Source of the DNA: an uncultured Verrucomicrobiota bacterium
Lineage (GTDB): Bacteria; Verrucomicrobiota; Verrucomicrobiia; Limisphaerales; UBA9464
Direction: 5' to 3'
DNA length: 64,000 bases
Assembly: GCA_903910585.1 (NCBI GenBank)
Contig: CAIWAH010000252.1
Coordinates: 1-64,000, forward strand
Shown here: in pieces, positions 1-64,000 of the stretch
Numbering within the stretch: position 1 is the stretch's first letter
How the letters are laid out: each line of letters opens with the position of its first letter
The notes under the pieces: generated by a model
The model's database searches: none
Told to the model about the DNA's origin: nothing
The model's input: only the letters and a program-made list of their open reading frames with translations
Made by a program: the position numbers and the translations under genes

Positions 1-547
1 CTCGATTTACGAAATCCCCGGTGCGCGGGAGTGTGCCATCGAGTTCCGCAGCTTTTCGAAGCACGGCGGTTTCACGGGCACGCGCTGCGCGTTCACGGTC
101 GTGCCCAAGTCGTTGAACGGGCAAACCAAAACGGGCGAAGCGAAGCCATTGCACCCCCTGTGGTCGCGGCGGATGACGACCAAGTTCAACGGCGTCTCCT
201 ACCTCGTGCAGCGTGCCGCCGCCGCGCTCTACACGCCGGAAGGCAAGGCGCAGGTCCAGGCGCTCATCGAACATTACCTCGGCAACGCCCGCGTGCTCGT
301 GGCCGGGGCCAAGGCGGCGGGCCTGACCGTGTTCGGCGGCGTGAACGCGCCCTACATCTGGGTCGGGGCGCCGGCCGGCTACACGAGCTGGCAGGCCTTC
401 GACAAGATCCTGCACGAGGCCAACGTGGTCATCACCCCCGGCAGCGGCTTCGGCTCGAAGGGCGAAGGCTGGTTCCGCGTGAGCGCCTTCAACAGCCGCG
501 CCAACGCCGAGGAGGTCGCGAAGCGGATTCAGGCGCTGAAGTGGTGA
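1..547 (+). CDS. dapL: LL-diaminopimelate aminotransferase, C-terminal part (5' end outside window)
   Basis: PLP-dependent class I/II aminotransferase that converts tetrahydrodipicolinate directly to LL-2,6-diaminopimelate for lysine and peptidoglycan synthesis. The frame is open from base 2 at the window edge and begins [11 protein letters not shown]. It continues with [14 protein letters not shown], which carries the PLP-binding lysine in the SFSK motif and the FTGTR segment typical of DapL. The C-terminal domain runs to QALKW and a TGA at 545-547. Roughly the last 180 residues are present. DapL is the usual route in Verrucomicrobia, Chlamydiae and related groups, so the gene also hints at taxonomy. 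A different class I aminotransferase is possible, but the motif spacing fits DapL well. Confidence 0.9.
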
Positions 548-706
548 TGCCGTCGGCTTTGTCGACTCCTGCCGCATAACAGTGGACTGCCACGCCGGGC
601 CGCTGGTGCGTAGAGCCCCGGCCCAGCAGTCTGCGACGATCGCTTGGGACCTTGGGTTAACGATTTCCCGCTTCGGGCTTTTCGCGGCAGACCGCAAACT
701 TCGTCC

Positions 707-1876
707 GTGGATACGCGCCGCCCGTCGCTGCTGCTGCTGGTCATCATCTATTTCGGCTTTTTCAGCCTCGGATTGCCGGACGGATCGTTCGGCGTCGCGT
801 GGCCGGCGATGCATCCTGAGCTCGGGCTCCCGATCGGCCTCGCGGGCACCATCACCACGGTGGTGACGCTGCTGTCCGCCTTGTCCGGGTTCGCCGGCGG
901 CGCGGTCATCGCCCGGTTTCGCACGGGGCCGGTCGCCTTGGTCAGCTGCGCCCTCACCGGACTGGCCTTGGTCGCGATTGCTCAAGCCCGGGGAGCCGGG
1001 TGGTTGTTTGTCGCGGCGGTGCCGCTGGGCTTGGGGGCCGGTGCGGTGGACACGGGGCTCAACGGCTTCGTCGCCCGCCATTACAGTGCGCGGCACATGA
1101 ACTGGCTGCACGCGTGCTGGGGCGGCGGAGCCCTGTGCGGACCGCTGATCATGGGGGCCACGCTGGCGAATGCCGGCGGTTGGCGCGGTGGCTACCGGGT
1201 GATCGGGGCGACCCAACTGGCGCTGGCGGTCGTTCTCCTGCTGTCGCTCCGCCTGTGGCGCAAGGTGCCGGAACGGACCGGTCCGGAATCTTCGGGCGAG
1301 GACGCGAAGCGGCGGCCCACGTTGCTGGCGGGTTCGTTTGCCGGTTGGCTGTCGGTCGCGCTCTTCGTGCTCTACGCGGCCGTCGAGGCGACCCTGGGAG
1401 TGTGGGCCGGCTCCATTTTGGTGACGGGACGCGGACTTTCCCCGGCGACGGCGGCCTTCGCCGCCGCCGCCTTTTACGGGGCGATCGCGCTGGGCCGGGT
1501 GCTCATCGGCTTCGTGGTCGAACGGTGGGGCAATCGCCGCCTGGTCACTGCGGGGACTGGTTTGGCTTTGGTCGGTTGCGCCCTGTTCGCGCTCAGTGCT
1601 TCGCCGTCGCTGGCGGCGGGAGCGCTCCTTCTGACCGGCCTGGGACTCGCCCCGGTGTATCCCTGCCTGATGCACGAGGTGCCCAGCCGCTTTGCACCTG
1701 AGGCCGCGCCGGTGGTGATCGGCCGGCAGTCCGGTGCTGCCTACCTCGGCGCGGCGTTTTTGCCGGCGGCCGCCGGTCTGCTTGCGGCCCATTCGATCAT
1801 GGGAATTCCCTGGGTGGTCGCCGGCGGCCTCGGCGTGCTGATACTCGGCATCCGGGCGCTGGATCGGATGAGCTAG
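707..1876 (+). CDS. MFS transporter, fucose-permease-like
   Basis: Integral membrane carrier of about 390 residues with roughly 12 hydrophobic segments. The first is LLLLVIIYFGFFSLGLPDG, and the segment GLGAGAVDTGLNGFV followed by WLHACWGGGALCGP resembles the FucP/YbjJ branch of the major facilitator superfamily. An in-frame ATG exists at 644, but the residues it adds are charged and look unlike a start. GTG at 707 places MDTRRPS directly before TM1 and is preferred. The substrate cannot be read from the sequence; sugars or small amphipathic drugs are typical for the branch. The gene ends convergently 16 bp from the YbbP-like permease. It is separated from dapL by about 160 bp with no visible gene. 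Confidence 0.85.
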   Translation: MDTRRPSLLLLVIIYFGFFSLGLPDGSFGVAWPAMHPELGLPIGLAGTITTVVTLLSALSGFAGGAVIARFRTGPVALVSCALTGLALVAIAQARGAGWLFVAAVPLGLGAGAVDTGLNGFVARHYSARHMNWLHACWGGGALCGPLIMGATLANAGGWRGGYRVIGATQLALAVVLLLSLRLWRKVPERTGPESSGEDAKRRPTLLAGSFAGWLSVALFVLYAAVEATLGVWAGSILVTGRGLSPATAAFAAAAFYGAIALGRVLIGFVVERWGNRRLVTAGTGLALVGCALFALSASPSLAAGALLLTGLGLAPVYPCLMHEVPSRFAPEAAPVVIGRQSGAAYLGAAFLPAAAGLLAAHSIMGIPWVVAGGLGVLILGIRALDRMS

Positions 1877-1892
1877 CCCGCGGGCCGTGGGC

Positions 1893-4460
1893 TCACCCCT
1901 CTCGCCGCAGGATTTCCAGCGGCGGTTCGTCGGCGATGCCGCGGCTGGTGGCCAGGCCCACCAGCACGGTCAGCGCGGTGACGCTCAGCAGCGCGACCGC
2001 GAGCGGGGCGGGGGACACCACGTAGTCGGCCTTGAAGGCGAACTTCGCCAACGCCCAACTGGAGCCGACCGACAGGACGATGCCCGTCAGCGCCGCCAGC
2101 AGGCCGAGCGCGAAGTATTCCGCGAAGAGGATGCGCCGGATCTGGGGCCGGGTGGCGCCGAGGGTGCGGAGCAGGATGCTCTCCTGCACCCGTTGCCAAC
2201 GGCCGGTCAGCACCGCGCCCGCCAGCACGATCAGGCCGGTGGCGACGGTGAACAGCGCCATGAAACGGATCACGAAGCCGACCTTGGTCAGGATGCCGTC
2301 CAGCGTCTGGAGCACGAGCGTGAGGTCGATGGCGCTCACGTTGGGAAAAGCCTTCACCAGCTCGCGCTGCATGCGGGCGGATTCGGTGGCGTTGGCAACG
2401 CGCGTTGCGAGAACATGCATCGCCGGCGCCGCTTCCAGCGAACCGCCGGGGAACACGACGAAGAAGTTCGGGCGCACCTGCCGCCAGTCCACCTTGCGCA
2501 GGCTGGCGACTGTAGTCTTCATGGGAATGCCCTGCACGTCCCACACGAGCTCGTCGCCGACGGTTACCTTCAAATCCTTGGCGATGGCTTCCTCGACGGA
2601 CACCGGGATGACCGCGGTTTCCAGGTCGAAGGGCGCGTGGGCAGCCGCGGATGCCTCGGGGAACTGCCCCACGAACCGCCCGGCGACCAGTTCCTCGCTG
2701 TCCGTCAGGTTGGTGCGCCAGGTGGAGCGGTATTCGCGACGCACGACCCACTCGGGGATGCCGTTGCCGCGATTGGTGCTGAGCTGGGCCGTGGGCACGC
2801 CCTTCACCGAAGCGAGGCGCATCGTGACGATCGGGGCCTGTTCGAGCACCGGCAGGCCGACCTGGTCCAGCAGCCGGATCACGCCGTCGCGCTGATCGGG
2901 CTGGATGTCGAACAGGATGGCGTTGGGCCGGCTCCGGTTGCTGGCCGGAAACAGGGAGGTGAGCAGCACGTCGCGCGTGAGGTGCAGCGTAAGGATGAGG
3001 AACGTGCCCAGCCCGATGGCGACCAGCAGTAGCCCGGTGCGGTTCTGCGGCCGATGCAGGTTGGCGAGGCCCTGACGCCACGCGAAGGGCAGAGAAGGCG
3101 GCGTCAGCCGGCGGGCGCCCCACGCGATGAGCCGGGCCATGCCGGTGAGGATCAGGAAGGCGAGCCCCAGTCCGGCGGCGAAGGCGAGTCCCTCCCACCA
3201 GCGCCGCGTCTGGAGCGTCGCGAAGCCCGCCACGCCGGCGGCGATCAGCCCGAACAGCACCCAGCGGAGCGGATCGTGCCGGGGCGTTTCGTAGGCGGCG
3301 CGGATGGCGGCCAGCGGCGGCACTCGGCGGACGTCCAGCAAAGGCAGCAGGGCGAACAGCACGCAAAGGGCGAAGCCGGTGACCGCCGCGATCAGCGCGG
3401 CGATCCAGTCGAAGTGGGCCTCAAAGCTGAACGGCACAAAGCTGCGGACGAGTTCCGGCAACTGCTGCGCCACGCCCACGCCGAGCACGATTCCCACCAG
3501 CGAACCGGCCGCGCCCAGCGACAGCCCCTGCGCCAGGTAGATGGCAAACGTCTGCGGCAACGGGGCGCCGAGGCAGCGCAGCACGGCGACGTTGCCGAGC
3601 TTCTGCTGCACATGGACGTGGATGGAACTCGCGATGCCGACGGCGCCCAGCAGCAACGCGACCAGGGCGACGAGGTTCAGGAAGCGGTAGAGGTTCTCCA
3701 GCGCGCGTCCGAGATCCTGCTGACGTTCTTTCACCGTGTCGGAACCGAGCCGGAGACGTTCCAGCTCCGGCTTCAGCTCGGTGCGCAGCGTCTCGACGTT
3801 GACCGTCGGCGGGAGCCGGAACATCACGCGGTAGCGGGCGAGACTCTTGGTGCCGACGAGGCCGGTGGCCGGCAGGTCGGCGGCGCTCAGGTAAACGCGC
3901 GGCGCGATGGTGGAGAAGGCCACGGTGTCGCCCGGCACGCGACGCAGGGCGCCGAGGATGCGAAAGCTGGCGGAACCCAGCTTCACGGTGTCACCCACCC
4001 GGGCGTCGAACTGCTGGAGCACGCCTTCCTCGACGAGCACACCGCCGCCCTGCCGGAACGCGGCCGTGGCCCCGGGCGGTTCGGTTTCGAGTTCGCCGTA
4101 GAAGGGGAAATTCCCGGCCAGTGCGCGGGCGTTCACCAGCCGGGTGCCGTTGGTGAGCTGGAGCATGGTCGAGAAGCTGGTCTCGCGGGCCTGCTCGCCA
4201 CCGACCTCGGCGAAGAGCTGCTCCATCGCGTCATTGAGCGCCGTGCGTGAGCTCAACACGAGGTCGGCGCCCAACAGGGACTTGGCCTGCTCGGCGATAG
4301 CACGTTCGAGATTGCGACCGAGCGAGCCGATGGCGACCAGCGCGGCGATGCCCAGCGAAATGCTCGACGAGAACAGCAGCAGCCGCCGGCGCGACGTGCG
4401 GGAGTCGCGCCACGCCATCAGCCAGGTCCACCGCGAAAACAATGCAGCCAGCCAGCTCAC
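1893..4460 (-). CDS. YbbP-type ABC transporter permease (FtsX/MacB superfamily)
   Basis: Large inner-membrane permease of about 855 residues with two FtsX-like modules. An N-terminal segment (AWRDSRTSRRRLLLFSSS) precedes TM1, then a large periplasmic domain, TM clusters near residues 260-460 and again at the C-terminus, and a second periplasmic domain between them. This is the COG3127/YbbP arrangement, in which the partner ATPase is YbbA and the E. coli locus lies next to tesA. No ATPase gene flanks it here: on one side is a convergent MFS gene, on the other a divergent OPT gene. The start is uncertain among ATG 4523, GTG 4460 and ATG 4418. GTG 4460 gives a short cytoplasmic N-terminus like that of relatives. 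The cargo is unknown; lipid or lipoprotein-related export is inferred from the family. Confidence 0.85.
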   Translation of the reverse strand: MSWLAALFSRWTWLMAWRDSRTSRRRLLLFSSSISLGIAALVAIGSLGRNLERAIAEQAKSLLGADLVLSSRTALNDAMEQLFAEVGGEQARETSFSTMLQLTNGTRLVNARALAGNFPFYGELETEPPGATAAFRQGGGVLVEEGVLQQFDARVGDTVKLGSASFRILGALRRVPGDTVAFSTIAPRVYLSAADLPATGLVGTKSLARYRVMFRLPPTVNVETLRTELKPELERLRLGSDTVKERQQDLGRALENLYRFLNLVALVALLLGAVGIASSIHVHVQQKLGNVAVLRCLGAPLPQTFAIYLAQGLSLGAAGSLVGIVLGVGVAQQLPELVRSFVPFSFEAHFDWIAALIAAVTGFALCVLFALLPLLDVRRVPPLAAIRAAYETPRHDPLRWVLFGLIAAGVAGFATLQTRRWWEGLAFAAGLGLAFLILTGMARLIAWGARRLTPPSLPFAWRQGLANLHRPQNRTGLLLVAIGLGTFLILTLHLTRDVLLTSLFPASNRSRPNAILFDIQPDQRDGVIRLLDQVGLPVLEQAPIVTMRLASVKGVPTAQLSTNRGNGIPEWVVRREYRSTWRTNLTDSEELVAGRFVGQFPEASAAAHAPFDLETAVIPVSVEEAIAKDLKVTVGDELVWDVQGIPMKTTVASLRKVDWRQVRPNFFVVFPGGSLEAAPAMHVLATRVANATESARMQRELVKAFPNVSAIDLTLVLQTLDGILTKVGFVIRFMALFTVATGLIVLAGAVLTGRWQRVQESILLRTLGATRPQIRRILFAEYFALGLLAALTGIVLSVGSSWALAKFAFKADYVVSPAPLAVALLSVTALTVLVGLATSRGIADEPPLEILRREG

Positions 4461-4683
4461 GCGCCGGACGGTAGGCGGAGACGTGGGAATGACCAATTTA
4501 CAAGCGCGGGGAGCAAGCAGCATGGAGCGCGGAGCCGGGAACAGGGGCGAGTGTTTCGAGATGCGATTGGATTCGGTGAGCCCGGCCTGGACGGGAGAGC
4601 GACTCTCTTGGTCGCGAGTCTAGCGCTCCTGGCTTTCTCAGTGAACGGCTGCCCCCGTGCAGCTCAGAGGGTTGCGTCTCTCT

Positions 4684-4730
4684 GCTCCGTGCTCCGTGCT
4701 CCGTGCTCCGTGCTCCGTGCTCCGTGCTCC
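4684..4730. repeat. Heptamer tandem repeat (GCTCCGT)x6.7
   Basis: Six perfect copies of the 7-bp unit GCTCCGT plus a five-base partial copy run from 4684 to 4730. They lie in the 260-bp region between the divergent YbbP-like and OPT genes, about 60 bp upstream of the chosen OPT start. A 7-bp unit shifts frame with each copy, so it argues against coding use of this stretch and supports the downstream ATG at 4788. Confidence 0.95.
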
Positions 4731-4787
4731 CAGCTCAGCGAACCGTCCATTGCCCCGCCGCGCGCACTGGTTCACGCTCGCGCCCCT

Positions 4788-7058
4788 ATGGCAGCCGATT
4801 CGAAGCCGGCGTTCCGGCCCTACATCCCCGACCGCACACCGCTGCGGGAGTTCACCCTGCGCTCGCTCCTGATGGGCACGCTTCTGGGCATGGTGTTCGG
4901 GGCCTCGTCGCTTTACCTCACGCTCAAGGTCGGCCTGACCGTCAGCGCGAGCATCCCGGTGGCGGTGATCTCGATCGCGCTGTTCAAGGTGTGGGCGCAG
5001 TTCGGCGGCAAGGATGCCACCATCCTCGAACACAACATCGCCCAGACCGCGGGCTCGGCCGGCGAATCCATCGCCTTTGGCGTCGGCGTGACCATGCCGG
5101 CGATCCTCATCCTCGGCTTCGATCTGGAGATTTCCCGGGTGCTGCTCGTGGGCGTGCTCGGGGGATTGCTGGGCATCCTGATGATGATCCCGCTGCGGCG
5201 GGCGCTGATCGTGCAGCAGCACGGCGAACTGAAGTATCCCGAGGGCACCGCGTGCGCGGAGGTGCTGAAGGCCGGTGCGAGCGACGAATCGCGGGCCGCG
5301 GCCGATCCCGTTCACAAGGGCGACGAGACCGGCGCCTCGGTGAACGCCAAGACGATCTTCGCCGGCTTCGGCATCGGCCTGCTCTACAAGGTGGCCAACG
5401 TGGCGCTGAAAGGCTGGAAGGATGTTCCGGAAAAGGTCTTCGGTGCGCCGCTGAAGGCCGGTTCCATCTCCGCGGAGATCAGCCCGGAAATGCTCGGCGT
5501 GGGCTACATCATCGGCCCGCGCACCGGCGGCATCATGGCGGCCGGCGGCGTGCTCAGCTACCTGGTGCTGATCCCGCTCATCAAGTTCTTCGGAGACCGC
5601 CTGGGTGAACCGCTCGCGCCCGGGACCAAGCTCATCAGCGAGATGTCCCACAACGACGTGCGCAGCGCCTACATCCTCTACATCGGCGCCGGCGCCGTGG
5701 CGATGGGCGGACTGATCAGCCTCTTGCGGTCGCTGCCGACCATCTGGCATGGGCTCAAGCTGGGCATCCTCGACATGGCGGATTCGCGCCGGGCTGCGGC
5801 CAGCGTCAACGCGGAACGGACCGGCCAGGATTTGCCGATGAAGTTTGTGCTCATTGGCATCGTGGCCTTGGTCACCGCGATCACGCTGGCGGCGCCGCTC
5901 AAGATGACGGTGCTGGGCGCGGGCCTGATCATTCTGCTCGGCTTCCTGTTCGTGACGGTTTCATCGCGGCTGACCGGCGAGATCGGTTCCTCGTCCAACC
6001 CGATTTCCGGCATGACCATCGCGACCCTGCTGATCACCTGCCTGGCGTTCCTGGCGGTCGGTCGGACCGGCAATGCCCATTACGTGACCGCGCTTTCGGT
6101 CGGAGCGATCGTCTGCATCGCGTGCTCGAATGGCGGCACCACGTCGCAGGACCTCAAGACGGGCTACCTGGTGGGCGGCACGCCGAAACGGCAGCAGGTC
6201 GCCATCCTGATCGGCGCCTTTGCTTCCGCACTGGTCATGGGCCCCATTTTGCTGGGACTGAACCAGACGGCGACCACCTATGTGGATGCCAAGGAAGTCG
6301 CGCCGGCACTTCGCGCTCCGGTGGCCGAACTGGCCGGCGCCAGCAAGGAACGCATCGAGGGGCCGCAGGGCAAAAGCGACCAGAGCGAGTATCTCGTCTG
6401 GCATTCGCCCGATCCGACCGGAGGGGCGGCCCGGAAGTTTTTGGTGAAGCCGGACGGTGAACCGGTCTGGCTGGTGGACCCGGGCATCAACGGGCAGTTC
6501 GCGAAGCGCCCGGACGGTTCCGAGGTGCGCAAGTTCGATGCTCCCAAGGCCACCCTGGTGAGCTACATCATCAAGGGCATTCTGGACCGGAAACTCCCGT
6601 GGGACCTGGTGCTGTTCGGCGCGATGATCTCGATCGTGCTGGAGTTGAGCGGCATCTCGGCGCTGGCGTTCGCCGTCGGGGTCTATCTGCCGATCGCGGT
6701 TTCGTTCCCCATTTTCATCGGCGGGATGATCCGCTGGTTGGTGGACCGCCAGGATCGGCCGAAGTTCGTCAATGCCGGCCTGAACGAGGATCAGATCGCG
6801 GCCGAAGGCGACAAGTCGCCGGGCGTGCTCATGGCCTCCGGCTACATCGCCGGCGGCAGCATCGCGGGCATCGTGATCGCCTTCATGGCGGGTGTGCTGG
6901 GGCAGCAAGATGCGGCCCTGACCGCGTGGGCGACCCGGGCGAACCCGTTCTTCAACGGACCCAATGCCGACCTGTTGTCGTGCCTGCCGTTCGCCGCGCT
7001 GTGTGCGCTCCTGTTCTTCGCCGCGCGGGGAGTGATTCTGCGGGCCAAGGCGCGGTAA
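4788..7058 (+). CDS. OPT family oligopeptide transporter
   Basis: Inner-membrane transporter of 756 residues with about 14-16 hydrophobic segments. It belongs to the bacterial branch of the oligopeptide transporter family (COG1297), which takes up small peptides or metal-siderophore-like compounds by proton symport. Features include FGASSLYLTLKVGLTV near the N-terminus, the conserved EHNIAQTAGSAGESIAFG segment, KYPEGTACAEVLKAG (a highly conserved OPT signature) and SCSNGGTTSQDLKTGYLVGG-like residues in the middle. A soluble insert of about 90 residues (near 510-600) separates the last membrane bundles. The frame is open upstream to 4551, but that extension crosses a heptamer repeat, so ATG 4788 (MAADSKPAF) is taken. 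The gene ends 17 bp from the convergent CE15-like gene. Confidence 0.92.
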   Translation: MAADSKPAFRPYIPDRTPLREFTLRSLLMGTLLGMVFGASSLYLTLKVGLTVSASIPVAVISIALFKVWAQFGGKDATILEHNIAQTAGSAGESIAFGVGVTMPAILILGFDLEISRVLLVGVLGGLLGILMMIPLRRALIVQQHGELKYPEGTACAEVLKAGASDESRAAADPVHKGDETGASVNAKTIFAGFGIGLLYKVANVALKGWKDVPEKVFGAPLKAGSISAEISPEMLGVGYIIGPRTGGIMAAGGVLSYLVLIPLIKFFGDRLGEPLAPGTKLISEMSHNDVRSAYILYIGAGAVAMGGLISLLRSLPTIWHGLKLGILDMADSRRAAASVNAERTGQDLPMKFVLIGIVALVTAITLAAPLKMTVLGAGLIILLGFLFVTVSSRLTGEIGSSSNPISGMTIATLLITCLAFLAVGRTGNAHYVTALSVGAIVCIACSNGGTTSQDLKTGYLVGGTPKRQQVAILIGAFASALVMGPILLGLNQTATTYVDAKEVAPALRAPVAELAGASKERIEGPQGKSDQSEYLVWHSPDPTGGAARKFLVKPDGEPVWLVDPGINGQFAKRPDGSEVRKFDAPKATLVSYIIKGILDRKLPWDLVLFGAMISIVLELSGISALAFAVGVYLPIAVSFPIFIGGMIRWLVDRQDRPKFVNAGLNEDQIAAEGDKSPGVLMASGYIAGGSIAGIVIAFMAGVLGQQDAALTAWATRANPFFNGPNADLLSCLPFAALCALLFFAARGVILRAKAR

Positions 7059-7075
7059 GGCGGCCGGAGCTGCGG

Positions 7076-8404
7076 TCAGCGCCGCTTCATCGCCGGCAGG
7101 TGCTTGTCGGCGAAGGCCAGCCACTGGTCCCAGTCGTAGTCGAGCACGTCGTGAGCCCCGGCCCGCAGATGATAACCGATGGTGGAGTGGACCGGTTGAT
7201 GCACCGCGGGCCATTCCGGCGCGGCTAGGCCGTCCGTGCCGAACAGCCGATACACCGGCGATGCGGCCTGCGCGGAGAGGAACTCCCCGCGAGGATCGGC
7301 CCACTTGTCCTGCTCGGCGCTGGCGACATAGATCGGGCGCGGGGCGGTTAATGCGATGAGTTCATGCTGGTCCACCGGGAGGGCGGCCACGTTGGTGCTG
7401 TAGCGTTTGAAGTGACCGTTGAACCAGTGCGGGAATGACGTGTTGATGCGCCGGACATTCTCGCCGAAGTCCCGCCGCGCCAGGGCGGCGCCGCCTTCGC
7501 CGGAGTTGTTGGAGATGACGATGGCGAAGCGTTCGTCCTGCGCGCCGGCCCAGAGGGCGGTCTTGCCCAGGCGGGAATGGCCCATGAGCACGACCTTACG
7601 CGCATCCACAGCGTGGTCGGTTTCAAGGTAATCCACGACCCGGCTCAGGCCCCATGCCCACGCTCCGATGGCGCCCCAGGCGTCGTCGGGCAAGGCGGTG
7701 ATGGGCTCGCGGGACTTGGCCACGGTGCGACCGCCGGTCGCCGGAAAGACCGACCGGACCCCCGACTTCCAGCCGTCCGGGTGATCGGGCTCGAGATCGC
7801 CGTAATACACGGTGGCGAAGGCGTAGCCGCGGCGCAGGATTTTCTCGACGTTCCAGCGCGAGGCCTGGCAGCCCCGCGAAGCTTCGGTGGCGCGGTTGTT
7901 GACGATGCCGGCCTCCTTGTGGTCCCGCATCCACGCGGTGGGCAGGGTGATGCCCGGGTCGGGATTCACACATGGGTTGCCCTCGAAATTCAGTCCGAGC
8001 ATGACCGGCACGCCGCTGGTCGCACCGTTGGGCAGATACAGCAGCAGGTGGATCACCGGGCCGTTGGCTTTGCCGGTGAGGCGTAGGTCCACTTCCTTGC
8101 GGGTGGCGAGGCCGCCGAGGGCGTTCGGGTCCGTCGAAGTGACGGCAAACGCCAAGTCGCGCGGCCGGCCGGGACTGCGGCCGTAAACGTGGGTCTGGAA
8201 CAGCTCGAGCAGCTCCTGCCGGCGCTCGCGCCACGCCCGGGGCGACTTCACCGGCCGGCCGTTGGCGAAGGTGAGCGGATCGGGCAGGGGATCGTTGCCG
8301 ACCTTGGCCTCGTCGTAGTTGATGGGGATGGCTTCGGCGGCGTGCGCGGACGGGAGCAAACATCCCAAGGCGAGGGCGAACAGGGCGGGAAAAAGCGGCT
8401 TCAT
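7076..8404 (-). CDS. Secreted glucuronoyl-esterase-like hydrolase (CE15 family)
   Basis: Alpha/beta-hydrolase of 442 residues. Residues 1-22 ([22 protein letters not shown]) form a clear signal peptide, which fixes the start at 8404; an upstream extension to 8584 lacks one. The nucleophile motif GHSRLGK holds Ser277, matching the G-x-S-R-x-G-K motif of carbohydrate esterase family 15, which cleaves the ester between lignin and 4-O-methylglucuronic acid of xylan. A probable acid Glu303 lies in [11 protein letters not shown], and catalytic His418 in AGAHDV. A GDLEPD segment typical of bacterial members is at about 202-207. The protein is probably periplasmic or outer-surface. Substrate preference cannot be decided from sequence. 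It is downstream of the dehydrogenase at 8694 on the same strand but separated by 290 bp, which show no gene. Confidence 0.85.
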
Positions 8405-8693
8405 GGCACCGATGGAGAATTGCGGGACGGAGAGTGGGCGAAGCATGGGGAGTTCCGGGTCGCGCTGGCAATTGCGCGGCCCGAAAAAGCTGAGCTGAGG
8501 CGGCCTGTTCCGAGACTGTCTGGCGACTGTTCGTGAGCGTAGTGCCGGTAGTCGGTAGCTGCGGAACGACCTTGGTGGTGCCAATAGGAAAGTTGGTCAA
8601 TCCGGCCACTGGGTCGGACCGACCGGGCACGCGTTTACCCACGGTTGCCATGAACCCTGACGCAGTGCCCGCCGCCCTTGGCGAGGTGCTGGT

Positions 8694-11306
8694 CTAAAGC
8701 CTGCTTATGCGGAGGCGGAAAAAGCGGTTCTCCACGGCAGAAAGGGGCAACCGGATTTCCGCGCTGGCTGGCTCCTGAGGCGAGAAAAACTCATTCCCGT
8801 CCGTCTCCACCAGCGTCCACGGAGCATTGCCGAACGGATTACCGGTTTCCAACTGCATGATCAGATCCGGTCGCCGTTCAAATCGGAAAGTCAGGCTACC
8901 CGCTTCGGTGGCCACTCCGAGATGCCAATGCCGATCGGACGATTGAGGATTCTCTCCCAGTAACCACTCAGATTCATTGGCAAGTCCATCTGCGTCGGGG
9001 TCTGCGCCGCGTTGGGAGGCCGGGCTGTTGGTTTCACCGAAACGCTGCCGTTGCCACTCCGCGAACGGGACAAGGTCCGCCGCCGGGCCGGAAATCCACT
9101 TCTCGACGAGACCCACTGCGTTGGTATGGACCACGGTGGTTCCCAAGGGAGGCATGTGGTAGGGCTCCAAATCAGCAATACGACGGAAGATTGCTGATTG
9201 GTCCGGTTTATCAGGAAACACGATTTGAGTGGGAGTGATGCCATAGACATCGCCCAGATTGTTCAGCGCGGGCACCCCGACGATTCCCGCGTCCGTGAGT
9301 TGGGTGGAGATCCGGCCATCCCATTGGGCCCGGGTCGGTCCGCCAGGCTGATGGCAGTAGGCGCAGTTCGCGTCCAAATAGGAACGGACCCGATGGCTGA
9401 CACTAGCCTGCGGATCGTCCAACGGGACCAGGCGGGGCAGGTGGCCGGTGGAATTGGGCAGGCCGACCAGATAACCGGAGTCGGCGAATTTTCGAAGCTG
9501 GTGGTCAGGGCCAATGCACAGATTCAGTTGAGCGGTATTGAAGCCGAGAGCGAATCCGGCAACCGGCAGGTGGCATCCAAGGCACTCTTGTCGGCTGGGG
9601 TAGCGCCAACGTTGATTGCGGATGATGGTCCCATCGGGCTGCCCCGAGATGGCCATTGATTCCTCCAAGCCCTCCTCAGGGACCAGAATCGCGTCCGTCC
9701 CGTCTTCCTTCCACCGATAGGTGGCGCCCCAAACCCCAGCCGAGTTGCGCACGAGGACCCGAGTTTCCAGTCGACGGCGGTGGGCTCCGCCGGTTTCCAG
9801 TTCAAAGTGCTTTACCCAGACCGTTCCGGCGCTGCTGACCCAGGGGGCAGTCGGGGCAAACTGGAGCGGTGCCGTTCCGGGCAGGAGCCCGAACCACCGG
9901 GTCTTGAACGCCGCATCGGACCAGAACGGATGGTTGAGCGAGTAGGGCACCAATCCGGGAGCGGGGCTCAGGTTCTCCAAATCAGCGAACAGCCGGGTCT
10001 GGCTTAGCCGGTCCGGGATGGGGTCTGAGCCGCTTTCAAATGCCTCCAGCCGATAGATGCGTCCGTCGTTGATGCTGCTGAACAGAAGCTCCCCCGAGGA
10101 CGGATCGGTGATGATATCCACGATCCCGGGTTGACGCACAAACCAGTTTGCCGAGCGGGGCGAGGACGCCTCCGCGGACAGGGCGCCAATGGGGCCGCCC
10201 AAATCGGCAAATATGTATGTGTTTCGGAGATCGGGATAGCGGTCGCCGACATACCAGTGAGCTGCGGTGATCGCGACCTTTCCTTGCTCGTGTTCATACT
10301 CGAATACCGGTGGGGTGAATTCGGCTCCGGCAGGAACCCCAAACGGCCACAACAGCGAGCCTTCGAAGAACACCCAGCCGTAGTTGGCCCCCGGAACGAT
10401 CCGGTTGATCTCCTCGCGCCGATTCTGGCCGGTATCGTTGGCAAACAGGACGCCAGTTTCCGGGTGAAAGGCCATGCGGAACGGATTTCGTAGGCCGACG
10501 GCCCAAAACTCGGTGCGCACGGTTTCCGGGGGCAGACTGCGGCCCAGGAACTGGTTGGTGCCCACGTAGGGGTTGTCGGCGGGGATGCGATAAGCGTCGG
10601 CATTGATTCCAGGATGCGGATTCGGTTCGAGATTTTCCGGCCGGGAATCCACGTCGAGGCGGAGGATTCCGCTGAAGAATCCCCCATCGATCTTCTGGGA
10701 GTTGTGAAAGGTGTCCCAAGCGCCGCCGCCGTCACCTACCGCCACGTAAAGATATCCGTCCGGTCCGAACTGGAGATCACCCGCCTGGTGGCCGGCTTCA
10801 GGGTCCAACTGGCTGAGCAGCACCGTTTCCGTATCGGGAAGGGCCCGGTTCAAATTGTTGGGATCGGTCAGATACCGCACCACTTGCTGGTGCAACGCGT
10901 TGGTTCCCCCATGGGGCGCCAACGTGGAAAAATAGACAAAGAACTGCCGGTTGGTTCGCCAGCCCGGGTGAAAGGCGAGCCCCAGGAGGCCAGACTCTGT
11001 CTGAGTAAAGGTTTTTGCCGAAAGGTCGAGAAACGCGGAGGCCGTGGGGAATGCCAAATTGGTGATGACTGTGATCAATCCCCCTTTGCCGACGGCAAAC
11101 AGCCGGTTGGAGTCTCCGGGCGCACTGTAAAGTTTCGTCGCATAGACGGAGGGCAGGCCCGGGAACGCCTCGACGAGTCGGTATCCTTTCGTTCGTGGAC
11201 TCATCGGCAGGTTTGCGTCCAAGGGCACCGCCGCCTCGGTCGTCCGATTGGTTGCCAGTCCAATCCCCAGGAGAATCACTGCCAAGATCCTTTGCCCAAA
11301 CGACAT
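8694..11306 (-). CDS. Glucose/sorbosone dehydrogenase-like beta-propeller fused to a cytochrome-c-like domain
   Basis: Secreted protein of 870 residues. After an N-terminal signal (MSFGQRILAVILLGIGLAT), residues about 40-430 form a six-bladed propeller of the soluble PQQ-dependent sugar dehydrogenase family (GLLGLAFHPGW, FGPDGYLYVAVGDGGG, GLRNPFRMAFHPETG, GANYGW). Residues about 430-770 carry two CxxCH heme-binding motifs, Cys575 in ECLGCH and Cys648 in CAYCH, in the arrangement seen in SO_2930-type proteins. The last 80 residues form a small C-terminal region. The likely role is oxidation of a sugar or other polyol with direct electron transfer to the fused hemes. An AAGG sequence directly before the ATG may be the ribosome-binding site. 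Cofactor and substrate are inferred, not seen. Confidence 0.85.
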   Translation of the reverse strand: MSFGQRILAVILLGIGLATNRTTEAAVPLDANLPMSPRTKGYRLVEAFPGLPSVYATKLYSAPGDSNRLFAVGKGGLITVITNLAFPTASAFLDLSAKTFTQTESGLLGLAFHPGWRTNRQFFVYFSTLAPHGGTNALHQQVVRYLTDPNNLNRALPDTETVLLSQLDPEAGHQAGDLQFGPDGYLYVAVGDGGGAWDTFHNSQKIDGGFFSGILRLDVDSRPENLEPNPHPGINADAYRIPADNPYVGTNQFLGRSLPPETVRTEFWAVGLRNPFRMAFHPETGVLFANDTGQNRREEINRIVPGANYGWVFFEGSLLWPFGVPAGAEFTPPVFEYEHEQGKVAITAAHWYVGDRYPDLRNTYIFADLGGPIGALSAEASSPRSANWFVRQPGIVDIITDPSSGELLFSSINDGRIYRLEAFESGSDPIPDRLSQTRLFADLENLSPAPGLVPYSLNHPFWSDAAFKTRWFGLLPGTAPLQFAPTAPWVSSAGTVWVKHFELETGGAHRRRLETRVLVRNSAGVWGATYRWKEDGTDAILVPEEGLEESMAISGQPDGTIIRNQRWRYPSRQECLGCHLPVAGFALGFNTAQLNLCIGPDHQLRKFADSGYLVGLPNSTGHLPRLVPLDDPQASVSHRVRSYLDANCAYCHQPGGPTRAQWDGRISTQLTDAGIVGVPALNNLGDVYGITPTQIVFPDKPDQSAIFRRIADLEPYHMPPLGTTVVHTNAVGLVEKWISGPAADLVPFAEWQRQRFGETNSPASQRGADPDADGLANESEWLLGENPQSSDRHWHLGVATEAGSLTFRFERRPDLIMQLETGNPFGNAPWTLVETDGNEFFSPQEPASAEIRLPLSAVENRFFRLRISRL

Positions 11307-11374
11307 TCCTTATGGTCGCGTCGTTTGGCCCGGTCGCACAATCTCGGTTTTTGGGTCGGACACTGGTCTGGGGC

Positions 11375-14300
11375 TCAAGGCTCCCCGTGCGCCGTCCGCA
11401 TGGACGTCCGGGCCTGACCTCGAATTGTTGCGGCGGCCTGAACTCCGAGATCGTCCAGCCACGAGTAGGCGACCGGGGTGATGATGAGCGTCAGCAGCAG
11501 GGAGAGGGACTGACCGCCGATCACCACGATGGCGATGGAACGGCGTTCGTCCGCGCCGGGGCCGGTGCCCAGGGCCAGCGGCAGCATGCCGGCGACGAGC
11601 GCGAGGGTGGTCATCAGGATCGGACGGAGCCGGTCGCGGTTGGCCTCGATGATCGCCTCGAAGCGCGGGCGCCCCTTGGCGCGGAGCTGGTTCATGTGGT
11701 CCACCTGGAGGATGGCGTTCTTCTTCACCACGCCGAACAGCACCAGCAGGCCGAGGGCGGAGAACAGGTTCAGCGTGCTGCCGGTTACCCAGAGCGAGAG
11801 CAGGGCGAATGGGACCGACAGCGGCAGCGACAGCAGGATCGTGAGCGGGTGGACGAAGCTCTCATACTGCGCCGCGAGGATCATATACATGAACACCACC
11901 GACAGCGCGAAGGCCCAGAGAAACTCCCGGAAGGTGCGGTCCAGCTCCCGGCCCCGGCCGGCCACGCGGGTCGTGTAGCCGGGCGGCAGGTGCAGTTCCT
12001 CCGCGGCGGCCTGCAGGGCGACCAGCCGGTCCGCGAGGGCAAATCCGGGGGCCACGCCCGAGCGCAGCGAGACCTGCCGCTGGCGGTCGAGACGGTCGAT
12101 GCGCGAGGCCGTCTGCGCCGGCGTCATCTGCACCACGTTGTCGAGGCGAACCAGATTGCCCGCGGCGTCGGGCACGAACAGCCGCGCGATGGAATCGAGA
12201 TCCCGGCGGTCGCCTTCCGTGAGGCGGATGGTGACGTCGTAATCCTCGTTCATCTGGAGGTCGCGGAAGCGGGACACCCGGTCGTCGCCGCCGACCATGA
12301 GGCGGAGCGCGTCGGCGATGTCGGACGTGGAGACGTTCAGGGCGGCCGCCCGGTCCCGGTCGATGGCGACCTGGAGTTCGGGCTTGTCGAGCTTGAGGGT
12401 GGTGTCGGCGTCCAGCAGCCCCAGTTCCGGAGCCCGCTTCCGGAGCGCGTCGGCGTATTCGGCGAGGCGTTCGAGTTCCGGCCCGAGGAACGCGAAATCA
12501 ATGTCCCAGCGCGAGCCGCCGAAGTTGAACGACTGCAGGTTGCTCACGGCGGCGCGCAGGCCGAAGCGGCGGAGGCGTTGCCGGATCTCCTGCATGACGA
12601 CGCGCTGGGTCCGCTGGGAGGAGAAGGCCTGCCCGGGCTGCAGGCGGACCGTGGCCCGGAGCAGCCGGCCAAAGGTGAAGCGCCGTTCGTCGAAGGGCAC
12701 CAGGCGAACGAACATCCGGCCGCTGTTCACGCTGCCGAGAAAGCCGCCGCCGGTGGTGCTGAGCACCGCTTTCACGCCGGGCACCGCCGCCACCTCGCGC
12801 TCCAGCACTTGCATGGCATCGTTCATCGACGCGGTCGCCGTGCCTTCCGGAGCGGTGATGTTCACCTCGAATTCCCCCTCATCGATGTCCGTGGGGATGT
12901 ATTCCTGCTTCACCACGCGGTAGAGCGGCACCGAAGCCAGCATGACGCCAAGCGCGCAGAGGGCCATCCACCCGCGGTGCCGCACCGACCAGCCGAGCAG
13001 GCCCAGATACTTCGCCTCGAGCGCCGCATAGAAGCCGCCGCGGGACTTCGGCTGGTGGCCGCTGGCGCCGGCCCGGAGCAGACGTGCGCTCATCATCGGC
13101 GTGAGCGTGAAGGAGACGAGCAGGCTCACCAGCACGGCGACCGCGGCCGTGATGCCGAACTGGAACAGGAACCGGCCCGAGATGCTGGACATGAACGAGA
13201 CCGGCACAAAGATGACGACCAGGCTGAACGTCGTCGCCATCACCGCGAGACCGATTTCCTCGGTGGCTTCCTTCGCGGCCTGAAAGGCGCTGAGACGCTT
13301 CTCCTCCACGAAGCGGTAGATGTTCTCCAACACCACTATCGCGTCGTCGATCACGATGCCGACCATGAGCACCAGCGCGAGCATGGTGACGCTGTTGAGC
13401 GTGAAGTTCAGCGCCCACATCATCCCGAAAGTCGCGACGACCGACGCCGGAATCGCCACGGCCGAGATGAGCGTCGAGCGCCAGTCGCGCATGAACACCA
13501 GCACCACCACGCAGGCGAGGATGCTGCCTAGGATCAGGTGGGTGTTGATCTCGTGCAGGGCGGCGTAGATGTAGTTCGACTGGTCGCGGATCACCTCGAA
13601 CTGCACGTCGTCGGGCAGTTGCCGGTGAACCTCGGGCAGGCGCGCCTTCACCGCCTCGATGACCGCGACCGTGTTCGCGCCGGACTGCCGCCGGATTTCC
13701 AGGATGACCGCTGGCTCGCCGTTCAGGCGGGTGATGGACCGCTGTTCCTTGGTGCCGTCTTCGGCCCGGCCGACGTCGCGGAGGCGGATGGGTTCGCCAT
13801 TCCGCGTGGCGATGACGAGTTCCTCAAACTGCTTCGCCTCGGTAAACCGGCCCAGCGTGCGCAGAGACTGTTCGCGGACGGCGGCGGTCACGTTGCCGCC
13901 GGGGATGTCCACGTTCTGCCGCGCGAGGGCGTCCCGCACCGCGGTGACCGGCAGGCCGTAGGCCGCGAGCCGGTCGGCATCGAGCCACAGGTTCACGGCC
14001 CGTTCGGCGGCGCCCTCGATGGTGACACCGCCGACGCCCGGGGCGCGTTCGAGGCGGACCTTGACGATCTTGTCCGCGAATTCGGTGAGCTCGCGCAGGG
14101 AACGGCTGCCGGACAGCGAAAGCGTCATCACCGGCGCCTGGTCGTTGTCGAACTTGCTGATGACCGGCGGCTGAACCTCTCGGGGCAGGCGCCGCAGCAC
14201 GGTGGCCACCCGGTCTCGGACGTCCTGGGCGGCGGTGTCGATGTCCCGGTCGAGCTCGAACGTCGCCAGCACCATGGACTGGCCCGGGCCGGAGATGGAC

Positions 14301-14545
14301 CGCAGTTCGCTGAGCCCGGAGACGGTGTTTACGACCTCCTCGATCGGACGCGACACCTGCGCCTCGATGTCCGCCGGCGAGGCACCCGGCAACGTGGTGC
14401 TGACCCGGACCGTGGGCAGGTCCACGGCGGGCAGGCGGTCCACGCCGAGCTTCGTGTAACTCGCGGCGCCCACGACCACGAGCGCGAGGATCAGCATCGT
14501 CGCGAAGACCGGCCGGCGGATGCAGATGTCGGCGAGCTTCTGCAT
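11375..14545 (-). CDS. Efflux RND transporter permease subunit (AcrB/MexB type)
   Basis: Proton-driven inner-membrane exporter of 1056 residues, the normal length for the HAE-1 family. It starts MQKLADICIRRPVFATMLI, followed by TM1 and the porter domain (RLPAVDLPTV, STTLPGASPADIE). The proton-relay pair of aspartates is in GIVIDDAIVVLENIYR at about residues 399-400, and the conserved lysines are in FGVVKKNAILQVDHMNQLR near residue 930. Two large periplasmic loops and 12 membrane segments are evident. It forms a tripartite pump with the adaptor at 14547, from which it is separated by a single base (the adaptor TGA at 14547-14549, then this ATG at 14545). No TolC-like gene is in the window, so the outer-membrane component must come from elsewhere. 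Confidence 0.96.
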   Translation of the reverse strand: MQKLADICIRRPVFATMLILALVVVGAASYTKLGVDRLPAVDLPTVRVSTTLPGASPADIEAQVSRPIEEVVNTVSGLSELRSISGPGQSMVLATFELDRDIDTAAQDVRDRVATVLRRLPREVQPPVISKFDNDQAPVMTLSLSGSRSLRELTEFADKIVKVRLERAPGVGGVTIEGAAERAVNLWLDADRLAAYGLPVTAVRDALARQNVDIPGGNVTAAVREQSLRTLGRFTEAKQFEELVIATRNGEPIRLRDVGRAEDGTKEQRSITRLNGEPAVILEIRRQSGANTVAVIEAVKARLPEVHRQLPDDVQFEVIRDQSNYIYAALHEINTHLILGSILACVVVLVFMRDWRSTLISAVAIPASVVATFGMMWALNFTLNSVTMLALVLMVGIVIDDAIVVLENIYRFVEEKRLSAFQAAKEATEEIGLAVMATTFSLVVIFVPVSFMSSISGRFLFQFGITAAVAVLVSLLVSFTLTPMMSARLLRAGASGHQPKSRGGFYAALEAKYLGLLGWSVRHRGWMALCALGVMLASVPLYRVVKQEYIPTDIDEGEFEVNITAPEGTATASMNDAMQVLEREVAAVPGVKAVLSTTGGGFLGSVNSGRMFVRLVPFDERRFTFGRLLRATVRLQPGQAFSSQRTQRVVMQEIRQRLRRFGLRAAVSNLQSFNFGGSRWDIDFAFLGPELERLAEYADALRKRAPELGLLDADTTLKLDKPELQVAIDRDRAAALNVSTSDIADALRLMVGGDDRVSRFRDLQMNEDYDVTIRLTEGDRRDLDSIARLFVPDAAGNLVRLDNVVQMTPAQTASRIDRLDRQRQVSLRSGVAPGFALADRLVALQAAAEELHLPPGYTTRVAGRGRELDRTFREFLWAFALSVVFMYMILAAQYESFVHPLTILLSLPLSVPFALLSLWVTGSTLNLFSALGLLVLFGVVKKNAILQVDHMNQLRAKGRPRFEAIIEANRDRLRPILMTTLALVAGMLPLALGTGPGADERRSIAIVVIGGQSLSLLLTLIITPVAYSWLDDLGVQAAATIRGQARTSMRTAHGEP

Positions 14546-14546
14546 A

Positions 14547-15785
14547 TCAGCGGTTCGCGGTTCCGTTGGCGGCCGGGGGCGGGGCGGCGACCTGGACCGG
14601 TTCGCCGTTTTGGAGGCTGCCGGGCTGGCGGATGACGCCTTCGCCGGCGGGCAGACCTTTCAGCACCTCGATCCAGCCGTCCTGCCGCCGGCCGGTCGTG
14701 ACGACGCGTTCGACGGCCCGATTGGTGCGGACCAGCAGCACCTTCTCGGTGCCGGCGAAGGTCACCAGCGAATCCGCCGGGATCACTGTGGCGGGCGCGG
14801 CGCGTTCCACCAGAATCTCGGCGCGGGCAAAGGAACCCGGGCGAAGGGTGCCGGGATTGGGCATCTCGGCCTCGACAGTCAGGCTGCGCGTCCGCTCGTT
14901 GAGCGCCGGGCTCACGCGGACGATTCGCGCGGCGTGTGCCTGGGGATCGCCCTCAAACGTTACGCGGACTTCCTGGTTCGTTTTGACCAGGTGGGACTGC
15001 CGCTCCGGAACCTCGAGCCGCAGGCGGAGCGGATTCACCCGCACCAGGGTGACCACCGGGGTGCCGGACGTGAGGAATTGGCCGACATTGACGAGGCGTT
15101 CCTGCACCACGCCGTCGAAGGGCGCCCGCAAGGACGTGTCGGTGACCTGCTGGCGGGCGATGTCGAATTCCGCCCGCCGCTGGGCGAGCAGGGCCTGCCG
15201 TTCCCGGACATCCTGCAGCGCGTCCTGATACCGGTTGAGCGTGACTTGGTATTCGGCGGTGGCCCGTTCCAGCTCGGCTTCGGAGGCGATGCTCTGCGCC
15301 TGAAGTTTGCGGACCCGTTCCACGCCCTTCTCGGCCTCCTCGAACAGGGCCTTGGCCTCACGGACGGTGTTGAGCGATTCCGGGTTGACCGTGTCGCTGT
15401 CGCCTTCGAGCGGCAGGCCCAGGCGCGCCCGGGCCTGCGAAAGCAGCGCGGCGGCCTGCCGCAGGCGCAGGTCATAGTCCCGGGGTTCCACCTGGCCCAT
15501 GACTTCGCCGGCCTTCACCGGGCTGCCGACGTCCACGAGCAACGTGTTGAGACGGCCGGTAACCTTGATCGACACCGGAGCCTGGTCCATGGCCAGCAAA
15601 GTGCCGAGGACGGTGAGGCTTCGGTCCAGCGGCCGGGTTTCCGCCGGACTGACCTGAACGGTCACGGGAGCGGAAGGCGGCCGGCCGCCGCCATTGCCGG
15701 ACCGGTCGCAGCCGCTGGCCAACAGCAGCAGGGCGAGGCCGCCGGCCAGAACCGGCCCACGGCCGAAGGAAACGTGAAGCGCCAT
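14547..15785 (-). CDS. Efflux RND transporter periplasmic adaptor subunit (membrane fusion protein)
   Basis: Lipoprotein adaptor of 412 residues that links the RND permease to an outer-membrane channel. The start at 15785 gives a signal peptide ending in the lipobox LLLASGC, with the acylated cysteine near residue 26. The barrel-sandwich/lipoyl halves flank a coiled-coil hairpin: TGRLNTLLVDVGSPVKAGEVMG, then helices rich in Glu, Arg and Ala at about 110-210, then LRAPFDGVVQERLVNVGQFL. The beta-barrel and membrane-proximal domains follow. It is transcribed just upstream of the permease with a 1-base gap, so the two are almost certainly co-translated. An upstream ATG at 15824 would spoil the signal peptide. 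No regulator gene is adjacent. Confidence 0.94.
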   Translation of the reverse strand: MALHVSFGRGPVLAGGLALLLLASGCDRSGNGGGRPPSAPVTVQVSPAETRPLDRSLTVLGTLLAMDQAPVSIKVTGRLNTLLVDVGSPVKAGEVMGQVEPRDYDLRLRQAAALLSQARARLGLPLEGDSDTVNPESLNTVREAKALFEEAEKGVERVRKLQAQSIASEAELERATAEYQVTLNRYQDALQDVRERQALLAQRRAEFDIARQQVTDTSLRAPFDGVVQERLVNVGQFLTSGTPVVTLVRVNPLRLRLEVPERQSHLVKTNQEVRVTFEGDPQAHAARIVRVSPALNERTRSLTVEAEMPNPGTLRPGSFARAEILVERAAPATVIPADSLVTFAGTEKVLLVRTNRAVERVVTTGRRQDGWIEVLKGLPAGEGVIRQPGSLQNGEPVQVAAPPPAANGTANR

Positions 15786-15853
15786 GAATCGGGCGCAGTT
15801 TCCGGGTAAACGTGCCCGGTGCAATCCTTTCGGGCGGGGAATTCGGCCCGCGG

Positions 15854-18800
15854 TCAGGCCACGGCGTGGGCGTCGAGCTGGGCGAGCCCGCGGTTCAGCG
15901 CGCTTTCGAGGTCCGCGAGCCGGGTGGGCTTGGTAATGTAGTCATCCATGCCCGCGGCCAGGCAGCGTTCACGGTCACCGGCCATGGCGGAGGCGGTCAT
16001 GGCGATGATGTGCAGCCGGCGCTGGACGCCCTCGCGGTCCCGCAGCCGGCGGGTGGTGTCAAAGCCGTCGAGTTCGGGCATATGACAGTCCATCAGCACG
16101 ATGTCGTAATCCTTCCCGAGGGTGGCCTCGAGGACGGCCTCGCCGTGGGAAACGCAGTCGGCCCGGTAGCCCAGCAGTTGGAGCTGCCGGAGGGCGACCT
16201 TCTGGTTCACCACGTTGTCCTCGGCCAGCAGGATGCGGACGGAATCGTTCAGCGAGGTCGGTTCGGGTGCGGCCAGCGGGTTGGCCGTGGCTTCCGCCGG
16301 CGGAGCGGCCGAGAACACCTTGAGCAAACTGCCGAGCAACTGGGCCTGGCGCACCGGCTTGACGAGGCATTCGCCGACGCCGGCCTGGCGCAGCTCCTCG
16401 TGCTTGAGGCGATCGCAGACGGACGTGAGGACCAGCAGCCGGGTGGGGGCCAGCTTTCGGTCACGGCGGATGGCCTGGGCGAGTTCCAGTCCGTTCATGC
16501 CGGGCATGTTCATGTCGAGCAGCGCCACGTCGTAAGGGTCGCCCTTGTGGAGCCCTTCGTGCAGCAGTTGCAGCGCTTCGGAACCGTCGCCGGCGAGGCC
16601 GCCGTTGCGCATCTTCCAGCCGAGGATCTGGTGGTGAAGGATGGTCCGGTTGGTGGCGTTGTCGTCCACGATCAGGACGCGTTTGCCGGCGAGCTTTTCC
16701 ACGAGGGCCAGCGCTTCGGACGACGTGGGGTTGCCCTGGGGCAGGCGCAGCGTGAACCAGAAGGTGGAACCCTTGCCCACTTCGCTGGAGACGCCGATCT
16801 GGCCGTTCATCAGCTCGACCAGCCGGCGGGAAATGGCCAGCCCGAGCCCGGTGCCGCCAAAACGCCGCGTGGTGGAGCCGTCGGCCTGGACGAACGCCTG
16901 GAAGAGATTGCGCTGCACGTCCGGGGCGATGCCGATGCCGGTGTCCTGGACTTCGACGCGGATCTCGCTGCCGGAGACCATCTCGACGCCGCGGCTGAGC
17001 GAGACCACCACCTCGCCGCGGGCGGTGAACTTGATGGCGTTGCCGATGAGATTGAGGAGAACCTGCCGGATGCGGCCGGCGTCCCCGCGGAACCGGGTGG
17101 GAAGATCGACGGGCATCTGGCAGGCGAGCTCGATGCCCTTGGCCTGGGCCTGACCGGCCATGACCTCGACGGTGCTCTCCACGACGTCGCGCAGATCGAA
17201 GTCGAGCTGCTCGAAGACCAGTTTGCCGGCCTCGATCTTCGAGAAGTCGAGGATGTCGTTGATGATCGTGAGCAGGGCTTCCCCGGAATTCCGGACCGTC
17301 TCGGCGAACTCGCGCTGTTCCGGATCCAGCGGGGTCTGAAGCAGCAGGTTGGTCATGCCGATGACGCCGTTCATGGGCGTGCGGATCTCATGGCTCATGG
17401 CCGCAAGGAACTCGCTCTTGGCGCGCGTGGCGGCTTCGGCGGCTTCCTTGGCCTGCTGGAGACTGCGGTTGGTCACTTCCAGTTCGTTCGTCCGGGCGAG
17501 GACCCGGGCTTCAAGCTCGGCATTGGCCTGTTCGAGGGCCGTCTGGGCGCTGACCTGCTCCGTGATGTCCACCGCGAACACGATGACGCCGACCACTTTC
17601 CCGTGGGAATTGCGGTAGGGCAGCTTGTCGGCCCGGATCCATTTGGCGGCCGCGCCGGTGGGGGTGAGACGGTCCAGGATGCCCATCTTGGGCTCGCCGG
17701 AGCGGATCACCTCCAGGTCGTCCTCGTAAAAGCGGTCGGCGTGTTCGGGATCAAGTTCCCAGGCGGTGTGGCCCTCAATGGCGGCCGCGGTGGAGCCCAA
17801 CATCTCCGCGCCGGCGCGGTTGATGGCGAGGTGGCGGTTCTTGTCGTCCTTGAACAGCACCATGGCCGGCACGGCGTCGAAGATCGTCCGGTATTCGCGG
17901 GTCTGCTTGGCGAGGGAGGCCTCGATGCGATGCCGTTCGGCCACTTCCCGCTGCAGCTTCCGGTAGGCGAAATACAGCCCGAGCAACGCCAGCAGCGCCA
18001 CGATCAGGAACAGCGCGAAGCCGCCGGCCATGCGGCGGGTCCGTTCGGCGTTCCACCAGGGCGGGGCGGCCACCAGCCGGACGTCCTCGGCGGAACGGAG
18101 CAGGAGCTGGAGGTCGCGTTTGCCGTCCACGTTCATCGTGGCGAGCACGATGCCCGACACATCCACCGTGCTGCCGGCGTGGAGTTGGGGCAGCCGTTCG
18201 CGAGCATCGGGACCAAATCGGGCGGTGAAGACGGTTTCGCCCGACTGAAGGAGCAGCCGCGGATGTCCCTCGGGAGTGTCGAGGGAAAGCAGCGTGGCGC
18301 GGATCCGGGACAGCGTGCCGTAGGATTCCTCGGCCAGGGCGCCTTCGCCGTCGAGATCCTTGGCCACGGGCGGCGGCCCGGACTTCACCTTGCGGATGGC
18401 GGCATTCTCCAGGGCCGGCTTGCCAAAGCGCCCCCGGGCCGGAAAGCCGATGGCATCGATCTCGTCGCCCGGCGCGAGCGGGGAAACATGGTCGGTGCGC
18501 ACGAGCAGGTCGTCGGTGCTGTCCCGGACGTAGATTTGGTTGCCCGACTGGTAAAGCACCACCCCGCTCAGGTGGACGCGGTGGCCCCATTCGACATCCG
18601 GCCGGAACCGGAGCAGATCGGCGATCTTCTGGGCCGGCAGGGCGAACGGGTCGGAAGCGCCCTGTTTCAGGATCTCGATGTCATGCTCGGCTGATACCCG
18701 CAGCAACACGCGGGAAAACTGGCCTTTCGAGTTCCATGCCGTCCCGCACGCACCGCGGAACCGCGCCTCGGCGTCCACCAGCCGGAGTCCGCTTTCAAAG

Positions 18801-19405
18801 GAGCCGTCCTCCATCATGACGTCGAACCGGTAGCCCTCGCCGGCCACCTCCAGGATGATCCGGAGGCTGCCCTCCTCGACGCGGCAGGACCGGACGATGC
18901 CGGAAAGCTCCACCCATTGGCTGTCCATCGTGCCGCTGAGCAGCTGGCGTTCCTTGGGGCGAAGGGGCTCCGGTAGCGGCCGGGTGCCGGTCACGGTGAC
19001 GCCCTGGCCGACGCCTTTCGTCTCGATGATGGGGGCGTAGTCGCCGGGTTCCGTAGTGCCTTCCACGATGACGGCGTCCCCCCGCCGGACTGCCGGCGGC
19101 TGGCCATCCTTGAACAGCACGAAGATTCCGCCGGTGGGATCCGCGAGAAAGCACCAGTTTTCCTTCACGGAGGCGTAGGTGACGACGCCCTCGATGCGGA
19201 CCGGCAGGGCTTGGGCGGCCATTTCCTTGGAAAGGCTGTGAACTGCGAATGCGGACCGCAACGGTTCGGCGGCTGCCGCCGGGAAGATCCCCGGGCAGAG
19301 GCACAGGAACAGCAGCCAGCAGACGAAGGCTGCGGGACCACGGCGGACCGCCAAATGGGCAGGTGCAGCCGGACTGCGGTTGGGGGCGGAGTTCGGGCAA
19401 TACAT
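15854..19405 (-). CDS. Hybrid sensor histidine kinase with periplasmic OB-like region, PAS and two receiver domains
   Basis: Membrane-bound phosphorelay kinase of 1183 residues. A signal/TM segment (about 25-46) is followed by about 400 extracytoplasmic residues of beta-rich repeats that resemble OB-fold modules ([51 protein letters not shown]). TM2 is at 460-480 and a PAS domain at about 503-620. A short coiled coil (620-660) leads to HisKA with His672 in [10 protein letters not shown]. The HATPase domain has an N-box (NLIGNAIKF), DTGIGI and GTGLGL. The first receiver has Asp964 in [11 protein letters not shown]; the second has Asp1106 in [11 protein letters not shown] and a closing lysine in YITKP. 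Both receivers look active. It is divergent from the DUF1800 gene. The signal sensed and the downstream regulator are unknown. Confidence 0.93.
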
Positions 19406-19888
19406 GGTCGGACTGGGCCGATGGTATCCGGGAGTTCATCGGCCGCCGGAATCCGGACTTGAGCGGCGCCGGCAGCGGGGGACGGCCGGGCGAAGAATAT
19501 TCTGAAACAAAATGGCGGGCCGCCGGTTTCTTCCACGCAGATACCGCCGGCCACGGTGCATCCGGAAACTTTTTGCGAACGGATTGAACCGCGACGGCGT
19601 TACACGGTCGGAACGGCGGGTCAGGGGCGTTGTGGTGCCATTCGGTGTCGGTCCATTCTGGGAGGAACCGAGGCTGACACCTCAGCAGTTCGTGTGTGGG
19701 TTGGCTTCGGATGAAGCCGCCGGCACCACGGCGCCCCTGGCCCGCCGGCGCCTTTTCAGGCCCGTTTTCCCCACATTTTCCCCGCGTGGAACGGGCTTAC
19801 GTCGTTCGACGTATTTTCGGAACGGAACCACGGCAGTAGGAAACAGCGCGTCACTTGTAGCGCGTCGTTACCCATCCACTGCCTCCGC
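19406..19888. other. Divergent intergenic region with an AT-rich palindrome
   Basis: This 483-bp stretch lies between the leftward kinase and the rightward DUF1800 gene, and I see no convincing gene in it. It should hold both promoters. The only low-GC patch is at 19493-19513 and contains the perfect 10-bp palindrome AGAATATTCT (19494-19503), followed by GAAACAAAAT. On the minus strand this could serve as a -10 region or operator for the kinase gene, but no matching -35 is convincing. Confidence 0.4.
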
Positions 19889-22756
19889 ATGAACCGATAC
19901 CATCCGCGAATCCCGTCGGGCCCGCCGGCCCGCTGGCTGGCCCTGCTGCTCACAGTCCTTGGTTTGCTGAGCTCCCGGCTGTTGGCCCAAGTCTATGGCC
20001 CGATCGACATCTGGCCCCAGAACAACTCCCTCGAGGTCGGCTCCAGCCGGCAGTTCGGCGCCTACGTGCCGATCACGCCCAACACGGTGAGCTGGTTCGT
20101 GAACGACGTGCCCGGCGGCAACGCCACCCTCGGCACGATCAGCGCCAGCGGGCTCTATCAGGCGCCGGCGGTGGCGCCGGCCAACAGCGTGCTGACGATC
20201 AAGGCCCAAAGCACCGCTTACCCGACTTCGTTCAAGACGACCACCCTCACGGTGACCCGGAAGTATCCGTGGCTCTGGGGGGTGAACCCCTCAACCCTGC
20301 AGGTCGGCAACTTCCAGGTAAGCCTGAACGGCGCCAACTTCACTCCTGACGCCGTGGTCCAGGCCAACAGGGTTGATCTGCCCACGACCTATGTTTCGTC
20401 CACGTCGCTGAAGGCCACCGGCACCGCGGCGGCGACCGGCACCCTTAAGTTCGCGGTCCGACTGCCCGGCCCGGGCCCGGTGACCGGCAATTCGGTGAAT
20501 GCCACCGTGAGTGCGCCGACCATCACGGTCGCGGTGGCGCCTGCCTCCTCGTCCGTCCAGTTGGGCAACTCGCAGACCTTTGTCGCGACGGTGTCGGGCT
20601 CGGCCAACACCGCGGTGACGTGGTCGGTCATCGGGGGCTCCGCCAACGGCACCGTGACCGCGGGGGGCGTCTTCACCGCGCCGCCGGTCATGCCGGCGTC
20701 CGCGACGGTCAAGGTGCGGGCGACTTCGGCGGCCAATGCCTCGGTGTTCGGGGAGGCGACCGTCACCCTGACCCAACCGCCGGCGGTGTCGGTCGCGGTG
20801 GTTCCCGCCAGCAGCACCGTGGCGCTGGGGACGACCAAGAGTTTCTCCGCGACCGTTTCAGGCAGCCCGAACACGGCGGTGACCTGGGCGGTGGTGGGCG
20901 GTTCCGCGAACGGCTCCGTGACCGCGGGCGGCCTCTACACCGCACCGGCCAACCTGCCTGCCTCACCCACTGTGATCGTCCGGGCCACTTCCCAGGCCAA
21001 TGCGCTCGTGTCGGCCGACGCGGTGGTCACGCTGGTCCCGCCGCCGGTGATCGTGGCCGTAAATCCCCCGACGGCGACGGTGCAGGTCGGTTATACCAAG
21101 CAGTTCACCGCGACCGTGACCGGCACGGCGAACACCGCCGTCACGTGGACGGTGTTCGGCGGCTCCGCGAACGGGTCGGTCACGCTGACCGGCAATTTCG
21201 TGACGCCGGCGGCCCTGCCGGCCAACCCGGTGGTGACCCTTCGGGCAGTCTCGGTGGCGGATCCGACGTCCTTCGCCGATGCGACCATCACGCTGCTGCC
21301 GGGCACCGACTATGCCGCGCTCCTGTGGGCGGCCCGGATCGCCGAACAGACGTCGTTCGGTCCCAATTCCGCCCTCCTCGCCAACATCCAGCAGCTCGGG
21401 CTGACGGGCTACCTTGCGGAGCAGTTCAGCCTGCCGCAGACGCTGATTCCGACCCCGGCGGACAACTCCGTGAACACGCTCCAGCAGTGGCAGCTGAACA
21501 CCTTCACGACGGCTCCGGACCAGCTGCGCCAGCGGGTGATCCACGCGCTCAGCCAGATCATCGTCGTGTCGGCGAACAAGAACGTTTACGCCGACGCGAT
21601 GCTTCCGTGGATGCGGGCGCTCAGCGCGAACGCCTTCGGGAACTACCGCGACCTGCTCCGCGAGGTCACCATGAGTTCGTCGATGGGCAAATACCTCGAC
21701 CTCGCGAACTCGTCCAAGGCTGGCCTGGGTTCCGCCCCCAACGAGAACTATCCGCGCGAGATCATGCAGCTGTTCACCATCGGCCTCTGGAAGCTGAAGC
21801 CGGACGGCACGCTGCTGTTCGACACCAACGGACTCGCCCAGTCCACCTACTCGCAGGCGGACATCGTGGAGCTGTCCCGCGCCCTGACCGGCTGGGTCTA
21901 TGCCCAGCCGCCGGGCGGCAACACCTATGAGTGGCACGGTGCACCGATGGTTCCCAACCAGGCGCGCCATGACACCGGCGCCAAGACGGTGCTCGGCACG
22001 ACGATTCCTGCCGGGCAGACGGTGGAGGAGGACCTCGAAAGCGTGCTGGAGATCCTGATGTCCCACCCGAACACCGCGCCGTTCATCGCGACCCGCCTCA
22101 TCCGCAGCCTCGTGATGTCGAATCCGACGCCGGGCTACATCCAGCGGGTGGCGGATGTGTTCGCCGCCACCGACGGCGACCTGCCGGCCACCCTCACGGC
22201 GATCATCACCGATGCCGAGGCCCGGCAGGATGTTCCCGCCGGACCGGCGGTGGGCCGCCTCAAGGATCCGATCCTGCACACGTGCGGCTTCCTGCGGGCG
22301 CTGAACGGCCACTTCAAGAATCCGAACCAGATCGTTTACCTGTTTGAGAACCTGGCCCAGTCCCCGCTGAACGCGCCGTCGGTCTTCAGCTGGTTCTCGC
22401 CCCTGTATCGGCTGCCGCATGACACGATGGTCGGTCCCCGCGGCACGATCTTTGGTCCGGAGTTCCAGGTTTACACGCCGATGGAGGCCACCCTGCGAGG
22501 CAACTTCTTCAACTACATGCTGGCGAACCCGAACAGCGGCGACTTCACGGTGGACCTGACCCCGTTCCAGCCGTTTGGCAACGACATGGCCGGGCTCGTC
22601 GAGCTCGTGAACCAGAAGCTGCTCTACGGCCGCATGAGCGCGGCGATGAAGCAGACCCTCATCGACGCCGCGGCGCCGGGCTACGACGCCGGCACGCGCA
22701 TCCAGACCGTCCTCTACCTCACCGCGTTGAGCGGCCAATACGCCGTCCAGCACTGA
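19889..22756 (+). CDS. Secreted DUF1800 family protein with Ig-like repeats
   Basis: Exported protein of 955 residues. Residues 1-33 form a signal peptide (ARWLALLLTVLGLLSSRLLA). Residues about 35-470 are a string of bacterial Ig-like (BIG2-type) modules. Three consecutive units are nearly regular, starting at about 20530, 20791 and 21049 with a period of 86-87 residues and the phrases VTWSVIGGSANGTVTAGG, VTWAVVGGSANGSVTAGG and VTWTVFGGSANGSVT. Residues about 477-955 are the DUF1800 domain (LLWAARIAEQTSFGP, LREVTMSSSMGKYLD, NENYPREIMQLFTIGL, ALTGWVY). DUF1800 proteins are usually encoded just before a DUF1501 protein, as here (37-bp gap). The biochemical role is unknown; the Ig modules suggest surface exposure or glycan contact. 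Confidence 0.9.
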   Translation: MNRYHPRIPSGPPARWLALLLTVLGLLSSRLLAQVYGPIDIWPQNNSLEVGSSRQFGAYVPITPNTVSWFVNDVPGGNATLGTISASGLYQAPAVAPANSVLTIKAQSTAYPTSFKTTTLTVTRKYPWLWGVNPSTLQVGNFQVSLNGANFTPDAVVQANRVDLPTTYVSSTSLKATGTAAATGTLKFAVRLPGPGPVTGNSVNATVSAPTITVAVAPASSSVQLGNSQTFVATVSGSANTAVTWSVIGGSANGTVTAGGVFTAPPVMPASATVKVRATSAANASVFGEATVTLTQPPAVSVAVVPASSTVALGTTKSFSATVSGSPNTAVTWAVVGGSANGSVTAGGLYTAPANLPASPTVIVRATSQANALVSADAVVTLVPPPVIVAVNPPTATVQVGYTKQFTATVTGTANTAVTWTVFGGSANGSVTLTGNFVTPAALPANPVVTLRAVSVADPTSFADATITLLPGTDYAALLWAARIAEQTSFGPNSALLANIQQLGLTGYLAEQFSLPQTLIPTPADNSVNTLQQWQLNTFTTAPDQLRQRVIHALSQIIVVSANKNVYADAMLPWMRALSANAFGNYRDLLREVTMSSSMGKYLDLANSSKAGLGSAPNENYPREIMQLFTIGLWKLKPDGTLLFDTNGLAQSTYSQADIVELSRALTGWVYAQPPGGNTYEWHGAPMVPNQARHDTGAKTVLGTTIPAGQTVEEDLESVLEILMSHPNTAPFIATRLIRSLVMSNPTPGYIQRVADVFAATDGDLPATLTAIITDAEARQDVPAGPAVGRLKDPILHTCGFLRALNGHFKNPNQIVYLFENLAQSPLNAPSVFSWFSPLYRLPHDTMVGPRGTIFGPEFQVYTPMEATLRGNFFNYMLANPNSGDFTVDLTPFQPFGNDMAGLVELVNQKLLYGRMSAAMKQTLIDAAAPGYDAGTRIQTVLYLTALSGQYAVQH

Positions 22757-22793
22757 AACCGCCGCTCCTGAAACCACGAACTTTGTCGCAGTC

Positions 22794-24161
22794 ATGAATC
22801 AGCATTCCATCTCCCGCCGCAGCCTTCTCAAGGGAATCGGCGCCACCGCGATGCTCACTCGCTTCGGCTGGATGAACGCCCTCGCGCAGCAGAATCCGCC
22901 CGATTACAAGGCGCTCGTCTGCATCTTCCTTGTCGGTGGCAATGACGGTCACAACACCGTCGTGCCGCTCACGCAGTCGGAGTTCAACGCCTACAAGTCC
23001 GCCCGGGGCACGCTCGCGCTGCCGGACAACAACGGCCCGCTGGTCCAGATCCAGGACCAGGTCACGGGCACGCCGTTCGGCCTGAATCCCGGCCTCACCT
23101 CCCTCGCGCCGTTCTGGAACTCGGGCCGGCTGGGCGTGCTCGCGAACGTGGGCATGCTGGTGAAACCCGTGACCCGCGCGCAGTTCCTCGACCCCGCCAA
23201 TCCCGTTGCACTGCCGACCAACCTGTTCTCGCACTCCGACCAGATCCAGCAGATGCAGGCGGCGATTCCGTCGAGCTCGGCCGGCACCGGCTGGGGCGCC
23301 CGGGCGGCCGACATGGTCAGCGGGCTCAATGGCGGTTCCGCCTTTCCGGCGGCGATATCCTGTGCCGGCCCGGCGCTGTTCTGCACGGGCAACATCGTGC
23401 AGTCGGCCAGCCTGCTGCCGGGCTTTGACCTGAATCCCAGCGGCATGAGCCTCTGGCCGGCTTCGGCCGGCACCGCCCGCCTCAACGGCCTCCAGCAGGT
23501 GCTGCAGTTCGACAGCGGACTCGCGCTCGTGCAGGCGGCGAACAAGGTCCGCAAGGATGCGCTCGATCTCAATGCGCTCATGCAGGGCGGCAACGCCCAG
23601 ATCAGCACGGTGTTCCCGGGCGAAAGCCTCGGGGCCCAGCTCCGGCAGGTGGCCAAGCTCATCAAGCTGCGCGACACGACCGGCGTGAAGCGGCAGGTGT
23701 TCTTCTGCAGCCTGGGCGGCTTCGACACGCACGGTTCGCAGGCGTGGCAGCACTGGGATCTGCTCACCCAGGTGTCCACGGCGATGGCCGCGTTCCAGAA
23801 CTGCATGGAGAACGAGCTGGGCGTGGCCAATCAGGTCACCAGTTTCACGCTGTCGGACTTCGGCCGCACGCTCCAGCCGAGCGGCTCCGGCTGCGACCAC
23901 GGCTGGGGCAACCACCACTTCATCCTCGGTGGCGCGGTGCAGGGCGGACGGATTCACGGCACCTTCCCCACGCTGGCCTTGGGCGGACCGGATGACAGCG
24001 GTTCCCGTGGGGCGCTCATTCCGACGACCTCGGTCGAGCAATACGCCTGCACGTTGGCGAAGTGGCTGGGGGTGGCCGACGAGGATTTGCCGACGGTGTT
24101 CGGCAACCTCTATCAGAACGTCAATCTGTTCGGGGCGCCGACGCTGAACTTCATGGCGTGA
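22794..24161 (+). CDS. DUF1501 family secreted protein
   Basis: Protein of 455 residues with a twin-arginine-like N-terminus (ISRRSLLKGIGATAM), so probable Tat export of a folded protein. The body carries DUF1501 features: VCIFLVGGNDGHNTVVPL near residue 45, FCSLGGFDTHGSQ near 305, and SDFGRTLQPSGSGCDHGWGNHHFILGG-type residues near 355, which resemble the metal-binding His/Asp pattern of the alkaline-phosphatase/sulfatase-like fold. It follows the DUF1800 gene by 37 bp and ends at a strong terminator, so the two form an operon. The pair is widespread in Planctomycetes, Verrucomicrobia and some Proteobacteria, with no proven activity. A hydrolase role is only a fold-based guess. Confidence 0.9.
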   Translation: MNQHSISRRSLLKGIGATAMLTRFGWMNALAQQNPPDYKALVCIFLVGGNDGHNTVVPLTQSEFNAYKSARGTLALPDNNGPLVQIQDQVTGTPFGLNPGLTSLAPFWNSGRLGVLANVGMLVKPVTRAQFLDPANPVALPTNLFSHSDQIQQMQAAIPSSSAGTGWGARAADMVSGLNGGSAFPAAISCAGPALFCTGNIVQSASLLPGFDLNPSGMSLWPASAGTARLNGLQQVLQFDSGLALVQAANKVRKDALDLNALMQGGNAQISTVFPGESLGAQLRQVAKLIKLRDTTGVKRQVFFCSLGGFDTHGSQAWQHWDLLTQVSTAMAAFQNCMENELGVANQVTSFTLSDFGRTLQPSGSGCDHGWGNHHFILGGAVQGGRIHGTFPTLALGGPDDSGSRGALIPTTSVEQYACTLAKWLGVADEDLPTVFGNLYQNVNLFGAPTLNFMA

Positions 24162-24173
24162 CGGTGTGTGTCG

Positions 24174-24211
24174 CGGGTGCCGGCTTCCCCCCGGGGTCGG
24201 CACCCGTTTTT
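24174..24211 (+). terminator. Rho-independent terminator after the DUF1800/DUF1501 operon
   Basis: A perfect 9-bp stem pairs CGGGTGCCG (24174-24182) with CGGCACCCG (24198-24206), with a 15-base loop. It is followed at once by TTTTT at 24207-24211. It sits 13 bases after the DUF1501 stop codon. Confidence 0.9.
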
Positions 24212-24282
24212 CTTTTCCGGTCGGCCTCCGCTGTCCGGCGGCTTATCGCGCGCCGGTGACGGATGCCGTCCCGAGCCCGGGC

Positions 24283-25587
24283 TCATTCCGCCGAGATCCG
24301 GTCGGTGCGCAGGTAAGGACGCAGCGGTTCCGGAATGGCGATGCTGCCGTCGGCCTGCTGGTGGGTTTCGACCAGGGCGACGAACAGGCGGGCGAGGGCG
24401 GTGCCGGAGCCGTTGAGGATGTGCGGGAAGCGGTTTTCGCCGGTCTCGGTCTTGTAGCGCAGGTTCATGCGCCGGGCCTGGTAGTCCTCACAGTTCGAGC
24501 AGCTCGAGACCTCCAGGAAGGTTCCCTGTCCGGGCGCCCACACCTCGATGTCATAGGTCTTGGCCGAGGCGAAGCCCATGTCGCCGGTGCAGAGGTTGAT
24601 CACCCGGTAGTGCAGGCCCAACAGCTGGAGCACCTTCTCGGCGTTGCCGACCATCTTCTCGAGTTCGTCGTAGCCGGTCTCCGGGGTGACGATCTTGATC
24701 AGCTCCACCTTGTCGAACTGGTGCACGCGGATCATGCCGCGGGTGCCCAGACCGGCCGCGCCGGCCTCGGCGCGGAAGCAGGGGGAATAGGCGCAGTAAC
24801 GCACCGGCAGTTGGGCGACGCCGAGGAGTTCCTCGCGGTGGATGTTGGCGACGGGCGCCTCGGCGGTGGGCAGCAGGTAAAGTTTCCCCATCGTCGCGCT
24901 GTCGAGGCCTTCCTGCACGGCGTAGGCCTGGTCGCGGAACTTCGGGAACTGGCCGACGCCGAACATGCAATGCTCGCCGATGATGTAAGGTGGGGCGACC
25001 TCACGGTAGCCGTGCTCGTGGATGTGCAGGTCGAGCAGGAAATTGATCAGGGCGCGTTCCAGCCGGGCGCCCCAGCCGGTGTAAAGGAGGAAGCCGGAAC
25101 CGCTGAGCTTGGTGCCGCGGGCGAAGTCCAGCAGCTTCAGCTTTTCGCAGAGCTCGACGTGGTTCAGTGCTTGGAACGGGAAGGTCGCCTTCGCGCCGTG
25201 GACCCGGATCTCGGGATTGTCGGCGGCGTCCCTGCCCAATGCCACGCTGGCGTGAGGGAGGTTGGGAATGGTTGCGAGCAGGGCGTCGCGGGCGGCCTCC
25301 GCCTCGGCCACCGTGCGGTCCAGTTCGGTGATGCGGTCGCCGATGGTGCGGACTTCCGCCTTTTTGGCCTCCGCTTCAGCGGTCTTCTTCTGGCCCATCA
25401 GCGCGCCAATTTCCTTCGAGGCGGCGTTCCGTTTGGCCTTGAGCTGCTCGACCTCGGCCAGGGACGAACGGCGGCGTTCGTCGTGGGCGAGCACTTCGGC
25501 GACCTTGACCTCGTCGCCGGCGTGGCGGGTGGCAAGGCGTTCGCGGACGAAGTCGGGCTTATCCCGGAGCAACTTGATGTCGAGCAT
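24283..25587 (-). CDS. serS: Seryl-tRNA synthetase
   Basis: Class II aminoacyl-tRNA synthetase that charges tRNA-Ser (and tRNA-Sec where present), in the cytoplasm, as a homodimer. The 434-residue length is typical. The start MLDIKLLRDKPDFVRERL matches the family N-terminus, so the Met at 25587 is preferred over 25599. Residues about 30-105 form the long tRNA-binding antiparallel coiled coil (KAKRNAASKEIGALMG). The catalytic domain shows motif 2 (FRAEAGAAGLGTRGMIRVHQF) and motif 3 (NGSGTALARLFVALVE). It is convergent with the DUF1501 gene, from which it is isolated by the terminator, and divergent from the beta-barrel gene at 25773. Confidence 0.97.
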   Translation of the reverse strand: MLDIKLLRDKPDFVRERLATRHAGDEVKVAEVLAHDERRRSSLAEVEQLKAKRNAASKEIGALMGQKKTAEAEAKKAEVRTIGDRITELDRTVAEAEAARDALLATIPNLPHASVALGRDAADNPEIRVHGAKATFPFQALNHVELCEKLKLLDFARGTKLSGSGFLLYTGWGARLERALINFLLDLHIHEHGYREVAPPYIIGEHCMFGVGQFPKFRDQAYAVQEGLDSATMGKLYLLPTAEAPVANIHREELLGVAQLPVRYCAYSPCFRAEAGAAGLGTRGMIRVHQFDKVELIKIVTPETGYDELEKMVGNAEKVLQLLGLHYRVINLCTGDMGFASAKTYDIEVWAPGQGTFLEVSSCSNCEDYQARRMNLRYKTETGENRFPHILNGSGTALARLFVALVETHQQADGSIAIPEPLRPYLRTDRISAE

Positions 25588-25718
25588 GGCGGCGGACACT
25601 AGGGAAGGGGGCCGATTGTCGGCAAGCGGAGGAAAACATCGGAAAACTCAAGTGCCGGCCCGAGCCTGCCGATTTTCCGGATGAAGTCCTTTGACGCCGT
25701 TTCCGATCCTGTTTTCGC

Positions 25719-25740
25719 CGGTGACTGCCACTGGTCACCG
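25719..25740. promoter_or_regulatory. Inverted repeat in the serS/beta-barrel divergent region
   Basis: CGGTGAC (25719-25725) and GTCACCG (25734-25740) form a 7-bp inverted repeat with an 8-base spacer, about 33 bp before the beta-barrel gene start. It could be an operator or a 5' UTR hairpin. A TTGACG at 25691-25696 resembles a -35 box but lacks a convincing -10. Confidence 0.35.
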
Positions 25741-25772
25741 CCGGACGGCTCACTTAGGCTGACTCCGAACGC

Positions 25773-26639
25773 ATGAAAACCCTGTCCTGTCCCCTGGCCG
25801 GCACCCTATCCCTCTGCACCGTCTTGACGCTATGCGCGGAGGAGCCGGCCGCCGACAAGAGCCAGTATCACCTGTTCAACCCGACGCCCAAGGAGCTGAT
25901 GCGCGAGCTGAGCACGGACCGCCCCGATCAGACGGAGAGCCCCATCACCGTGGACGCCGGCCGCGTGCAGCTCGAATGGGACCTGGCCAACGCCACCTTT
26001 GACCGTGACCGTAGCGGCGGTGGGAATGTCTCCACCCGCCAGTTCGGGGTGGGCGGGGTCAACGCCAAGGTAGGGCTGCTGCACAACGTGGATCTTCAGC
26101 TCGTGCTGGACGGCCATGTGGACTCCCGCGTGACCGACAACGTCGCCGGCACCGTGGTCAAGGGCTCGGGCTTCGGCGAAATGCAGACCCGCCTGAAGGT
26201 GAATCTCTGGGGCAATGACGGCGGCCGGACGGCGTTGGGAATCATGCCGTTCGTAAAATGGCCGCTGCCCCGGTCGGGCGTCCGCAACGGTGAGGTGGAG
26301 GGCGGCGTGATTCTGCCCTTTGGCATGGACCTCGGCGCCGGCTGGGGCCTGGGCGCGCAGACCGAGGTGGACATCGTCAGTGACGGCGCCAACGGGCATG
26401 ACTTCGAATATTTCAACACGATCACCGTGGGCCACGACATCATCGGCAGCCTGGCCTTTTACCTCGAATTTGCCGCCTTGGTGACGCCGGAGAGCGGCGG
26501 CCCGTGGCAGGGACAGGTGGACTTGGGCTTTACCTACGGCATTGGTGACAACATGCAGTGGGATTTCGGCTGCAACTTCGGGGTCACCCGTTCGGCGCCG
26601 GATTACAACCCGTTCCTCGGTTTTACGGTCCGCTTCTAG
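25773..26639 (+). CDS. Outer-membrane beta-barrel protein, MetA-pathway (phenol degradation) transporter-like
   Basis: Exported protein of 288 residues. A signal peptide (about residues 1-22) is followed by the N-terminal phrase STDRPDQTESPITVDAGRVQLE, which is highly characteristic of the putative MetA-pathway/transporter family (Pfam Phenol_MetA_deg). The rest alternates amphipathic beta-strands (VGLLHNVDLQLVLDG, KVNLWGNDGGRTALGIMPF, WGLGAQTEVDIVSDG) and ends in GFTVRF, with the terminal aromatic residue used by the barrel assembly machinery. The family is annotated as a transporter from its early context only, so the actual solute is unknown. It is probably a monocistronic unit ending at the hairpin at 26683. 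Confidence 0.82.
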   Translation: MKTLSCPLAGTLSLCTVLTLCAEEPAADKSQYHLFNPTPKELMRELSTDRPDQTESPITVDAGRVQLEWDLANATFDRDRSGGGNVSTRQFGVGGVNAKVGLLHNVDLQLVLDGHVDSRVTDNVAGTVVKGSGFGEMQTRLKVNLWGNDGGRTALGIMPFVKWPLPRSGVRNGEVEGGVILPFGMDLGAGWGLGAQTEVDIVSDGANGHDFEYFNTITVGHDIIGSLAFYLEFAALVTPESGGPWQGQVDLGFTYGIGDNMQWDFGCNFGVTRSAPDYNPFLGFTVRF

Positions 26640-26682
26640 TTCGCGGTGGCGAAGGCTGGAGTCTTCCGGCCGCTTGCCGTTC

Positions 26683-26712
26683 AATGCCCCGGTGTTCACC
26701 GGGGCATTTCTG
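26683..26712 (+). terminator. Hairpin terminator after the beta-barrel gene
   Basis: A perfect 12-bp inverted repeat pairs AATGCCCCGGTG (26683-26694) with CACCGGGGCATT (26697-26708). It is followed by TCTGTTT, a weak T-rich tract. It lies 43 bases after the stop codon. The same bases are open in the frame of the downstream gene, which argues that the downstream gene does not start this far up. Confidence 0.75.
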
Positions 26713-26796
26713 TTTGGGAAGGGCCGCGCCTGCCGGCTGGCATGTGCTTTGGCGCTCGCCGTTGGGGCCGGTTGTGTTTCGGGACACCACTCCGCG

Positions 26797-28110
26797 ATGA
26801 AGGCCACCGAAATGCAGATTACGACGGTTCCACACGGACATATCCTGACGAACGTGGGTGCCTGGTCGGCCGATGGCGAATGGCTGGCCTACGACATCCG
26901 GTCGGATGCCGCGGGCGACAGGTTTGATGGCAACCGCATTGAGGCCGTGAACGTCCGCACGCGGGAGGTCCGCGTCCTGTATCGCGCCGCCAACGGGGCT
27001 CACTGCGGCGTGGTCACTTGGAATCCCATTCGTCCCCAGCTGGTGTTCATCCATGGGCCCGAGGCACCCACGCCGGACTGGCAATACGGCCCCTACCACC
27101 GCGAAGGCGCCCTCGTGGAGTTCGCGGAGCCGGGCCGGATGAGGCGACTGGATGCGCGCGACCTGACGCCGCCGTTCACGCCGGGTGCGCTGCGGGGCGG
27201 TTCGCACGTCCATGTTTTCAGTGCCGACGGCGCCCTCGTGAGCTTCACCTACGAGGACCATGTGCTGGCGGAACTGCCCGAACATCCCTCCCACCACCGC
27301 AACCAGCGCAATCTCGGAGTGACCGTGGTTGGGCAGCCCGTGAAGGTGTCGCGCGGCCACCCGCGGAACCACGACGGGGACTTCACCGTGATGGTCACTC
27401 GGACCGTCAATGAACCGCGCCCGGGCTCAAACGAGATCCGGAAAGCCTTTGAGGAAGGCTGGGTGGGAACCAACGGCTACGTTCGGACGGATGGAACCCG
27501 GCAACGGCGCGCCCTGGCGTTTCAGGGCCACGTCGTGACCTCCGCCGGGGAGACGATTTCCGAGGTGTTTCTGGCCGACCTGCCCGATGACCTGACCCGG
27601 CCGGGAGGCGGACCCTTGGCGGGCACGGAAACCCGCCGGCCCGAACCGCCGGCCGGAGTGGCGCAGCACCGGCTGACGTTCACCGCGGACCGGAAATATC
27701 CCGGCATCCAGGGGCCGCGACACTGGCTGAGAACGGCCCCGGACGGCAGCCGGATTGCGTTCCTGATGCGGGATGACGCGGGCGTCGCCCAGTTGTGGAC
27801 CGTATCGCCCAACGGCGGCCCGGCGGTGCAGTTGACCCGCAACGAATGGGGCATCGCTTCGACCTTCACGTGGAGTGCGGACGGCCGCTGGATTGCCCAT
27901 GTCATGGACAATTCCGTCTGTGTGACCGATACGGCCAGCGGTCGCACCCATCGCCTGACCGAACGGAGTGACGATGCCGGTGCGCCGCGGCCGGAAGCCT
28001 GTGTTCTTGCGCCGGACGGCCGCCGCATCGGATTCGTCCGCCGGGTGCGGCAGGCGAAAGGGGAGTTCAACCAGGTCTTTGTCGTGGAACTTCCGGCCGG
28101 ACTCCGCTGA
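26797..28110 (+). CDS. DUF3748 protein, YidR-like beta-propeller
   Basis: Protein of 437 residues resembling E. coli YidR along most of its length. Recognisable YidR-like phrases include ILTNVGAWSADGEWLAYDIR, VIYRA-like VLYRAANGAHCGVVTWNP, VFIHGPE, ALRGGSHVHVFSADG, VSFTYEDHV, EEGWVG, RRLTF-like HRLTFTADRKYPG, and FLMRDDAGVAQLWTVSPNGG. The repeated DG and W motifs indicate a TolB/WD-like propeller. The ATG at 26797 matches where YidR begins. The frame is open further up and encodes LACALALAVGAGC, which looks like a lipobox, so translation from a non-ATG codon between 26713 and 26760 giving a lipoprotein cannot be excluded. The function of YidR itself is not established. Confidence 0.85.
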   Translation: MKATEMQITTVPHGHILTNVGAWSADGEWLAYDIRSDAAGDRFDGNRIEAVNVRTREVRVLYRAANGAHCGVVTWNPIRPQLVFIHGPEAPTPDWQYGPYHREGALVEFAEPGRMRRLDARDLTPPFTPGALRGGSHVHVFSADGALVSFTYEDHVLAELPEHPSHHRNQRNLGVTVVGQPVKVSRGHPRNHDGDFTVMVTRTVNEPRPGSNEIRKAFEEGWVGTNGYVRTDGTRQRRALAFQGHVVTSAGETISEVFLADLPDDLTRPGGGPLAGTETRRPEPPAGVAQHRLTFTADRKYPGIQGPRHWLRTAPDGSRIAFLMRDDAGVAQLWTVSPNGGPAVQLTRNEWGIASTFTWSADGRWIAHVMDNSVCVTDTASGRTHRLTERSDDAGAPRPEACVLAPDGRRIGFVRRVRQAKGEFNQVFVVELPAGLR

Positions 28111-28189
28111 GCCCGCCACGCGGTTTCCTTACAAAGCTGTAATGGTCCGGAAAGCTTCCGGTCATCCGGCGGATGTCTGTTGTGGGCAG

Positions 28190-29731
28190 ATGAACGACAT
28201 GACACTGCCTATGAACCGCTCCGCAAAATCCCTCCGCAAATACATCCCCCTGATCCTCCTCGGCGGCCTGCTCGGGGCCACGACCGCCGTGATCGCCGGG
28301 GGCAAATCCGAAAAGAACAGGCCCGCGCCTGAAGTGAAGCTGAGCGTGGATGACACGCCGGTGGCCCGGGACGGGCGGATCGCCGCGAGCTTCGCGCCCG
28401 TGGTCCGGAAGGTGTCGCCCAGCGTGGTCCAGGTTTACACCGTGCAGAAGGGCAAGGTGATCAACTCCGGCATGGTGCCCGGTTTCCAGATTCCCGGCTT
28501 TCCGCAGTTCTTCGGCGAGGAAAGCCCGTTCGGTCAGGGGCCCGGACGGCAGTTCCGGACCCCGTCCCAGCGCGGCGCCGGTTCCGGGGTGATCGTGACC
28601 AAGGACGGCTACATCCTGACCAACAACCACGTGGTGGACGGCGCGGACGAGCTGAACGTGAAAACCGCCGACGGGCGCGAGTTCAAGGCGAAGGTCGTGG
28701 GAAAGGATCCCAAGACCGACGTTGCGGTCATCAAGGTGGAGGCGGCAGATCTTCCCGCCATCGCCATTGCGGACAGCGAAAAAATCGAGGTCGGCGACCT
28801 CGTGCTGGCCGTCGGCAATCCCTTCGGTCTCGGCCAAACTGTGACCATGGGCATGGTCAGCGCCACCGGCCGGGCAACCCGTGAGCTTGCCGATCTGCCC
28901 TATCAGGACTTCATCCAGACCGACGCGGCGATCAACCCCGGTAACTCCGGCGGCGCGCTGGTGGATATCCAGGGGCGTCTGGTCGGCATCAACACGGCCA
29001 TCTTCACCCGCAACGGCGGCAACATGGGCATCGGGTTCGCGATTCCGGCGAATCTCGCCCGGGACGTGATGGGTGACCTCGTCAGCGACGGCAAGGTCAT
29101 CCGCGGTTACCTGGGGGTCTTCCTCCAGGAGGTCACCCCGCAGCTCGCGAAGAAGTTCAAGCTAGACGACCACAAGGGCGCACTGGTGGCCGAAGTGGCG
29201 CCCAAGAGTCCGGCGGAAAAGGCCGGCCTTGAAAGTGGTGACATCGTCACGCAGCTCAACGGCAAGGACGTGGCCGACAGCCGGCAGTTGCGGCTGGAGG
29301 TCGCCCGCATTCGTCCGGGCGAAACCGCGACGGTCAAGGTCCTGCGGGAAGGCGACGCCAAGACCATCAAGGTGAAGGTAGGCGAGCTGGACGACGAGAA
29401 CGTGGTCGCGAAAAATCAGTCGGGCCGCAACGACGAGGGCACCCTCAATGGCGTGACGGTCGCCGATCTCGACACCCGCATGCGCCGGCAGTTCAACGTC
29501 CCCGCGAAAATCGAGGGCGCGCTGGTGACCCAAGTTGAGCCTGACTCCGCCGCGGCCGAGGCGGGCCTGCTGCCGGGCGACGTGATCCTGGAGATCAACC
29601 ATGAACGGGTGACCTCCGCGGACGAGGCGGTGAAACTTACCGAAGACCCCAAGGAAAAGACGACCCTGCTCAAGCTTTGGAGCCGGAATACCACCCGGTT
29701 TCTCGTGGTGGACGAATCGGACGGCCAGTGA
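28190..29731 (+). CDS. HtrA/DegQ-type serine protease with two PDZ domains
   Basis: Periplasmic protease/chaperone of about 513 residues that degrades misfolded envelope proteins. A short basic N-terminus and one hydrophobic segment (about 17-37) act as signal or anchor. The trypsin-like domain has the catalytic triad His147 (NNHVVDGAD), Asp177 (KTDVAVIKV) and Ser253 (NPGNSGGALVD). PDZ1 is at about 300-390 (IRGYLGVFLQEVTPQLAKK) and PDZ2 at about 415-505 (GALVTQVEPDSAAAEAGLLPGD). Starts at 28190, 28199 and 28211 are all in frame and give the same mature protein. A small inverted repeat TTACA/TGTAA lies at 28129-28142 upstream. The linker carries a Gln/Gly/Phe/Pro-rich loop (about 95-128), as in DegP LA loops. 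Confidence 0.95.
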   Translation: MNDMTLPMNRSAKSLRKYIPLILLGGLLGATTAVIAGGKSEKNRPAPEVKLSVDDTPVARDGRIAASFAPVVRKVSPSVVQVYTVQKGKVINSGMVPGFQIPGFPQFFGEESPFGQGPGRQFRTPSQRGAGSGVIVTKDGYILTNNHVVDGADELNVKTADGREFKAKVVGKDPKTDVAVIKVEAADLPAIAIADSEKIEVGDLVLAVGNPFGLGQTVTMGMVSATGRATRELADLPYQDFIQTDAAINPGNSGGALVDIQGRLVGINTAIFTRNGGNMGIGFAIPANLARDVMGDLVSDGKVIRGYLGVFLQEVTPQLAKKFKLDDHKGALVAEVAPKSPAEKAGLESGDIVTQLNGKDVADSRQLRLEVARIRPGETATVKVLREGDAKTIKVKVGELDDENVVAKNQSGRNDEGTLNGVTVADLDTRMRRQFNVPAKIEGALVTQVEPDSAAAEAGLLPGDVILEINHERVTSADEAVKLTEDPKEKTTLLKLWSRNTTRFLVVDESDGQ

Positions 29732-29760
29732 AGGCGGCCGGCTGATTGTGGATGTGTGGG

Positions 29761-29791
29761 CGCCGCCGGCGGGCAACTGCCGGCGGCGTTT
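29761..29791 (+). terminator. Rho-independent terminator after the HtrA gene
   Basis: A perfect 10-bp stem pairs CGCCGCCGGC (29761-29770) with GCCGGCGGCG (29779-29788), with an 8-base loop. TTT follows directly and a second TTT lies a few bases on. It is 29 bases after the htrA stop and separates it from folE2. Confidence 0.85.
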
Positions 29792-29901
29792 GGCGTTTCA
29801 TCGGGCCGGTGCTAGGCTGCCGCGCCGTGGATTCAACCACCGTGAACATTGCCACCGTGAACTTCCCGGCCGAGCCCGCTTCGGCCACAGTCCAACGAAT
29901 C

Positions 29902-30684
29902 ATGTCCAAGCCCCTCACCGACAAACAGAGCGAGCCGGATCACCGGCAGCTGCGGATCGACAAGGTCGGCGTGCGCGGACTGCGCTTTCCGGTGCAGGTG
30001 CGCGACAAGACCACCCACGTCCTCCAGAATACGGTCGCGACGGTCGGGCTGTTCGTGGATCTGCCGCAGGAGTTCAAGGGCACGCACATGAGCCGGTTCG
30101 TCGAGGTGCTCAACGCCCACGGCGGCGTGATCCACGTCGCGAACATTCCGGAGATGCTCGAGGAACTGCAGCGGAAGCTCCACGCCCAGAACGCCCATCT
30201 GGAGATGGAGTTCCCGTATTTCATGGTCAAGAAGGCTCCGGTGTCCGGCAAGGAAGGCATGGTGGATTACACCGTGCGCTTCGATGCGGCGATGAGCGGC
30301 CGGGAATTCGACTTCCTGCTGACCGTGAAATGCAACGTCACCACGCTCTGCCCGTGCTCCAAGGCAATCTCCAAATACGGTGCCCACAACCAGCGCGGCG
30401 AGGTGACCGTGCAGGTGCGGTCCGACAAGATCATCTGGATTGAGGACCTTATCGCCCAGATCGAGTCCAGCGGCAGCAGCGAGATGTATTCGCTGCTCAA
30501 GCGGGAGGACGAAAAGGCGGTGACCGAGCGGGCGTATGAAAATCCCGTGTTCGTGGAGGACCTCGTGCGCAACGTCGCCCTCCGGCTCAACGCCCAGCCT
30601 GAGATCAGCTGGTATCGGGTGGAGGCGGAGAATTACGAGAGCATCCACAATCACAACGCCTACGCCTGCATCGAAAAGGGCTGA
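29902..30684 (+). CDS. folE2: GTP cyclohydrolase IB
   Basis: Converts GTP to 7,8-dihydroneopterin triphosphate, the first step of folate (and queuosine) synthesis. The 260-residue length and motifs fit the FolE2/GCYH-IB family rather than FolE: an N-terminal VGVRGLRFPVQVRD, then GTHMSRFVEVL, the metal/catalytic cysteine Cys150 in TTLCPCSKAIS, His162 in GAHNQRGEV, and NPVFVEDLVRNVA near the C-terminus. MSKPLTDKQ at 29902 is taken as the start because the family begins with such a short polar tail; an upstream extension to 29746 covers the terminator. GCYH-IB uses several metals in vitro and is a low-zinc paralogue in some bacteria. No zinc-responsive site is visible here, so it may be the only cyclohydrolase. 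Confidence 0.95.
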   Translation: MSKPLTDKQSEPDHRQLRIDKVGVRGLRFPVQVRDKTTHVLQNTVATVGLFVDLPQEFKGTHMSRFVEVLNAHGGVIHVANIPEMLEELQRKLHAQNAHLEMEFPYFMVKKAPVSGKEGMVDYTVRFDAAMSGREFDFLLTVKCNVTTLCPCSKAISKYGAHNQRGEVTVQVRSDKIIWIEDLIAQIESSGSSEMYSLLKREDEKAVTERAYENPVFVEDLVRNVALRLNAQPEISWYRVEAENYESIHNHNAYACIEKG

Positions 30685-30754
30685 GCTGCCGGTTTCGGTC
30701 CGGCCCGGGTAAACGCTTTCCAGCGGGGGCATCCCGCGAAATCATCGACGGCCG

Positions 30755-32218
30755 ATGGATCCCTTCGCGCCCACGCCCGTTTCCCGGAAAGCCAGCGACT
30801 GCCGTGTCACCGGCGCGGCGCTGTGGTTCCTGCCGGTGCAGACCCGAGTGCCGCTCAAGTTCGGCACCGAGGCGCTGACTTCCGTAACCTGCGCCCGGGT
30901 GCGCCTGCGCATCGTCGGTCGCGATGGCCGCTCCGCCGAAGGCTGGGGCGAAACCCCGCTAAGCGTGCAGTGGGTCTGGCCCAGCCCGTCGCCCTACGCA
31001 CCACGTCACGAGGCGTTGAAGCTCTTCTGCGAATTCTTGACCAAGGCCTGGGCCAACTTCGCCGACTGGGGCCACCCGCTGGAACTCGGCCACGATTTCA
31101 CCGAACTGCTGCTGCCGCGACTGCGGGAGGATTTCAATGCGAGCTTCCTCGAATCCGGCCGGAGCCTTCGTTCCTCGGCTCCTGCGGAGGCGATGCCCTG
31201 GCTCGCCGCGCTGGTCTGCTGCTCCGCCTTTGACCTCGCGCTGCACGACGCCTTCGGCAACCTCCACGGCTGGCCCACCTATGCCACCTACGGAGCGGAA
31301 TTCCTCAACCGCGACCTCGCCGCCTTCCTCCAGCCGGCCGCCGACCTGTCCGTTTCCTTCAGCGGCAAATTCCCCGCCGACTTCCTCCGCCCACAACGCC
31401 TCGACCGCCTACGTGCGTGGCATCTCGTCGCCGGACTCGACCCGCTCGACGCGACCGAACTCCGCGGCGACGAGCCCGACGACGGTTATCCCGTGCTGCT
31501 TTCCGACTGGATTCGTCGCGACGGCCTGAAATGCCTGAAGATCAAACTCCGCGGCAATGACGCCGGCTGGGACTATGCCCGCCTTGTGAAGGTCGGCCAG
31601 ATCGCCGTCGCTCACGACGTCGAATGGCTCACGGCCGACTTCAACTGCACCGTCCGTGAACCCGCCTACGTCTGCGAAATCCTCGACCGCCTGCGCGACG
31701 AGCACCCGCGCCTCTACGGTATGTTGCTCTACGTGGAGCAGCCGTTTCCCTACGAACTCACTGAACATCCCATTGCCGTCCACGGCGTCAGCGCCCGCAA
31801 GCCGCTGTTCCTCGACGAGAGCGCGCACGATTGGAAGCTCGTCCGACGCGGCCGTGAACTCGGCTGGACCGGCGTCGCGCTCAAGACCTGCAAGACGCAG
31901 TCCGGCGCGTTGCTCTCCGCCTGCTGGGCACAGGCCCACGGCCTGACGCTGATGGTGCAGGACCTCACCAACCCGATGCTCGCGCAGATCCCCCACTGTC
32001 TGCTCGCCGCCCACGTCCCGACCATCATGGGCGTGGAGACCAACGCGATGCAGTTCTATCCCAAGGCCAGCGCGCCCGAGGCGAAGGTGCATCCGGGGCT
32101 CTACCAACGGCAGGATGGCGGAGTGGAACTTTGTTCAATCCGAGGCCCCGGCTTTGGCTATCGACTCGACGAAATCAGCCGGGAACTGCCGGCTCCGGCG
32201 GCGGCGTTTGGTTCCTGA
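30755..32218 (+). CDS. Mandelate racemase/muconate-lactonizing enzyme superfamily protein
   Basis: Enolase-superfamily enzyme of 487 residues, longer than the usual 360-400. The barrel domain shows the complete catalytic set: the KxK acid/base pair Lys262 and Lys264 (LKIKL), metal ligands Asp295 (TADFN), Glu328 (VEQPF) and Asp354 (FLDES), and a second base Lys377 (ALKTCKTQSG) on the opposite face. Lysines on both faces are the pattern of the MLE/dipeptide-epimerase subgroup. The N-terminal capping domain (about 20-170) is enlarged. Substrate cannot be assigned; acid-sugar dehydration, epimerisation or cycloisomerisation are all possible. It lies 70 bp after folE2 on the same strand and is convergent with the DTW gene. 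Confidence 0.85.
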   Translation: MDPFAPTPVSRKASDCRVTGAALWFLPVQTRVPLKFGTEALTSVTCARVRLRIVGRDGRSAEGWGETPLSVQWVWPSPSPYAPRHEALKLFCEFLTKAWANFADWGHPLELGHDFTELLLPRLREDFNASFLESGRSLRSSAPAEAMPWLAALVCCSAFDLALHDAFGNLHGWPTYATYGAEFLNRDLAAFLQPAADLSVSFSGKFPADFLRPQRLDRLRAWHLVAGLDPLDATELRGDEPDDGYPVLLSDWIRRDGLKCLKIKLRGNDAGWDYARLVKVGQIAVAHDVEWLTADFNCTVREPAYVCEILDRLRDEHPRLYGMLLYVEQPFPYELTEHPIAVHGVSARKPLFLDESAHDWKLVRRGRELGWTGVALKTCKTQSGALLSACWAQAHGLTLMVQDLTNPMLAQIPHCLLAAHVPTIMGVETNAMQFYPKASAPEAKVHPGLYQRQDGGVELCSIRGPGFGYRLDEISRELPAPAAAFGS

Positions 32219-32286
32219 AGTCCGCGAAACCGGCTGCCGCAAACGAGGAGACAGGCCAAAAGCCCAACCGACCGCGCCTCCCGTCG

Positions 32287-33555
32287 TCAGGACGCTGAGG
32301 CTGCACGCTTCTCGGCCAACAACACTTGGATGAACTCGGCGAGGGCGGGCAGCACCCGGCCCGCGCGTCCGGGTGCCGCCGGAACGCCGTTGGCCTTACC
32401 GCCGATGGCCCGCACGGCATCGCCCACCGCACCGGGCCGGCGTTTCAGGCGGTGGGCGGCGACGAGGCGGAGGTCAATGGGCGCCTGCTCCGGCTGCCAT
32501 CCTTCACGCGCCAGCAAGGTCCAACTGAAATCTCCCCAGCCGACCAGGCGACCTTCCGGGCCGACGAACCGGTCCCATTCGGTGAGAACGCTTTCCACGG
32601 AGCGGCCATTCCGCAGGGCTTCCTCCGGCACCTCCAGATGGCGGGCAGCGTTGACCGCCAGCGGCCGACGCGGGGCGAGAAAGGCGTGAAACGTTTCACC
32701 GGTCGCCAGCCGGGTGGCGGCCAGTTGGATGAGCTCTGGCAGGCCGGGCACATCGCTGCCGCGCCGATGAGTGTTGGCCTCCGCCGCAACCACCACGAGT
32801 TCGGGCCACAGCGCCTCGAAATCAGGCATCGCCGCAGACATCCACCACGGATCGGGAGCGCGGAGACATTGTCGGCGGGGTTCGACGCGTGCGGCCGTGG
32901 CGGCAAGCTGGCGTTCCACCATGGAGTCGAACGCACCGAGCAATGGCGCCAACTGCGAATCAGTGAGCCCGAACGCCGCCAGCACTTCGACCACGGCCTC
33001 CACGGTGGCGACGCAGTGGGCGGCGGGTTCGCGGCGGATCCGGTAGTTGCCGGGCCGGCGGGGCATGAAGCCGATCCGGGGCAGGGCACGCAGGGCCGGA
33101 TTGAGCGCCATCATCTTTCGCGCCTGCGGCCAGGTGCCATCGATGACCAGCAGCGTTTCGGGCGGGTGCTCCAAGGCGTCGGGAGCGAGGGCGCCTTCGC
33201 CCGGGAAGAGGAGGGCGGTGCCGGGGCTGGCCACCAGTTCCGCGACGCGCGGATGGTCCGCGAACTCAATCCCTTCGTGCAGTTCACTCCGGGCCAGGCC
33301 GAGGTGGGCGATCCGGGCAGTGCCGATGGCGACCTTTGCTTCCCGCGGATGCTGCAGGAAGACGACGCGGGTCGTGGTCTCAATCGGGGCCAGTCCGGCA
33401 CACCAGCACGCCGTCGCGGGGCGAAGGCAGCGGAGGCAGAGGGGGCGTGAAGCCGGGATAGTTGAAACGTAGTGGCTCCGGCTTTCGGCTTGGAAAGATT
33501 TGCCGGAAATCTCCGGAATCTGCGGCTGCAATTGATTGGCTGGGTCCTTCGGCAC
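32287..33555 (-). CDS. DTW-domain tRNA-uridine aminocarboxypropyltransferase with a degenerate exonuclease-like C-terminus
   Basis: Protein of 422 residues. Residues about 38-230 are a DTW domain, the TapT/DTWD family that adds a 3-amino-3-carboxypropyl group from SAM to tRNA uridine (acp3U). The zinc-site cysteines are Cys40, Cys43, Cys50 and Cys52, the name-giving motif is DGTW at 139-142 (LLVIDGTWPQARKM), and YRIRREP and CVATVEA follow. Residues about 250-415 are extra and read like a DEDDh exonuclease fold: VVVAAEANT in place of the DxE strand, LIQLAATRLATGETFHAFLAP, then LVGWGDFSWTLL. Most catalytic acids are missing. The ATG at 33555 leaves a 35-residue tail before the cysteines, so the true start may be a little downstream. 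Confidence 0.82.
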   Translation of the reverse strand: MPKDPANQLQPQIPEISGKSFQAESRSHYVSTIPASRPLCLRCLRPATACWCAGLAPIETTTRVVFLQHPREAKVAIGTARIAHLGLARSELHEGIEFADHPRVAELVASPGTALLFPGEGALAPDALEHPPETLLVIDGTWPQARKMMALNPALRALPRIGFMPRRPGNYRIRREPAAHCVATVEAVVEVLAAFGLTDSQLAPLLGAFDSMVERQLAATAARVEPRRQCLRAPDPWWMSAAMPDFEALWPELVVVAAEANTHRRGSDVPGLPELIQLAATRLATGETFHAFLAPRRPLAVNAARHLEVPEEALRNGRSVESVLTEWDRFVGPEGRLVGWGDFSWTLLAREGWQPEQAPIDLRLVAAHRLKRRPGAVGDAVRAIGGKANGVPAAPGRAGRVLPALAEFIQVLLAEKRAASAS

Positions 33556-33573
33556 TGACTGATCCCTGAAGCG

Positions 33574-34056
33574 TCACGGTCGGCTGAACCGACCTTTCGC
33601 GACTGATGAAACCCATTTCCCGAACAAACGAGCGTAGTCAATTGGTGACCCTCGCAATGCAATCAGAGCAAGGTCGTCCTCAGGCGCAGGTGTGGGACTG
33701 TGCTCCACGCATTCGATGAGGCAGTTGCGAGTGTCCGACGACCATTCCGAAGCGACCTCGACACCTCCTGGCTTGCTGGAATGCACCACGCCCACCAGCA
33801 ACTGTGGATACTTCGGGCCGGGTGCTGCTGAAACTGGAAGCGCGAATCTCGCCGACCGCCCACGGCAGTCTATCAACGTCACTCCGATGCTGCCTCCATC
33901 CATGAAATACTCCACGTTTACTGCCTGAAGGGGCATCTCAAGGTCTCGCAGTGACGGATGAACTTTGTTCCGGTCGTAGGAGGAAGAAGGCCAAAACATC
34001 AAGAGCAGGAATCCCACGAGCGTCACCGCTCCAATCACTGGCAACAATCGCTTCAC
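33574..34056 (-). CDS. Small membrane-anchored hypothetical protein
   Basis: I do not recognise this 160-residue protein. It starts at GTG 34056 (VKRLLPVIG), 11 bases after the dxr stop codon and preceded by an AGGCAAGG stretch that can serve as ribosome-binding site. Residues about 5-24 are one hydrophobic anchor (LLPVIGAVTLVGFLLLMF), and the rest is a soluble, beta-rich region with no cysteine-rich or catalytic motif that I can name. Its spacing suggests co-transcription with dxr. The frame is open far upstream into dxr, but that portion is only the dxr gene read in another frame. Confidence 0.6.
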   Translation of the reverse strand: MKRLLPVIGAVTLVGFLLLMFWPSSSYDRNKVHPSLRDLEMPLQAVNVEYFMDGGSIGVTLIDCRGRSARFALPVSAAPGPKYPQLLVGVVHSSKPGGVEVASEWSSDTRNCLIECVEHSPTPAPEDDLALIALRGSPIDYARLFGKWVSSVAKGRFSRP

Positions 34057-34067
34057 CTTGCCTTGTC

Positions 34068-35213
34068 TCACCTCGCCGCCTCTTCCCGCGCCCATTGGTC
34101 CGCTTCGAGGATTTGCTCCAGCGTCGGATGCTCGACCATGCGGTGGGCGTCCATCACGCGGCGGACCTTCTCGGTGATGCCGGTGAAGCTGAGCTGGCGC
34201 TGGCAGAACTGTTCCACGGCGACTTCGTTGGCGGCGTTGAACACGGCAGGCAGCGTGCCGCCGACTTCGCCGGCGCGACGGGCAAGCAGCAGCGCAGGGA
34301 AGCGGTCGGTGTCGGGTTCCTCGAAGGTCAGCGTGCCGATCTTGGCGAAGTTCGTCTGCACGCGGTCGCTGCGTTGGCGGTCGGGATAGCAGAGCGCGTA
34401 TTGGATCGGCAGGCACATGTCGGGCGTCGAGAGCTGGGCGATGAGCGAGCCGTCCACGAACTCGACCATCGAGTGCACGATGCTCTGCGGATGCACGACC
34501 ACCTGCACTCGGGCCATCTCGATGTCGAAAAGCCAGCGCGCCTCGATCATCTCCAGCCCCTTGTTGAACAGCGTGGCGGCGTCGATCGTGATCGTCCGGC
34601 CCATGACCCCCGCGGGATGCTTGAGCGCCTGCTCCAGCGGGATGCCCGCGAGCGATTCCTTCGGCCACTTCGCCGCGTCGCGGAAGGGGCCGCCGGACGC
34701 CGTGAGCCACAGGTTGCGGACGGAGGCGGGCGGCTTGCCGTCAAGGCACTGGAAGATGGCCGAGTGTTCGGAATCCACCGCGAGCACCTTCACGCCGTGT
34801 TTGCGGGCCTCGCCCATGACGGTTTCGCCGGCCATCACGAGGATTTCCTTCGAGGCGACCGCGATGTCCTTGCCGGCGCGGATCGCCGCAAGGGCAGGGG
34901 CGAGGCCCGCGGTGCCCACGATGGCGATGAGCACGATGTCGGCCTCGGGCAGGGTGGCGAGTTCGATCAAGCCTTCCGCGCCGCACCGGACCTTCACGCC
35001 GTCACCGAGCGCGGCCTGAAGCCCAGCCGCCTTGGCCGGATCGTGGATGGAAACGACCGCGGGCCGATGTTTCCGGGTCTGTTCGGCCAACAGGTCGGCG
35101 TTGCCGCCCGCAGCCAGGCCGGCGAGCTGAAGCTGGTCGGGCAAATCCTCGACCACCTTCAACGTGCTGGTGCCAATGGAACCGGTGCTGCCAAGCAGGA
35201 CGACGCGCTTCAT
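34068..35213 (-). CDS. dxr: 1-deoxy-D-xylulose-5-phosphate reductoisomerase
   Basis: NADPH-dependent enzyme of the MEP isoprenoid pathway that converts DXP to 2-C-methyl-D-erythritol 4-phosphate. The 381-residue length is typical. MKRVVLLGSTGSIGTSTLKV at the N-terminus is the NADPH-binding loop and fixes the start at 35213. SKEILVMAG, the metal-binding AVDSEHSAIFQCL, TASGGPFRD and VVHPQSIVHSMVEFVDGS (substrate loop) are all present, as is the C-terminal NAANEVAVE. The upstream neighbour is the pseudopilin-like gene, 73 bp away. The downstream neighbour is a small membrane protein. No other MEP-pathway genes are in the window. Confidence 0.97.
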   Translation of the reverse strand: MKRVVLLGSTGSIGTSTLKVVEDLPDQLQLAGLAAGGNADLLAEQTRKHRPAVVSIHDPAKAAGLQAALGDGVKVRCGAEGLIELATLPEADIVLIAIVGTAGLAPALAAIRAGKDIAVASKEILVMAGETVMGEARKHGVKVLAVDSEHSAIFQCLDGKPPASVRNLWLTASGGPFRDAAKWPKESLAGIPLEQALKHPAGVMGRTITIDAATLFNKGLEMIEARWLFDIEMARVQVVVHPQSIVHSMVEFVDGSLIAQLSTPDMCLPIQYALCYPDRQRSDRVQTNFAKIGTLTFEEPDTDRFPALLLARRAGEVGGTLPAVFNAANEVAVEQFCQRQLSFTGITEKVRRVMDAHRMVEHPTLEQILEADQWAREEAAR

Positions 35214-35286
35214 GCGGAAGCCGGGACCATGCCTGTGGAGAGCATCCCGTGGCAAGGTGGGGCCGGCGCGGGCACTGCCGGAAGGA

Positions 35287-36153
35287 TCAGTTCGGCGGAA
35301 TCTCGGACTTGTCGAGCGCCGCGTTGCTCACGGGTCCGTCCCACCGTTTGCCGGCCGAATTCGGGATGACCGTGCCGCTGAAGACCCCATACCACTGTCC
35401 CCAAATGAGCTGGCTGGGTTTGGTGCCCGCGGAGTGGCCGTCGACGTAAACGATGTTCACCCGGAGATTGTGTTTCCGCATCTGGGATTGGAACCGGAAG
35501 TTCTGGTTGCCCCGGGGCTGCGTCTGCTGCGGAAAGGACCCGCCGGCCCAGTAGCCGTCGAGCCAAGCGGCATCGGCCTTTTCGTTGCCGATGCCGCCGC
35601 CGATCTGTTTCGGGTCGTCGGTGCCGTTCACTTCGGTGACCGCCACCATTTCGGTGGGCCGGGAAACCGACGACTCCTTGAAGGTCTTGCCACCGTCGCC
35701 GCCGAACACGCCGAGGTAATTGAAGCCGTAGGACAGGAAACCGGTGATGGACGGGTCGAACGAGCCGGGCTCGGTCTTGTAGGTCAGCCCGCGCAGCTTC
35801 TTCGGGCAGACCCACACCTTGGGGGCTCCGGTGTAGTTCGAAAGCGTGCTGGCCGGGGTCCGCAGCCATTCGCCGCCACAGTTCTTGCCCCGCGAGTTCC
35901 GGTAGGGGCCGACCGCCCACCACTGGTTCGGAAAGATGCCACGGTTATCGTCGGCATACATCTGGATCGCGAGCCCGATCTGCTTGGTGTTGCTCAGGCA
36001 CGCCGCCGCCTGGCCTTTGTCCTTCGCCTTGGCCAGGGCCGGCAGGAGCATCCCGGCGAGGATGGCGATGATCGCAATGACCACGAGCAATTCGATCAGG
36101 GTGAACCCTCGGCGCAGCGGCAGGCTGGCGCCGGACGGAGCAGGGGAACGCAT
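35287..36153 (-). CDS. Type-IV-pilin-like (type II secretion pseudopilin family) protein
   Basis: Protein of 288 residues with a prepilin N-terminus: [31 protein letters not shown], where cleavage is expected after the glycine of RRG and the glutamate is at position 5 of the mature helix. It is followed by [19 protein letters not shown] and a C-terminal [14 protein letters not shown] segment that matches the H-X9-DG-type ending found in Verrucomicrobia and Planctomycetes. Such genomes carry dozens of these proteins scattered without pilus operons. The start at 36153 ([10 protein letters not shown]) gives a 14-residue leader. No pilus assembly genes are adjacent. Role and partners are unknown. 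Confidence 0.9.
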
Positions 36154-36212
36154 GGGCCCTGAGTAGGCGTTCTTTTCGACAAAGCGAGTCCGATTTGGTC
36201 CGCGCCGGCCGT

Positions 36213-37448
36213 TCAGGAGATAGTGGCCGGACTTGTCAGGGGCTTCACCATCAGCTTTCGCCACGCGATGAGGGCGGTCAGCAGGGCAACTGTTCCACAG
36301 GTCACGTAGAGGGCCGCCGGGTGCAGCTCGTAAAGGGAGCCGGCGAAGATCGGACCGGCGATGCGGGCGAGGCTGCCCGCGCTCTGGGCGGTGCCGATGG
36401 TGACGCCCTGCTCGTCGGCCGAGGTGAGATTCGACAGCAGCCCGAACACCGGTGGGCGCGTAAGGCTGGAACCGATGGACAGCACTGCCAGGACGAGCAG
36501 CAGCAGTCCCCACGAGCGCACGAACGGCATCGGCACGAGGCTCACGCCCAGCAGCACGAGGCTGATGGTGATCACCTGCGGTTCCCCCATCCGCTTGACG
36601 ATTTTGCCAAGCGGTCCGCCCTGCACAAACGCCCCGATGACTCCGCAGAAGGCGTAAAGATAGACGACCTTCGAGTCGAAGACATGCACGCCGCCCTTCA
36701 GGTTCTCGAACATCAGGTTGAAATTGTGGCTCACCAGCAGTCCCAGCGTGGTCTCGAAACAGGCGAAGCAGAACGTCGCGAGGAAGAAGATGGCCACCAG
36801 GACCCCGATGCCGGGGCGTTGCAGGGTGTGGACGAGTTGCTGGAAACGCGGACGGGGTTCGGCCGGTTTGCTGTCCGCCGGCCGGCTTTCGGGCAAGCGA
36901 AGCCAGGCGAAGATGAAGTTGAGCGCGCACAGGCCGGACGCGAGCCAGCCCGGGGCGGAGACGTTCCCGGACTTCAGCGCGAGTCCGCCGAGGGCAGGTC
37001 CGAAGATGAAACCCAGCCCGAACGCCATGCCGATCAGCCCCATACGCTTCGAGCGTTGGTCCGGCGGCGTGATGTCGGCGATGTAGGCCTGCGCCACGGT
37101 GATGTTGGCGCCGCAGATCCCCGCAAAGGTCCGGGCGGCGAACAGCAGCACCAGGGCGGTGGTCCCGGTCTGGGCCGAGCCGATCGCGAAGAGCGCGTAG
37201 GAGACGACCGCCCCGGCGGTGCTCAGCAGCAGGATCGGCCGGCGGCCCACCCGGTCGGAAATGCGTCCCCACACCGGTGCGAACAGGAACTGCATCGCCG
37301 AATAGCTGGCCATGAGGCAGCCGATGACCACGCCGCTGGCCTCGAGGCTGCGCGCGAAGATCGGCAGCAGGGGCAGCACGATGCCGAACCCGACCAGATC
37401 GAGGAACACGGTCAGGAAGATCACCAACAGGGAAGGCTTGCTCTTCAT
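36213..37448 (-). CDS. MFS transporter, TetA-like drug exporter family
   Basis: Inner-membrane antiporter of 411 residues with 12 predicted membrane segments. The N-terminus [26 protein letters not shown] is the TetA/DHA1 signature (LDxxGFGIVLPxLP), and [16 protein letters not shown] is the conserved loop 2-3 motif A. A charged loop of Pro, Glu and Lys residues (about 190-205) separates the two halves. Substrate cannot be inferred; tetracycline resistance is possible but most chromosomal members are general exporters. It is divergent from the second MFS gene at 37566, with a shared promoter region of roughly 100 bp. No TetR-type repressor gene is adjacent. Confidence 0.9.
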
Positions 37449-37565
37449 TCGTCGGCCCTAGGCTGGCGGCGCGGACTGCCGTCGGCAACGCCGGCGTGAA
37501 TCGACCCGGGCTTGACCGATGGCCGGCCGGCACCAAGCGTCCTCCCTGCGCCGCCGCGGCGCACC

Positions 37566-39092
37566 ATGGGCCGTCTCCGCCACCGCGAACTGCTGCTCTC
37601 GCTGAAATACTCGACCATCGAGGCTTGTTTCAGCGTGCCCATGCTCAATCTCACGCTGCCGAGCTTCTCCTTCGTCATCGCCTTTGCGGCGGTGGCCTTG
37701 GGCTGGGGGCCCGCGGGCGTCGGCTTCATGGCCGCGCTGCCGCACCTCTGCAACCTGCTGCAACCGGCCCTGGTGACGTGGCTGCGCGGCCGGCTGCCGC
37801 TTTACCAGATCATCATCCTGACGTTCGTCTTCAACGCGCTGCCCTGGGGCTTCGTTTCGGCGCTGCCATTCCTCTCTCCGGCCGGTCGCGACGCGGTGTT
37901 CATGCTGGTGCTCACGGTGGCCACCCTGGCGAACTGCCTGGGCTCCGTCACGTGGTCGGCCGCCATCGCGGAACTGGTTCCGCCCCGGCTCAGCGCCCGC
38001 TTCTTCGGCCGGCGGAACCTGGTCTTCGGCTTCTGGACGCTGATCGTGGTGATCGTGGTGAGCAAATTGGCCGACCGGGCGAACAACTCGCTCACGGCGT
38101 TCGGCTGGATCTTCGCCATCGCGGGTCTGGCGCGGATGGCGGGACTCCTTTTCTTCACCCGCATGAAATTCCCGGAATCGGTCATGCGCCGCGCCGCAAC
38201 ACCGCCCGACTGGGGGGAAATCCTGCTGCCGTTCCGGAGCCTGAATTACCTGAAGTTGGTCGCATTCATCGGCGTGTGGGGCCTGCTGCTCAATCTCGGA
38301 CAGCCCTTTTACCCGGTGTTCATCGTGCAGGGGCTTCACCGGTCGGTCGGCGACGTCGGCCTGTTGACGGCCCTGAGCGGTGTCGGCGGCCTCCTGACCC
38401 TGAAGGGCTGGGGCTGGCTGTGCGAACGCTTCGGCAGCAAGCCCGTGCTGTATGTGTGTGCGCTCACCTGGGCGATTGCGGGACTCGCCTCGTGGACCTT
38501 CGCCGGCGAACGGTTCTTCTGGCACCTCGCCCTGACCTATCTCGTCGTGGGCGGCACCACGGCCGGATTCCAGCTCTGCCAGTTCAACCTCATGCTCAAG
38601 CTCGCCCCCGCCAACAAGGCGCCCTACGTCGCCGTGTTCCTCGCCCTGAGCAGCGCGCTGACCGCGCTCGGGCCGCTCCTGGGCGGACTGATTCTGCGGT
38701 TGTTGCCGGATGAGCTGGGCACGTTCCTTGGCCAGACCATCCGCGACTACCACGTGCTGATCCTCGGCTCGATGGTGGGCTGCCTGCTGAGCACCCACCT
38801 GCTGGACTTCGTCCGAGAGGAGGAGGCGCATCCGTCCGAGGCGGTGTGGCGCACGATGCGGCGGATGCAGCCGTTCAATCCGATGCTGACGCTCGGCAGC
38901 GCCGCCCAGATGGTGCTGACGCCGGGCGGACTTCTCGGGCTGACCCAGCGATCCCTCCGGCTCATGCGCCAGCAGGTGAAAGCGCTTGGCGAAGTGGGCG
39001 GCGAGTTGGTCGAAGGCACCACCGACGCGATCCGGGCAAAGCTGCCCGGCGACGAGCCAGACGCGGGAACGTCCGAGAAGCGGGAGCGGTAA
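37566..39092 (+). CDS. MFS transporter with an extended C-terminal tail
   Basis: Membrane carrier of 508 residues (526 if ATG 37512 is used). Twelve hydrophobic segments can be picked out, starting at [35 protein letters not shown] and [19 protein letters not shown] are conserved-looking loops shared with MFS proteins from Verrucomicrobia of unknown substrate. Residues after about 415 form an unusual cytoplasmic tail of roughly 90 residues with an amphipathic helix ([20 protein letters not shown]) and a charged end (GTSEKRER). MGRLRHREL at 37566 is preferred because the positive residues fall just before TM1. The gene ends 14 bp from the tRNA-Arg 3' end. Confidence 0.82.
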
Positions 39093-39106
39093 CTGGGTAG
39101 GCCGGC

Positions 39107-39182
39107 TGGTGCTCCCACCAGGAATTGAACCTGGATCAACGGTTTAGGAAACCGCCGCTCTATCCATTTGAGCTATGGAAGC
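39107..39182 (-). tRNA. tRNA-Arg (anticodon CCT)
   Basis: The minus strand folds into a complete cloverleaf of 76 nt including an encoded 3' CCA. The acceptor stem pairs GCTTCCA with TGGGAGC (one G-U pair). The anticodon loop TTCCTAA is closed by the stem GCGGT/ACCGT and gives anticodon CCT, which reads AGG. The T arm contains GGTTCAATTCC. It stands alone between the MFS carrier and the Hsp70 gene. Confidence 0.96.
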
Positions 39183-39273
39183 GAACCGGACGCGCCCGAA
39201 GTAAGCGGTTCGGCGAACGGCGGGCAAGTTTGGGATTCACCGCGACTGGTGGCGATCGTTGGCGGGATCGCCT

Positions 39274-41220
39274 CTACTCGGCGGGCGGGGCGGGCGGTTC
39301 CGGGGGGAGCATGCCGCGCTTGCGCAGCATGGCCTCCATCACGCGGTCCATGGCGTAGTCCGCGAGGGGCTTGGTGACCTCGTCGAGTTGCGCGGTCGCG
39401 GCCTTCAGCTTCGCCGGGTCGCCGGTCTTGTTCTTGGGGTTTTCGAGCGCGAGCACGGCTTCGACCGCTTCCAGTGCCGCCAGCAGTTGCTGCCGGTATT
39501 CCGGGTCCAGCTCGGCGTCGTATTCCGCCATGGTCTTGCGGGTGGCCGTCAGGGTTTCGCCCGCCCGCAGCTTGGCCTCGATCCACTGCCGGGCCCGGAG
39601 GTCGTCGAAGGCGTTGTCGACGGATTCCTCGATCATGCGGTTCACCTCGGCGTCGCTAACATCGACGGCGGATTTCATCTCCACGACCTTCTGGTGACCG
39701 GTCTTCACGTCGCGCGCGAGGACGTGGAGGATGCCGTTGGCGTCGATCTCGAACTGGACGCCAACCCGCGGAACGCCCTTGGGAGCCGACTCGAACTCGA
39801 TCTCAAAGCGGCCCAGCGACCAGTTGTCCCGGGCGCGTTCGCGCTCGCCCTGGAGCACGTGGATGAGCATCGAGCGCTGGTGGTCCACCGCGGTGGTGAA
39901 CATTTCGCCGGCCTTGATCGGAATCGTGCTGTTGCGGTGGATGATCACGTTCATCAGCCCGCCGAAGGTCTCGATGCCCAACGACAGCGGCGTCACGTCG
40001 AGCAACAGCATGGTCTTGAAGCCGCCGGCCAGAATTTCCGCCTGGATCGCGGCGCCCAACGCCACCGCCTCGTCCGGATTCTGGCCGGTGTTCAGTTGCG
40101 GGCCCTTGGCCGTGTGAAAGTCATCGCCGAGGCGGACATCGCCGCGGGTTTCGGCGAAATCCGTGCAGCCAAACCATCCGGAGACGAGGCGGCGCACCAG
40201 CGGCATGCGCGTCTGGCCGCCGACAAGGATGACCTGATCGAGATCCTTGGCCTCCAGCTTGGCATCGGCCAACGAGCGCAGGCAGTGGGCCTTGGTGCGC
40301 TCGACCAGATCGCGGGTCAGCCGTTCCAGCTCGGTGCGGGTGAGGCGCAGGCTGAAGCTGAATTCCGCCGTAAGGAACGGCAGGGAAATCTCGACCTCCT
40401 CCTCCGAACTGAGCCGGATCTTGGCCTGTTCGGCCGCTTCGCGAAGGCGGCTCAGGAGCCCATGCGTCTCCGGTCCGGCCAGCTTCGGCCCGCCGGCCTC
40501 GGCGATCTTCTGCACGAGGAAATCGGTCAGCCGCTTGTCGAGGTCGTCGCCCCCGAGCCGGGTGTTGCCGTTGGTGCTCAGCACCTGGAAAACGCCCTGG
40601 TTCAGCTCGAGGATGGACAGGTCGAACGTGCCGCCGCCGAGATCGTAAACCGCGATCTTCGCGCGGTCCTTCAGCTTATCGAGCCCGTAGGCGAGCGCCG
40701 CCGCGGTCGGCTCGTTGACGATGCGTTCCACCTTGAAACCGGCCAGTTCACCGGCGCGGATGGTGGCGTTGCGCTGGGCGTCGTTGAAGTAGGCCGGCAC
40801 GGTGATGACCGCCCGCGTGACCGGCTCGCCGAGGGACGCCTCGGCATCGCGCTTCAGCTTCTTCAGCACCTCCGCGGAAATCTCCTCCGGCGTCCACGCC
40901 CAGCCAGGAAGCGGAATGGTGACCGGACCGGAGCCTTCACCCTGGACGGGATAGGTGACGAGCATGTCCTCGCGCGGGATGTCGCTGCCGCGGCGGCCGA
41001 TGAAGCGCTTCACCGAATAGACCGTCTCGGCTGGCCTGAGCACGCGGACACGGTTGGCTCGATGACCGACCACGGGTTCGGCGCCGGCGCCGGGCACATG
41101 CACGACCGAAGGGGTCAGGCGCTGGCCTTCGGCGTCCGCGATGACATACGGAATCCCGCTGTCCACGACCGCGACGAGCGAATTGGTGGTGCCGAGGTCT
41201 ATGCCGACAATCTTGCTCAT
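39274..41220 (-). CDS. Hsp70 family molecular chaperone (DnaK/HscA-like paralogue)
   Basis: ATP-dependent chaperone of 648 residues. The ATPase domain has [46 protein letters not shown] and [28 protein letters not shown] is the second phosphate loop. The interdomain linker [14 protein letters not shown] and the substrate-binding beta-domain ([15 protein letters not shown]) follow, then a helical lid. The C-terminus ends in [10 protein letters not shown] rather than an EEVD-like tail. No grpE or dnaJ lies nearby, so this is probably a second Hsp70 beside a canonical DnaK elsewhere. The Met at 41220 ([10 protein letters not shown]) is the obvious start. Confidence 0.93.
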
Positions 41221-41292
41221 GAGCGGGCGGAAGGTGGGAGAGGAACGCCCGGCGGGCAAGCGGACCCCGGGAGGGAATCCCTCAGCGGCGGT

Positions 41293-41649
41293 TCACCCGG
41301 CGGCGAGCTGCTCCCAATCCGCCGGCCGGAAGCCGACGGTGCCGCCATTCGGGGTGAGGACGAACGGCCGTTTCACGAGATTGCCGTTGCCAGCGAGCAG
41401 TTCGAGGGCTTCGGCTTCGGGCAGGTCTGGCAGCTTCTGGCCGAGCCCCATCGCCCGATAGTCCTGTCCGGAGGTGTTGAAAAGCCGCCGGATCTCGCCG
41501 CCGCAGTGCTTCAGCATGCGCCGCAGTTCGGGCCGGGTGGGAGGCTGTTCCCGAATGGGCACCACGGTGTGGCGAATTCCCCGCTCCGTGAAGAAGCGCA
41601 GGGCTTTCCGGCACGTGTCACAGCCGGCGTAGGCGTAAACCTTCCACAT
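41293..41649 (-). CDS. ArsC/Spx/YffB-family thioredoxin-fold protein
   Basis: Small protein of 118 residues. The N-terminus MWKVYAYAGCDTCRKALRFF holds the CxxC motif Cys10/Cys13 at the start of helix 1. The middle IREQPPTRPELRRMLKHCGG, LFNTSG, LPEAEALELLAGNGNLVKRPFVL and the closing VGFRPADW are the standard ArsC-like pattern, in which the NLVKRPF segment helps form the active site. Family members are arsenate reductases, transcription factors (Spx) or uncharacterised redox proteins. No arsenic genes flank it. Its ATG lies two bases after the stop of the upstream FG-GAP gene, so the two are probably translationally coupled. Confidence 0.88.
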   Translation of the reverse strand: MWKVYAYAGCDTCRKALRFFTERGIRHTVVPIREQPPTRPELRRMLKHCGGEIRRLFNTSGQDYRAMGLGQKLPDLPEAEALELLAGNGNLVKRPFVLTPNGGTVGFRPADWEQLAAG

Positions 41650-41651
41650 GG

Positions 41652-42833
41652 TCACCGCTCGTTGAGCCACACCTTCACATTCTTGGTCGCGCGGCCGGCG
41701 GCGACGATGTCGAGCTTGCCGTCGCCGTTGAGGTCGGCGAGCTGGACGTCCTCGCAGGCCATGGTGTCGTCATCGATCAGCGTGGTGCGCCATTCGGTGC
41801 CCTCGGCGTCCAACGGGGTGAGGAGCTTGAGGCCGACCTTCACCGAACGCGGCCGGCCCATGGCGCGCCAGCCCACCACGATCTGATCCCGCCCGAGGCC
41901 CAGGAGGTCGCCGCAGGCCAGGCCGTGGCCGTCGATCAGTGTGTCGTCGAGCACGCGGCGGTTCCACGGCTTTCCCGCGCCGGGTTTGCCCGAGAACAGT
42001 GCGAGCTGGTTCCCGTGCATCGGCGACACGGCGCACAGAAAGGTGCCGCCGTTGCCGAGGCGGCCGGCGCGGACCTCGCCGCAGCCGCCGTTCTCGTCGG
42101 AACCGACCTGTTCGGAGACGTAGCCGTTCTGTTCCCGCGACCAGTTGAGCACGAAGACGCCTTCCTTGGCCGCGACGGCGATTTCCTTCGTCTCGTCGTC
42201 GTCCCACTGCACGAAGTCGAAATTGTGCGTCTTGTGGAGCTGATCGTTCAGCGTGTCCACCTGCCATTCACCGTCGGGCGTTTCCGGTGGACGATACCGC
42301 TGGATCTTCACGCCGGCGCCGGTGCCCTTGCCGGAATCATTGCCCCGACCGTGGAGCGGCGCGCTGATGAGCGACATCCGGCCCTGCCAATCCTTCACCC
42401 AGCGGATGCGGTGCATGGTGGGTTCGTGGGGGAGTTTCACGGGCGTCCAGCGCTGCGTCCGGTCGGCGGGCGGACGCAGGAAGAAGAGGGCGCCGGAGTT
42501 CTGGGTGTCGCCGGGATTCCAGCCGGCTCCCACCGCAATCTCCGCCTTGCCGTCGCCGTCGATGTCCGCGGCGGCCACGCAGACGTGGTCGAGTTCGGTG
42601 AGCTTCTCGGCAATCACGAACTTCTCCCACGACGGATTGCGATACCAGACGACGTGGTTCTTGTCGCAGAGGACGATGTCGGGCCGGCGGTCTCCATCCA
42701 CGTCGGCCAGCGCGAGCCCGTAGCCGATGGCAATGTTGGTGTCCACGTTGACGGCGCGGAACTTCGGCAGGGGCACATCGGCGGCGACGGCCGGGGTCGC
42801 AGCCAGCAGGAAGGTGGCGAGGAAAGCTCTCAT
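41652..42833 (-). CDS. Secreted FG-GAP/VCBS repeat protein
   Basis: Exported protein of 393 residues with a signal peptide (MRAFLATFLLAATPAVAA). It carries several DxDxDG-type calcium-binding loops of FG-GAP repeats: LADVDGDRRPDIVLCD, AADIDGDGKAEIAVG, and LADLNGDGKLDIVAAG at the C-terminus. The rest gives the beta-propeller strands (VFVLNWSREQNGYV, LACGDLLGLGRDQIVVG). Such proteins are numerous in Verrucomicrobia and Planctomycetes and their ligands are not known. The gene stops two bases before the arsC-like ATG. An in-frame start upstream at 43067 would add a Pro/Arg-rich tail and lose the signal peptide. Confidence 0.88.
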   Translation of the reverse strand: MRAFLATFLLAATPAVAADVPLPKFRAVNVDTNIAIGYGLALADVDGDRRPDIVLCDKNHVVWYRNPSWEKFVIAEKLTELDHVCVAAADIDGDGKAEIAVGAGWNPGDTQNSGALFFLRPPADRTQRWTPVKLPHEPTMHRIRWVKDWQGRMSLISAPLHGRGNDSGKGTGAGVKIQRYRPPETPDGEWQVDTLNDQLHKTHNFDFVQWDDDETKEIAVAAKEGVFVLNWSREQNGYVSEQVGSDENGGCGEVRAGRLGNGGTFLCAVSPMHGNQLALFSGKPGAGKPWNRRVLDDTLIDGHGLACGDLLGLGRDQIVVGWRAMGRPRSVKVGLKLLTPLDAEGTEWRTTLIDDDTMACEDVQLADLNGDGKLDIVAAGRATKNVKVWLNER

Positions 42834-42897
42834 GGGACCGCGGAACGATGGGCTGCCGGGGCGGGCCGGACAACCGCGAATCCATGCACCGCCCGGG

Positions 42898-43818
42898 TCA
42901 GCGCACGAATCGGTGAAACTCGGTCCGGGCAAACCCGGCTTGGAGCAGGGCCTCCGCCGCGTTCGCGGGCCAGTGTCCCTTCCATCCGAAAAATAGGCGA
43001 TCCCGGGCGCGTTCGAGCATCCGGGTGTTCGCGGTCCGGCCGGCGAGGGCGTCACCGGCGGCGGCAAGGAACATCTCCCAAGCTTCGTCCTCGCCCGGGT
43101 CCAGCCGGTGTGCGGCGGTCGGTCGCCACGGATCCATCAGCCAACCGGGATCTACCCGGACCGCCCGGGTGCGGAGTTCTCCGAGAAAGTTGACCCAGCC
43201 GGTCACGTTGCGGTCGCGGACGCACGCAATCGCGTGCTCGACCGGATCGCCGGCGAGGAAAAGGCCGGGGCCGCCCTCCGATTCCTGATGCCACGCGGCG
43301 ACCCAGCCGGGCAATCCCTCGAAGGCATCCAACAATTGGCAGGGCAGTTCCGGCACCCACCCGGGCTGTGCGGCGAGGTCGAATTCCACCGACTCCCGCC
43401 AGCGACGGGTGGCCCGCAGCCGCCTCAACGCCTGCCCGGCCAGAACCTCGTCCCGAAAGCAGCCGATGACCCGTCCGGTGGGCGGCGGTTCAATGGCGGA
43501 GTCGTCCTGCCAGGCGGGCGGTTCCAGCGCATCCTCGATCTCAAATCCCGGTCCCAGCTCGGCGCGCAGGGAATCGAGCCAATCACGGGCGCGCTGTCGC
43601 CACTGCGCAACGGCCGCCTCGTCGGGCGGGGAACCGGCGAGGGCCGACTCGACGAACGCGGTGTGTGCCGCCATGAGCGCCTCGCCGGCGGCCACTGTCC
43701 CGGGGCTCAGCGGCAAGGCGGCCAGCTCGACGGCGTAATCGAAACTGGCGCGCGCCCCGGCGTCCGCCGCCCACAGGCAGACGCCGGCCCCGCAATCGAA
43801 GAAGCAACGCAGGCGCAT
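42898..43818 (-). CDS. Hypothetical protein
   Basis: I cannot assign a function to this 306-residue soluble protein. The start at 43818 (MRLRCFFDCGAGVCLWAAD) is chosen because the first 12 residues of the longer form are Pro/Arg-rich. The N-terminal quarter has Cys5, Cys9 and Cys14 close together, with a Phe-Asp-Tyr segment. The remainder is mostly helical, rich in Trp, Glu and Arg, with no signal peptide, membrane segment or catalytic motif that I can name. It is upstream of the FG-GAP/arsC pair on the same strand with a 64-bp gap and may be in the same transcription unit. Codon use looks like that of its neighbours. Confidence 0.65.
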   Translation of the reverse strand: MRLRCFFDCGAGVCLWAADAGARASFDYAVELAALPLSPGTVAAGEALMAAHTAFVESALAGSPPDEAAVAQWRQRARDWLDSLRAELGPGFEIEDALEPPAWQDDSAIEPPPTGRVIGCFRDEVLAGQALRRLRATRRWRESVEFDLAAQPGWVPELPCQLLDAFEGLPGWVAAWHQESEGGPGLFLAGDPVEHAIACVRDRNVTGWVNFLGELRTRAVRVDPGWLMDPWRPTAAHRLDPGEDEAWEMFLAAAGDALAGRTANTRMLERARDRLFFGWKGHWPANAAEALLQAGFARTEFHRFVR

Positions 43819-43851
43819 CGGGCTACGATTCACGCGGCCGGGAACCGGCAC

Positions 43852-43883
43852 AACGAAAACGCCGGGCGGAGGTCCGCCCGGCG
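43852..43883 (-). terminator. Rho-independent terminator of the ThuA/PVC dehydrogenase gene
   Basis: A perfect 11-bp stem pairs CGCCGGGCGGA (43860-43870) with TCCGCCCGGCG (43873-43883). On the minus strand it is followed by TTTTCGTTG. It is placed 25 bases after the stop codon of the 1697-residue gene and ends that transcript before the hypothetical gene. Confidence 0.88.
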
Positions 43884-43907
43884 CCGTTCAAAAGCCTGTC
43901 CGCTGGA

Positions 43908-46900
43908 CTACTGCGGACCGGCGGTGATCAGGTCGTCCTTCTTGGCCACCCAGAGCACGGAATTCTTCAGCAGCTGCTGGTAGGCCGGATGGCTGTGGGC
44001 GACACCGTCGTGCCCCAGCGTGATGCCGGCGATGCGGGTCTGCGGATGCTTGATGACGAAGACCTGCGGGAACGCCTTGCCCTTCGCGGACGAGTGGGCG
44101 GTCGCGAGCACCTCGATCGGGGTGCCGGTGCTGTCGGGTTCGAAGTAGTAGAGTTCGTCGCTCAGCTTGAAGCTGGCCGGGACGCCCTTGAGCAGCGGAT
44201 GGGAACCGCCGCTGACCGCCACCTCGAATTCGCCGTAGCGGTCGTGTCCCCGGGAACCGCCGCCGGCCAGCTCCTTGTTGAAGACAGCCCAGTTCGGCCA
44301 GTTATACCAGAGCCCCGGATGCAGGAGCACGATGCCCTTGCCGGCCTTGGCGTGGGCGAAGATCGCCTCGCGCACGGCGGCGTCGGGAAACGCCTTGTTG
44401 GCGCTGATCAGCAGCACGTCGGCGGTCTGGACGTCGTCCACCGTGACGTCCTGGGGCTCGAGGTAGTTCGCGCTTATCTTGGCGGTGGCGTTCAGCATCT
44501 GCACATCCGCGAGGTTGAACCAGCGGTTGTAGTCGTGCGACGCGCCGCCGCCGATGAGGAGCGTCTTCAGGCCGTTGCCCCACTTCAGGGCGGCACGTTT
44601 CGGCTTCGCGGGCGCCGCCGCCGCGGGTTTGCCCGGCTCGGCGTCGGCCGTGATGGCGAAGAAGGTCGGCGTGACGGCGTTGTCGTAGCTCTCCAGCGTC
44701 ACCTTCTCGATGACCGCCTTGGAGTTCTTCACGTCCTTGCTGAACCAGCGGATCTGGCCGCGGCCCCGGACGAACTGGGGCAGGCTCTTTGAGCCCGGCA
44801 CGTCGTGCGCCCCGTTGTAGTCGGCGATCTCGACGCCGTTGCGGAAGACCATTTCCTGGGTCTCGCCGCCGGCATGGTGGAGGGTCACCTTCATCACCGG
44901 CACTTCGTCCCCGACGGCCGGATAGCCCCAGCCGGCCACTCCGCCGAGGAAGTGCAGTTGGGCGGCCGCGACGCCGACCTTGACCTCGACCTGCTTGGGC
45001 AGGGTCTTTTTCGCCCAAGAATCGCGGGCGCCGCCCTTGAGCAGGACGACGTTGGCCACGGCTTTCTGCGGACTGATGACGTCGAACGGAATGTCGCCCA
45101 CCTTCTTCAGGCCGTAGCTGCGGAAGGTCACGGTTTCGTCCACATTGTCGGGGCTGATGTAGAGGCCGCGGCTGCTGTTGGCCGTGAACGCACTCGTCAG
45201 GTCAATCATCCGGAACCGGCTCTCGTCGGCGCAAAGGTAGGCCAGCAGGTCGCGGAGACCCTCGGCGCCGAGCTGGTCAAAGCCTTCCGGCATCAGCGAG
45301 CGGCCGGTCGAGCTGCGGGACTTGATGTCGGCCGTCCGGAGGGTGAAGTCCGCCGTGGCGTTGCGCAGGACGACTTCGCTGGCGTTTTCGCGGTCAATGA
45401 TGCCGTCGTAGGTCTGCTCGTCCTTGGTCTCGATCAGCGTCGAGACGAAGTTGGGCTCCACGAGCCGGTTCGGGTCCACGATGTGGATGAGCAGGTCCAC
45501 GGGGCCGTGTGCGCCCATGCCGGTGAGGTTCGGCGCCAGGTTGCGGCCCTCGGTCTTGTAAATGTGGCAGCCGGCGCAGTTGGCGGTGTAGAGCTTCTTG
45601 CCGTTCTCAAGGTTGCCCGGCTTCACGACTTCCGGGGTGAACTTCGCGATCAGCGCGTCCTTCTCCTTCGCCTCGGGCCCCTTAAGGTCGTCGATGACCT
45701 GGTTGGCGCGCTTGGCGACCGCCTGGTCGGGATGGGTGCGCAGGCGGTGCTGGCGGGCGGGCCCGAGCTTGAGCAGGTCCACCTGTTTGGCCGCGACCGC
45801 GTCGAGGAAGGCATTGGCCGTGTCGGCGCGCTTCACAATCTGGCCGAAGGCGGGTTCCACCAGGTCCGGCGGCAGATTGGCGAACGCGGGCACCAGGGCG
45901 CCGGCGGCGTCGGCCGCATTGCCGAGGGCGTCCACCACGCGCTTCTGGAGGGCGACGCTCGCATCGCTGCCGAGCAGCTTGGCCACGGCGGGGACGATGC
46001 CGGCGTCGAGCGAACGCACGCCGATGAGGTTGGCCGCCACCTGGCCGCGGGCGTCATCATTGATGGCCTTGTCGGCGAGGGCGGCCGTGGCCTTGGCGAC
46101 GGCGGGCTTCACGTCGTTGGCCAGCTTGCCGTCACGATCCCAACGGGCGACGAGCGGCAGCACCGAGCCGGCGGTGCGTTCCGCGCCGAGAAGCTTCTTC
46201 AGCGACGCGGACAGCCCGTCGTTCCAGGCCGGTGCGGCATTGCCCCGCAGGTTGGCCGTGAAGGCGTCGAGCGTGGCCTGCTTCAGTCCGTCGGCCGTGG
46301 CGGGGGCGCCGGCGAGCAGGGCCACCAGTTTCGCGCCGGTCGCGGCGTCGCTGCTGTTCGCGGCGAGGCGGGCGAGGTGCGGGACGAAGCCGGCGAGGAA
46401 GGCGGGATCCTTCGCGCCGAACGCGGCTTCCAGATACAGCACCGGATCCTTGGCGGCGGCGCCGACGGCGGCGGACTCCAGCCAGCGGTCCTTCAGGCTC
46501 GGCCAGGCGGCTACCACGGCATAGGCCGTTTCGCGGGTGGCGGGCAAGGAGCCAAGCGCCATGAGGGCATTGATCTTCGCGCGGCCATCCGCGTCGTTGA
46601 GCAGCGCCTGGATGGCGGCGCGGCCGGGGTTGCTGACCTCGGCGCGTTCGCCGGCGATCTTGGCGGCCGTCTTGCGCACGGCCCCTTCCTTGTCCTGGAG
46701 CGCGGCGAGCAACACGCCGTCATCGAGTTTGCCGAGGTTGTTCAGCGCATACACGGCCTGGAGTCGGCCATACTTGCTGGCGCTGCCCTTCGCGGTCTGC
46801 ACCAGCGGGGCAATGGCCTGCGGGGCCTGGGTCTCGTTGAGCAGGCGGTTCGCCGTGCCGCGGACCCAGCCGTTGGGATGCTCCAGTTGTTTCACGAGGC

Positions 46901-49001
46901 CGGCCGGATCGTTCTTGTCGAGCTTGGCGGCGGGCAGCGCCTTGGCTTCCTTGTGCTGGATGCGATAGACGCGGGTGAAGTGATGATCGCGGTCGGGGCG
47001 GGTGGCGGCGTTGCGGGCGCCGTGAGCCGGGCCGCGGGTGTCGTTGTGGACGGCGATTTGGTTGTAGAAGTCCACCAGGTAAATCGCGCCGTCCGGACCT
47101 ACGCGGGCCGTGATCGGGCGGAACCAGTAGTCGGTGCTCGCGATGAACTCGGTCTGCTTCCGGCCGTCTTCCTTGCGGCCCTTGTAGGTCGGGCCGGCGG
47201 GGTCGAGGAACTCGTGGTGGTAGAGCTGGCGGGTGGCCTCGCTCATGAAGAACGAATAGCGGTCGTCGGGCGCCCATTTGGCCGGCCAGGCGCCACCGTC
47301 GTAGATGGTCGCGCCGGCCGCCGCGGTCCACGCGCCGACCCAGTCGATCTGCACATAGGGCTGCCGCTTCTCGTCGAAGGCGGGGTAGATCTTGTTCTCC
47401 TCGATGACGTTGAGGAACGCCTTCATGCCGCCCACCTGGCCGCGGGCGAGGACCTTCTCGGGGATCACCACGTGGCAGATCGGTTCGCCGCAGGTCGCGG
47501 TGGTGAACACGATCTCGCCATCGGGCGCGACCTCGCAGCCCCAGGTGTTGCAACCGCCCGCGGCGATCTGCTCCAGGGCCGAGCCGTCCGGACGGAACCG
47601 GAACACACCGGCCGCGATGTCGCCGAAGCTCTTCGAGCCGTCGCCCGACTTCACGCGGCCGCGGGTGTAGCCGACCGTGCCGTAAACCCAACCATCGAAG
47701 CCCCACTTGAAGTTGTTGATCACCGCGTGGGTGTCGAAGGTGCCCCAACCGGTATAGAGCGTCTCGACCTTGTCGGCCTTGCCGTCGCCGTTGGTGTCGC
47801 GGATGAAGAGGATGTCGGGCGCCTGCGACACGATCACGCCGTCCTTCCAGAACACCGAGGACGTGGGCAGCTCCAGCCCGTCGGCGAAGACCGTCTTCTT
47901 GTCCATCACGCCGTCGCCGTTCGTGTCTTCCAGGATCGAGATGCGGTCCTTGGGCTTACGGGTCTCCTTGCCACCGACCGGGAACTGGTTGGGGTTCTGG
48001 GCGCGGTTCCAGTAGGCCTTGAAGTCGTTTTTGTTCACGTCGAGACCGCCGGGATACTCGGGCGTCTCGACCACCCAGAGACGGCCCTGCGCGTCCCAGT
48101 CCACCGACATGACCTTCTCGGCGACGTTCTCGTCGGCGGTCAGCGTGACGTTGAACTCGGGATGCGTGTTAAGCGTCTTCAGCGCGTCCGGGGCGCGGCG
48201 GGGACCGCCGGCGGGATACTTGAGCGAGGCCAGCTCCTCGGCCTTGGTGAACTCGTCGGCGTTGGCCCGCTTGCCGGCCCACGCGATGCCGCGGAGCAGG
48301 ATCGTCCGGTAGTGCGGCGTGTTGAAGATGTCGAACTCGTGGCCCGGGATGCTGACGAACGCGCGATACGGCTTCGAGCCGCCCGCCAGCGTCTTCTCGT
48401 AGGTCCACAGCTGCGGCCAGATGTTGAAGACGTCCACGAAGCTCTGCGCGAGCACGTCCACGTCGGGCGACATGTCGAGCTGGTTGTAAACCTCGTCCTT
48501 CCAGTCGAAGTTCGAGATGCCCTGCACGATCGGGTGGTCCTGGTTCACGAAGTAGATGCCCACGTCGCCCTCGTGCCACTTCGTCTTCTTTTCGCCATCC
48601 CAGCGCCAGGCGCCGCCGATGATGGACTTGCACCACTCGTGCTGGTCGGCGCTCACCACGCCGTCGTGGATCACGACCACGCCGCCGCCGCGCTGGAGGA
48701 ACTTCTCAAAGCGCGCCCGCTCGTCGCCGACGATCTTCATGCCGTCCGCCGCGTAGATGATCACCACGTCGGTGGCGTCCAATTGGGCGGCGGTGGGGAA
48801 CTCCATCGCGCCACTGGTGGTGATGCCGCGGTCACCGAGCAGCTTGGTCCATTCGCCGAGGAAGCGCGGATGGTCATGCTGGTTGGGGCCGTGGGTCTTG
48901 ATGCCGCCGCGGATGAAGACGCGGAGGGGTTCGGCGCGCAGGGTGACGGCGGCCAGCAGGGCGGCCAGCCACACCAGGGCAAGGCGGTAACGGATGCTCA
49001 T
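43908..49001 (-). CDS. PVC-type dehydrogenase-cytochrome protein with a ThuA domain at each end
   Basis: Secreted giant of 1697 residues. Residues 1-24 are a signal peptide (SIRYRLALVWLAALLAAVTLRA). About 25-240 is a ThuA-like (trehalose-utilisation) domain (GGGVVVIHDGVV, IPGHEFDIFNTP). About 275-645 is the membrane-bound dehydrogenase/beta-propeller module of PVC proteins (RLWVVETPEYPGG, ISILEDTNGDGVMDKKTVFADG, GCNTWGCEVAPDG, GAIYLVDFYNQ). HEAT-like helices follow to about 1100. A cytochrome c domain has the heme motif at Cys1142, Cys1145 and His1146 (CAGCH) and Met in SLMPEGF. After a beta-sandwich and a Pro/Ala linker, about 1475-1690 is a second ThuA-like domain (LLIGGGASHDYNRW, GITLGHDGVAHSHP). 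It probably oxidises a sugar-like substrate in the periplasm. The start at 49001 follows the signal peptide; the longer open frame has none. Confidence 0.9.
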   Translation of the reverse strand: MSIRYRLALVWLAALLAAVTLRAEPLRVFIRGGIKTHGPNQHDHPRFLGEWTKLLGDRGITTSGAMEFPTAAQLDATDVVIIYAADGMKIVGDERARFEKFLQRGGGVVVIHDGVVSADQHEWCKSIIGGAWRWDGEKKTKWHEGDVGIYFVNQDHPIVQGISNFDWKDEVYNQLDMSPDVDVLAQSFVDVFNIWPQLWTYEKTLAGGSKPYRAFVSIPGHEFDIFNTPHYRTILLRGIAWAGKRANADEFTKAEELASLKYPAGGPRRAPDALKTLNTHPEFNVTLTADENVAEKVMSVDWDAQGRLWVVETPEYPGGLDVNKNDFKAYWNRAQNPNQFPVGGKETRKPKDRISILEDTNGDGVMDKKTVFADGLELPTSSVFWKDGVIVSQAPDILFIRDTNGDGKADKVETLYTGWGTFDTHAVINNFKWGFDGWVYGTVGYTRGRVKSGDGSKSFGDIAAGVFRFRPDGSALEQIAAGGCNTWGCEVAPDGEIVFTTATCGEPICHVVIPEKVLARGQVGGMKAFLNVIEENKIYPAFDEKRQPYVQIDWVGAWTAAAGATIYDGGAWPAKWAPDDRYSFFMSEATRQLYHHEFLDPAGPTYKGRKEDGRKQTEFIASTDYWFRPITARVGPDGAIYLVDFYNQIAVHNDTRGPAHGARNAATRPDRDHHFTRVYRIQHKEAKALPAAKLDKNDPAGLVKQLEHPNGWVRGTANRLLNETQAPQAIAPLVQTAKGSASKYGRLQAVYALNNLGKLDDGVLLAALQDKEGAVRKTAAKIAGERAEVSNPGRAAIQALLNDADGRAKINALMALGSLPATRETAYAVVAAWPSLKDRWLESAAVGAAAKDPVLYLEAAFGAKDPAFLAGFVPHLARLAANSSDAATGAKLVALLAGAPATADGLKQATLDAFTANLRGNAAPAWNDGLSASLKKLLGAERTAGSVLPLVARWDRDGKLANDVKPAVAKATAALADKAINDDARGQVAANLIGVRSLDAGIVPAVAKLLGSDASVALQKRVVDALGNAADAAGALVPAFANLPPDLVEPAFGQIVKRADTANAFLDAVAAKQVDLLKLGPARQHRLRTHPDQAVAKRANQVIDDLKGPEAKEKDALIAKFTPEVVKPGNLENGKKLYTANCAGCHIYKTEGRNLAPNLTGMGAHGPVDLLIHIVDPNRLVEPNFVSTLIETKDEQTYDGIIDRENASEVVLRNATADFTLRTADIKSRSSTGRSLMPEGFDQLGAEGLRDLLAYLCADESRFRMIDLTSAFTANSSRGLYISPDNVDETVTFRSYGLKKVGDIPFDVISPQKAVANVVLLKGGARDSWAKKTLPKQVEVKVGVAAAQLHFLGGVAGWGYPAVGDEVPVMKVTLHHAGGETQEMVFRNGVEIADYNGAHDVPGSKSLPQFVRGRGQIRWFSKDVKNSKAVIEKVTLESYDNAVTPTFFAITADAEPGKPAAAAPAKPKRAALKWGNGLKTLLIGGGASHDYNRWFNLADVQMLNATAKISANYLEPQDVTVDDVQTADVLLISANKAFPDAAVREAIFAHAKAGKGIVLLHPGLWYNWPNWAVFNKELAGGGSRGHDRYGEFEVAVSGGSHPLLKGVPASFKLSDELYYFEPDSTGTPIEVLATAHSSAKGKAFPQVFVIKHPQTRIAGITLGHDGVAHSHPAYQQLLKNSVLWVAKKDDLITAGPQ

Positions 49002-49256
49002 AAACAAGGCAGTGCGGACGATTCTAGGCAGACGCCCGCCAGCGTCCATGAGTTTGCACGCCGGACGGCTGAGGTTTTGCCGGAACGACGGGCCTGCCCA
49101 CGGGGCGGGGTGGCGGACTGCCGGGAATGGACGGCGGCATCGTGGGCCGGATTCGGTCCGGAACCATGCCCGCAGGGCACGGCGCCATGCCGGGAATGCA
49201 ACGGGGCGGTTGAGGAACGTCTGGAAACGGATTCCGGCTCCGGCAACCGTGGGGAC

Positions 49257-49712
49257 ATGCAAGCGCTTCCGCCGACCCGCAGTTGTTTTGTCTGTGGCCT
49301 GGAGAATCCCATCGGGCTCCGGCTGGCGATGGCGGCTGTGGCCGGGGCGGTGGAGTCGCGGTTCCGGTTCCGGGCGGACTGCTGCGGGTTCACCGGCGTG
49401 GTGCATGGCGGGATCATCGGCACCGTGCTGGACGAGATCATGGTCTGGGCGGCCTGCGCGGAGACAAAGCAGTTCGCCTACTGCGCGGAGCTGACCGTCC
49501 GCTACCTGCGGCCGACCCGGCCGGGTGTGGACGTGGTGGCTCGCGGCGAACTGGTCCAGAACCGCCGCGGCCGGATCTTCCTGACGCGCGGGGAACTGCG
49601 CGACGCCGACGGGCAGGCGCTCGCCGAAGCCACCGGCAAATACCTGCCGATCCCCGCGGAAATGCGCGCGAGCGTTCTGGCCGATTTCGTTGAGCCGCCG
49701 CCGGGATTCTGA
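49257..49712 (+). CDS. PaaI/YbgC-type hotdog thioesterase
   Basis: Small cytoplasmic acyl-CoA thioesterase-like protein of 151 residues. The core shows the hotdog fold signature: FTGVVHGGIIGTVLDEIMVWAA has the HGG turn and the catalytic Asp/Glu position, followed by the strands CAELTVRYLRPTRPGVDVVARGE and GRIFLTRGELRDADGQALAEATGKYLPI. The N-terminus CFVCGLENPIGLRL resembles a two-cysteine cap seen in some PaaI relatives. The acyl group it acts on is unknown. ATG 49257 is the last start before the conserved region. It is divergent from the giant dehydrogenase gene (255 bp apart) and convergent with the Trx/PDZ gene. Confidence 0.88.
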   Translation: MQALPPTRSCFVCGLENPIGLRLAMAAVAGAVESRFRFRADCCGFTGVVHGGIIGTVLDEIMVWAACAETKQFAYCAELTVRYLRPTRPGVDVVARGELVQNRRGRIFLTRGELRDADGQALAEATGKYLPIPAEMRASVLADFVEPPPGF

Positions 49713-50130
49713 GCGGTGATAAGGTCTGCCGACGCTGAGGGCGGGTTTGAAAATGGAGTCTGACTGGCGTTCCTGCCTTGTCCGGCTGACCTCAGACCCA
49801 TCCGCGGCCAAGAAGTCAGTCCCGTGTCCGTCCGCCATTCCCTCTCCTGGGGGAGAGGGAAAGGATGAGGGCGGGCGTTTCATCCATCTGCGGATTGAAG
49901 GACATAAATGGCAGGTGGCCCGCCCTCACCCCGGCCCTCTCCCCCGAGGAGAGGGAGAATCCGCAGTCAGCTCCAGACCAGCTGATCGCCTCCCGAACGT
50001 CGCCCGCTTCCGGTTGAACCATGCCTTTCCCGACCCGGACAGGTTGCGGATTCTGGGTGTGAAATCGGCTTCGAGCGCATTTTCAAGCCGACACCGGGCT
50101 GTTTCGCCGAAACGGAGCGCCGCCTTCTGC
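49713..50130. other. Convergent intergenic region carrying a REPIN-like element
   Basis: This 418-bp stretch lies between the thioesterase gene (ending 49712) and the Trx/heme/PDZ gene (ending 50131). I see no gene in it. Its main content is the palindrome pair at 49840-49955. No clear terminator for either gene is visible apart from the palindromes themselves. Confidence 0.7.
49840..49955. repeat. REPIN-like pair of inverted palindromic repeats (copy C)
   Basis: Two GC-rich palindromes lie 116 bp end to end in opposite orientation. The left is CCCTCTCC-TGGG-GGAGAGGG (49840-49859) with a tail ending GAGGGCGGGC. The right is GCCCGCCCTCACCCC (49918-49932) leading into CCCTCTCC-CCCGA-GGAGAGGG (49935-49955). 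Here the asymmetric tails point inward. Close relatives occur twice inside the CDS at 58047-62315, where the tails point outward. Confidence 0.85.
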
Positions 50131-51459
50131 CTACTGCATCGGCAGGGATAGCGGTTTCCGTTCGGTGCCGCGCAGGACGACGGCCGGAACCGTTTCGCCG
50201 GCCCGGTGCGTCCGCAGCAGGCGGCCGATGACTTCGCTTTCGGTGGTCCGGGTGCGGGCGCCGTCCAGTTCCACGATCACGTCGTCCTTCTGGAAACCCG
50301 CACGCTTGGCGGCGGCATGCTGGCCGTATTCGCCGGCGTGTTTCACCCGCAGCGCCAGGGCGTCCGGGGCCAGCCCGCGGGCGGTGCGCTGGTCGTCGGG
50401 AAGGTCTTCGAGGAGCAGTCCGCCGAGCGCCATCGCGCGCATCTCCCAGGTGCCCACGCGGCGGGAGATGTCGGCCTTGGTCCGCCAGCCGGCGGGCAGG
50501 TCCAGCCGGACGGTCCACGGGGCGCCGGCGCGCTTCACGGTCAACGGCAGCCCGCCGTTTTCGGCGAAGCGATGGAGCACCCAGCTCACGTCGGCTTCGG
50601 AGACGACGGGTTGGCCGGCGGCCGCAAGGAGTTCATCGCCGGGGCGCAGGCCGGCCCGGTCGGCCGGTGAACCGGCGGCCACGGTGCGCAGCGACAGCGT
50701 CTTTTCGGCGGTGAGTTCAATGCCCACGGTGGCCGGCGCGGGCCAGGGATAGATCAGGTCGTCCGGGATCCGTTCCTTGCGCTCGCGGTGATACGTGCGG
50801 AGCGCGTCGCCGATCTGGTGGCAGTGGACACAGCTCTGCACGACCTTGCCCTCCCAGTCGAGGTTGCGGGTGTATTTGCCGGCGAGCGCGGGGATCTGGA
50901 GGGGATCCTTGAACGCGAGTTCGCCGCCCTGCTTGCCGGCGAGCGCGGCGCGGTTCGCCGGATAATTCGCGTGCAGGGCGAGGGCGCCTTCGAGGGCGGC
51001 GCGAAAGCCGTCCACGGCGCCGTTCTTGGAATCGACCTGATGGGCCCAGGAGCCGAAGCGGCCGTAAACGGTGCCGTCGGCGTTGAAGAAGACGGCGGAG
51101 AAGGACAGGTCGTAGTCCACCTGGAACAGCGAGAGGTCGAGCGCGTTGGCGTTCATCACGCGGACGCACACGAACCGGTCGAGGACCGGGCCGAGCTCGG
51201 CGTTCTGCATGAGCACCCGGGCATCGATGCCGGCGCAGGCGAGGCAGGGGACGCAGCGCAGCGTGACGAGGAGCGGCTTGCCGGTGCGTTTGGCCTCGGC
51301 GAAGCCCTGCTGCCAGTCGTTGTAGATCCAGCGCGTGTCGTGCTCCAGCGCGGCCCGGTCGCCAAGCACGGCGCCGCGGCGGTCCTTCACGGCCTGACCG
51401 TGGGTGCCCCAGCAGGCGAGCGCGAGAAGGCCGGTGAACAGGAGCGGGCGGGGATTCAT
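50131..51459 (-). CDS. Thioredoxin-like, mono-heme and double-PDZ secreted protein (Trx7/PDZ type)
   Basis: Exported protein of 442 residues with a signal peptide (LLFTGLLALACWGTHG). About 35-170 is a thioredoxin-like domain with the redox motif CxxC at Cys69-Cys72 (RCVPCLAC); a third Cys75 lies just after. A CVHCH heme-c motif is at Cys210, Cys213 and His214. Two PDZ domains follow, about 240-320 (VAAGSPADRAGLRPGDELL) and about 360-440 (RAGFQKDDVIVELDG). From memory, planctomycete relatives are called Trx7/PDZ (seleno)proteins, where the first cysteine may be selenocysteine. Here it is an ordinary TGC codon. It is probably a periplasmic redox protein. The gene is divergent from the SGNH hydrolase gene. 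Confidence 0.85.
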   Translation of the reverse strand: MNPRPLLFTGLLALACWGTHGQAVKDRRGAVLGDRAALEHDTRWIYNDWQQGFAEAKRTGKPLLVTLRCVPCLACAGIDARVLMQNAELGPVLDRFVCVRVMNANALDLSLFQVDYDLSFSAVFFNADGTVYGRFGSWAHQVDSKNGAVDGFRAALEGALALHANYPANRAALAGKQGGELAFKDPLQIPALAGKYTRNLDWEGKVVQSCVHCHQIGDALRTYHRERKERIPDDLIYPWPAPATVGIELTAEKTLSLRTVAAGSPADRAGLRPGDELLAAAGQPVVSEADVSWVLHRFAENGGLPLTVKRAGAPWTVRLDLPAGWRTKADISRRVGTWEMRAMALGGLLLEDLPDDQRTARGLAPDALALRVKHAGEYGQHAAAKRAGFQKDDVIVELDGARTRTTESEVIGRLLRTHRAGETVPAVVLRGTERKPLSLPMQ

Positions 51460-51558
51460 GGGGCGGTTATGGCAGCCGGGGAAGGTGTCGGCAATGTCCG
51501 GCGCGGGCCGGTTTTTCCGGTCGCGCCGGCGGCAGGGCCTTCCCTAACGTGGAGGGAC

Positions 51559-52614
51559 ATGAATTCCCTTGTGCGCGCGGTCCGGGGCGGCGGGCTCGCC
51601 CTGCTGGTGCTGCTGGCGGTGGCCGGTTGCCAGCATCGTCCGGCCGCGACTGTGGTCCGGCAAACGGGCGAATCCGTCGTGTTCATCGGCGAGGCTCCGG
51701 CGGCACTGGCGTTTCCGCCGGTCGCCACCGAACCCCTGACGGTGCGGAGCGGATATCAGTCCGGCCCCGGTGTGACCGAATATGTGGCGGGCACCGACTA
51801 CGCGGTGGACTGGACGGCCGGAACGCTGCGGCGCCTGCCGGGTTCGCGCCTGCCCGACTTCCGCACGAACTCGCTGTTCGGCCAGGAAGAGTTCGATCAC
51901 TCGAAGTTCCCGGGCTTCGGCAACGGCGGTTTCTTTGCCTTTGTGGACTACGGGTATCGGCCAACGAATGCGTGGCCGGTGCCGGCTCCGCAAGGGGCGT
52001 TGCTGCCGAAAAGTGCGGCGAAGCTCCGGGCGGGCGGCGAGTTCCGGCTGGTGGCTTACGGCGACAGCATCACGGCCGGCGGCGACGCGACGAAACCGGA
52101 ATGGATTTTCTGGAACCGCTGGGCCGATCACCTGCGACGGAGGCATCCGCAGGCGCAGATCACCGCCGTCAACGGGGCGACCGGCGGCGACGCGACGGTG
52201 CAGGGGCTGGCGCGGCTCCAGGACAAGGTGCTCACCCAGCGGCCGGACCTGGTGCTCGTCGGCTTCGGCATGAACGACCACAACCGGGGCGGGGTGCCGA
52301 TTCCGCAGTTCGAGGCGAACCTGACGGAGATCGTCCGCCGGATCCGGACGGACACCGGGGCCGAGGTCATCCTGTTCTCGGCGTTCCCGCCCAATCCGAA
52401 GTGGAAGTTCGGTTCGCACCGTATGGAGCTCTACGCGGCGGCCACGGAGAAGGTGGCGCGGGCGACCGGCTGCGCCTTCGCGGATGTCTTCGGCAACTGG
52501 CAGGCGTTGGCAGCGCGCAAGAAGCCGGAGGACCTGCTGGGCAACAACATCAATCACCCGAACGATTTCGGGCACTGGATCTACTTCCAGGTGCTGGCCG
52601 GACTGGGGCTGTGA
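51559..52614 (+). CDS. SGNH/GDSL-family hydrolase, predicted lipoprotein
   Basis: Lipid-anchored or periplasmic esterase of 351 residues. The signal peptide ends in the lipobox LLAVAGC, with acylation at Cys24. The start at 51559 is preceded by a GGAGGGAC ribosome-binding site. The N-terminal 150 residues are a beta-rich domain (TEYVAGTDYAVDWTAG). The hydrolase domain holds block I GDSI (Ser170), block II NGATGGD, block III GMND (Asn239) and block V with Asp336 and His339 in NHPNDFGH. All catalytic residues are present. It probably removes acyl or acetyl groups from a carbohydrate or lipid. It is divergent from the Trx/PDZ gene and convergent with ldhA. Confidence 0.92.
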   Translation: MNSLVRAVRGGGLALLVLLAVAGCQHRPAATVVRQTGESVVFIGEAPAALAFPPVATEPLTVRSGYQSGPGVTEYVAGTDYAVDWTAGTLRRLPGSRLPDFRTNSLFGQEEFDHSKFPGFGNGGFFAFVDYGYRPTNAWPVPAPQGALLPKSAAKLRAGGEFRLVAYGDSITAGGDATKPEWIFWNRWADHLRRRHPQAQITAVNGATGGDATVQGLARLQDKVLTQRPDLVLVGFGMNDHNRGGVPIPQFEANLTEIVRRIRTDTGAEVILFSAFPPNPKWKFGSHRMELYAAATEKVARATGCAFADVFGNWQALAARKKPEDLLGNNINHPNDFGHWIYFQVLAGLGL

Positions 52615-52644
52615 TGGCGGCCAGGAGGGCGACGGCGCACCAGT

Positions 52645-53643
52645 TCAGGCCAGCTGGGTCTCCGGCAGCAGCGGCTGGCCAGTGGCGGCCCGAACGAGGT
52701 TCTCCGCGGTCACGCGGGCGATTTCGTGCAACGCCTCGCGGGTGAGGAAGGCCTGATGCGCGGTGACCAGCACGTTGGGAAATGTGAGCAGCAGGTTCAG
52801 TTCATCGTCCGGCAGCACCTGCGCGGACAGGTCCTCGAAGAACACGCCTTCCTCCTCCTCGTAAACGTCGAGCGCCACGCCGCCGAGCCGGCCGGACTTC
52901 AGGGATTCGATCAGCGCGGTGGTGTCCACGAGTTTGCCGCGGCTCGTGTTGATGACGTAGGCGCCGGGTTTCAGGAGCGCGAGCGTGTCGCGGTTGAGCA
53001 GGTGGTGCGACAGCGGCGTCAGCGGAAGGTGCAGGGAAACGATGTCACTGGTGGCGAGCAGGACGGACAGTGGCACGTAGGCGACGCCGCGTTGAATGGC
53101 CCAGTCGGTCAGCGGGAAAGGATCGTGGGCGAGCACCGTGCAGCCGAACCCGCGGAATATCTCCGCCGCAATGCGGCCGATCTTGCCGGTGCCGACGATG
53201 CCGACCGTCTTGCCGTGAAGGTCGAACCCGGTGAGGCCGTTCAGCGCAAAGTTGTGTTCCCGCACGCGGTTGTAGGCGCGGTGGATCTTGCGGTTGAGCG
53301 TTAGCAGCAGAGCGACGGCGTGCTCGGCGACCGCGTGCGGCGAGTAGGCCGGAACACGGCTCACAGCGAGGCCGGCCGCCTTGGCCGCGGCGAGGTCCAC
53401 GTTGTTGAAGCCCGCACACCGCAGCGCAACATGGCGGACGCCGGCGGCGGCCAGCGACCGGAGGCACGGGGCGTCGAGGCGGTCATTGACGAACACGCAG
53501 GCGGCGCGGCAGCCGTCGGCCGCGGCGGTGGTGGCCGCCGACAGCCGGAACTCGTGGAACTCGAGTTCCACCCCGGCCGAATCCGCCGCCGGCTGGAGGA
53601 ATTCGCGGTCGTAAGGTTTGGCGTCGAAGACGGCGGCTTTCAT
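52645..53643 (-). CDS. ldhA: D-lactate dehydrogenase (2-hydroxyacid dehydrogenase family)
   Basis: NADH-dependent enzyme of 332 residues that reduces pyruvate to D-lactate. The N-terminus MKAAVFDAKPYDREFL is that of fermentative LdhA. The nucleotide-binding loop is GIVGTGKIGR (about 148-157). The catalytic set Arg235 (NTSRGKLVD), Glu264 (YEEEEG) and His296 (VTAHQAFLT) is complete. The TAHQAFLT wording is typical of D-LDH rather than phosphoglycerate dehydrogenase. Its ATG overlaps the stop of the upstream hypothetical gene by four bases (ATGA), implying translational coupling. It is convergent with the SGNH hydrolase gene. Confidence 0.93.
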   Translation of the reverse strand: MKAAVFDAKPYDREFLQPAADSAGVELEFHEFRLSAATTAAADGCRAACVFVNDRLDAPCLRSLAAAGVRHVALRCAGFNNVDLAAAKAAGLAVSRVPAYSPHAVAEHAVALLLTLNRKIHRAYNRVREHNFALNGLTGFDLHGKTVGIVGTGKIGRIAAEIFRGFGCTVLAHDPFPLTDWAIQRGVAYVPLSVLLATSDIVSLHLPLTPLSHHLLNRDTLALLKPGAYVINTSRGKLVDTTALIESLKSGRLGGVALDVYEEEEGVFFEDLSAQVLPDDELNLLLTFPNVLVTAHQAFLTREALHEIARVTAENLVRAATGQPLLPETQLA

Positions 53644-54449
53644 CGGGCCGGAAAATCCTCGGTGTAGCGGCGGAGGAGGCGTGCGGGATCGTTCGGCAGA
53701 AGGTAGATCCGCTGGCGAAGGCGCTTGGTCTCGCCGGGCTTCAGGCCGTCGATCAGCGGATCGCTGTGCAGGCAGACGTAAACGCCCTCAAACAGCTCGA
53801 ACGTCCGGTCGATGGCGATGGCCAGCAGCCAGCGGTCGTCGCCCGAGTAGCAGCCGATGAGGCCGTTGCTGACGCGGCGGCGGGCCAGCGGACGGGGATT
53901 CGCGTCGGCCTCGCGGATGCCCGGCGGAAGGAACACCTGGCCGCCGAGGTAGAGGGCGTTGGTGGTGCGTTCCATCCGGTCGAGCGTTGTGAGCCGGCCG
54001 TCGCTGAACACGAAACTGCGGGCGACATAACCCGCCTGGTTACGGCCGGTGAAGGCATCCACCCGCACGCAGGCAGGCTGGAACCACTGGATGTCCCACG
54101 GGGCGTCCCCGCGGTTGGTCAGCAGGAAGGTGAAGTCGAGACCGTCCGGCACGGTCCGAACCTCGTGCAGCACCTCGACGTTGGTTTCGACGAGCGTCCG
54201 AAAGCGGAGCTCAGAACCGTCCGGTGCCGCAAACGCGAGCGTGGTCTGGTGCGTCACCCGGGTCCGGTCCCACTTGCGCTCGTGCCCGCCGGGTTTGCAG
54301 AAGGCTTCGAGATACCAGACGTTCAGCTGGGCGCCCGGCAGGCGTTCGTCGTGCCACGACAGCAGGTTGTTGGTCCAGGAAAGCGGGGACGCGCCGGTGG
54401 CGGGCAGAGTCATCGCCCAAAGCGCAAGCAGCAGATGCCGGGGAATCAT
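53640..54449 (-). CDS. Secreted hypothetical protein coupled to ldhA
   Basis: I cannot name this 269-residue protein. The start at 54449 (MIPRHLLLALWAMTLPATGA) gives a plausible signal peptide; a longer open frame upstream lacks one. The mature part is beta-rich (VRTVPDGLDFTFLLTNRGDAPWDIQWFQ, ERTTNALYLGG, GETKRLRQRIYLLPND) and looks like a carbohydrate-binding or galactose-mutarotase-like sandwich. The stop codon overlaps the ldhA start in an ATGA arrangement, so it is probably translated together with ldhA. No catalytic residues can be assigned with confidence. Confidence 0.7.
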   Translation of the reverse strand: MIPRHLLLALWAMTLPATGASPLSWTNNLLSWHDERLPGAQLNVWYLEAFCKPGGHERKWDRTRVTHQTTLAFAAPDGSELRFRTLVETNVEVLHEVRTVPDGLDFTFLLTNRGDAPWDIQWFQPACVRVDAFTGRNQAGYVARSFVFSDGRLTTLDRMERTTNALYLGGQVFLPPGIREADANPRPLARRRVSNGLIGCYSGDDRWLLAIAIDRTFELFEGVYVCLHSDPLIDGLKPGETKRLRQRIYLLPNDPARLLRRYTEDFPAR

Positions 54450-54481
54450 GGCGGGAGGGTGTTCGCGTCGTGCATCCAGAC

Positions 54482-54514
54482 CAAGTAAAAGCCGTCCCGG
54501 TTGCCCGGGACGGC
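54482..54514 (-). terminator. Rho-independent terminator after the hypothetical gene at 54545
   Basis: A perfect 10-bp stem pairs GCCGTCCCGG (54491-54500) with CCGGGACGGC (54505-54514) across a 4-base loop. Read on the minus strand it is followed by TTTTACTTGG (54481-54490). It lies just downstream of the stop at 54545 on the same strand and is a textbook terminator. Confidence 0.92.
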
Positions 54515-54544
54515 CCACTGCGTTCATCCACACTGGTCCTGAAA

Positions 54545-55651
54545 TTACTGCGCCGCCTTGATCTGGCTGACGAACATCTTGCTCACGGCATCGCCGTAGG
54601 TCTTCACGGTGTCGGCATATTCGGCCCCCTCGACGTGGGCCTCATACTGTTTGGTCTTGCTGCTCATGCTCCGGCCACCGCTGAGCGAGGACACCACGCC
54701 CAGCGCCGTGACCGCGGCATCGCCGAGCTTCTGCCCGGTGGTGGTGGTGTCCTTGACCTCGAAGAGCTGTTTGCCGGCCATCACGGGGTGTTTGAGCGTG
54801 AGCGCGGCGTAGTTGTTCGGCTTGAAGACGCTCGCCTTGGCGGTGCCGGAGTGAACCCAGAAACGGGTTTCGCCGGGCAGGAACGTGAGGGCGAGGGTGC
54901 TCTTCACCGAGGCGGTGGCCGTGTTGCCGTAGGTCTGCCAGAAGCCCTGCTTGGAGCCCTCGAGGTCGCAGAACGTGACCACGAAGCGCGCCTCGATCAG
55001 CGCCGCGTCCAGTTCCTGGCCGAGCGCCTTGTAGGTGCCGTTCCAGTCGAGGGCGCTGAAGGAGATGCCGCCGAACTCGAGCCGCTGGTCGCCGGGCTTG
55101 AAGTAGGTCTGCAGGCCCTGCGGGGCGCAGAACACGGAGTCGTGCTTGCTCTTGTCGATGTGGAACGGCGTCGGCTTGAGCGGGAACTTGCCGAAACTGG
55201 CCGCGCCCTTCACCGCGTCGAGTCCCACCACCTCGACCCCGGCGGCCTGAAGCTGGGCGGTCACGGCGGCGTAAAGGTCGTCCGTGATCTTCTGGCAGAG
55301 GGCGTCGTCCACGCCCTTGAGGAAATAGGTCGTGTGGACGCTCGCCTCCGCCCCGCCGCCCTCGCCGACTGACCGGGCGACGGAACTGGCGTTTTCATGG
55401 CTCTGGATCTCGAACTCCACCTGGAACGCCGGGAACGCGACCCGCTTGATGCCCTTGAGCGACTCCGGCTTGTCGAGCTTGAGGTAGTCCTTCGCGAGCA
55501 GGGCCGAGTCAGCCTGCAGGTCGAACGGCACCGGCTTTTTCTCCGCGAGCTTGGCGATCTTGCCGAGCAATCCGGCCGCCTCGGCCGGGGGGACGATCAG
55601 GGCGAGGCCGGCGATCCAGCCGGCGAGTTGACGTCGGGATAAGGTCTTCAC
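54545..55651 (-). CDS. Secreted hypothetical protein
   Basis: Unrecognised protein of 368 residues (GTG start at 55651, VKTLSRRQLAGWIAG) or 374 from the ATG at 55669. The first hydrophobic run (AGWIAGLALIVPPAEA) is a signal peptide. The body alternates beta and helix (RVAFPAFQVEFEIQS, YFLKGVDDALCQKITDDLYAAV, AAGVEVVGLDAVKGAA). Such wording recalls periplasmic proteins that bind a small molecule, but I see no catalytic motif. The C-terminal half contains TLALTFLPGETRFWVHSG and ends in VSQIKAAQ. The gene is followed by a strong terminator, and its upstream region is shared with the sterol-desaturase operon. Confidence 0.7.
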   Translation of the reverse strand: MKTLSRRQLAGWIAGLALIVPPAEAAGLLGKIAKLAEKKPVPFDLQADSALLAKDYLKLDKPESLKGIKRVAFPAFQVEFEIQSHENASSVARSVGEGGGAEASVHTTYFLKGVDDALCQKITDDLYAAVTAQLQAAGVEVVGLDAVKGAASFGKFPLKPTPFHIDKSKHDSVFCAPQGLQTYFKPGDQRLEFGGISFSALDWNGTYKALGQELDAALIEARFVVTFCDLEGSKQGFWQTYGNTATASVKSTLALTFLPGETRFWVHSGTAKASVFKPNNYAALTLKHPVMAGKQLFEVKDTTTTGQKLGDAAVTALGVVSSLSGGRSMSSKTKQYEAHVEGAEYADTVKTYGDAVSKMFVSQIKAAQ

Positions 55652-55687
55652 CCGGCCAGTGGAGCGCACCGGGGCGGAATCCGGCCA

Positions 55688-55703
55688 TACGTAACCTTAC
55701 GTA
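55688..55703. promoter_or_regulatory. Perfect inverted repeat in a divergent promoter
   Basis: TACGTAA (55688-55694), CC, then TTACGTA (55697-55703) is a perfect 7-bp inverted repeat in the roughly 125-bp region between the leftward hypothetical gene and the rightward sterol-desaturase gene. It is AT-richer than its surroundings and could be the operator of a dimeric regulator acting on both genes. Confidence 0.5.
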
Positions 55704-55775
55704 GAAGCTCCGGTGATACCCGTCGCGACCGCGATTGCCATTTGAACGTCCGGGTGGCATTGCGGGACGAACCGG

Positions 55776-56582
55776 ATGCCGATGATTGCCGCCTTCAGCC
55801 TCAAGTCGCTCGATTTCTTCCGTCTCAGCACGTTCACCACGTTGGAGGTGGGCGCGCGCTACTTCCTGTTCGCCGGCGTGGCGTGGCTGCTGGGCTACGG
55901 GCTGTTCCGGCGGCGCTGGTTCCACCGCAAGATCATCGCCCGGCTGCCCCAGTCGGCGGATGTGCGGCGCGAGATCGGCTATTCGGTGCTGACCCTGTTC
56001 ATCTTTGGACTGATGGGCGCGGGCACGATCTATGTGTCGAAACTGGGCTGGACCCAGATGTATTGGCGGCCGGACGAACGCGGCTGGGGCTGGTTCTGGG
56101 GCAGCGTTGCCGCCGCGATCGTGCTGCACGACACCTACTTCTACTGGACCCATCGGCTCATGCATCATCCGAAGATTTTTGGCCCGTTCCATCGCGTGCA
56201 CCATCTCTCGACGAATCCCTCGCCGTGGGCCGCCTACTCATTCGCCCCGCTGGAGGCCGTGGTCGAGGCCGGCATCTTTCCGTTGACGGTCTGCGTGATG
56301 CCCATTCATCCGCTCGCGTTCGGCCTGGTGATGCTCTGGCAGATTACCTTCAACGTGCTCGGCCACACCGGCTATGAGTTCCATCCGAAATGGCTGATGG
56401 ACTCGTGGCTCGGAAAGCTCCTCAACACGCCGACCAACCATGTGCAGCACCACGAGAAGATGAAGGGCAACTACGGCCTCTACTTCAACGTGTGGGACCG
56501 GCTCATGGGCACGAATCATCCCGACTACGAGGCCCGCTTTCGCGAGGTGACCACCCGGCCCAAAACGGATGCCGTCGGATGA
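55776..56582 (+). CDS. Sterol desaturase/fatty acid hydroxylase family membrane protein
   Basis: Di-iron membrane enzyme of 268 residues. Four or five hydrophobic segments (for example YFLFAGVAWLLGYGLF and VLTLFIFGLMGAGTIYV) hold the histidine boxes: His118 and His126 in LHDTYFYWTHRLMHH with His130-131, then His139 and His142-143 in FHRVHHLST, and a last box HVQHHEKMK near 232. These eight or more His residues coordinate the di-iron centre. The family inserts oxygen into fatty acyl chains, sterols or carotenoids; the substrate is unknown. The closing WDRLMGTNHPDY is also conserved. Its stop overlaps the ATG of the next gene by four bases (ATGA), so the two form a coupled operon. Confidence 0.92.
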   Translation: MPMIAAFSLKSLDFFRLSTFTTLEVGARYFLFAGVAWLLGYGLFRRRWFHRKIIARLPQSADVRREIGYSVLTLFIFGLMGAGTIYVSKLGWTQMYWRPDERGWGWFWGSVAAAIVLHDTYFYWTHRLMHHPKIFGPFHRVHHLSTNPSPWAAYSFAPLEAVVEAGIFPLTVCVMPIHPLAFGLVMLWQITFNVLGHTGYEFHPKWLMDSWLGKLLNTPTNHVQHHEKMKGNYGLYFNVWDRLMGTNHPDYEARFREVTTRPKTDAVG

Positions 56583-57970
56583 ACTCCGCGGTTCGGCCTT
56601 GGGTGCGCTGGTTGCACGGAATGGCCGCCGGCTTCGCCGTCGCGGCGGCGGAGCCCTGCCGGATTGAGGTCGTGGATGCGGAGTCCGGCTGGCCGGTGCC
56701 GCTCGTCGAGTTGCGCACCACCCACCACGTCAGCCACTGGACCGACAACGCCGGCGTGATTGCCGTGGACGAACCGGAGCTGCTGGGACGCGAGGTTTTC
56801 TTCCACGTCGAAGCGGACGGCTACGAGGTGCCCAAGGACGGCTTCGGTTACCGGGGCGTCCGCCTGCGGCCCGAGTCCGGCAAGACCCTGCCGGTGAAGG
56901 TCAGCCGGACCATGCTGGCCCGTCGGCTCGGCCGCCTGACCGGTGGCGGGTTGTTCGCCGAAAGCCAGCGGACCGGCCGCGAACTCGGCTGGCGTGAATC
57001 CGGCGTGTTCGGTTCCGACAGCGTGCAGACGGCCGTTCACGGCGGACGCCGGCTCTGGCTGTGGGGCGACACCACGCTCCCACATTATCCGCTGGGCCTC
57101 TTCGACAGCGCGGGCGCCTTCACGGTGTCGCAGCCGCTGAAGGAGTTCGCCCCACCGCTGCGGGTGGAGTTTGACTACGTTCGCGATGCCCGCGGAAGGC
57201 CCCGGGGCATCACGCCCCTGCCCGGGGACGGCCCGACCTGGGCCACCGCCTTGGTAAGTTTGCCGGATGCCGCCGGCCGCGCCCACCTCGTCTGCACCTA
57301 CATGAAGATTCGCGGGCAACTGGAAGCCTGCGAATGGGGCTTGGCCGAATGGGACGAGGGACAGACGAAGTTCAACCGACTGAAGGTGCTGTGGACGAAA
57401 TCCGCGGAAATTCCCCAGCCGCCGCCGCTGCCGCAGGGGCACGCGGTTCCGTGGACGGACGAGTCCGGGCGGTCATGGATGCTGTTCGCGCATCCGTTTC
57501 CCGCGCTGCGCTGTCCGGCCACGTTCGAGGCGTGGCAGGAGCCTGCCCGCTGGGAAGTGCTGTCCCAGCCCAACTCCCTGAAGGCTGCCGACACCGGCGA
57601 AGCCGTGCAGCCCCACCTGGGCGTCCATGCCGGCGGCATGGGCTGGCATCCGTGGCGAAAACGGTGGGTGGCGGTGTTCCAGCAGGTCGGGGGCAAGCCG
57701 TCCCACCTGGGTGAACTCTGGTATGCCGAGGCGCCGTCGCCCACGGGTCCGTGGGGACCGGCGATCAAGGTGCTCACCCACCGGCGATACACCTTCTACA
57801 ATCCCTGCCTGCACCTCGACCTGCCCCCGGCGGACTCCCCGGTGCTGCTGTTCGAGGGCACCTACACCAAGGACTTCTCCGGCCATCCGACCGCCACCCC
57901 GCGGCACGACTACAACCAGATCCTCTATCGACTCGACCTCGATGACCCACGCCTGCGACCCGCGCAATAG
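56579..57970 (+). CDS. Secreted beta-propeller-like hypothetical protein (DUF4185-like)
   Basis: Exported protein of 463 residues with a short signal peptide (GMAAGFAVAAAE). After an N-terminal beta domain (about 28-110) with VPLVELRTTHHVSH, the rest reads like a five-bladed propeller of the glycosidase-like/DUF4185 type: RRLWLWGDTTLPHYPLG, AHLVCTYMKIRGQLEACEWG, LWTKSAEIPQ, HAGGMGWHPWRKRWVAVFQQ, and SPVLLFEGTYTKDF. The GDTT and EGTYT phrases fit DUF4185. No catalytic acid can be assigned with confidence. The ATG overlaps the sterol-desaturase stop (ATGA), implying coupled expression and a shared role, perhaps in modifying envelope lipids or glycans. This is inference from context only. Confidence 0.7.
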   Translation: MNSAVRPWVRWLHGMAAGFAVAAAEPCRIEVVDAESGWPVPLVELRTTHHVSHWTDNAGVIAVDEPELLGREVFFHVEADGYEVPKDGFGYRGVRLRPESGKTLPVKVSRTMLARRLGRLTGGGLFAESQRTGRELGWRESGVFGSDSVQTAVHGGRRLWLWGDTTLPHYPLGLFDSAGAFTVSQPLKEFAPPLRVEFDYVRDARGRPRGITPLPGDGPTWATALVSLPDAAGRAHLVCTYMKIRGQLEACEWGLAEWDEGQTKFNRLKVLWTKSAEIPQPPPLPQGHAVPWTDESGRSWMLFAHPFPALRCPATFEAWQEPARWEVLSQPNSLKAADTGEAVQPHLGVHAGGMGWHPWRKRWVAVFQQVGGKPSHLGELWYAEAPSPTGPWGPAIKVLTHRRYTFYNPCLHLDLPPADSPVLLFEGTYTKDFSGHPTATPRHDYNQILYRLDLDDPRLRPAQ

Positions 57971-58046
57971 TGAGCGGAGAAGGGCGGTGCCGGCATCCCC
58001 CAGATTGTGAATTGGTCGCGGCGGGTCGGCGGTTTAGGGTCTCCGC

Positions 58047-61000
58047 ATGGCGTGGCGGTTCAGTTGTTTGTCCGGCGTTCTGTTCCTGTTGGTAGCATTG
58101 GGCTCGTGGCGGGCGCGGGCACAGCACGCCACCGGCACAGCGGCTTTCGAGGCGGCCGCCGGTGACGCCAAACGCTTCCAGCTGGCGCCCGGCCTCAAGC
58201 TCGACGTCTGGGCCGCCGAACCGCAGCTCAGCAACAGCGTCGCCTTCGCCTTCGACGGCAAGGGACGGGTCTATCTCGCCGAATCGGACCGCTGGGCCAT
58301 CAGCGTCTTCGACATCACGGCGCACACCAATTGGCTGCTCGCGGACATGTCCTTCCGCAATGTGGCGGAACGCGGCGCCTTCCTGACGAACCAGTTCACG
58401 ACGAATCCGCCGCCCAGCGTAGGGCAGGCTGCCAGCCTGCCCAACCCGCTCGCCTTCCTCACCAAGGACAGCGAAGTCGTCCGCCGCGTCGAGGACCGCG
58501 ACGGCGACGGCAAGGCCGACCACTCGGAAATCCTCGCCACCGGCTTCACCAACGCCGTGGACGGCACCGCCGCCGGCGTGCTGGCGACCCGCGAGGGCGT
58601 CTACTTCGCGAACATTCCGAGCCTGTGGCGGCTTTCCTCGACAGAAGTAATCAGTAGGTCAGTGGTCAGTAATCAGTCGGCGGCCAAACCGTCTTCCACT
58701 GACTCACTGAATACTGACCCACTGTTGACTCGTTCCCCACTGGCCACCGGCTTCGGCGTCCACATCGGCGTGTCCGGCCACGACCTGCACGGGCTCATCA
58801 AGGGCCCAGACGGACGCATCTACCTGAGCTTCGGCGACCGCGGCTGCGTGCTCACTAACCGCGAGGGCGTCGTCATCAACCTGCCCGACACCGGCGGCGT
58901 GCTCCGCTGCGAGCCCGACGGACGCGACCTCGAAGTCTTCTGCTACGGCCTCCGCAACCCGCAGGAACTCGCCTTCGACGACTTTGGCAACCTCTGGACC
59001 GTGGACAACGACACCGCCGGCGCCGACCCCTGCCGCGTGCTCCACCTCGTCGAGGGCGGCGACTACGGCTGGCGCACCAGCTACCAGCACATGGACGGCT
59101 TCGGCCCGTGGGTGCAGGAGGAACTCTGGAAGGGCGGCCAGGACGGCATCCTCCCGCCTGCCGGCACCGTGAGCCAGGGCCCGAGCGGGCTCGCCTTCTA
59201 TCCCGGCACCGGCTTCGGTGAACGGCTCGCCGGCACCTTCCTCCACTGCGATTTTCCCGGCGGCGTGTGGGCCTACACCGTGAAGCCGCAGGGCGCGAGC
59301 TACGTGGTGGACCGCAAGGAGAAGTTCCTGTGGAACTGCTGGCCTACCGACGTGGACTTCGGCCCCGACGGCGCGGCCTACGTGCTCGACTGGGTCAGCG
59401 GCTGGGGCCAGACGCCGCGCGGAAGGATCTACCGGATCACGCCCACCGACGTAGCCGCCGAGGTTACGAGGCGGACCGGCAGCGACGCCACGAACGAATC
59501 CGCCTCCTCACGTCGGCGGCTACCGGAGCCGGAACTCATCGCCCAAGTGAGGCAGTTGCTCGCCGAAGGCATGGCGCAGCGCGGCGAAAAGGAACTGCTC
59601 GACCTCCTCGGCCACGCCGACCGCCGCGTGCGACTGGAAGCGCAGTGGGAGTTCGCCGCCCGAGCCAGTGCGGACAGCTTGAATTCGGAATCCTTCTCCT
59701 CACTTACTCAAGCGGCACTGGAGTCTCCCCGCGAGCTGCAACGGCTCCATGCGATCTGGACGTTGGCACAAATCCGCCGGCAGAACCTGGTTCGGAATCG
59801 TGATCACTCCGCCAACGTGCATCGTCTGGCGCCAGCGCTCCTGGACAGTTCACCCGCCGTGGCCCGGCAGGCGGCGCTAGCGTTGGCCGAGGCCGGGTTC
59901 GTGCGCTTCGTGTCACAATTCGCCCAGTTGGCATCGGCGGACAATCCCGCAGTGACCGAGTTTGCCATTCGCGCGCTCGCGCGCCTGGGCGATAGGAGCC
60001 CCCTGCGCCTGGACCCTCCGCCCCGTCTGACCGAAGCCGCAGGCAAGGTCCCAGCTTGGCTGGGCCAGCGTGTGTGGCAGTGGAAGGTGGAGGATATCCG
60101 TGAGGAAACTGGGCTGGAAGGCTTCGGCCTCAAGGCCGTGCTCGAAGCCTCCGAATCACCCGATCCGTTCGTTCACGAGGCGGTAGTGCAGTGGATTCTG
60201 GCCCGCCTGCGCGCCTCCCAGATATCGCGCGGCTACGAATGGCAACCAGCGACATGGAGCTTTGGCCGCGCCACAAACGGCAATTCCCGGCTGGCTTCGG
60301 TTCACGCCCTGGCTCGGCTTGTTAGTCCCTGTGTCACCAACTTCCTCTCCGATTCCGACCCGCGCCTCATCATCGCGGCCGGACGCGCCATCCACGACGT
60401 GCCGATCGTCGAGGGTTTCCCGGCGCTGGCGGCGTTCGTCACCAAGATTGACTGCCCCACCAACCTGATGTCGCGCGTCATCAACGCCTGCTACCGCCTC
60501 GGCACCCAGCAGCACGCGCAGATGCTCGCCGGCTTCGCCGCCCGCGAGGACGTGCCCGACTGGGCCCGGGTCCTCGCCCTCCGCGCCCTCGCCGACTGGG
60601 AAAAACCCTCGCCCCTCGACCGCGTGAACGGCCTGTGGCGGCCACTCATCGTAGGGCAGGCTGCCAGCCTGCCCGCCGCCCCGAGTTCCGTGCCTGTCCA
60701 ACAACCGGCGCAATCCGATTCGGCTTCCGCTCCCGCTTCCCCCTCACCCCGACCCTCTCCCTCGGGGAGCGGGGGAAACGCCGCCAGCCCGTCCGGCAAC
60801 GAAGCCGTCCAGGTAGCCGCAACGCCTTCTCCTTCCGCTGAAAACCCATCGCTGACTTCCGCTCCCGCGCTTTCAGATTCCAGCACGCGTCCGACAGCTT
60901 CCCCCTCTCCTGGGGGAGAGGGCCGGGGTGAGGGCGGGCCCGCCTCGCGCAGCGCTGTTCCTTCCAATCCTCTCCTCGAACGCGCCGCGCAGGCCCAAGC

Positions 61001-62315
61001 CGCCCGCAATCTAGGCCGCGCCTCGGAAATTCCCGTGCTGCCCTCCGACTTGGGCCGCTCCGTGCCCTACGACGAGGCGATGGCCCTGCGTCGCAATCCC
61101 GCGCCCGCCCAGCGCGCCTTCCTCCGCGTGGCCGGCGACCTGATGAATCCCTTCAACCTCAACGAGGCCGGCCAGCCCGCCGGCACGCGCGAGGTGTTGC
61201 CGCTCCAGATCGCCGTCGCCGAAGCCGCCGCCAAACTGCGCGTGAAGGAAGCCGGCACGCCGCTCTTCGAGAAGTTCGCCCACACCAACACCGCCCCGGA
61301 ACTCCGCCGCGCCATCCTGCCCGCGCTCGCCGAACTCCGGTCCCCGCTCACCGGCGACGCGGTGAAGCTCGCCCTCGCCGATCCCGATCCGAAACTGCGC
61401 GCGGTTGCCCTGCCTTACCTCGACCGGCTCGACGGCGGCGAAGACACGGTTGGGCTCTTGGTCAGCTTGATTGGTGGCCCGCCCTCACCCCGGCCCTCTC
61501 CCCCGGGGAGAGGGGGAAACGCAGTCAGCCCGTCCGGCGACGACACCGTTCAGGCCGCAGCAACGCCTTTGGCTTCTCCCGGCGACCCAGCGCGGACTTC
61601 GGCACACTCGCCTTCGGCCGCCAGCACGCGTCCGAATGCTGCTCCCTCTCCCGGGGGAGAGGGCTGGGGTGAGGGTGGGCGCCCCACCGACATTCCGCTC
61701 GCTCAGGCTGCCCTCGCGGCATTGGCGAAACTTGCGGATGCCGAGGCCGATGCTGCCGTTCGCAGCGCGTTGGCGGCGCTCGACGCCAAGCAACTCCCGG
61801 TTGACCTCGCCGTGGATGTGCGGGAGGCCGCCAAAGCGAGGGGCCTTTCGGCTCAGCGCGCCGCACTTCCGGAACTGCTCGTCGGCGGCAACGCCGAGCG
61901 CGGCCGACAGGTTTTCTTCCAGAACCAGACGGTGCAGTGCCTGCGGTGCCACAAGATTGGCGCCGACGGCGGCATCGTCGGGCCCGAGCTCACTGGCGTC
62001 GGCAAACGGCAGGCCCGTGACTACCTGCTCGAAAGCATCCTGCAGCCCAACGCGAAGATCGCCGCCGGCTTCGAGACCGTGGTGCTGACCCTGAATGACG
62101 GCTCCACCGTGGCGGGAGCGCTCAAGTCGGAAACCGCCTCCGAGTTGGGCGTGGAGGTGACGGGGGACGACGGCCAGCCGGCGCTGACCCGGGTGGCCAA
62201 GTCCGCCCTGAAGCAGCGCGAGCGGGGACCGAGCGCGATGCCGGAAGGCCTGGGCGACCAGCTCGCTGCGTTCGAGCTGCGCGACTTGGTCGAGTATCTG
62301 GCGACCCTGCGGTGA
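58047..62315 (+). CDS. PVC-type dehydrogenase/cytochrome c protein with repeat-derived insertions
   Basis: Secreted protein of 1422 residues. The first 26 residues are a signal peptide (LSGVLFLLVALGSWRARA). About 40-470 is the PVC membrane-bound dehydrogenase propeller (FQLAPGLKLDVWAAEPQLSN, GHDLHGLIKGPDGRIYLSFGDRG, GLRNPQELAFDDFGNLWTVDND, GPDGAAYVLDWVSGWGQTPRG). HEAT-like helices fill about 500-1260, and the C-terminal cytochrome c domain carries Cys1298, Cys1301 and His1302 in CLRCHKIG with Met in AMPEGLGD. The frame is interrupted by at least six palindromic repeat insertions that stay in frame, listed separately. They encode Pro/Ser/Gly-rich low-complexity stretches, unlike the rest. The gene stands alone between the DUF4185-like gene (76 bp upstream) and a convergent small ORF. 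Confidence 0.9.
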   Translation: MAWRFSCLSGVLFLLVALGSWRARAQHATGTAAFEAAAGDAKRFQLAPGLKLDVWAAEPQLSNSVAFAFDGKGRVYLAESDRWAISVFDITAHTNWLLADMSFRNVAERGAFLTNQFTTNPPPSVGQAASLPNPLAFLTKDSEVVRRVEDRDGDGKADHSEILATGFTNAVDGTAAGVLATREGVYFANIPSLWRLSSTEVISRSVVSNQSAAKPSSTDSLNTDPLLTRSPLATGFGVHIGVSGHDLHGLIKGPDGRIYLSFGDRGCVLTNREGVVINLPDTGGVLRCEPDGRDLEVFCYGLRNPQELAFDDFGNLWTVDNDTAGADPCRVLHLVEGGDYGWRTSYQHMDGFGPWVQEELWKGGQDGILPPAGTVSQGPSGLAFYPGTGFGERLAGTFLHCDFPGGVWAYTVKPQGASYVVDRKEKFLWNCWPTDVDFGPDGAAYVLDWVSGWGQTPRGRIYRITPTDVAAEVTRRTGSDATNESASSRRRLPEPELIAQVRQLLAEGMAQRGEKELLDLLGHADRRVRLEAQWEFAARASADSLNSESFSSLTQAALESPRELQRLHAIWTLAQIRRQNLVRNRDHSANVHRLAPALLDSSPAVARQAALALAEAGFVRFVSQFAQLASADNPAVTEFAIRALARLGDRSPLRLDPPPRLTEAAGKVPAWLGQRVWQWKVEDIREETGLEGFGLKAVLEASESPDPFVHEAVVQWILARLRASQISRGYEWQPATWSFGRATNGNSRLASVHALARLVSPCVTNFLSDSDPRLIIAAGRAIHDVPIVEGFPALAAFVTKIDCPTNLMSRVINACYRLGTQQHAQMLAGFAAREDVPDWARVLALRALADWEKPSPLDRVNGLWRPLIVGQAASLPAAPSSVPVQQPAQSDSASAPASPSPRPSPSGSGGNAASPSGNEAVQVAATPSPSAENPSLTSAPALSDSSTRPTASPSPGGEGRGEGGPASRSAVPSNPLLERAAQAQAARNLGRASEIPVLPSDLGRSVPYDEAMALRRNPAPAQRAFLRVAGDLMNPFNLNEAGQPAGTREVLPLQIAVAEAAAKLRVKEAGTPLFEKFAHTNTAPELRRAILPALAELRSPLTGDAVKLALADPDPKLRAVALPYLDRLDGGEDTVGLLVSLIGGPPSPRPSPPGRGGNAVSPSGDDTVQAAATPLASPGDPARTSAHSPSAASTRPNAAPSPGGEGWGEGGRPTDIPLAQAALAALAKLADAEADAAVRSALAALDAKQLPVDLAVDVREAAKARGLSAQRAALPELLVGGNAERGRQVFFQNQTVQCLRCHKIGADGGIVGPELTGVGKRQARDYLLESILQPNAKIAAGFETVVLTLNDGSTVAGALKSETASELGVEVTGDDGQPALTRVAKSALKQRERGPSAMPEGLGDQLAAFELRDLVEYLATLR
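58419..58441. repeat. 23-bp palindromic repeat, copy 1, inside CDS
   Basis: The sequence GTAGGGCAGGCTGCCAGCCT plus GCC contains a palindrome (GGCAGGCTGCCAGCCTGCC). It is inside the reading frame of the PVC dehydrogenase gene and encodes VGQAASLP. The same 23 bp recurs at 60651. Confidence 0.92.
58645..58730. repeat. Imperfect inverted repeat of CAGT-rich heptamer-like units, inside CDS
   Basis: Left arm 58645-58676 and right arm 58697-58729 are imperfect inverted copies, about three quarters identical when one is reversed and complemented. Both consist of short CAGT/ACTG-containing units (such as GGTCAGTGGTCAGTAATCAG) separated by a GC-rich loop. They encode a Ser/Thr/Asn-rich insertion in the propeller. 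Confidence 0.8.
59451..59523. repeat. 73-bp inverted-repeat element, inside CDS
   Basis: The left end GTAGCCGCCGAGGTTACGAG (59451-59470, arm to 59475) is matched by a right arm at 59499-59523 whose reverse complement differs at three of 25 positions. The 23-base centre is unrelated. It encodes the insertion VAAEVTRRTGSDATNES near residue 470, at the join of propeller and helical domains. Confidence 0.88.
60651..60673. repeat. 23-bp palindromic repeat, copy 2, inside CDS
   Basis: Identical to the repeat at 58419-58441, in the same reading frame relative to the palindrome (again encoding VGQAASLP). It lies directly upstream of the larger element at 60740. Confidence 0.92.
60740..60939. repeat. 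About 200-bp palindrome-bounded element (copy A), inside CDS
   Basis: It begins CCCTCACCCCGACCCTCTCC and ends in the inverted counterpart (CCCTCTCC-TGGG-GGAGAGGG at 60903-60922, then CCGGGGTGAGGGCGGGC). The tails point outward. The encoded 67 residues ([20 protein letters not shown] and onward) align without gaps to copy B at about two thirds identity. Confidence 0.9.
61476..61680. repeat. About 200-bp palindrome-bounded element (copy B), inside CDS
   Basis: It begins GGCCCGCCCTCACCCCGGCC and contains CCCTCTCC-CCCGGG-GAGAGGG at its left end, with the inverted counterpart at its right end (61644-61680). Its encoded stretch starts PSPRPSPPGRGGNAVSPSGD. Orientation and frame are the same as in copy A, 740 bp upstream. 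Confidence 0.9.
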
Positions 62316-62330
62316 TTCGGGCCGCCTCGC

Positions 62331-62621
62331 TTACGGCAGCGGCGGCGGGCCGTCTTCCAGCTCATACCAGACGCGGATGAACTGGTGCCAATGAGCGCTC
62401 ATTTCGCCGCTCGTGCGGAGCGCGGCGTCCTCGCTGCCTTCCTCGTGGGCCAGGTGGATGTTGGGCAGCACCACGGTCTCGACGTTGAAGACCCGGATGT
62501 TGCGTTCCTTGATCCAGCGGTTGGCGTCGAAGATGGAGGACCGCAAGGTGTGGAACTGCGCCGGGCGGAGCAGCCCGCCGGGATCCTTCACCTTGGGCAC
62601 GAAGTCCTGATAGGCAATCAC
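62331..62621 (-). CDS. Small hypothetical protein
   Basis: Short cytoplasmic protein of 96 residues that I cannot name. It has a credible composition: aromatic and His-rich C-terminus (TSGEMSAHWHQFIRVWYE), a middle FDANRWIKERNIRVFNVETVVLPN, and no signal peptide or membrane segment. The pattern of Trp and Tyr residues looks conserved rather than random. ATG 62621 (MIAYQDFVPKV) is the natural start. It lies convergent to the PVC dehydrogenase gene, 15 bp from its stop, and upstream on the same strand is the frameshifted membrane-protein gene. Confidence 0.7.
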   Translation of the reverse strand: MIAYQDFVPKVKDPGGLLRPAQFHTLRSSIFDANRWIKERNIRVFNVETVVLPNIHLAHEEGSEDAALRTSGEMSAHWHQFIRVWYELEDGPPPLP

Positions 62622-62677
62622 GGCCGCAGGCTAGGAGGGCCGGCGCGCCCGTCGAGCGGATAGCAGGGCGCCCGTCC

Positions 62678-63435
62678 TCAGCGGGTCAGCGCGGTGGCCA
62701 GCTGGGCCCAGGCCGGGGTGCGGGCGATCACCGAGGCGAGGACGCACACCAGCGCGAGGGCTCCGAAGGCGCCGGCGAACCAGACGTCAAATCGCCGTTC
62801 GAGCGCGCACTTGAGCGCCAGGAGCAGGGCGCCAAGGACAAGGGTGCTGACAAAGGCGCTGAGCCAGTATTCCAGCGACGTCCCGGCATACCATCCGTTC
62901 AGCGCCGGCATCCGGCCCAAGGCGGCGGAGACGATGGACAGCGAGGCCATCAGCATCATCGGGCGATGCACTTCCGGCCGGCGGCGGAAGCTGATTCCGG
63001 CCAGCACAAAGCCGGCGAACGCCACCACCCCGCTGAGCGGCACCGTGAGGAATTCCTTCGGCGTGAGGCCGAAGAGCTTCAGGTCAGGCGGATTCACACG
63101 GGTTGCGTGAATGGCGGTGAGGTAGCCGGCGACGACCATGGCGGCGGCCAGCACCGCGCCCAGTTGGCCGAGCTTCATGTGCAGGCGCTTTTTGCCGGAG
63201 GCCACCAGCAGGGGTTGCGCCACGGCGAGCAGCATCCAGACGGTCATCAGGATGCCATGGAGGGTGACCACGGTGCGGATCGGCGGCGTGAGCGGGCGGC
63301 CGGGAAAGGCCTGCAGGTGCAGGTAAAATACCGGAAGCCGATCGCGGTCAGCACCAGCAGAAGCAGGGAGGCGAACGGGTAAAACAGCCGGCTGGAGGAC
63401 GACGGGGCGGACGGTTGGGTGTCGGTTGAACTCAT
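62678..63435 (-). pseudogene. Multi-spanning membrane protein gene with a -1 frameshift
   Basis: Two overlapping frames together make one sensible 252-residue membrane protein. The first part (63435 to about 63326) starts MSSTDTQPSAPSSSSRLFYP with one TM segment (FASLLLLVLTAIGFRYF). The second part continues LHLQAFPGRPLTPPIRTVVT and has six more segments (LHGILMTVWMLLAVAQPLLVA, LGAVLAAAMVVAGYL, FLTVPLSGVVAFAGFVLAG). The joint is at a run of four T residues on the coding strand (63325-63328); five would restore the frame. It may be a true mutation or a sequencing error. The repeated HG and LG motifs recall uncharacterised membrane proteins with a His-rich loop, perhaps quinone- or heme-related, but I cannot assign the family. 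Confidence 0.75.
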
Positions 63436-63582
63436 CGCAGGACAGGTAGGAACGGGGAGTGTGCGGTCGCACCCGTCGCTTACGGCATCGGTTCCAGAAT
63501 GTCCGGCAAAATGTGGCAGCGGATCAGCGTCTCGGCCGCGAGTGAGTTCGTCCCGCTTTGAAGGGCGCGGGACGGGAAGTCA

Positions 63583-63679
63583 GGGCTGCGCGGCAGCGCA
63601 GCCCCACCATGAACGGGGTGGGGCGGAGCTGCCGCTCCGCCCATTATTCCGGCAAGGACCAGCGCAGCGCTGTCCTTGC
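63583..63679. repeat. Cluster of four adjacent hairpin palindromes
   Basis: Four perfect stems follow one another: GGGCTGCGC/GCGCAGCCC (63583-63604), CCCCACC/GGTGGGG (63602-63623), GGCGGAGC/GCTCCGCC (63622-63641) and GCAAGGAC/GTCCTTGC (63652-63679). The first three share bases at their joints, so they can form alternative hairpins. They lie in a 264-bp gap with no gene, between the frameshifted gene and the thrS 3' end, and may also stop thrS transcription, which runs leftward. Confidence 0.85.
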
Positions 63680-63699
63680 TGGCTTCGGTAGCAAAGCGC

Positions 63700-64000
63700 T
63701 TACGCCCGCCGCTCCCGGATGGCAGCCAAAATGTCCGCCACCACCTCGCCCTTGGACTTGGCGCCGACGTTGCCCTTGCCGTGGAGGCGGACGCTCACGG
63801 CGCCGGCTTCCACGTCGCGCTGGCCGACCACGAGCATGGTGTGGACCTTGGCGGTCTCGGCGTCGGCGATCTTGGCTTTCACGGGGTCGGCGGAGTAGTC
63901 GCCTTCCACGCGGACAAAGTTCGTCCGCAGGGCGTGGACCAGACCGCGGGCATATTCCACCAGCGCCGGGTCGTCGTTGAGCGTGAGCACGCGGACCTGC
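63700..64000 (-). CDS. thrS: Threonyl-tRNA synthetase, C-terminal part (5' end outside window)
   Basis: The frame enters at the right window edge as QVRVLTLNDDPALVEYARGL and ends at a TAA at 63700-63702. About 100 residues are visible. They form the anticodon-binding domain of class IIa synthetases: RTNFVRVEGDYSADPVKAKIA, the conserved KVHTMLVVGQRDVEAGAVSVRLHGKGNVG and a closing helix. The wording VVGxxDVExGxVSVR is characteristic of ThrS rather than HisRS, ProRS or GlyRS. Catalytic core and editing domain are outside the window. Confidence 0.85.
   Translation of the reverse strand, partial: QVRVLTLNDDPALVEYARGLVHALRTNFVRVEGDYSADPVKAKIADAETAKVHTMLVVGQRDVEAGAVSVRLHGKGNVGAKSKGEVVADILAAIRERRA

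Follow-up and report, generated by a model that had tools for sequence, protein, structure and literature searches.

The dehydrogenase gene at positions 58047–62315 of the analyzed window, i.e., the whole 64,000-nucleotide stretch of DNA from an uncultured Verrucomicrobiota bacterium, contains inserts that are very probably mobile REP/REPIN-type palindromes that entered a working gene. Families A and B certainly belong to this type of palindrome, and family C is assigned to it by analogy. Movement of the elements is inferred, with no transposition observed. The host gene and its inserts are located as follows.

58047..62315, plus strand: PVC-type heme-binding dehydrogenase, host of the inserts (open reading frame, domain matches, 20 orthologues).
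58407..58448, plus strand: A1, a 42-nt insertion holding one family-A REP (58419–58442), reads PPPSVGQAASLPNP (empty in 20 orthologues).
About 58652..58725, no strand assigned: CAGT-rich inverted repeat in a linker (sequence, fold z of −4.1).
59451..59523, no strand assigned: B, a REPIN of two GTAG-headed REPs in inverted orientation, reads VAAEVTRRTGSDATNESASSRRRLP (genome copies, fold).
60651..60674, plus strand: A2, a second family-A REP, reads VGQAASLP (genome copies, fold).
60741..60944, no strand assigned: C1, an element of ~204 bp bounded by inverted CCCTCACCCC..CTCTCCC palindromes (genome copies).
61482..61685, no strand assigned: C2, a second C element with the same CCCTCACCCC..CTCTCCC arms (genome copies).

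The dehydrogenase is encoded as 1422 amino acids in a single uninterrupted frame, with an architecture of beta-propeller, HEAT repeats, and C-terminal cytochrome c, and its PVC-type heme-binding domains are intact (TIGR02604, E = 1e-40; TIGR02603, E = 2e-31). This agrees with the sequence-only reading, which had described a 1422-residue PVC-type dehydrogenase with intact propeller and cytochrome motifs. That reading had also counted at least six palindromic insertions of four families, all in frame, and each of A1, A2, B, the CAGT-rich repeat, C1, and C2 was recovered. Its statement that the neighboring genes are free of repeats held for families A and B, of which the 64-kb window has no other copy; one further half element of family C lies at 49923. 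On sequence evidence, the dehydrogenase is under purifying selection outside the inserts; with the inserts left out, a dN/dS of 0.27 was obtained against the same-genus genome G001 and 0.17–0.33 across four relatives, though the G001 value mostly averages over the time preceding the newest inserts. The genome to which the window belongs (G000) is a MAG of 5.3 Mb, 89% complete and in 411 contigs. Searched with a fragment of the propeller, it gave a next-best match of 59% identity, so that no intact duplicate of the dehydrogenase is known.

The hairpins of A1 and A2 are the identical 24-nt sequence GTAGGGCAGGCTGCCAGCCTGCCC, starting at 58419 and 60651, while C1 and C2 are 80% alike. Folding as single-stranded DNA was compared with shuffles for the A, B, and CAGT hairpins, which gave −11.3 kcal/mol with a z of −3.8 for A, and z values of −4.6 for B and −4.1 for the CAGT repeat, all three being considerably more stable than the shuffled sequences. 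The A1 insertion exceeds its 24-nt REP by 18 nt that remain without explanation. The CAGT repeat has the weakest standing in the set; across the sampled 1.56 Mb, its type of run recurs at just two further places. A sub-threshold match of C1 to Rfam whalefall-1, the only Rfam match, was dismissed as chance.

The sequence-only reading had proposed searching each repeat across the genome, and this search of 5.3 Mb returned ~60 matches for A, 60 for B (half-site), and 51 for C, as compared with 0 for a reversed control, indicating that the three families are not chance occurrences. A and B both begin with a GTAG head followed by an imperfect palindrome, which meets the criterion for REPs; such a head was sought in family C and is absent. 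In the sampled 1.56 Mb, inverted dimers make up 14 of 45 elements of family A and 27 of 36 of family B, so that A and B also meet the REP/REPIN criterion of high copy number with inverted dimers. What had been overlooked before is that A and B are GTAG-headed REP/REPINs, and that a RAYT, itself in frame inside a gene, adjoins family A. Family A is almost limited to its own genome, with one imperfect match in G001, and family B is widespread in the taxonomic family (26 of 58 genomes, with 282 matches in G027 alone).

To evaluate how often the elements sit in frame inside genes, gene calls were made with a home-made procedure from codon scores on the same 1.56 Mb, which consists of contig stretches picked in part for containing repeats and of which 88.6% was called coding. 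Among elements away from contig ends, 16 of 38 (A), 19 of 32 (B), and 8 of 36 (C) lie in frame with coding sequence on both sides, and only 5 break a frame. The tally is too low, because A2 and one REPIN on contig C46 were missed where the next element is too close. Approximately half of the A and B elements are hence in frame within coding sequence, which does not meet the REP criterion of being predominantly extragenic. The dehydrogenase holds more A/B/C elements than any other gene (5 versus 0.1 expected; P = 7e-8, or about 3e-4 after counting genes), followed by an SNF2 gene with 4. Every A copy that is in sense orientation or part of a dimer (13 of 13) reads VGQAASLP; a second reading phase is stop-free in most A dimers, yet it is unused. 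A stop-free frame is not remarkable in itself, since shuffled DNA of the same composition retains, of its 6 frames, 3.4 without a stop at a length of 73 nt and 1.2 at 204 nt. Divisibility of the length by 3 was likewise rejected as a rule, as the elements differ in length and the frame is restored by the bases next to them. In-frame hairpin inserts that leave the gene unbroken turn out to be common in the host's order.

The insertion history was traced in orthologues. The A1 site is empty in 20 of them, and a clean 42-nt insertion exists only in the genome studied here. B is common to this genome, G001, and G007, the last being of a different genus, and is absent from most other orthologues. 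The C2 site is occupied by a C element here, by a CTGCCGGTT..AACCGGCAG REPIN in G001, and by a B-type REPIN in G007. At the C1 site, only the right half of the element is retained in G001, with a different inverted repeat to its left; the A2 linker of G001 also holds another inverted repeat. In G007, G022, and G033, the CAGT linker contains simple repeats of other kinds. Extending the comparison to 31 orthologues from named Verrucomicrobia MAGs gave the same picture. Empty sites and different families at the same sites indicate that the loops are permissive and were hit repeatedly. The CAGT and C1 linkers differ in length in other species that lack these palindromes, indicating that the linker, and not only the element, is permissive there. 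In AlphaFold models, pLDDT was about 60 for A1, 33–43 for the CAGT linker, and 42–50 for B in loops of the N-terminal part, and the A2/C1 and C2 stretches, located between HEAT helices, had about 30–40 without secondary structure. Every insert is thus predicted to lie in a loop between secondary-structure elements (pLDDT about 30–60). These results bear out both options of the sequence-only reading: tolerance of insertions at loops, which remains inferred, fits this placement, and a sink for palindromes fits the excess of elements and the refilling of linkers by different families. The finding named as able to refute it, i.e., the same residues in orthologues without DNA palindromes, was not encountered at A1, B, or C2.

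A candidate mobilizer was identified in the same genome, which contains five Y1_Tnp genes. One of them, on contig C46, lies between two family-A REPINs and thereby satisfies the criterion of a cognate RAYT; family B has no such neighbor among the five.

G000:C46:20901-25295 (L111:901-5295): SNF2 helicase with a complete RAYT and REPINs between motifs I and Ia, encoded as a single protein.

The C46 RAYT matches PF01797, keeps the HUH and Tyr motifs, and matches NF047646 (REP-associated tyrosine transposase) below the curated cut-off; it is the likely mobilizer of family A. The REPIN–RAYT–REPIN unit is continuous with the SNF2 frame between motif I (DEMGLGKT) and LVVCPTTLVFNW, and the single fusion protein contains PF00176, Helicase_C, and Y1_Tnp. 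A 56%-identical RAYT occupies the same SNF2 site in G022, a genome of another genus (G022:C19, L347), where it is flanked by its own GTAGGACGGGC REPINs. A second SNF2 linker holds a GTAGGACGGGC REPIN in G022 and an A element in G000, so that two linkers of this gene carry A-REPINs in one genome and GTAGGACGGGC REPINs in the other. The RAYT site is empty in G001, G019, G007, and G013, and the host parts of SNF2 are conserved with a dN/dS of 0.06–0.13. Searches of PDB sequences with the RAYTs gave no match. Another RAYT of the same genome, at G000:C411:15668-15904 (L034), has flanking GGAG-headed REPs (GGAGCGCGGCTCTCTGAGCCGC) that represent a further REP family.

The RAYT found in AlaRS was used as a query against 293 genomes of the order. 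Its closest matches (E below 1e-29) are all in open frames of at least 555 aa, and none stands alone. RAYTs of this related clade are in frame in AlaRS, ThrRS, and PriA in about 30 of the 293 genomes, which represent many families of the order.

L367-L394: RAYTs hosted by AlaRS or ThrRS.
L395-L396: RAYTs hosted by PriA.

In AlaRS the insertions come after approximately residue 293 (site I) or 400 (site II), in ThrRS after approximately residue 279, and both AlaRS sites are filled in G085, G095, and G181. The AlaRS frame of the single-contig genome G129 extends over 1197 aa without a stop, and assembly is therefore not the cause of the fusion; the inserts of G129 and G055 are bounded by GGAG/GGGGA-headed double hairpins. 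The AlaRS and ThrRS RAYTs form one clade (99/95) within which the site labels switch several times, indicating that the element moved between sites or was exchanged. Between genomes, dN/dS of these RAYTs is near 0.05 with saturated dS, and nearly all of 39 in-frame RAYT copies retain the HUH and Tyr motifs. Those in AlaRS, ThrRS, PriA, and SNF2 meet the Y1_Tnp criterion (PF01797; NF047646 below the curated cut-off). A Pfam search detected no Hint/splicing domain in these fusions, and nothing suggests protein splicing of the inserts. An in-frame RAYT also occurs inside a G001 protein with a UDPGP domain, and another, at a contig edge, inside the DNA polymerase III alpha subunit DnaE (G036:C74, L352:2-1669). 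Two further hosts were named by eye: a type I restriction R-like subunit ending with an in-frame RAYT (G001:C98, L349), and a DNA methyltransferase-like gene that appears frameshifted downstream of its RAYT (G003:C117, L350).

One reading of these fusions, to which we give even odds, is that a RAYT lineage of this order, composed of transposase and terminal palindromes, persists inside essential enzymes, in whose loops it forms coding inserts without stops, is made within the host protein, and moves from site to site; a second AlaRS copy in the fusion-bearing genomes is not excluded. Being lodged in AlaRS (two sites), ThrRS, and PriA, it would not be easily lost, and the REPINs of the dehydrogenase would represent the non-autonomous side of the same strategy.

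Other origins of the dehydrogenase inserts have to be considered. Low-complexity linkers could have grown by slippage, with the palindromes incidental, as the CAGT and C1 linkers vary in length and simple repeats are present in several orthologues. This is very doubtful for the set as a whole: A, B, and C are near-identical DNA at about 50–60 places each, genic and intergenic alike, and the copies are mostly GTAG-headed or inverted dimers. The genome-wide copies largely refute slippage for these families, and it may account for the CAGT repeat. It is also quite unlikely that the inserts were domesticated for use, either as hairpins regulating the mRNA or as linkers serving the exported protein. 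The shared position of B in three species from two genera and the strict reading phase of family A would agree with such a use, but A1 occurs in one genome only, the linkers carry different families in different species, and the 20 codons of the B insert exhibit no measurable constraint. Even for a MAG of 411 contigs, decay or misassembly of the dehydrogenase is hardly credible in view of its 1422-codon frame, intact domains, dN/dS of 0.17–0.33 against four relatives, and several inserts that recur in independently assembled genomes.

We hence favor the entry of mobile palindromes into a working gene, for which the following mechanism may be proposed. The RAYT, a HUH/Tyr single-strand transposase, would move hairpins to many places. 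Copies that break the frame or the fold would be purged, and those located in loops with a stop-free frame would stay. The same few loops were inferred to be refilled by different families because only such copies stay. The inserted residues would form flexible Ala/Ser/Pro/Gly loops without a function of their own; their translation is probable but inferred, with no proteomics at hand. The same process may have captured the transposase in frame inside the SNF2, AlaRS, ThrRS, PriA, and DnaE genes.

Short mobile DNA would thus add peptide repeatedly to working proteins at the same loops, and protein growth by mobile DNA is directly traceable, since filled and empty sites exist in close relatives. 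If RAYTs are indeed made inside AlaRS, ThrRS, or PriA, a transposase can persist by hiding in an essential gene, which would open the long-standing question of why RAYTs are retained. Gene callers and structure-prediction tools can be expected to encounter Ala/Pro/Ser stretches that are mobile DNA. The stacking of several families in one gene, the repeated filling of particular linkers, and the presence of complete RAYTs in housekeeping enzymes appear to be new; in a partial survey of open-access literature, tRNA synthetases or helicases with an entire RAYT as a coding insert were not described.

The fusions resemble inteins with homing endonucleases in that conserved enzymes contain an in-frame DNA-acting domain at sites used repeatedly, but they differ from inteins in having no Pfam splicing domain. 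REPINs of Pseudomonas and E. coli are inverted REP dimers that are mainly extragenic, and their RAYT is a free-standing gene flanked by cognate REPs. The inverted dimers and the flanking of the RAYT by cognate REPs are the same here, whereas the elements are often intragenic and the RAYT is in frame in a host gene. Rickettsia palindromic elements were described to be inserted in frame in unrelated genes at fold-compatible places (Ogata 2000, 2002, via PMC10969869). The present elements share such placement, a likeness in behavior only, and differ in that a candidate transposase adjoins one family. GTAG REPs are known to form hairpins and dimers, to be linked to RAYTs (REPtrons), and in some cases to be coding inside ORFs of several bacteria, among which Opitutus terrae, likewise a Verrucomicrobium, has the largest number of intragenic GTAG repeats (Di Nocera, De Gregorio and Rocco 2013, PMC3733652). 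As in-frame palindromes are already known from Rickettsia and O. terrae, the dehydrogenase is a new, extreme case of an established phenomenon. Families A and B share the GTAG head, hairpin, dimers, RAYT link (seen for A), and some intragenic coding copies with the GTAG/CGTC REPs of PMC3733652. Those REPs are however mostly intergenic. Here, by contrast, coding sequence contains approximately half of the A and B elements in frame, a single gene accommodates several families, the same linkers are filled anew in different species, and even the RAYT is carried in frame by its hosts.
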